IMG/VR virus record: IMGVR_UViG_3300025759_000705
Span: 1-23,679 of that record
Length of the DNA stretch: 23,679 nt
From: a virus
Strand: one strand, 5' to 3'
The notes under the pieces were generated by a model, which saw only the letters and a program-made list of their open reading frames with translations, searched no databases and was not told the DNA's origin. A program made the position numbers and the translations under genes. Of this stretch, positions 1 through 23,679 are shown one piece after another; positions within the stretch are counted from its first letter, which is position 1, and every line of letters starts with the position of its first letter.

Positions 1-1017
1 GATTCTAAGCTAGTAATAGGATTTACGCCGATTGATGGCTACACGCCATTCATCTCTGATTACTTGAAGGGTGCTGAGACATTGGGGACAAGGAAGGCAG
101 AACTACTAGCAAGGAGAGAACTCCCTATTGAGCAGTACAGCCCCGAAAGAGATGCTAGTATTGTATATTTACACTCAGATGAGAATCCATTCGGAGGATA
201 CGAGCGTATTGCGAAGGATTTGAAGGGTAGACCCGAAGACGAAATAATGGTGCGTGCTTATGGGATGCCAGTGAAGTCAATGACAAGTCTGTTACCATTA
301 TTTAACACAGAAGTAAATGTATTATCCGAAGTACCAAATAAAAGAGGAAGAACCTTCCCAAATGTCTCTGATAAGTCCAAGTATACTTGTTATCAAGTGG
401 TCGACCCCGCCGGAGCAAGAAACTATGTTGCAATCTGGGCTGGAGTGGATCGAGACGGTACTGTCTATATTAGAAGAGAGTTCCCCGACCGTGATACATA
501 TGGTGAGTGGGCAATTTTTGGCGATCCAAAGTGGAGGTACGGACCAGCTGCCAAAAAGATCGGATTCAATGTAGAGGGATATGTAGAGCTTTTCAAAGAG
601 ATAGAAGAAGAGCTAGAGATAGAGGTAGCTGAAAGAATCGGAGACTCTAGATACTTTGCTAGAGAAAACGAGAACAATGATGACTTATTTACAGCTTTCT
701 ACGACTTTGGTATGAACTTCATTCCTAGTGATGGTAGAACTGAAGAGCAAGGTATTGCTGCCTTGGACGAGTGGTTCAGTTACAACCCGAATGTAGAGAT
801 AGACGAAGCGAATCAGCCTATGTGTTATATTCACAAGGACTGCGGTAACTTAATAGATTCTTTAATTAACTACAACTCAAACGGAAAAGCGGACGAACCC
901 CTCAAGGACTTTTTTGATGTGATTCGATATTTACGTATGGCTAACGCCGGCGAAGGACCGGATCATATTGATTCAAGAGATTATCAAACTATAACATATA
1001 CGAAAGGTGGCTACTAA
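1..1017 (+). CDS. Terminase large subunit, C-terminal part (5' truncated by window edge)
   Basis: The reading frame is open from base 1, so the gene starts upstream and 338 codons of its 3' part are seen. The protein is the DNA-packaging motor subunit: an ATPase pumps DNA through the portal and the C-terminal RNase H-like nuclease cuts concatemers. The visible part begins with a TPIDGYT segment seen in terminases near the end of the ATPase domain. The nuclease core follows: a strand ending in an acidic residue (VVDPAGARNYVAIW, Asp at about residue 135 of the visible part) is the likely first metal ligand, and the C-terminal FFDVIRYLRM stretch (Asp at about 306) fits the closing acidic helix of the fold. 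It lies directly upstream of portal, the usual packaging order. An internal TTG at 64 is not a plausible start because coding continues upstream. Confidence 0.88.
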   Translation, partial: DSKLVIGFTPIDGYTPFISDYLKGAETLGTRKAELLARRELPIEQYSPERDASIVYLHSDENPFGGYERIAKDLKGRPEDEIMVRAYGMPVKSMTSLLPLFNTEVNVLSEVPNKRGRTFPNVSDKSKYTCYQVVDPAGARNYVAIWAGVDRDGTVYIRREFPDRDTYGEWAIFGDPKWRYGPAAKKIGFNVEGYVELFKEIEEELEIEVAERIGDSRYFARENENNDDLFTAFYDFGMNFIPSDGRTEEQGIAALDEWFSYNPNVEIDEANQPMCYIHKDCGNLIDSLINYNSNGKADEPLKDFFDVIRYLRMANAGEGPDHIDSRDYQTITYTKGGY

Positions 1018-1391
1018 TGGCTAAAAAGAAACTAACAAATATAGCAGAAGAATATGGGCTAACTTTCGAGGAAGCCCACGAACTAGTGTTCAAGCACTTG
1101 GATGAAGAAGCGGTTACCGGAAGGGGTAAGAATACTTGGATTAGTGAAGAAGGGCAGACTGCATTAGATGATGTAATCGCTATGCCAGTCTTGTACAGAG
1201 GGAAAGTGCTTTCAGAAGCCCCGAACCGAAACTTCTTGATTGTTTACATCAAGGACATACTACGAAAAGTACCCGTTCGTATACCAGCAAGGATGCAAGG
1301 ATTACTAGTAGGTAAAATGGTTTATGTCCAAGCGGAGACAATCGGCGAAGAGATGAAGTACAAGTGGGTACGTACTCCTATTCGGGGTTGA
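1017..1391 (+). CDS. Hypothetical protein, 124 aa, between terminase and portal
   Basis: The ATG overlaps the terminase stop by one base (TAATG), so translation is probably coupled. The N-terminal 50 residues are helical and charged (LTNIAEEYGLTFEEAHELV), with a pattern reminiscent of a helix-turn-helix or IF2-N-like small DNA/RNA-binding fold. The C-terminal half is beta-rich and basic (RKVPVRIPARMQGLLVGKMV). No catalytic motif is visible and I do not recognise the family. Its position between terminase and portal makes a packaging or head-assembly accessory role possible, but that rests on context only. Confidence 0.72.
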   Translation: MAKKKLTNIAEEYGLTFEEAHELVFKHLDEEAVTGRGKNTWISEEGQTALDDVIAMPVLYRGKVLSEAPNRNFLIVYIKDILRKVPVRIPARMQGLLVGKMVYVQAETIGEEMKYKWVRTPIRG

Positions 1392-1418
1392 TAGTCGTGT
1401 TATTATATTATTCAATCT

Positions 1419-3488
1419 ATGCAAAGTGATTCAATTTCAGAAGCTCTTACTTATGTAGGAAAAGAGCCCGACATCAAAACATTACGATACGCCTATGACC
1501 AAACGGTTGTAGAACTAGAAGCATACTTCGACCTATGTAGGACAAGCTATGATGATAGACGTAATTGGTGGGCTGGCAAGTCCCGTGACCACAGAAAGCA
1601 CGGTGCTGATGCTTTTCCTTGGGAAGGTGCTGCTGATATGGAAGCACACACTATCGATGAAAGAATTACTCGTCTTGTATCTCTGTTTATGTCTAGCCTT
1701 AATCGTGCTAATGTAAGAGCTTATCCCGTAGAAAGCACTGACATCGCACGAAGCAAAGTTGTATCCAACTTCTTGAAGTGGATGGTATCCTCTGGATACA
1801 TTCCAAGATTCAAGAGAGAGATGGAACTCGGTGCTAATTATCTTCTTGAGAGAGGGTTGTTAATTACTTACGTAGGTTGGCACAGAGAGGATAGGAAGTT
1901 TTTACAAAAATTAGACCTTCGTCAGATAGCCGAAGTATCTCCAGAGATAGGCCAAGTCATTCAAGACGGTGATAACGATGGAGAGCTTGCAGCTTTACTT
2001 GAAGCATCTTTTCCGGGTGTTACTCCAAAGAGAGCTAAGAAAGCAATCAAAGATCTTCGCAAAAAAGGAGAAGCTGAATTACCTATAGTTCGCCGCCAAA
2101 TAGATGCCCCCGAAGTTAAGACACTTGCTCCCGATGGGGATTTTATGTTCCCTCCGTATGTGACCGATCCTCAGCGTGCACCGTATTGTTTTTGGAAGAC
2201 TTACTACACTGCTCAAGAGCTAGAGAACAAAGTGGTAACTGATGGATGGGATGCTGACTTTGTGGAAACAATGATAGATAAGTACAGAGGTGTCAATATT
2301 GATTCCATAGAAAGAGAACAAGAGGGTCGTAGAAGTACATCTCTTACTGACAACGCTTATGAAGCAGAGGAGTTAATTGAAATCGTTTACGGATACCAAA
2401 GATTAATCGACCAAGAGGATGGTGCTGAAGGAATTTACTGCACAGTTTTCCACAAGGAGTACGATGGAGGATACGCTAAATTTGAATTACTGAACGGATA
2501 TGAAGATTATCCTATTGTAGTGACTAAACTTTCTGAAGATAGTAAACGCCTTTATGACGTTCAAACTATTCCAGACATTCTTCGTGGTATACAGAATCAA
2601 GTAAAGGTAGAAAGGGATTCACGTATTGATAGAAACAGTCTAGCTACTCTACCTCCGATTCTGCACCCAGTGGGACAAGCTCCTACAGATTGGGGACCGG
2701 GAAGAATGATCCCTTACAGACGTAAAGGTGACTTGGACTTTGCTCCGACTCCACCTCCTCCAACTGGTTCTATTGAAATAGAAAAGACTATGGAGGCTCA
2801 AGCGGACAGACTATGTGGTTTGGATGAAACCTCTGCAATCAGTCAAGTACGAAAACAATTTTTAGTAGACAAGTTTTTACAGCACTCAGCCGAAGTTCTT
2901 AATATGGCCTACAAGTGCTTCCAAAGGTTTGGACCGGACTCAGTGTTCTTCAGAGTTACTGGTTCTCCCGACCCTATTGAGTTCAGTAAAGGAGACCCGA
3001 ACGAGAACTTTGATATAATGATTAACTATGATGTCCTCAACTCAGATCCTCAGACTCAAGAACAGAAGCTACAGCAGTTGGTTGCTCTTACGCAACTTGA
3101 TCGTAACGGTCGTATTGACATCAACTCTTTGCTTGATGCTGCTGCTTCTAGCATCGATCCGGTTCTTGCTGATAGGATTCTACAGCCTATTGAAGCTGCT
3201 CAAGAACAAGTAGTACGCCAAGTAACAGATGACTTATCGAAGATTTATTCTGGTATTGAAATGCCAGCACGTCCAAACGGTGCTCAAATTGCTCTTACTG
3301 TTATTCAACAGTATGCTTCTCAGCCAGATATTGCTGAAAGACTTCAAACAGATGAAGCCTTCGCAGCAAGAATTGAAAAGTACGCTGGGCAGTACACATT
3401 CCAAATGCAACAAATGCAAAACGCTCAGATCGGAAGAGTTGGAACACAACCAGCCCAAATGGGAGATATTCAAACTCAAGGAATATAA
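1419..3488 (+). CDS. Portal protein (head-tail connector)
   Basis: A 689-aa protein fitting a podovirus-type portal, the dodecameric ring at the capsid vertex through which DNA is packaged and ejected. An FPWEGAADME segment near residues 66-75, followed by a helical region (DERITRLVSLFMSSLNRANV), is typical of phage portals with a PWEGA-type N-terminus. A long middle region contains mixed alpha/beta wing and stem sequence. The C-terminal 100 residues are Gln/Ala-rich and helical (QFQMQQMQNAQIGR type), fitting a barrel or crown. Length and position after terminase agree. The ATG has no Shine-Dalgarno; the 27-base gap before it is very A/T-rich. Confidence 0.9.
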   Translation: MQSDSISEALTYVGKEPDIKTLRYAYDQTVVELEAYFDLCRTSYDDRRNWWAGKSRDHRKHGADAFPWEGAADMEAHTIDERITRLVSLFMSSLNRANVRAYPVESTDIARSKVVSNFLKWMVSSGYIPRFKREMELGANYLLERGLLITYVGWHREDRKFLQKLDLRQIAEVSPEIGQVIQDGDNDGELAALLEASFPGVTPKRAKKAIKDLRKKGEAELPIVRRQIDAPEVKTLAPDGDFMFPPYVTDPQRAPYCFWKTYYTAQELENKVVTDGWDADFVETMIDKYRGVNIDSIEREQEGRRSTSLTDNAYEAEELIEIVYGYQRLIDQEDGAEGIYCTVFHKEYDGGYAKFELLNGYEDYPIVVTKLSEDSKRLYDVQTIPDILRGIQNQVKVERDSRIDRNSLATLPPILHPVGQAPTDWGPGRMIPYRRKGDLDFAPTPPPPTGSIEIEKTMEAQADRLCGLDETSAISQVRKQFLVDKFLQHSAEVLNMAYKCFQRFGPDSVFFRVTGSPDPIEFSKGDPNENFDIMINYDVLNSDPQTQEQKLQQLVALTQLDRNGRIDINSLLDAAASSIDPVLADRILQPIEAAQEQVVRQVTDDLSKIYSGIEMPARPNGAQIALTVIQQYASQPDIAERLQTDEAFAARIEKYAGQYTFQMQQMQNAQIGRVGTQPAQMGDIQTQGI

Positions 3489-3492
3489 TACT

Positions 3493-4059
3493 ATGGCGGA
3501 TAATATGACCACAAGTCAGTACGCTGCACAGCGTGCTAAACCAAAATCATACGGAATGGATTTGTATAAAATCCTATCCTTAAATGAAGGAAAGAAATCT
3601 AGTGCTTATAAGGATTCTTTAGGCAATATGTCAATAGCGGTAGGGTTCAACCTAGAAGAGCCAACTAACATAAAGTACCTAGAGGAAAGACACGGTTTAA
3701 CCTATGATGATCTTGTCAACAAAGGTAAAACTCTGAATGAAAATCAAATCCGGGACTTATATAATTTTAATATAAAAAACGCCTTAACTGATGCTAAAGA
3801 ATTTGATCCTAAATTTAGTTCTAGACCAACTAATGCAAAGATTGCATTGTTGGACTTATCTTTTAACTTAGGTCGCAAAAAACTATTTACATTTAAGAAA
3901 ATGCGTAAAGCTCTTGCTGAAGACGATTACGATAAAGCGGCAGCCGAAATGAAGGATTCCAAATGGTACGAACAAGTAAAGACAAGAGGTCCTCGTATGG
4001 TTGGAGTAATGAAGGACCCAAATAATTTAACAAAATTATTAAATGAGCTTAGAAAGTGA
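3493..4059 (+). CDS. GH24 lysozyme (T4-lysozyme-like muramidase)
   Basis: Start chosen at ATG 3493, just after the portal stop at 3488 and with an AAGGAA upstream; the frame also runs open back into portal, but that part is shadow. The 188-aa product resembles T4 lysozyme, which cuts the MurNAc-GlcNAc bond of peptidoglycan. Catalytic Glu is E32 in LNEGKKSSAYKD and catalytic Asp is D41, the same nine-residue spacing as E11/D20 of T4 lysozyme. The position matching T4 Thr26 is S47 (GNMSIAVGF), a conservative change. The C-terminal LDLSFNLG and KWYEQVKTRGPRM segments match the fold's second lobe. No signal peptide or SAR segment is seen, so export would need a holin, or it could be a virion-associated muramidase. 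Its place between portal and scaffold is unusual for an endolysin. Confidence 0.85.
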   Translation: MADNMTTSQYAAQRAKPKSYGMDLYKILSLNEGKKSSAYKDSLGNMSIAVGFNLEEPTNIKYLEERHGLTYDDLVNKGKTLNENQIRDLYNFNIKNALTDAKEFDPKFSSRPTNAKIALLDLSFNLGRKKLFTFKKMRKALAEDDYDKAAAEMKDSKWYEQVKTRGPRMVGVMKDPNNLTKLLNELRK

Positions 4060-4267
4060 TTTAAAAGCATTAAGTAACCACGAGCACTTCGCTCGTTTTT
4101 TATCAGTCATTGAAGACTTACGTGAAGAGACTATTGAAGAGCTTCATCAAGCTAGTACAGAACAGATGCAACAAATATCTGGGCGTATTCTGACATACGA
4201 TCAGATACTACAAATGTGCGATTGGAAAAACCTACAAGTACGATTCAAAGATAGGCTTGCACAATAA
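4043..4267 (+). CDS. Hypothetical protein, 74 aa, helical
   Basis: The ATG lies inside the lysozyme gene (17-base overlap), suggesting translational coupling. The acidic, mostly helical product (LSNHEHFARFLSVIEDLREE, then QMQQISGRILTYDQILQMCD) resembles small unknown proteins that sit between portal/lysozyme and scaffold in many podovirus-like genomes. No enzymatic motif is seen. A role as a head-assembly helper is possible from its position directly before scaffold. Function unknown. Confidence 0.7.
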   Translation: MSLESDLKALSNHEHFARFLSVIEDLREETIEELHQASTEQMQQISGRILTYDQILQMCDWKNLQVRFKDRLAQ

Positions 4268-4269
4268 GT

Positions 4270-4275
4270 TATAAT
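4270..4275 (+). promoter_or_regulatory. Possible -10 box (TATAAT) ahead of scaffold
   Basis: A perfect TATAAT lies in the 50-base gap upstream of the scaffold gene. No good -35 hexamer is found at 16-18 bases upstream (the sequence there is AAAGAT), and TTGCAC at 4257-4262 is only 7 bases away. In A/T-rich sequence such a hexamer can occur by chance. Weak candidate promoter for the scaffold-capsid-decoration block. Confidence 0.25.
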
Positions 4276-4317
4276 ACTTTCATCGCCATCGCTCGGCGTT
4301 AAGGAGTGCAAAACATT

Positions 4318-5403
4318 ATGTCAGAAGAAATCACAGTGGGAAACGCTGAACCCACAACAGAAACAACAGCGGTACAGTCAAATATATCAGTGTCAGAGTT
4401 CGCTCAAAGACGCTTGGGGCAACTTACTCCTAAGGAAGAAGTAGCTCCACAAGTTGAAGCAACAGAAGAAGTAGCCGATGAAGTCCCAGTTACTGAGAGT
4501 AATGAGGAAACTGTCGAAGAAACAGAAGTTGCTGAACAAACTGAAGAATCGCAAGATTCTACAGATGTTCTTTCACAGTTAGATCTAGACGAGATGTCCG
4601 AGGATGAACTCAAGGAGTTATCCGAAAAACTTGGTAGTAGAGCGGTTGCCCGATATGGGGAACTTACTGCAAAGCGTAAAGCAGCAGAACGCAAGCTCGA
4701 AGAAATACAAGCTGAGTTGAATAAACAGAATCCATTAGAGACTCAAACAGTAGCCGAAAACCCTTACGCATCTATTGATTCGTTGGAGGGATTACAAGAT
4801 AAGGCTAAAGAAGTAACAGATGTCATAGAGTGGGCGGAGGAAACATTATTCAATGCAGACGGATACGGACCAAATGATGTCGTAACAGAAATAGAAGGCA
4901 AAAACTTAACTAAGGCCGATGTGCGTAAAAGTTTATTGAACGCACGCAAAGCTCGTGATAAGTTCTTACCAGCTCAGTTACGAGAAGTTCAAAGAGTTGA
5001 ACAATCAAAGGAACTCAAGAGTGCTTTTGATGAACAAGCTCAGAACGAATTACAATGGTTACAAGGAGAAGATAACGATGTTCGTAAGAATTACGAAGCA
5101 ATGGTTGGAGATCCAAGATTCGAGAAACTAAGAGAAACCGCAGACCCAGAGGTAGCAGCACAGCTGAATTACCTAATGGCACACGCAGCTAATAGTATCT
5201 ACGGAAGGAAAACTATTCAAGAAACTCCGAAGAACACGAAGTTAAACCCTCCACAAACGGGTATAACATCGGCATCAATGTCAGAGAAAACTGTTGGAAA
5301 GTCAGTTAAGGCACTTAAAGACCTTAACCAACGATTTAAGCAATCCGGCACTAAGGGTGATTTCATTACTCTCAGAACCCAACAAATTAAAAATAAATTC
5401 TAA
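4318..5403 (+). CDS. Capsid scaffold / assembly protein
   Basis: Start set at ATG 4318, 11 bases after AAGGAG at 4301-4306; a GTG at 4306 would use part of the Shine-Dalgarno itself and is unlikely. The 361-aa product has the profile of a phage scaffolding protein: a strongly acidic N-terminal third rich in Glu/Thr/Val (for example EEVADEVPVTESNEE), then a helical coiled-coil-like middle (GELTAKRKAAERKLEEIQAE) and a basic C-terminus (LKDLNQRFKQSGTKGDF) of the kind that contacts capsid protein. It lies ten bases upstream of the major capsid gene. Scaffolds direct procapsid shape and are lost on maturation. The assignment rests on composition, coiled coil and position rather than a conserved motif. 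Confidence 0.82.
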   Translation: MSEEITVGNAEPTTETTAVQSNISVSEFAQRRLGQLTPKEEVAPQVEATEEVADEVPVTESNEETVEETEVAEQTEESQDSTDVLSQLDLDEMSEDELKELSEKLGSRAVARYGELTAKRKAAERKLEEIQAELNKQNPLETQTVAENPYASIDSLEGLQDKAKEVTDVIEWAEETLFNADGYGPNDVVTEIEGKNLTKADVRKSLLNARKARDKFLPAQLREVQRVEQSKELKSAFDEQAQNELQWLQGEDNDVRKNYEAMVGDPRFEKLRETADPEVAAQLNYLMAHAANSIYGRKTIQETPKNTKLNPPQTGITSASMSEKTVGKSVKALKDLNQRFKQSGTKGDFITLRTQQIKNKF

Positions 5404-5413
5404 TTAAAATACA

Positions 5414-6436
5414 ATGTCATTCTCAAATACATTCGACACAACCAATCCCGGAAGTGGTGTTTCTAACAGAGAAGACTTGACTGATGTTTTGTCAATTCTT
5501 GCTCCCGAAGAAACTCCAGTTCTTTCATCATTAAGCAAACAGCGTGCGAGCTCAACTTTCGTTGAGTGGACTGTAGACAGCCTAGCTGATCCAGTTACAA
5601 CCGGTGTTGCCGAAGGTGCTGATGTAAGTGCATTCACAGATAAATTCTCTGGACGTGCACGTTTAGGTAACTACGTACAAAAATTCCGCCGTGACTATAT
5701 GGTATCCGACCTCCAAGAGGCTGTTGATTCCGTAGGTCCAGCTAAGATCGCTCAAGCTGAAGCTAAAGCAATCCGTGAAATCAAACGAGACATCGAAGCA
5801 ACTCTTTGCTCAACTAACGATCGCTCAGTTGAAGACGGTGCTGGTTCAGCATACGGTCTTCGTGGATTAGGCAAATGGATTGAGTCCTCTGCAAATACTG
5901 GTGGTGCTGGTGCATCTTCAGACATTCCAGATGCGTTCAAAACTCCAGCTGCTTCAATCGCAAACGAAGGTGGTACAGCTATCACAGAAGCTGGTTTCAA
6001 CGATATTATTACTTCAATCTATCGTGAAACTGGAACAACTGACCAACTTATGCTTGTTGCGGACACTAGCTTACGTCAAACAATCTCTGACTTCGCTCGC
6101 TTAGGACCTAGCAATAGTGCTACTAACCAAGGTGTTCGTTCAGTGAACTATGACGGTAACAGTGCTGAAATCAAACTATCTGTTGAGTTATACCAATCAG
6201 ATCACGGTATCGTTTCTATCGTAAACGCTAACCCAGATTGTATGCCTACTACAGACCCAGTAGATCGTACTGGATACTTGTTGAACCCAGAATATGCTGG
6301 TATTCACGAGTTAATTCCATTGGGCTCAACTCGCCTACCTAATATGGGTGGTGGTGAGCGTGGTTACGTTGATTGCTCTCTAACACTTGGAGTATATCAC
6401 CCACAAGCACACGGTAAAATAACAGACCCAGTATAA
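5414..6436 (+). CDS. Major capsid protein (HK97 fold, SU10/DUF5309-like)
   Basis: A 340-aa capsid subunit directly after scaffold. The N-terminal pattern NREDLTDVLSILAPEETPVL and the following VEWTVDSLADP match the SU10-type major capsid family (DUF5309), where a TPF/TPV turn and a Trp-containing strand open the HK97 fold. A helical spine segment (AKIAQAEAKAIREIKRDIEA) and a C-terminal beta region ending in LTLGVYHPQAHGKI fit. Only ten bases separate it from scaffold and no Shine-Dalgarno is present before the ATG, unexpected for the most abundant virion protein; coupling to scaffold or an A/T-rich leader may compensate. High Ala/Gly/Thr content also fits a capsid shell. Confidence 0.87.
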   Translation: MSFSNTFDTTNPGSGVSNREDLTDVLSILAPEETPVLSSLSKQRASSTFVEWTVDSLADPVTTGVAEGADVSAFTDKFSGRARLGNYVQKFRRDYMVSDLQEAVDSVGPAKIAQAEAKAIREIKRDIEATLCSTNDRSVEDGAGSAYGLRGLGKWIESSANTGGAGASSDIPDAFKTPAASIANEGGTAITEAGFNDIITSIYRETGTTDQLMLVADTSLRQTISDFARLGPSNSATNQGVRSVNYDGNSAEIKLSVELYQSDHGIVSIVNANPDCMPTTDPVDRTGYLLNPEYAGIHELIPLGSTRLPNMGGGERGYVDCSLTLGVYHPQAHGKITDPV

Positions 6437-6445
6437 GAAGGAGGT
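6437..6445 (+). promoter_or_regulatory. Strong Shine-Dalgarno for the decoration protein
   Basis: GAAGGAGGT begins one base after the capsid stop and lies eight bases before the ATG at 6454. It is the best ribosome binding site in the window and contrasts with the missing one at the capsid gene, suggesting separate high-level translation of the downstream structural protein. Confidence 0.75.
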
Positions 6446-6453
6446 AACACATT

Positions 6454-6915
6454 ATGGCTAAATTAACTGTAAACGAAGCCGGAACTTCCGGATACACTCA
6501 CGTCATCTCATTATCATCAGATGATTTAGATAAAATCAAGACTGGTACTAATCCATTCAATGGTGAAACATTAGGTACAGCTACTCAACTTCCTATCGCT
6601 ACTATTCCAGCTGGCGGTGCTGTTGAACTTGCTGGTGTCTTTGAATCAACTGCACTTGCTGGTGCTACTGACATCACTTTAGATGTTGGTACAACAGCTG
6701 GTGACCCAGATGAGTTCATTGATGCTCTTGATGTTGATGCAATGTCTGCTCCAGTATTCAACAGCGGAGACGGTTTCACTGGAAACCAATCTCAAGCTAT
6801 AGGCTACCAAGCAGAAACTTCTGTTCTAGCTGAAGTCAACGGTACAACTGGTGACTTAACTGCTGGTAACATTGTTATCGCATTACGCATCATTGATCTA
6901 GGATCATTCGCTTAA
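6454..6915 (+). CDS. Probable capsid decoration / head protein, 153 aa
   Basis: A small beta-rich, Gly/Thr/Ala/Asp-rich protein without Cys, next to the major capsid gene, driven by a strong Shine-Dalgarno and followed by an intrinsic terminator. These properties fit a capsid decoration or cementing protein made in amounts close to the shell subunit. The sequence alternates short hydrophobic strands and loops (IPAGGAVELAGVFESTALAG; TAGNIVIALRIIDLG). No specific family motif was recognised. A head fibre subunit is an alternative. Confidence 0.68.
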   Translation: MAKLTVNEAGTSGYTHVISLSSDDLDKIKTGTNPFNGETLGTATQLPIATIPAGGAVELAGVFESTALAGATDITLDVGTTAGDPDEFIDALDVDAMSAPVFNSGDGFTGNQSQAIGYQAETSVLAEVNGTTGDLTAGNIVIALRIIDLGSFA

Positions 6916-6925
6916 TTAAAAATTT

Positions 6926-6959
6926 GGGTAGGGGGCACAATGCCCCCACCCTCTTTTTT
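6926..6959 (+). terminator. Strong rho-independent terminator after the capsid block
   Basis: GGGGGC (6931-6936) pairs with GCCCCC (6942-6947) around the loop ACAAT. The stem extends by T6929-A6948 and GGG 6926-6928 with CCC 6949-6951, leaving A6930 bulged. A TCTTTTTT tract follows (6952-6959). It lies eleven bases after the decoration protein stop, so it can end or reduce transcription between the abundant head proteins and the downstream connector/tail genes. Confidence 0.92.
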
Positions 6960-6983
6960 CAACTTAAAACTACTTAAAGATAT

Positions 6984-7292
6984 ATGGACATTATTACAGA
7001 AGTACCACGCAGTTTCACAGATGGTGAAATCGATCAAGCATTTTTGAATGAAATCAAAAGTGGTTTCAAATTGGAAAGAGAAACTGAGCACTTGCGTATT
7101 GCTCAAGCAAAAAAGGACGCAGCAAAAGAGAAAGGAAAGGTTCATCCCGTACTAGGCAAATGTGTAGCTACTATGCCAGCTAGAGACTTCTTTAGATTGA
7201 CTAACAAGTACGGACACGATCAAGTCCATTCAAAAGAATTTATCAAGTACTACAACAAGAAGTTCAGCGACTTATCCCCTAATAAAATCTAA
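6984..7292 (+). CDS. Hypothetical protein, 102 aa, before the adaptor
   Basis: First gene after the capsid-block terminator; its stop overlaps the next ATG by one base. The product is charged, with a helical N-terminal half (FLNEIKSGFKLERETEHLRI) and a C-terminal part containing MPARDFFRLTNKYGHDQVHS. The pattern of a small protein with 'R.F.R..KYG...... F...' close to the adaptor resembles unknown proteins of other podovirus-like genomes, but no function is recognised. No Shine-Dalgarno is seen. Confidence 0.68.
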   Translation: MDIITEVPRSFTDGEIDQAFLNEIKSGFKLERETEHLRIAQAKKDAAKEKGKVHPVLGKCVATMPARDFFRLTNKYGHDQVHSKEFIKYYNKKFSDLSPNKI

Positions 7293-8308
7293 TGCAAACT
7301 AAACCTTACGGAGATTTATTCAAATTAATAAGATCGCTTGCTGGTGTAAGTTCTTTTACATCCCAAGAACAAGGGGATATATCCCGATTGATAAATCGTA
7401 GATTAAGTAAAGCGTACAACACAAGTCCTATATGGGATAGGTACGTTGTTTCTAATGAAGAAAGGAATGTAAATAGTTTTACTTTAAGTGGTCTTAGTGA
7501 CTCCAATCCAAATACTGTATACAACGGGGCTTATTACCTTCTTGGTCTTAGGTCTGACAATAGTGCACCCGTATACGTTAAATCAAAAGAGAACACTAAT
7601 TTAAGTCCTTTAATTGTTACAAAATCTGCTACCACTAATCAATGGACTCTTCAAAGAACTAATAGTGTTACTTTAAATTTAGACGGGACAGTGACTTTTA
7701 TTGGAGCAGCTGAGACAGCAAGGTTGGCTCAAGTTGCAAACGATGATGGAAGTTATGAAGATTTCGATAATCCTAGCGGCGTACAGAAATGGACTTTAAC
7801 TGGTGCAACTGGATTCCCCGTATTTAATGAAACAAACTTAGTAGCTTTTGATGAAACGTATTTCAACTCATCTCTTACGTCATCTGGCAAAACCCCTAAG
7901 AACACAATAGGAGAGTTCATAAGAATACATAGGAAAAGAGCTTTTTTAAATAACTCAGCTATTGAGTACGATTTTTTCCTAAACTCAGATGGGGCAAATA
8001 TATTGAACATAACAAGCTCTGATGACACTCACGTGTTTGTTACTTACAAGAAACCATTGACTGAATTCACAACTAGTTCCGATTTTGAAAACTCTACAGA
8101 AGAAGTTCCGGAAGAATTTTTCCATTACTTGGCTCATTCTGTTTACGCCGATTTCCTAAGAATGGATGGTCAGCACGGTAAAGCCCTAACAGAAGAGCAA
8201 CTAGCACAAGACTACTTGGACACACAGCTAGAAAAAATAGATATTCGTAGCAACAATAATTCAATCAACAAAAAATTCTCAACTTACGTCAATCGCCAAA
8301 GTCGTTGA
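7292..8308 (+). CDS. Head-tail adaptor (tail tubular protein A-like) with inserted beta domain
   Basis: A 338-aa protein, probably the ring that joins portal to tail nozzle. The N-terminal helical part (DLFKLIRSLAGVSSFTSQEQ, then ISRLINRRLSKAYNTSPIW) and the C-terminal part (VPEEFFHYLAHSVYADFLRM followed by a KALTEEQLAQDYLD helix) form one helical adaptor domain. Between about residues 65 and 180 lies a Thr/Asn/Ser-rich beta segment starting NTVYNGAYYLLGL, with SAPVYVKSKENTN and TTNQWTLQ: the pattern of a small beta domain inserted in various phage structural proteins. Coupled by one-base overlap to the preceding gene. The adaptor role is inferred from architecture and order; the insert may bind glycans or brace the tail. 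Confidence 0.68.
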   Translation: MQTKPYGDLFKLIRSLAGVSSFTSQEQGDISRLINRRLSKAYNTSPIWDRYVVSNEERNVNSFTLSGLSDSNPNTVYNGAYYLLGLRSDNSAPVYVKSKENTNLSPLIVTKSATTNQWTLQRTNSVTLNLDGTVTFIGAAETARLAQVANDDGSYEDFDNPSGVQKWTLTGATGFPVFNETNLVAFDETYFNSSLTSSGKTPKNTIGEFIRIHRKRAFLNNSAIEYDFFLNSDGANILNITSSDDTHVFVTYKKPLTEFTTSSDFENSTEEVPEEFFHYLAHSVYADFLRMDGQHGKALTEEQLAQDYLDTQLEKIDIRSNNNSINKKFSTYVNRQSR

Positions 8309-8329
8309 CAAATAATATAAAATAGTCCT

Positions 8330-8641
8330 ATGCCTAATTCATTCGTAACTAACTTATATCCTAAACCAACTAAAGGTGTTACAGATCAAACGCTGTCAAT
8401 TACAACTGGTACATCAACATTTAGTGCTTTCAATAGCTTGACTAAATATATTGCACTAGATGTTCAAGACGTAGATGTTAGAGTAACATTTGATGGCAGC
8501 ACACCAAGTACTAGTAACGGTCACATTCTTTATGCTGGTCGATCATATACATTTAGCAAAGCAGCCGCAGAGGATGCAATCTTTGCTAGAAAATCATCTA
8601 GTGGTACTGCTGTTATTCACGCTTCAGAGTTTACAGACTAA
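8330..8641 (+). CDS. Small virion-like structural protein, 103 aa
   Basis: A compact beta-rich protein, with DVRVTFDGSTPSTSNGHILY followed by AAAEDAIFARKSSSGTAVIH. The VTFDG.. / SNGH / final 'IHASEF' arrangement is a pattern I associate with short structural proteins of marine and aquatic phages, in which one beta-sandwich is made. The stop codon overlaps the next ATG by one base, tying its translation to the lectin-like gene. Function not established; accessory tail or spike protein is plausible. An A/T-rich leader without Shine-Dalgarno precedes the ATG. Confidence 0.65.
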   Translation: MPNSFVTNLYPKPTKGVTDQTLSITTGTSTFSAFNSLTKYIALDVQDVDVRVTFDGSTPSTSNGHILYAGRSYTFSKAAAEDAIFARKSSSGTAVIHASEFTD

Positions 8642-10065
8642 TGTCATCCGAACACCTAGCTTCAGCCCAGAATCAACTAAAGGGTGATTTAGCTGGTTCG
8701 TGGAATATCTTAGACGGTGCTTCCGGTCAGTACACCGACCTAGGAATCGCACGTAGATTCGGTGGTTCAGCAGCAGCGTATTCATTGCGTGACATTGGTG
8801 CAATGAACGGAAGAGTTGTAAAGGTTCGTAGAGAACAAGACACAACTCCAGTAGACTTTAGTGCAAGTCAAGTATCTAGTGGTTCAATAGAACAGTTTGC
8901 GATTGGTCAAAGTGTATTAGATAAGTACAATGATGCTGCATATTTTCCGGCAGATAGTGCATACTTTAGTGTAACGAACATTGCTTTAACTGGATCTTTT
9001 ACTATTACAGTTAGTTTTATTTTTACTGGAGATGAAAATGTAAATCAACAAACTCTTTTTTGGGGTAATGCTGGTAGAGACACAATTAGCTTTACAGATT
9101 ACAGCACATTTAGGTTTAGAAGAGATGCAGATAACAAAACCATTACTCTAGACTCAGACATCAAGAAAAACACTTTACACACTTTGGTTGTAACTAGAGA
9201 TGGTTCAAATGTAGTTAGTATTAGTATAGATGGAGTAACACAAAGCAATACAGTTACAGAAGCTGGAACATATAACATTGAAAGAATGGGTTTTCGTAAT
9301 AGAGGAACTGAGTTTGATATTAACATAAATGGGGTTGCCGCTTATACTGGAGATGGTGCTGATGCCTCAAATTGGACAGATACCCTTGGTTCAAATGATG
9401 CAACCAAGGTTGGTTCTCCAGCAGCATTTACTGGTCAAGGTATATCAGCATTCGTTGATACTTGGTATGACCAAAGTGGTAGTGGTAACAATGCAGTTCA
9501 AGCAACAACAACTAAACAACCGAAGATTATATCTGATGGAAGTATCGTTTCAAATGCCAATGGTTTTGCTTCAATAAAATTTGAATCAGCTAATTCAACA
9601 GAGCTAGATATTGGCAGATTAATAAGCAACCTTAATTCTGTAAGTGCATATGCAGTAACTCAAAAAGATGATACTGACAGCAATGTAGCAGCTGGGTTAA
9701 ACCAAGGTTCAAGTGCTGATAGCTCTAGATTCTTTTTACCTTTTTATACAAGTTCAACAGCTCCAAAATTCGGATATCATAATAATGCAGCAAAAATTAG
9801 TTTCGGAACTGTATCAACTGGAACTTGTAATATGTACTCAGTATTTTCTGGAGACACAAACATAGAAGCATTCTTAAATGGCTCTAGTGTCGGAACAACA
9901 ACTTTGGCAGACCAAGCTGTAACTTCTTCAGCCTCTAAGTTGGGTCAAATCGCTAATACATTTCGTTTTGATGGAGTAATGTCCGAAATATATTTAACAA
10001 CTAACAAACTACAAGATGATGCTTCTGATATAAACAATGATGTCATCAACTATTATAATTTATAA
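8641..10065 (+). CDS. LamG/concanavalin-like tail protein, candidate receptor-binding protein
   Basis: The 474-aa product is built from lectin-like beta modules. An N-terminal segment (AAYSLRDIGAMNGRVVKVRR, about residues 45-64) resembles the start of arabinofuranosidase-B-like or lectin modules. About residues 95-235 form a LamG-like jelly-roll (GSFTITVSFIFTGDENVN; LHTLVVTRDGSNVVSISIDG). The first module then seems to resume with FVDTWYDQSGSGNNAVQ (271-287), a motif common in glycan-binding phage proteins, and a second concanavalin-like half runs to the end (SVSAYAVTQKDD; FRFDGVMSEIYLTTN). No glycosidase catalytic pair is evident. Binding host surface polysaccharide is the likely role, as a tail fibre or head-decorating lectin. 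Coupled to the genes on both sides. Confidence 0.7.
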   Translation: MSSEHLASAQNQLKGDLAGSWNILDGASGQYTDLGIARRFGGSAAAYSLRDIGAMNGRVVKVRREQDTTPVDFSASQVSSGSIEQFAIGQSVLDKYNDAAYFPADSAYFSVTNIALTGSFTITVSFIFTGDENVNQQTLFWGNAGRDTISFTDYSTFRFRRDADNKTITLDSDIKKNTLHTLVVTRDGSNVVSISIDGVTQSNTVTEAGTYNIERMGFRNRGTEFDININGVAAYTGDGADASNWTDTLGSNDATKVGSPAAFTGQGISAFVDTWYDQSGSGNNAVQATTTKQPKIISDGSIVSNANGFASIKFESANSTELDIGRLISNLNSVSAYAVTQKDDTDSNVAAGLNQGSSADSSRFFLPFYTSSTAPKFGYHNNAAKISFGTVSTGTCNMYSVFSGDTNIEAFLNGSSVGTTTLADQAVTSSASKLGQIANTFRFDGVMSEIYLTTNKLQDDASDINNDVINYYNL

Positions 10066-10067
10066 TT

Positions 10068-10331
10068 ATGAACGATTCAGAGGGAGAACCAATAGTAGGA
10101 TATTTAGTATTCAATGATTTTGATACTGCACTAGCTCGTGCTGATGCAGAGGGTTCTGCTTGTAACTTTGCTTACTTTCAAGGTACTGGAGCTACTAGAT
10201 ACAGAACTTACCCACAAGAATTATCTAATGGTAAGTGGGCTTTGAATATAGCTAAGTACTCAGCACTAACAGATGATGAAATTAGTTCATTGCAATCATC
10301 AGTAACATTTAAACCAGTAGAAGAAGAATAA
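10068..10331 (+). CDS. Hypothetical protein, 87 aa, after the lectin-like protein
   Basis: Two bases after the lectin-like gene and overlapping the next start (TAATG). The acidic product (VGYLVFNDFDTALARADAEG, then YRTYPQELSNGKWALNIAKY and a LTDDEISSL helix) looks like a small folded alpha/beta protein. A location directly after a fibre-like gene is typical for fibre assembly chaperones or capping proteins, which is a contextual guess. No family recognised. Confidence 0.62.
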   Translation: MNDSEGEPIVGYLVFNDFDTALARADAEGSACNFAYFQGTGATRYRTYPQELSNGKWALNIAKYSALTDDEISSLQSSVTFKPVEEE

Positions 10332-10492
10332 TGGAAGAGACATTACAAAGATTGGCAGTAGGCATATATGGCTTTATAGCTACAGAGATGCTTGTGGATG
10401 TGGATTTGATGCTGTCCATCTTGGGTAGAGTCGTGGTTATTTCTTTAACAATATTATCAATCATCAAGATGTGGAGGGACATTAAGAAATGA
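10331..10492 (+). CDS. Small membrane protein, 53 aa, in the lysis-like cluster
   Basis: Start codon overlaps the preceding stop (TAATG) and its TGA overlaps the next ATG (ATGA), so it is embedded in a coupled chain. The product has a hydrophobic stretch from about residue 8 to 45 (RVVVISLTILSIIKMW at its end) with two acidic residues in the middle (LVDVDLML), giving one or two membrane passes, and a basic C-terminal WRDIKK. Size, topology and position directly before a 3TM holin candidate fit a holin partner or antiholin. The role is inference. Confidence 0.65.
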   Translation: MEETLQRLAVGIYGFIATEMLVDVDLMLSILGRVVVISLTILSIIKMWRDIKK

Positions 10493-10896
10493 CAACAGAA
10501 CTATTAGCAATGTTAGGAGGCGGATTCTCTGGATTCGTATTTAAATTAATTGGAACTATGGTGCAGAATCAAGCAGCCATTACTGAAGGACTTATCAAAA
10601 AGCAACAAGCATCTGACGATAGTGCAGATAGAGCCGCAGCTAGAGTGGATGCCTTCGGTGCTTGGACACGCCGGATTATTGTACTTACAGTCCTATTTGG
10701 GGTAATCATCGCACCGTTCATCTTAGCACATAGCGAAGAGGGAGTAACGGTAGCAAGTGAATACAGTAAATGGTTCGGTTTCGCAAAAGGAACAGCGTAC
10801 CAAACTCTTCACGGTTACATAATTTTACCCGAAATTAAAACAGCGGTTATCAGTATCATTTCTTTCTACTTCGGAAGTGCCGCAGTAAGCAAGTAA
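10489..10896 (+). CDS. Holin candidate, 3TM type, 135 aa
   Basis: Three hydrophobic segments are seen: about 6-22 (LAMLGGGFSGFVFKLIG), 63-80 (IIVLTVLFGVIIAPFILA) and 115-132 (EIKTAVISIISFYFGSAA). A polar linker rich in Asp/Arg/Ala (SDDSADRAAARVDAF) ends in AWTRR before the second segment, the arrangement of 3TM phage holins, which form inner-membrane holes releasing endolysin. The start is coupled to the upstream gene by ATGA. A cytoplasmic GH24 lysozyme without export signal is encoded elsewhere in the window and would need such a holin. Confidence 0.68.
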   Translation: MTTELLAMLGGGFSGFVFKLIGTMVQNQAAITEGLIKKQQASDDSADRAAARVDAFGAWTRRIIVLTVLFGVIIAPFILAHSEEGVTVASEYSKWFGFAKGTAYQTLHGYIILPEIKTAVISIISFYFGSAAVSK

Positions 10897-10900
10897 TGAA

Positions 10901-11827
10901 ATGGATAAGAAATCTGCTAAGAAACTTCTTCTTGAGCATAAGGATGCACTTGAGACTCTTCTCAAATCAGAAGGTTTGGCAGATGTTAAAGCAGAGGTTG
11001 AGAGCAACCTTGAGCAAGCTAAAGAAGCTAGTAAAAAGGTAGGGAAGGACTTAGCTAAAGAAGCCGGAAAAGAAGTAGCCAAGGATCAAGCAAAGCAAAC
11101 AGTTGTCCAAAGGGCAGTAGAACAAGTACAAAATGTAGCCGCTCCGATAATAGAAAAGGTTACGACATTAGGAACAGCTGGGACGGTAGCGATGGGAACA
11201 GCGGCAGTGACTCAAGTAGAGTTAGCTACGGATCAGACCGAAACATTAGTAGCTCTAGTAGCTAATGATGTCGTGGAGCAAAGGATTGAAGCTCCGATGT
11301 TTATCGATGTCTTTGTAGACTTCGAGGCAGTCAATGACTGGGGTCAAGAAGTTATGGCTGAGAAGGTGGAGGAGGCACAGACCTTCGCTTCCGAGGTGTC
11401 CGAACAGATACAGATACAGTCCGAAACTTCCTCTGAGCCGGATCCCAAACCTCAACCCGTTGTCGCTTCCGATACTGTTGAGGAAAAGTCTTCCGATGAG
11501 AAATCTGAGCCAACCGATAAATCGTTAGAATCGGAAAAACAACAAAAGCAAGAAACCAAAGTAGAGAAGTCATCTGAGGAAAAAGAAGAAGTTAAAGAAG
11601 ATAGTCCAAAAGAAGATAAAGAAGATAAGCCAGTAAAAGGCCAAGAACCCAAAACTGAAGATAAGAAACAATCTGAACAAAAGGTAGAAAAGACTCCATC
11701 AGAAGAGATTAAAGAGGAAGTAAAGGAAGAAGTCAAGCAAGATCCGCCAAAAGTTGAAACCCCTACGATTGAAGAAATGGACCCAATAAAACCACACGAT
11801 TTAGTAGAACCTAGCCCAATAATATAA
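10901..11827 (+). CDS. K/E/P-rich protein with hydrophobic segment, 308 aa, unknown
   Basis: N-terminal 75 residues are Lys/Ala/Glu-rich and helical (DLAKEAGKEVAKDQAKQTVV). A weakly hydrophobic stretch follows (TTLGTAGTVAMGTAAVTQVE, about 88-107) and then a short folded-looking part (APMFIDVFVDFEAVNDW). From about residue 175 to the end the protein is a low-complexity Lys/Glu/Ser/Pro tail. The design, a possible membrane segment plus a long extended charged linker, recalls envelope-spanning proteins such as TonB or spanins, but no lipobox or diagnostic spanin motif is seen. The ATG at 10901 follows TAATGAA; another ATG at 10896 is in a different, short frame. The next gene starts in its stop (TAATG). 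Function unknown. Confidence 0.68.
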   Translation: MDKKSAKKLLLEHKDALETLLKSEGLADVKAEVESNLEQAKEASKKVGKDLAKEAGKEVAKDQAKQTVVQRAVEQVQNVAAPIIEKVTTLGTAGTVAMGTAAVTQVELATDQTETLVALVANDVVEQRIEAPMFIDVFVDFEAVNDWGQEVMAEKVEEAQTFASEVSEQIQIQSETSSEPDPKPQPVVASDTVEEKSSDEKSEPTDKSLESEKQQKQETKVEKSSEEKEEVKEDSPKEDKEDKPVKGQEPKTEDKKQSEQKVEKTPSEEIKEEVKEEVKQDPPKVETPTIEEMDPIKPHDLVEPSPII

Positions 11828-11985
11828 TGGAATTTTTTGAACACATATTTGGAAACTACAAAGACAACCTCACAGCAATGGGGCTTGCCTACATTGGTAT
11901 ACTATCAATAGTGGCAATGTTTTTGCCCAAGAACAACATCCTTAACAAAATCCTCAACGAAATAAAATCCTTATTTAAAAAATGA
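11827..11985 (+). CDS. Single-TM small protein, 52 aa
   Basis: Start overlaps the preceding stop (TAATG) and its TGA overlaps the next ATG (ATGA). A single transmembrane helix (LAYIGILSIVAMFLP, about 20-34) follows a mixed N-terminus (MEFFEHIFGNYKD), and the C-terminus is a basic amphipathic helix (ILNKILNEIKSLFKK). The layout is that of a small membrane-anchored protein, possibly another holin or antiholin or a partner of the adjacent PEP-CTERM-like protein. No family is recognised. Confidence 0.65.
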   Translation: MEFFEHIFGNYKDNLTAMGLAYIGILSIVAMFLPKNNILNKILNEIKSLFKK

Positions 11986-12281
11986 GCCACGAGTCCCAAA
12001 CTAGAGATTTACCAATAACTTATATTGAAACTGATTATGACTACGATTCTAATTATAGTTTCGATAAAGAAAATGGATTTTTTTACATTGAACCAATCCC
12101 GGAGTTTATTAGACAAGAGTTTGAAGGATTGCACTACAAAGGAGTAGATTACTCTTGGGACGAGATAAATTACAGAATGGGAGTAGAGTACACACCGTCT
12201 GTACCAGAGCCTTCTTCAGTCGGACTCGTGATGGGAACAATTTTTACAGCATTTGTGCTGATTAAAACATTAACAAAATAA
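11982..12281 (+). CDS. PEP-CTERM-like small protein, 99 aa
   Basis: The last 27 residues look like a PEP-CTERM sorting signal: Val-Pro-Glu-Pro-Ser-Ser at 74-79, a hydrophobic helix (VGLVMGTIFTAFVLI, 80-94) and a short basic end (KTLTK). In bacteria this tripartite tail is recognised by exosortase, which cleaves near PEP and anchors or releases the protein at the cell surface. The remaining 70 residues are acidic and Tyr-rich (IETDYDYDSNYSF; GVDYSWDEINYRMGVEY). No N-terminal Sec signal peptide is visible, unlike ordinary exosortase substrates. Start is coupled by ATGA to the 52-aa membrane protein. A plain C-terminal tail anchor with a chance PEP triplet is the main alternative. Confidence 0.65.
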   Translation: MSHESQTRDLPITYIETDYDYDSNYSFDKENGFFYIEPIPEFIRQEFEGLHYKGVDYSWDEINYRMGVEYTPSVPEPSSVGLVMGTIFTAFVLIKTLTK

Positions 12282-12294
12282 CAAAGGAAATATT

Positions 12295-12372
12295 ATGCCC
12301 GGACATTATGGAAAAGGTAGCTGCGGAGAGAAAGTCTCTGGTGGCAAAAAAGGTAAAGGAATGCGTAAGTAA
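12295..12372 (+). CDS. Very small basic Gly/Lys-rich protein, 25 aa
   Basis: An ATG preceded by AAAGGAA opens a 25-codon frame, MPGHYGKGSCGEK then a Gly/Lys-rich end, whose TAA overlaps the next ATG. Short 'MPG..YGKK' proteins of this style occur in aquatic phage genomes next to other small basic genes. Support comes from the ribosome binding site, the overlap and the neighbours; length alone would not justify it. Confidence 0.5.
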   Translation: MPGHYGKGSCGEKVSGGKKGKGMRK

Positions 12373-12500
12373 TGGCTATTACTTCAATAGTATTCTTTGG
12401 TAAAAAGGACAAGAAAGCGTGTTGCCCAGCTTGTGCCGCCGAAATGGAGGCACAGCAAGGCAGACGTAAACAACCTAATTATAAGCGGAGGAAAGTGTAA
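12372..12500 (+). CDS. Small Cys-rich basic protein, 42 aa
   Basis: Starts in the stop of the 25-aa gene and ends in the start of the next (TAATG at both ends). The product has an N-terminal hydrophobic piece (MAITSIVFFG), a cluster ACCPACAAE that could be half of a zinc knuckle (three Cys within four residues), and a basic tail (GRRKQPNYKRRKV). Too small for confident assignment; a metal- or nucleic-acid-binding peptide is possible. Confidence 0.55.
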   Translation: MAITSIVFFGKKDKKACCPACAAEMEAQQGRRKQPNYKRRKV

Positions 12501-12619
12501 TGCCCCTAGAAAAATATAGCGAAAAGCAAAAGAAGTTAGCTAGGTTAGCAATTCCTAGAGACAAGATAACAGCAGCAGACTTGGAGGTACTTCGTGGCGG
12601 AAAAAAGAAAAGGAAATAA
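12500..12619 (+). CDS. Small basic protein, 39 aa
   Basis: Start overlaps the upstream stop (TAATG). The product is helical and basic (YSEKQKKLARLAIPRDKITA) with a terminal GGKKKRK. The sequence AIPRDKITAADLEVLR looks like one short folded hairpin, similar to conserved small phage proteins carrying an 'R..IT..D...LR' motif. Its 3' end overlaps the next gene by 26 bases in another frame. Confidence 0.55.
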   Translation: MPLEKYSEKQKKLARLAIPRDKITAADLEVLRGGKKKRK

Positions 12620-12755
12620 AATCTGCCCAGCTGGGATAGCTTGGGCTCGTAGGACTTTTGACAAGTACCCATCCGCTTATGCGAATATGGCTGCTTCAAA
12701 GTACTGCAAGGACCCGAACTATGCTAAAGGTGCTAAGAAGAGAAAGAAGAAATAA
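12594..12755 (+). CDS. Small Cys/Lys-rich phage protein with YPSAYAN motif, 53 aa (GTG start)
   Basis: GTG start with GGAGG at 12583-12587, seven bases upstream, inside the previous gene. The protein contains CPAGIAWARRTFDKYPSAYA followed by NMAASKYC: a helix bracketed by Cys 11 and Cys 38, then a poly-basic tail (KGAKKRKKK). I recognise this KYPSAYAN..A...C pattern from small conserved proteins of unknown function in marine and aquatic phages. A virion-internal DNA-binding role is possible from its charge. The stop overlaps the next ATG (TAATG). Confidence 0.7.
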   Translation: MAEKRKGNKICPAGIAWARRTFDKYPSAYANMAASKYCKDPNYAKGAKKRKKK

Positions 12756-13000
12756 TGGGTGAGCTTAAAAAGTGGAGAGAGCAAAAGTGGGTTCGCATCG
12801 GGGTTGATGGCGAGATTAAAGGACCTTGCGGTACTTCAAAGAACAAGAAACGCCCAGACAGATGCCTTCCATTGGCTAAAGCTAGAAGTTTATCGAAAGC
12901 TGAAAGAGCCGCCACAGCTAGAAAGAAAAAAGCTGGAGGAGCAAAAGGAAAACAATTTGTACCGAATACGCCAAAGGCAAGAGTAAGAACTAAAAAGTAA
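12755..13000 (+). CDS. Small basic phage protein with CG..RPDRCLP motif, 81 aa
   Basis: Starts in the stop of the previous gene. The motif series WVRIGVDGEIKGPCG (Cys 25), then RPDRCLPLAKARSLSKAERA (Cys 37) and ARKKKAGG is a conserved pattern in small phage proteins of unknown function: a Trp-Val strand, two Cys 12 residues apart, and a Ser-rich turn before a basic helix. Net charge is strongly positive, favouring nucleic-acid contact. Another frame across the same bases gives a longer-looking but poorly motivated peptide and was not chosen. Confidence 0.72.
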   Translation: MGELKKWREQKWVRIGVDGEIKGPCGTSKNKKRPDRCLPLAKARSLSKAERAATARKKKAGGAKGKQFVPNTPKARVRTKK

Positions 13001-13416
13001 TGATTAAAGTAATAAGAAACCCAGATGGAAGCATTAGAGCTGCTTACAGTGTAGACAGCCTAGGCAATAGAGTTTACGGTTCAGACCCTACTCCATTGCC
13101 AGTGCTTGGTTCTATGCCTACAATGCCTAAAGCTCCATCTCCTTCAATCAATAGTATTACGGATTCTATGCTAGGTGGAATGGGAAAGCCTTCCGTAGAC
13201 CCATTCACTGGATCAAACAAACCTAGAACATTTGATGATTTTAAAAATTTCATAGCACTCAATAAGAAAAATTTTGTTCGAGATTTTGGTAAAAAAGAGG
13301 GTATGCAAAGATTCAATGAAGTTTTAAACCAAGTACAAGAAGGTCTTTTTGATAAACTTACTGAAGAAGAGGCTAAGTACGTAGACGATTTAAAAAATAA
13401 TAGAGTGAATTTATAA
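13000..13416 (+). CDS. Hypothetical protein, 138 aa
   Basis: Coupled at both ends by TAATG overlaps. The N-terminus (VIRNPDGSIRAAYSVDSLGN) is a beta hairpin-like stretch, followed by a Pro/Met-rich linker (PVLGSMPTMPKAPSPS) and a helical C-terminal domain (FKNFIALNKKNFVRDFGKKE; EEEAKYVDDLKNN). It is neutral to mildly basic, unlike its Cys-rich neighbours. No family recognised; position suggests a virion-associated or assembly protein. Confidence 0.66.
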   Translation: MIKVIRNPDGSIRAAYSVDSLGNRVYGSDPTPLPVLGSMPTMPKAPSPSINSITDSMLGGMGKPSVDPFTGSNKPRTFDDFKNFIALNKKNFVRDFGKKEGMQRFNEVLNQVQEGLFDKLTEEEAKYVDDLKNNRVNL

Positions 13417-13661
13417 TGGCTATCGACAAAAAGAAGATGAAGTGCAATGTACCTCGCCGAGATGTTCAAGGCGGCAAGAAGTTCGTTGTAAAGGCTTGTG
13501 AAGGTGGTAAAGAAAAGATCATTCGATTCGGAGATGCGAATATGAAGATCAAAAAGAATATACCAGCTCGTAAGAAGAGCTATTGTGCTCGTAGTGCTGG
13601 AATCAAAGGAAAGGGAAAGATGTCAGCTAACTATTGGTCAAGGAGAGCTTGGGGTTGCTAG
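13416..13661 (+). CDS. Small Cys/Lys-rich phage protein ending YWSRRAW.C, 81 aa
   Basis: Start overlaps the upstream stop; its TAG directly abuts the next ATG. The product combines an N-terminal Cys-containing beta part (KKFVVKACEGGKEKIIRFGD) and the motif KKSYCARSAGIKG...YWSRRAWGC at the C-terminus (Cys 57 and Cys 81). The 'RFGD..M.IKK....KKSYCARS' pattern is a known conserved small-protein type in aquatic phages, without an assigned function that I know. High Lys/Arg content suggests DNA or RNA binding inside the virion or during assembly. Confidence 0.74.
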   Translation: MAIDKKKMKCNVPRRDVQGGKKFVVKACEGGKEKIIRFGDANMKIKKNIPARKKSYCARSAGIKGKGKMSANYWSRRAWGC

Positions 13662-16181
13662 ATGGCAAGATATGATACATATACTCGCTTTGATGATAGA
13701 ATGTCAGAGGAGCTTGATAGAGGATTCATTGGATTCAATAATCGTTTACGCCCCGATCAGTTGACTGCTGGTATTTTATTCGATAGCCAAAATGGTAGAA
13801 TGGCTCAAAACGGCGAGTGGCAAACTCGTAAAGGTATTGATAATATCAAAGCTCCTTTGGCTACTAATAGTGCTGCTTTGACTCTACCTTTTTACTTAGT
13901 CGATCCAGATATTACCACTAGCTCCGTTTCTGTTTCTAGTGGAGAACTTATATTAGATTTTTCATCCGCTCACGGATTGGGAACATCGGGAAGTGGTCAA
14001 GTAGAATTAGATACAAGTTCTCTTACGGTAAACCCAGCAACTCCATCGGGGTTGTATACCATAACTGTCGTAGATGCTGATACTATAAAACTTACTGACA
14101 AAACCTACGTCTCAGCTAGTGGTAGTGTTACTGTTACTGATCCACCTTTAGATGATGGTCTAATTAATCAAGTTTACGGTTCTTGTATATTTTCTGACCC
14201 CAATGATGAATCCGAAAGTTACATTATACTAGCCGCTAATACAAAAGCTGTAGCAATTAAAATATCAGATCCATCCACAAGTTATGATTTAGCATATCCT
14301 AGCGGTGAGACTATTTCATCTTCGGTGGATATGATTCAAGCATTTAACAAACTCTTTATATTCCGAAAGGGGGATACACCATTTGAAAAGGATTTAGCGA
14401 GTACTAATATTAATACAAGTCCAACTTTGGACAAAGTTACCAGTGGAGAATACAGTCAGCCCACTCAGATTGTTTGTGCTAGCGGTGAATTCGCTTTGAT
14501 TGAAAACCGAGGAGTTGTGCACCAAAGTGACGGAGTATCTCAAGGAGATATTATTTCAGTAGTAGGGGACAAAACTCTTAGTGGAGATCAATCATCTGGA
14601 CTTACTATAGGAGAAAGGTTTACGGTAGCCAAGGTATTCACTGGAGGAAGTACAACAAGTATTACAGCTGCTACAAAGTTAGCAATTACTGGAGGCGAGT
14701 ACGATGGGTTGTATAAAGTAACTTTAACCGCTGCTGGACACGGGAAAAATGTAGGAGATCCTATTGATGTTGCTGGATTCGGGGATACTAAAATAGATGG
14801 ATCTAGATTTGTTGCGGAAGTGAACGGAAATGATGTTGTCGTATACGTTCCGCAAAACCCCACTTTGACAATAAGCGGAGATGAAACACTAGCTTTAGCT
14901 CACGGATTTGAATTCTATTTGGATTCAAAAAAGACTGACTCTCACACTACAGATGGAGATAGTTTAACAAGTACTCCAGTATTTTCTAGAAAAGTTTCCG
15001 AAGGATTAGGATTCTCTCATATGCCAGCACCGGAGTACGGAGTATATCACCAGAAGAGATTAGCAGTTCCGTACAGATATAATGTCAGTGACGCAGCCGA
15101 CACTTATACAGATCGTAAAATATTTGATGAGATTCTTTTATCTGATATTTTAGATACGGATACATACGACCAAGTATATGGACAGTTTAGATTCAATGCT
15201 GGTAAGTCCGATTTCAACGTAGGTATGTTATCATTTTCTGATGACAAATTAGTTGTATTCAACCGTAATAGTATTCATATAGTAATAGGAAACACGGACT
15301 TGAGTTTGTTTCAATCGCAATTACTTACGGACGAAGTTGGTTTAACTGCCCGAAACTCGGTAGTCCAAGTCGGAAATCAAATTATATTTTTATCAGATAA
15401 TGGTGTTTACGGACTTAGCTTCGTGGACTTGTATAACCTTCGTGGAAATGAAGTACCACTATCTGAAAGTATTCAAAAGACCATAAATACAATTAATAAA
15501 GCACACGTAGATAAAGCTAGTGCTGTTTACTTCGATAACAAGTATTATTTAGCTGTTCCTACTGGAGGATCTACATTTAATAATACTTTATTAATTTATA
15601 ACTTCTTAAATAAAAGTTGGGAGTCTATAGATAATGTAAACAATGTAGATACAGATGGCAATACATTTTCTTCTTTTGAGTTTACTAAATTACTAGTAGC
15701 TGGTAAAGGTTCGGATCGAGGAGTTTATGTAACAAACACAGACGGTGGTATCCATAAACTAGAGGTTTTTTCGGACGGTATTGATAGGGTAATTACCGAC
15801 ATCGGAAGCACTACAAAAAAATCAACTAGAGTTCAAGGTTCAGCCACTACTAGAATGTTTACACTAGGTTCTATAGATCGCAAGAAGTTTAATAACTTTG
15901 AACTTCATTTACAGTCTAGCACGGATAACGCATCTGATGTTTCCATATCTGCTGTATCTGAAAATATAGATTCAGAGCCAGCAATAGACCTAAATAATGC
16001 TAGTGATTACTTAGGTGCTCCAATCTCAGCAGATGAAGATGTGTCAATCAGAGGACGTATTGGCAACAAGAGAGCATACGGATTGCAAGTGATTTTAACA
16101 AGTATTTTGGGTAGACCTAGATTTAGATCTCTCAAAGTAGCTGGAGCAGAAACATTCCGCTCGACAAGTAGTGTACAATAG
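13662..16181 (+). CDS. Tail nozzle / tail tubular protein B-like, 839 aa
   Basis: A long beta-rich protein. The opening, RPDQLTAGILFDSQNGRMAQ followed by NGEWQTRKGI, is typical of phage proteins that form the tail nozzle below the adaptor. Repeated short strands around residues 60-460 include a module (about 320-420) with VTLTAAGHGKNVGDPIDVAG, and the second half resembles a beta-propeller nozzle (LVVFNRNSIHIVIGNTDLSL; IIFLSDNGVYGLSFVDLYN). A C-terminal strand-rich domain ends SLKVAGAETF. Together with portal and adaptor it would form the DNA exit channel of a short tail. It starts directly after the small basic gene cluster. Confidence 0.78.
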   Translation: MARYDTYTRFDDRMSEELDRGFIGFNNRLRPDQLTAGILFDSQNGRMAQNGEWQTRKGIDNIKAPLATNSAALTLPFYLVDPDITTSSVSVSSGELILDFSSAHGLGTSGSGQVELDTSSLTVNPATPSGLYTITVVDADTIKLTDKTYVSASGSVTVTDPPLDDGLINQVYGSCIFSDPNDESESYIILAANTKAVAIKISDPSTSYDLAYPSGETISSSVDMIQAFNKLFIFRKGDTPFEKDLASTNINTSPTLDKVTSGEYSQPTQIVCASGEFALIENRGVVHQSDGVSQGDIISVVGDKTLSGDQSSGLTIGERFTVAKVFTGGSTTSITAATKLAITGGEYDGLYKVTLTAAGHGKNVGDPIDVAGFGDTKIDGSRFVAEVNGNDVVVYVPQNPTLTISGDETLALAHGFEFYLDSKKTDSHTTDGDSLTSTPVFSRKVSEGLGFSHMPAPEYGVYHQKRLAVPYRYNVSDAADTYTDRKIFDEILLSDILDTDTYDQVYGQFRFNAGKSDFNVGMLSFSDDKLVVFNRNSIHIVIGNTDLSLFQSQLLTDEVGLTARNSVVQVGNQIIFLSDNGVYGLSFVDLYNLRGNEVPLSESIQKTINTINKAHVDKASAVYFDNKYYLAVPTGGSTFNNTLLIYNFLNKSWESIDNVNNVDTDGNTFSSFEFTKLLVAGKGSDRGVYVTNTDGGIHKLEVFSDGIDRVITDIGSTTKKSTRVQGSATTRMFTLGSIDRKKFNNFELHLQSSTDNASDVSISAVSENIDSEPAIDLNNASDYLGAPISADEDVSIRGRIGNKRAYGLQVILTSILGRPRFRSLKVAGAETFRSTSSVQ

Positions 16182-16203
16182 TAACAAATAATTTTATAAA
16201 AAT

Positions 16204-16893
16204 ATGTCTATTTTAGTAAAAGGAACTGACTTTGGTGCAACAGAACAAGTAACATCGACCAAGCTAGATAATTTAGTAGATGCAGCTAAGTTTACAAATA
16301 CTTCAGAAGTTGCTGTATCTTATACTGGAAGCACTGGAACTTGTTTACAAGGTGGTGGGCTAGAGGTTACATCCGCTGGTCAATTGCAGATAGAAGACGG
16401 TGAAGTGGACTTAGTTAAGTTCTCTACCGCCTTGAAGGATTCAATACATCCAGTCGGCATTATATTAGAAACAACTGAAGAAAGTACAGCTGCGGCTTTC
16501 CAAACAAAAATTGGATTCGGAACTTGGGAAGCGTACGGAAGTGGTCGAGTTACAGTCGGTCTAGATTCCGGTCAAACAGAGTTTGATACAATCGGGGAAA
16601 CTGGTGGTGCAAATACTGTTACTTTGACAAATGCCCAAATACCCGGACACACTCACACTGGTGCCGCTTATTACAAAATTGATGGAGGTGGTCAAACTGA
16701 CCCAACTGGAGAAACTGAAAGAACTTTTTTCCACGAAGACAGTGGGCATACTACTACTACCGGCAGTGATAGTTCTTACGGAAGAGCTAACCTTTTGACA
16801 AACACTGGGGGTGGCGGAACAGCCCCCGGAGGAGGATCTCACACGAATTTACAACCATATATAGTAGTATACAGATACAGAAGAACAGCTTAA
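16204..16893 (+). CDS. Phage tail collar-type fibre protein, 229 aa
   Basis: The C-terminal two thirds form a phage tail-collar-like domain: FGTWEAYGSGRVTVGLDSG, then FDTIGETGGANTVTLTNAQI followed by PGHTHTGAAY with His residues that could bind metal, a variable His/Gly-rich loop, and the closing HTNLQPYIVVYRYRRTA. This is the layout of short tail fibres and microcystin-dependent-protein-like tips. The N-terminal 75 residues probably attach it to the tail. The variable Gly-rich loop lies just before NLQPYIVVY, where receptor contact is expected. A trimeric fibre is usual for this family. Confidence 0.82.
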   Translation: MSILVKGTDFGATEQVTSTKLDNLVDAAKFTNTSEVAVSYTGSTGTCLQGGGLEVTSAGQLQIEDGEVDLVKFSTALKDSIHPVGIILETTEESTAAAFQTKIGFGTWEAYGSGRVTVGLDSGQTEFDTIGETGGANTVTLTNAQIPGHTHTGAAYYKIDGGGQTDPTGETERTFFHEDSGHTTTTGSDSSYGRANLLTNTGGGGTAPGGGSHTNLQPYIVVYRYRRTA

Positions 16894-16897
16894 TATT

Positions 16898-17878
16898 ATG
16901 GACCCAGCAACACAAGCAATAATAGGAATAGGAAGTAATGTACTAGGAGGACTTTTCGGATCAAGAAGTGCTAAGAAAGCAGCTAAACAAAGAGCACAAT
17001 CTATACAGAGAGCTTTCGATCAGTTCCGTTCACCAGAGGACATTATAGCCGAGCAGTACAGTACTGGATTGTACGGTGCTGAACCTATGGGTGCTATTCT
17101 TGGCAGAGAGAGAGAACTTATCCCTCAGTTCCAAGAACTTGCCGGTATACGAGCACGTGGTATTCGTGACATCCAAGAAGAATCTAAGTTAAGACAGTTA
17201 GGTTTATTGGGAGAAATGGGTGCTGATATAAGAGGTACTCTTGAAGACCCAAGGTTGGCTAGGATTGCTGGATTAGATGTAGCCGAAGCAGAAAGACTAA
17301 CAGCAGAAGCAGCTGGACCACTTGGAGTAGAAGCCGCTAGAACAGCGGAGCAAACTGCACTAGGTCTAGGTCAAAGATTAGGAAGAGGTCTTGATGCTTC
17401 TACATTAGCTAGAGCCGCTCTAGGTAGAGAATCAGCACAGAGAGCACGCAGACAAGAAGCTGCTGGTGCTCGCCAAAGAGCACTAGTGTCAGCTGGACAA
17501 GCTGCGGTAGATCCGTTCCAATTTATGTTCGGTATGCCTTCAATAGAAGAACAACAGTTCTTAGCTGCTGGACTCGGACCACAAGTAACAGATCCGGGTC
17601 AAGCAATCAACATAGGGTCCGCAGAAGACTTACGGAAAGCACAAGCCATTCTAGGGAAAGGAGAAGCATTAGCTCAAGGAACTGCGGCTAGTGGTGCTAT
17701 ACTAGGAAGTACAATTAGCGGATTGGGTTCAATCCTAGGTGGTATGAATTTTGGTGGTGGAACTTCTGCACTAGCAAATGTTCCCGGATCCGTAGGGTAC
17801 GGAACTGTATTAGCACCACCTACGGGAGGTTTTCCAACTGGACTAGATAGAGCTAGAAGTTTATTCTTGGGACCATAA
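16898..17878 (+). CDS. Internal virion / ejection protein, 326 aa, glycine-zipper type
   Basis: The N-terminus (AIIGIGSNVLGGLFGSRSAK) and C-terminal region (AILGSTISGLGSILGGMNFG) are glycine-zipper hydrophobic segments, able to insert in membranes. Between them lies a long Arg/Ala/Glu-rich helical domain (RTAEQTALGLGQRLGRGLDA). The opening resembles T7 gp14-like small internal proteins, which are ejected first and form a pore in the outer membrane. Position after nozzle and fibre genes and before two larger helical proteins matches the usual trio of ejection proteins. Homology to T7 gp14 is by architecture only. Confidence 0.7.
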   Translation: MDPATQAIIGIGSNVLGGLFGSRSAKKAAKQRAQSIQRAFDQFRSPEDIIAEQYSTGLYGAEPMGAILGRERELIPQFQELAGIRARGIRDIQEESKLRQLGLLGEMGADIRGTLEDPRLARIAGLDVAEAERLTAEAAGPLGVEAARTAEQTALGLGQRLGRGLDASTLARAALGRESAQRARRQEAAGARQRALVSAGQAAVDPFQFMFGMPSIEEQQFLAAGLGPQVTDPGQAINIGSAEDLRKAQAILGKGEALAQGTAASGAILGSTISGLGSILGGMNFGGGTSALANVPGSVGYGTVLAPPTGGFPTGLDRARSLFLGP

Positions 17879-17880
17879 TT

Positions 17881-19095
17881 ATGCTTAGAGGATCATCACC
17901 AATACAATTATCTCAGTTAGATATATCTCCAGCGATACGAGCTGGGGCTCTAGAGCAACAAGCTGCTGTGAATATTGGACAAAGTATTCAGCAAGCTGCG
18001 TTGAACTTTGCACAAAAGCAAGAAGAGAAGAAACAAGAGCAACTAGGAATTAGTTCTATTCAAAGCCTTTTGGGTATTGAAGACCAAAACTTAGCTAAAG
18101 CTATTTACAAAGACCCTAGCGTAAGAGCAGCGTACGAAAATCAAGCTGATATACAAAGACAAATTCAGTTAGCTCAAATAGAGGAGTTATCAGAAATAGA
18201 AAAGGCTAGATTGCAAGGACCTCAAGGTAGAATAATTACTAAAGCAGAATATGATGAATTAGTCGCTCAAGGTCAAAGACCAAAAGCAACACCTCAACCC
18301 GATGGAACATATTTGGTGACTGAAATACAACCATTTGCTAAAACCCCAAGCACTCTAGTTCAAATAGGAGACGGAGAACCTGGTATTGAAAGTAAATTAA
18401 TTACAGATACTCTTGATGTTTTCAGAGATAGAAGAGCGGAATCAGTAGAACCAGTTCTTAGTGGTATATCCAACTTACAAAGACTAGAGTCCTTACTGCA
18501 AATCACTGGAGATGAGGGTATTATCACTGGCTTTGGTGCAGACCTAGAGTTAAGTGCTAAATCACTTCTTAAAAGACTTGGATTGGAATTCCCCGATGTA
18601 GCTACTACACAAGAATATTTAAGTAGAACCGGTAGACAAATTGCTACAGTTATTTCTCAGTTCGGTGCTGGTACTGGTATTTCGGATAGAGATATTAAGT
18701 TCGCTACAGCTATCGTTGGTGGAGATCAAACAATGGACAAAGCTGCTTTGAAGCGATTAATTAAAGCTATGAAGACCGGTGGAAAGAATATCATCGAAAG
18801 ATATAACCAAGACTTCAAGAGACAGTTTGATGTAGAAGGAATAGATGAAACTACAAAATCTTTCATTTTGAGAGGCCTTATCCCCGAAGAGCAATATAAA
18901 GGGCTACTTGATTACGAAGTGCCTCAAGTTGATACAATTCCTCAAGCAAACTCTGAGTCTACTCCGTTCCAATCAGACACTGAAGCAGAAGCATTTTTTA
19001 AAGCAAACCCAGATTTAAATAAAGCTGGTACTAAATTTTTCATAAATGTTAATGGAGTTCTTCAACAAGTAGAACTCACTGATTCAGTAAAGTAA
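17881..19095 (+). CDS. Internal virion / ejection protein, 404 aa
   Basis: Second gene of the probable ejection trio; it starts two bases after the first and overlaps the third by one base. The N-terminus is Gln/Ala-rich and helical (VNIGQSIQQAALNFAQKQEE), with QIQLAQIEELSEIEKARLQG later. A central segment ISQFGAGTGISDRDIKFATA followed by IVGGDQTMDKAALKRLIKAM is a pattern met in large internal proteins of marine podoviruses. The C-terminus contains SDTEAEAFFKANPDLNKAGT. No transglycosylase or other catalytic motif is visible. Likely co-ejected with the genome to form the periplasmic part of the conduit; inferred from context. Confidence 0.66.
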   Translation: MLRGSSPIQLSQLDISPAIRAGALEQQAAVNIGQSIQQAALNFAQKQEEKKQEQLGISSIQSLLGIEDQNLAKAIYKDPSVRAAYENQADIQRQIQLAQIEELSEIEKARLQGPQGRIITKAEYDELVAQGQRPKATPQPDGTYLVTEIQPFAKTPSTLVQIGDGEPGIESKLITDTLDVFRDRRAESVEPVLSGISNLQRLESLLQITGDEGIITGFGADLELSAKSLLKRLGLEFPDVATTQEYLSRTGRQIATVISQFGAGTGISDRDIKFATAIVGGDQTMDKAALKRLIKAMKTGGKNIIERYNQDFKRQFDVEGIDETTKSFILRGLIPEEQYKGLLDYEVPQVDTIPQANSESTPFQSDTEAEAFFKANPDLNKAGTKFFINVNGVLQQVELTDSVK

Positions 19096-21881
19096 TGTCA
19101 ATAAGTTACAAAGTCGTAGAAGATCAGCCCCAAGTTACTACACCAACTCCTAGTGTAGAAGATGTGTATTCATCTAGTTTTGAGCCGGTTTCGGCAGCAT
19201 ACCAAATGGTAGTAGACCCAGCACTAGAGTCAGCTGCTGTAGGTGCTGATTTGGTAACTTTAGGATTGAATGAACTCAATAAATTTCTTGGTAATAGTAG
19301 TGCTGTACTAGACTTTGAGTACAGAAAAAGTAACTATGGATTACCTAGCGATATGGTAACTAGGTTCAGATCCGAAATGTCTCAAGCTCTTGGTATAGAA
19401 GAACCCCAAACTAGAGCAGAAATAGGTGCTGAAAAGATTGGAGATTTCTTAAAGTACGCAGCTTATTATGGCGTTTTACAACCACTTTTAAATAGAATAC
19501 CCGTTCTAAAGACAATAAATAAATCCATAATAAAAGAGATTAAAGAAAAGCCATTGCTAGTAGCTGGTACTGAGGCTGCAGCAATCACTGCTGGTACTGA
19601 AGCTGAGTTTAGGGGTGCAGATCCTACGACAACTGCTTTGGCTGAAATAGGTACTTCCTTCTCAATTCCGGCGATATATAACCAGCTTCAAAAAAGAGCA
19701 TTCAGAACTTTAACTGATAAAGAAATAATCAAACAATACGGATTATCAAATTTTCAGAAGGCTTCACAGATGATTCAAGAGATCTTGACTAAAGGTCCAA
19801 AAGAAACTACTGCTCAAGCTAGAGCTAGAGTTTCCGCTCAACTCTCTAAAGAAGCCCCAGAAGGTACTCCAATAACCGTAATTACTGGAGATGAAGGGTT
19901 TACTCCAATCGAGGCTTACTTGATAAAAGAGTTCGGAGAATCGTCTGCAAAAGAAAGAGATAAACTTTATCTAAATACCTTGCAGTCCATTTTTGGTAAC
20001 CGACAAAATGTTAAGACTTCTGCTGATTTCTTGAGGGATATGCAGAAAAGAAATGAATTATCTTTAGATAATTTAATAAATAAAAACGCAGAGCTTGCTG
20101 CTGATGAACTAGATAACTTGAAGCCGGACTCAACCGCAGAAGAGTTAAGTCAGTCATTATTTGATTCGTTGAATAAGAGTTTCCGACAAGGAAAAGAATA
20201 TGAGGACAAACTTTGGGCTAATGTTGATTTAGATCGTTACGCTTATAAAGTTCAAGGTGCTAGAAAGAAGTTCTTGGAACTTTACGAAAATCTAGGTGAT
20301 CCACAGAAGGTTGATATGCCATCTGAAGCTATCAAGTTCTTACAAGAGCCCGGTAAACTAAAAAGTGTAAGAGACGTATATTCTCTTTACAGTAAATTAG
20401 GTGAAGTTGCATCCGCAGCAAGAAATGAAAAAAGTTTCAATACTGCACGATTAGCAACTCAAATAAGAAAGGCTTTACTAGATGATTTAGATAAAATCGA
20501 TGGTGTTGGAACAGCGTTAGACGAAGCTAGACAATACTCTCGTTTGATGAACGAAAAGTTCAACAGAGGTATTGTTGGTGATATACTTAATGTAACCGAA
20601 GAAGGTTTACCTAAAGTAGAGCCAACCCTTGTTAGCAAAAAAGTTAAAGCTGGCGAAGAGGGTAGAATTACGATAGAACAAATATCTAAAGCTATCAAAA
20701 AACCGGGGTATGATGAATTTACACCTATTACACAAGAAGAGTTTGGAACTTTGTCTACATTTATGGATGTTATCCGTGAAAGATTTGTAAGAGAAGCATC
20801 TAACGCAGACGGAGAAATAGATGTTAGAAAAGCGGGAAGATTTATAGAGAAATATTCCCAAATCTTGAATCAACGTCAGTTCCAACCACTTAAATTACAG
20901 TTGGAGTCCGCTACTGATGTTACTGATGCACTTAGATCAGATGTAGCCGACTATAACGATTTGTACAAAACTAGATTTGGAACAAAAGGCCAAGGTGCAT
21001 TTAACAAGTTTATCAATGCAAACTCTTCTAATAGAATGCGTTCTATATTAGAGGGAGGAAACCCAGAGGGTCAGATGGATGAGTTGATTACTTTAGTTCA
21101 AGATGCTTCACCTCAAGATTTCAAAAACTTAGGAATACAGAAGTCCGACGTATTACAAGGTTTTAAGGATTCTGTATATGATTATGTTATCCAACAAGGC
21201 ACAAAGGGCACAGAGGGCGAGTTCTCTACACTTAGAGAATTATTCAGAAACCCCGAAAAGAAAGCTGCGTTACAAAAAGTATTGAGTAAAGCTGAATTAG
21301 ATAATTTAGATCGTTACGTTACACAAATAGAAAAATTCAACAAATACAAAATTAAAGTAAAAGGAGACTTTGAGGAAATTGGAAAACTGTCAATATTTGA
21401 CAACTTGCTTGCTTTGGCTTCGGGTGCTGCACTTGGTAAGGTTCTTCCGGGTTCTTCTTTGATTGCTATTGGATATGGTAAAAGAACTGTTTTAGCTGCT
21501 TTAGCAAACCTCAAGAAGGGGGAGGTTAGGGATATTCTAAGCGATGCTTTCCAAGATCCTAAATTATTTGATGCTTTATTAATGAACCAAAAGACTATTG
21601 AAGCTGGAGGTTTATCTAAGAAAATTAATTACTTAAATAAATACTTGCTATCTAGAGGAATTACCTATGGAGCAGAAACTCCTACCAGAGAAAGAACTGA
21701 AGAGATAATGGAGAAGGATTTAGGTCTAAGCGACAGAAGTAAAGCGATCATAGAATTACTAAATCCATTTTCTGAAACTAGATTACCAAAGAGAGATACT
21801 ATAGAATTACTAAATCCCTTTTCTGAAACTAGATTATCTATGACACCCGGAATAGGTCGATTCTTCAGAGATGGTCAATAA
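19095..21881 (+). CDS. Large internal virion / ejection protein, 928 aa
   Basis: The last and largest plus-strand gene, starting in the stop of its neighbour (TAATG). The product is mostly helical, Lys/Glu/Ala-rich, with moderately hydrophobic segments (KPLLVAGTEAAAITAGTEAE; LLALASGAALGKVLPGSSLI) and long coiled-coil-like tracts. Such size and composition fit the biggest ejection protein of podoviruses (the T7 gp16 position), but no lytic transglycosylase Glu motif was recognised, so a muramidase role is not claimed. The C-terminus holds a duplicated motif IELLNPFSETRL (see repeat at 21750-21836), possibly a docking element for the capsid or portal. The stop overlaps the T-tract of a terminator on the opposite strand. 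Confidence 0.68.
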   Translation: MSISYKVVEDQPQVTTPTPSVEDVYSSSFEPVSAAYQMVVDPALESAAVGADLVTLGLNELNKFLGNSSAVLDFEYRKSNYGLPSDMVTRFRSEMSQALGIEEPQTRAEIGAEKIGDFLKYAAYYGVLQPLLNRIPVLKTINKSIIKEIKEKPLLVAGTEAAAITAGTEAEFRGADPTTTALAEIGTSFSIPAIYNQLQKRAFRTLTDKEIIKQYGLSNFQKASQMIQEILTKGPKETTAQARARVSAQLSKEAPEGTPITVITGDEGFTPIEAYLIKEFGESSAKERDKLYLNTLQSIFGNRQNVKTSADFLRDMQKRNELSLDNLINKNAELAADELDNLKPDSTAEELSQSLFDSLNKSFRQGKEYEDKLWANVDLDRYAYKVQGARKKFLELYENLGDPQKVDMPSEAIKFLQEPGKLKSVRDVYSLYSKLGEVASAARNEKSFNTARLATQIRKALLDDLDKIDGVGTALDEARQYSRLMNEKFNRGIVGDILNVTEEGLPKVEPTLVSKKVKAGEEGRITIEQISKAIKKPGYDEFTPITQEEFGTLSTFMDVIRERFVREASNADGEIDVRKAGRFIEKYSQILNQRQFQPLKLQLESATDVTDALRSDVADYNDLYKTRFGTKGQGAFNKFINANSSNRMRSILEGGNPEGQMDELITLVQDASPQDFKNLGIQKSDVLQGFKDSVYDYVIQQGTKGTEGEFSTLRELFRNPEKKAALQKVLSKAELDNLDRYVTQIEKFNKYKIKVKGDFEEIGKLSIFDNLLALASGAALGKVLPGSSLIAIGYGKRTVLAALANLKKGEVRDILSDAFQDPKLFDALLMNQKTIEAGGLSKKINYLNKYLLSRGITYGAETPTRERTEEIMEKDLGLSDRSKAIIELLNPFSETRLPKRDTIELLNPFSETRLSMTPGIGRFFRDGQ
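21750..21836 (+). repeat. Tandem direct repeat in the 3' end of the 928-aa gene
   Basis: A 36-base unit at 21750-21785 recurs at 21801-21836 with one mismatch, a period of 51 bases or exactly 17 codons. It encodes IELLNPFSETRL twice in frame, separated by PKRDT. The near-identity points to a recent in-frame duplication or conserved function of the repeated peptide. Confidence 0.9.
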
Positions 21882-21917
21882 AAAACCCCCACTGGTAAAC
21901 ACCTAAACCAGTGAGGG
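21881..21917 (-). terminator. Rho-independent terminator of the minus-strand operon (distal hairpin)
   Basis: CACTGGT (21890-21896) pairs with ACCAGTG (21907-21913) over a 10-base loop, and CCC pairs with GGG (21915-21917) beyond a bulged A. Read on the minus strand the stem is followed by TTTTTTATT, so it ends transcripts of the replication-side genes. It lies at the stop codon of the plus-strand 928-aa gene. On the plus strand no T-tract follows, so it is not bidirectional. Confidence 0.82.
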
Positions 21918-21952
21918 AAAAACCTCACTAGAAACTCGCAAAACTAGTGAGG
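21917..21952 (-). terminator. Second tandem terminator hairpin of the minus-strand operon (proximal)
   Basis: CCTCACTAG (21923-21931) and CTAGTGAGG (21944-21952) form a perfect 9-bp stem with a 12-base loop. Read on the minus strand it is followed by TTTTT (21918-21922), then by the next hairpin. Both hairpins share the block GTGAGGGAA on the plus strand (21911-21919 and 21947-21955), suggesting they arose by duplication. Confidence 0.75.
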
Positions 21953-21973
21953 GAATAACAACAACAATACAAG

Positions 21974-22144
21974 CTAAGAATTAATCTCTGTAAGCAAATT
22001 CTTGAGTTCTTTCTTTTGCTCTTGAAGTTCCTTTCGGCGTTCTTCAAGTGCTTCTATTCTGTAAGAGATTTGACGGGATTCCATACGAATCAAATCAATC
22101 CTAGTTTGTATTCTTTCTGTATTATTTTCGCTTATTGTTTTCAT
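21974..22144 (-). CDS. Small coiled-coil protein, 56 aa
   Basis: Last gene of the minus-strand operon; its start lies inside the 54-aa gene (23-base overlap) and it ends 22 bases before the tandem terminator hairpins. The sequence is one long charged amphipathic helix (RIQTRIDLIRMESRQISYRI followed by EALEERRKELQEQKKELKNL) with a heptad-like spacing of Ile/Leu, so a dimeric coiled coil is likely. No function is recognised. The clear compositional bias and its tight fit between overlap and terminator argue that it is a real gene despite its length. Confidence 0.6.
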   Translation of the reverse strand: MKTISENNTERIQTRIDLIRMESRQISYRIEALEERRKELQEQKKELKNLLTEINS

Positions 22145-22286
22145 AAGTAAAGCATATGCTAAGGGTTTTATTCCAAAATCCTAATGAGATCCAAGTTGTG
22201 CGTTCGGACGAATCCTTAAACGTTTCAAAGAATAAGGATGGTATGAGGTAATGTTCCTCGACTGTGAATATTTTAATGTGTTTCAT
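22122..22286 (-). CDS. Hypothetical protein, 54 aa, coupled to the nuclease-like gene
   Basis: The ATG overlaps the nuclease-like stop as ATGA (22283-22286), the classic coupled arrangement. The product (KHIKIFTVEEHYLIPSLFFE; TWISLGFWNKTLSICFTYEN) is a hydrophobic beta-strand-rich short protein with a basic end, probably a single small domain. A longer reading of the same frame upstream, inside the nuclease gene, has no support and was not used. Function unknown; it might modulate the nuclease. Confidence 0.58.
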   Translation of the reverse strand: MKHIKIFTVEEHYLIPSLFFETFKDSSERTTWISLGFWNKTLSICFTYENNKRK

Positions 22287-22687
22287 AATTGAACGAAAGT
22301 TGCATCTTTTTCGTAGAGGTAGCCTATGTGTTTCTTCGTCCACCTCCGATTTGAAAATTCTGTATTTTGCGGTAAATTCTTGGTCGTCCATTGGAAATCG
22401 TATTCGTCTTGCAGCATCTTGCTGATGTTCCAAATGTAAGCATCTTTCTTTATTTCTGTCAAATATAAAAAGTCTTTCCCTAGTTTTTCTGCGATGTCAA
22501 TATTCCAATCGACTTTGGCCTTTTCTATTATCCAAGGATCGTATCTTTTAAGTCTGCACTTAACTTCGATAATATAGTGCTTGCACTCGAAGTCGTAGTG
22601 GCAATGTTGTTCAGTTGGCGTAAGCTCGCCGATGTTGGGGTAAACCTTATTTAAGGCTTTGGCTACTGCTTGTTCTTTAACTTTCAT
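22283..22687 (-). CDS. PD-(D/E)XK nuclease-like protein, 134 aa
   Basis: The core HYDFECKHYIIEVKCR has Asp 32, Glu 41 and Lys 43 in the D-(x8)-E-x-K arrangement of the PD-(D/E)XK nuclease fold, with an N-terminal Glu-containing helix (VKEQAVAKALNKVYP) before it and a Lys-containing helix after it (DPWIIEKAKVDWNID). Such small phage nucleases cut or resolve DNA during replication, recombination or host-DNA breakdown. It follows the helicase in the same direction after a structured gap, consistent with a DNA-metabolism operon. Substrate cannot be told from sequence; a Holliday-junction resolvase or single-strand nuclease are alternatives. No Shine-Dalgarno is seen before its ATG. Confidence 0.68.
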   Translation of the reverse strand: MKVKEQAVAKALNKVYPNIGELTPTEQHCHYDFECKHYIIEVKCRLKRYDPWIIEKAKVDWNIDIAEKLGKDFLYLTEIKKDAYIWNISKMLQDEYDFQWTTKNLPQNTEFSNRRWTKKHIGYLYEKDATFVQL

Positions 22688-22768
22688 AAAGTAAAAGGTG
22701 TAGGTGGATATGAGGGTAATGAAAGAAGACCCACCAGCATCTTAATAGCTGGACTACCTACACCAAAG
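22688..22768 (-). other. Hairpin-rich intergenic gap, potential three-way junction
   Basis: Between the helicase stop and the nuclease-like start. GGTGTAGGT (22697-22705) pairs perfectly with ACCTACACC (22756-22764). Inside this closing stem lie CCAGC (22734-22738) with GCTGG (22748-22752), and GGGT (22714-22717) with ACCC (22729-22732). Together these form a potential three-way junction. One arm of the closing stem lies 10-18 bases ahead of the nuclease-like ATG. No T-tract of terminator quality follows the closing stem. Could be a regulatory RNA element, an origin-related fold, or chance pairing. Confidence 0.5.
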
Positions 22769-23679
22769 TCATTTGAAAAGTCCTTGAGTGTTATAGAACT
22801 TCAGAAGTCCTTTAACATCTCGCTCACCTTCACGGTTCTTTGCTATATTGTACACCATCCTAATATGATGTCCCCATCCGTCAACATCTTTTGACATTTC
22901 TATGTCATCTTTTTCTGACCACATCAGAATGATCACATCAGCATCATTCTCAATGTCTCCCGAATCCTTTAGGTCATAGATGGCTAACCCACCTTCTCTC
23001 TTTGCTCCCTCTCTGTTGACTTGGCTAAGAAGAAGTATTCCTACATTTAGTTCCAATGCAAGCTGCTTAATCGTATGTGAAATATTAGCAATGGCATCAT
23101 TCTTTGATTGGTTTCTAGAATCGAATGGAATCAGTTGTAAGTAATCTATTACTAGTAATTTTACTTTGTGTCTACGAACCATAGTTCTAGCATAAGAACA
23201 TAGCTCGCCGATTCCTTTAATGCTATGGACTGTAAAGATTGGCATCTCTTTAACTGCCTCACATCCTTCTCTAACTTTGTCCATATTACTTTCGCTGATT
23301 ACACCTTCTCTGATTTGTTTTAGGTTAAATCTAGATCGGCACGTAACAAGTCTTCTGACTACTTGCTTTTGCGGCATCTCAAGGCTGAATATACCACAAG
23401 GTGTATTATCCAAAGTAGCAGTTCTAGCTACTATATTTAAGGCCAACTGGGACTTACCACAACTAGTCGGGGCAGAGATAACAACGACCTCTCCAGCACC
23501 TATGCCGCCTAGCCCCAATTTGTCGTCTAAATGGCTTATATGGGTCTTTACTACATCCTCCTTATAGTCCCCTTTGAGTTGCTGTTCAAACTCCTCTGAG
23601 AGCAAATCTACGCTGTTTTTGATGCTCATATCAACAGAATCACACACTTCTAGGTTCAGTAGATCGTTTTCGACATCTC
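22769..23679 (-). CDS. DnaB-type replicative helicase, C-terminal part (5' truncated by window edge)
   Basis: The frame stays open to the window edge; the visible part is 303 codons. It contains the RecA-like hexameric helicase core that unwinds DNA at the replication fork. Residues below count from the GTG at 23647. Walker A is SAPTSCGKS (58-66), the SLEMPQKQVVRRL segment after it is a DnaB family signature, Walker B is LLVIDYLQLI (164-173), and the motif VGILLLSQVNREGAKREGGL with LKDSGDIENDADVIIL covers sensor and arginine-finger regions. A linker (LSEEFEQQLKGDYKEDVV) precedes the core. The GTG at 23647 is not a convincing start because coding continues upstream. Whether a DnaB N-terminal or primase-like domain is present cannot be seen. 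Confidence 0.9.
   Translation of the reverse strand, partial: DVENDLLNLEVCDSVDMSIKNSVDLLSEEFEQQLKGDYKEDVVKTHISHLDDKLGLGGIGAGEVVVISAPTSCGKSQLALNIVARTATLDNTPCGIFSLEMPQKQVVRRLVTCRSRFNLKQIREGVISESNMDKVREGCEAVKEMPIFTVHSIKGIGELCSYARTMVRRHKVKLLVIDYLQLIPFDSRNQSKNDAIANISHTIKQLALELNVGILLLSQVNREGAKREGGLAIYDLKDSGDIENDADVIILMWSEKDDIEMSKDVDGWGHHIRMVYNIAKNREGERDVKGLLKFYNTQGLFK

Follow-up and report, generated by a model that had tools for sequence, protein, structure and literature searches.

A phage protein with a PEP-CTERM-like tail, encoded in a three-gene cassette, as a candidate cargo of the host exosortase

The question raised by this locus was whether a phage may send a protein of its own through the exosortase sorting machinery of its host. 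To our knowledge, almost everything learned so far about exosortase sorting comes from genomes, and the route and purpose of its cargo are poorly understood. The window, i.e., the whole stretch of 23,679 nucleotides analyzed here (IMG/VR record IMGVR_UViG_3300025759_000705), encodes a 99-aa protein that an earlier note, made from the sequence alone, had described as carrying a PEP-CTERM-like sorting signal. No report of phage-encoded PEP-CTERM proteins was found among the open-access papers searched, which is no proof of absence. Tails of this class are established; we know of no precedent for the phage cassette, for the exchange of ectodomains, or for a type lacking the signal peptide.

The 99-aa reading frame was borne out in its coordinates, frame, and length, with the ATG at 11982 and the stop codon ending at 12281 (Table 1). 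The ATG overlaps the TGA of the preceding gene for a 52-aa protein with one helix (junction AAAAAATGAG), and the coupling to a one-TM protein that had been claimed was thus seen as an ATG/stop overlap. Judged by these overlapping codons, translational coupling of the two genes is very probable. A programmed −1 frameshift that would join the 52-aa protein and the PEP-tailed protein was considered and rejected: the junction reads AAAAAATGAG or AAGAAATGAG, a slip cannot re-pair in the second form, and the fusion would also place the PEP on the wrong side.

Table 1. Genes of the three-gene cassette, its two upstream neighbors, and the sorting-tail module in the window
Feature	Position	Strand	Description
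53-aa protein	10331..10492	+	Two helix-like stretches; holin-like by layout only; cassette neighbor
135-aa protein	10489..10896	+	Three helix-like stretches (phrog_38283, function not annotated); cassette neighbor, not member
First cassette gene, acidic protein	10901..11827	+	308 aa, net charge −31; Gly/Ala/Thr-rich weakly hydrophobic segment, K/E/P/S-rich arm ending in KPH motif
Second cassette gene, one-helix protein	11827..11985	+	52 aa; one hydrophobic helix (aa 15–33), acidic N-side, basic amphipathic C-side
Third cassette gene, PEP-tailed protein	11982..12281	+	99 aa; acidic ectodomain (aa 1–73), V74-P75-E76-P77, hydrophobic helix (about aa 80–94), basic tip K95..K99
Sorting-tail module	12201..12278	+	aa 74–99; V-P-E-P, helix, and tip; P75/E76 invariant in 68 distinct homologues

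The three-part C-terminal layout described earlier was present (V74-PEP-SSVGLVMGTIFTAFVLIKTLTK99), with the helix at about aa 80–98 (hydropathy 1.83) and a tip (IKTLTK) weaker than the usual RRR cluster of PEP-CTERM proteins. The profile search that the earlier note had proposed gave a divided outcome: the window protein stayed below the cut-offs of both curated models (TIGR02595, 15.3 bits against 16; PF07589, 13.0 bits against 20.7), and the homologue L022 passed both (see below). The reported lack of an N-terminal signal peptide was confirmed, as judged by hydropathy only, by the absence of a hydrophobic N-terminal stretch in this type of protein. Because both the curated cut-offs and the signal peptide were missed, the window protein was not filed as a regular PEP-CTERM member; by its sequence, it is probably a phage variant that works like one. 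AlphaFold2 modelled the 99-aa protein with a mean pLDDT of 74 and a pTM of 0.42, and a Foldseek search of the predicted fold against the PDB gave nothing below an E-value of 1. Taken alone, the motif match in the window protein is weak, and it was judged through its relatives instead.

Homologues of the 99-aa protein without a signal peptide are called here the window type; an unrelated signal-sequence protein found in the same gene slot is called the sister type. A close search for homologues yielded two loci. The 135-aa neighbor used as a bait in IMG/VR recovered 80 loci, iterated profile searches in these gave 63 loci with 44 distinct homologues, and further scans of IMG/VR raised the total to 68 distinct complete ones. 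The search of a viral database for homologues keeping the tail was thus positive: Pro-Glu (P75, E76) was found in 68/68 and the full Pro-Glu-Pro in 61/68 (90%), with S, Q, A, or F as the third residue in the other seven. Because of this conservation, the motif is more than a chance match. The earlier note had held that homologues keeping the helix but not Pro-Glu-Pro would speak against a sorting signal. The third Pro is indeed lost in 7/68 proteins of the window type and in 23/33 of the sister type, but no homologue without Pro-Glu was found among the 68. Five ectodomain residues (G49, Y57, W59, E61, and R65) are also invariant in 68/68; no invariant position falls within the tail helix, which itself varies. 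None of the 68 has a signal peptide. Among the 44 distinct homologues of the bait loci, the maximal hydropathy over 15 residues before the motif was 1.06, the net charge before the motif ranged from −7 to −15, and that of the tip from +1 to +4. Five homologues (L334, L332, L342, L349, and L353) continue for 28–40 residues beyond the helix with a basic, amphipathic extension, which is unusual for PEP-CTERM proteins.

The tails were compared with cellular ones in three independent ways. L022, a member of the window-type family from the same gene place, scored above both cut-offs (TIGR02595, 21.4 against 16; PF07589, 21.8 against 20.7). An HMM built only from 24 Opitutales PEP-CTERM tails and searched against 17,168 ORFs of the phage loci placed members of the window-type family at ranks 1–49, the first outsider having an E-value of 3.7. 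In the reverse direction, the phage-family profile reached cellular PEP-CTERM proteins via their tails in 10/384 genomes of the class of an Opitutae MAG (G002). For the family, these checks answer the question in the affirmative: by sequence, the tail is of the PEP-CTERM kind. The sorting-signal reading is therefore upheld at the level of the family, by the L022 scores and by unrelated signal-sequence ectodomains that carry the same kind of tail. At the residue level, the tails of L022, L021, L077, L413, and L418 match tails of small-genome Opitutales at 16–17/23 residues, whereas the best of 20,000 shuffles per tail reached 13–15/23. The window's own tail matches cellular tails at 10/23 residues only (P about 0.006).

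The sister type (33 distinct cases in the window's phage group, about 200 aa) has an N-terminal signal sequence and a beta-rich domain unrelated to the window-type ectodomain. Pro-Glu is invariant in its tails as well, and the third residue is Pro in only 10/33. AlphaFold2 predicted a beta-sandwich for the sister ectodomain (mean pLDDT 75), with the C-terminal beta-domain of Tk-SP as its best structural match (Z 9.6, rmsd 2.6, 102 residues); since several unrelated beta-sandwiches score close behind, the model indicates a general beta-sandwich arrangement only. Over the final 57 nt, two sister-type genes closely match the window-type tail in L048 (L049, 93% identity; L032, 88%), whereas over the preceding 60 nt the identity is 30–32%. 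At the sequence level, this shows that the tail is kept under two unrelated N-terminal domains and that the same helix and tip serve a signal-sequence protein; part of the pattern could come from recombination in conserved flanks.

The side of the membrane on which the motif would lie was assessed from the same material. The published PEP-CTERM model is N-out/C-in, with the motif at the periplasmic face, and most cellular PEP-CTERM proteins have a signal peptide (PMC1569441). The earlier note had suggested that the PEP triplet may end up on the cytoplasmic side. This is not favored: we infer N-out/C-in because a strongly acidic stretch precedes the helix and a basic tip follows it, because the five long C-terminal extensions are basic, and because the tail stands behind a signal-sequence ectodomain in L049/L032. 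The cytoplasmic arrangement would make the protein a tail-anchored one, with its acidic domain inside, its helix N-in, and a coincidental PEP facing the cytoplasm. The missing signal peptide would fit such a protein, as would the helix at the extreme C-terminus, a position that by general rules favors post-translational insertion (PMC7616256). A basic tip outside and an acidic domain inside would, however, run against the positive-inside rule in all 44 sequences, the L049/L032 tails would be at odds with it, and the invariance of Pro-Glu would lack a reason; we regard a tail-anchored cytoplasmic protein as very improbable. Within the N-out reading, the least secure step is how the acidic domain would be exported with no signal peptide. 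Insertases can move short N-tails and favor short translocated tails (PMC7616256), for which about 75 residues before a C-terminal helix are long. N-out insertion is not trivial, because synthesis of the entire 75-aa domain is complete before the C-terminal helix has emerged.

The PEP-tailed gene is the third of a cassette found at 79 loci in the order acidic protein (about 240–310 aa), one-helix protein (52–56 aa), and PEP-tailed protein, with genes that overlap or abut; L353 has two additional small membrane genes separating the second from the third. Partial cassettes occur only where a contig starts or ends nearby, and 26 loci with the 135-aa neighbor have none of the three genes. In most loci the cassette follows the 135-aa gene, in some (e.g., L041, L047, and L061) it precedes that gene, and in L054 and L056 it is found about 7 kb upstream; it is thus seen at three places in the genome, each time as a block, and close relatives have no copy of it. 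Among these is the closest named relative, phage C75C1 (portal 73% identical), which is without it. As a working model from gene order, the three genes would form a mobile envelope cassette. The acidic protein is possibly a tether across the periplasm, a role and topology that we infer only; its conserved KPH motif is near the C-terminus and, with the K/E/P/S-rich arm, is common to the T4-like cassette described below.

The cassette also bears on the possibility that the tail is a mere membrane anchor whose Pro-Glu contacts the 52-aa partner or the acidic protein in a phage envelope complex (e.g., for lysis or exclusion), with no exosortase involved. Such a complex would agree with the three genes standing together in the 79 loci, with partial sets only near contig starts or ends, with the drift of the third Pro in both types (to M, L, V, S, A, Q, or F), and with the longer C-terminal extensions tolerated in five homologues. 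It leaves unexplained the near-copies of Opitutales tails (16–17/23), the retrieval of the family by a model made of cellular tails, and the scores of L022 above both curated models. We consider an anchor of this kind unlikely, yet worth keeping in mind.

A lysis/membrane cluster, in which the gene had been placed, was found in part: two small multi-helix proteins are encoded before the cassette (10331–10896), but there was no holin family match, and the lysozyme-like gene is about 7 kb upstream. The latter (3229–4059; PF00959, 27.6 bits) follows a portal-like gene, distant from the membrane genes, and its product could be virion-associated rather than an endolysin. The cassette is followed by a run of very small Lys/Arg-rich genes, none assigned to a family, that are conserved in relatives (12294–13660; e.g., 12594–12755, 12755–13000, and 13416–13661). 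Two-component and unimolecular spanins (PMC6139136) are likewise small phage envelope proteins beside membrane genes, and the acidic protein could be an inner-membrane protein with a long periplasmic arm. The sister type resembles a unimolecular spanin in its signal sequence and C-terminal helix but is missing the lipobox, and the cassette differs from spanins in being missing from close relatives such as C75C1. A simple scan of all frames of the window, which is part of a genome, gave no lipobox after a signal-like stretch. A spanin-like role of the cassette is no more than conceivable.

Related proteins were also found in other phages. A scan of IMG/VR with the pattern V-P-E-P-[ST]-T-Y-A-L returned L022 and six contigs (L407, L413, L414, L415, L411, and L418) with homologues of the signal-sequence type, the complete ones of which start with MYKWLGLSLLLATPAFA and end with VPEPSTYALILGWLLFLYVATKRRTD or a near relative. 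L407 encodes a T4-type gp32 (PF08804, 142 bits) that is 54% identical to gp32 of phage C48C1. The sister-type protein is homologous to the T4-like version (E-value 1e-34), in which the signal peptide is clear and the PEP-CTERM tail (VPEPSTYALILGWLLFLYVATKRRTD) canonical. The rest of the cassette is homologous as well: in L413/L414, the one-helix gene matches the window's 52-aa gene (hhalign probability 97.6, E-value 5e-12), and the acidic gene matches the window's acidic gene (E-value 2e-5). Among T4-like or unassigned contigs, TIGR02595 scores (cut-off 16) were 16.0 for L414, 16.4 for L418, and 21.9 for L404. On sequence grounds, L022 and the T4-like proteins appear close to regular PEP-CTERM members. 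The T4-like cassettes (L413:766-3276, L414:2080-5844, and L407:10426-12246) add a one-helix gene of 45–63 aa and a 384-aa signal-peptide protein, beta-barrel-like, after the PEP-CTERM protein. In L407, this barrel-like protein matches PF10082 at 15.4 bits, below the cut-off of 23.7. It had no match in 177 genomes of the Opitutae order, a search that had no positive control and says little. No real match to the PEP proteins, the barrel-like protein, or L022 was found in the named phage collection.

The earlier note had also mentioned a decoy or inhibitor, a short protein that would occupy the host exosortase and halt the sorting of surface proteins during infection. The very short ectodomain, the late-gene neighborhood, and the imperfect third residue in part of the family could be read in this way. 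A pure decoy, however, needs no conserved ectodomain, and five ectodomain residues are invariant here; the sister type carries what is predicted to be a whole folded exported domain, and the T4-like version is fully canonical in layout. We consider a decoy improbable.

The reading we prefer, with a probability of about 0.52, is that the 99-aa protein is a phage-encoded cargo with an exosortase-type tail, the third gene product of a mobile envelope cassette, which is exported N-out and sorted by the host exosortase. The sub-threshold scores of the window protein, the 10/23 match of its own tail, and the loose third Pro count against it, as do the missing signal peptide, the demands of N-out insertion, and the long C-terminal extensions of five homologues. 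The acidic N-terminal domain would cross the inner membrane. In the sister type, this would use Sec and a signal sequence; in the window type, which has none, the C-terminal helix and basic tip would drive N-tail translocation. The helix would hold the protein N-out/C-in with Pro-Glu(-Pro) at the periplasmic face, where the host exosortase would recognize the motif, cleave there, and hand the small domain on to the surface or the outer envelope. Once displayed, the domain would alter the infected cell's envelope at a late stage, so that further adsorption is blocked or release is aided. A change of the envelope is the most likely purpose, and both exclusion of other phages and aid in release are possible; the retention of the tail under exchangeable ectodomains inclines us to surface display. 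A broader version, which we hold only tentatively, is that two or more lineages of marine phages (T4-like phages and the window's group, whose capsid protein is SU10-like) have the mobile cassette in common, that its cargo is exosortase-sorted, and that the window type is exported by its tail alone.

Compared with the PEP-CTERM domain (TIGR02595, PF07589), the phage tails share the order of motif, helix, and basic tip at the C-terminus, with Pro-Glu invariant in the window family, and some are nearly identical to Opitutales tails. The window type differs in being phage-encoded, without a signal peptide, below the cut-offs, not strict in the third Pro, and part of a fixed three-gene cassette. 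Phages of Gram-positive bacteria encode LPXTG/sortase substrates. These resemble the proposed cargo as phage proteins using a C-terminal sorting pathway of the host and differ in motif, enzyme, and envelope type.

As judged from the sequences, a group of sea-water phages may thus send its own protein through the host's sorting machinery. If true, phages exploit a surface-sorting pathway of the host during infection, and the swapped ectodomains on a conserved tail provide a natural set of small substrates for probing exosortase recognition, which would depend on Pro-Glu more than on the third Pro. The tail would also offer a way, from genome sequence, to connect uncultured marine phages with hosts that carry exosortase.

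The earlier note had held that the motif, if real, narrows the host to an exosortase carrier. Relatives of the capsid gene were co-binned in two MAGs, with one contig in the Opitutae MAG and one in a Rickettsiales MAG. The former has two exosortases and 14 PEP-CTERM matches; in the latter, no exosortase was found. Host assignment from the capsid protein was rejected as uninformative, since its family occurs as often in the Opitutae order (8/373 genomes) as in the class of the Rickettsiales MAG (9/357). Any narrowing of the host is only indirect: the Opitutae MAG and the tail-matching small Opitutales have exosortase, and none was found in the Rickettsiales MAG. The exosortase family occurs in 37/52 genomes of the order of the Opitutae MAG and in 7/7 small Opitutales genomes with the best-matching tails. 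CRISPR-like and other DNA matches in 346 genomes were weak (37–74 nt) apart from the co-binned contig, no repeat array was present in the two loci inspected, and no tRNAs for host matching occurred in the window or in 32 loci. Phages C75C1 and C48C1 have no host in their records, and no paper on them was found. By these sequence comparisons, small marine Opitutales are the best host candidates, no more. The G+C content at the loci of three small genomes was 35–39% in two and 41% in the third, and that of the window was 39.6%.

A further PEP-CTERM tail was observed in L404 (5273–5614, minus strand), and also in L405, L408, L409, and L417, on an unrelated 114-aa protein with a signal peptide and an Asp-rich middle (21.9 bits, cut-off 16). 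These contigs of 30–73 kb, which may be of viral or host origin, also carry glycosyltransferase and tyrosinase-like genes.
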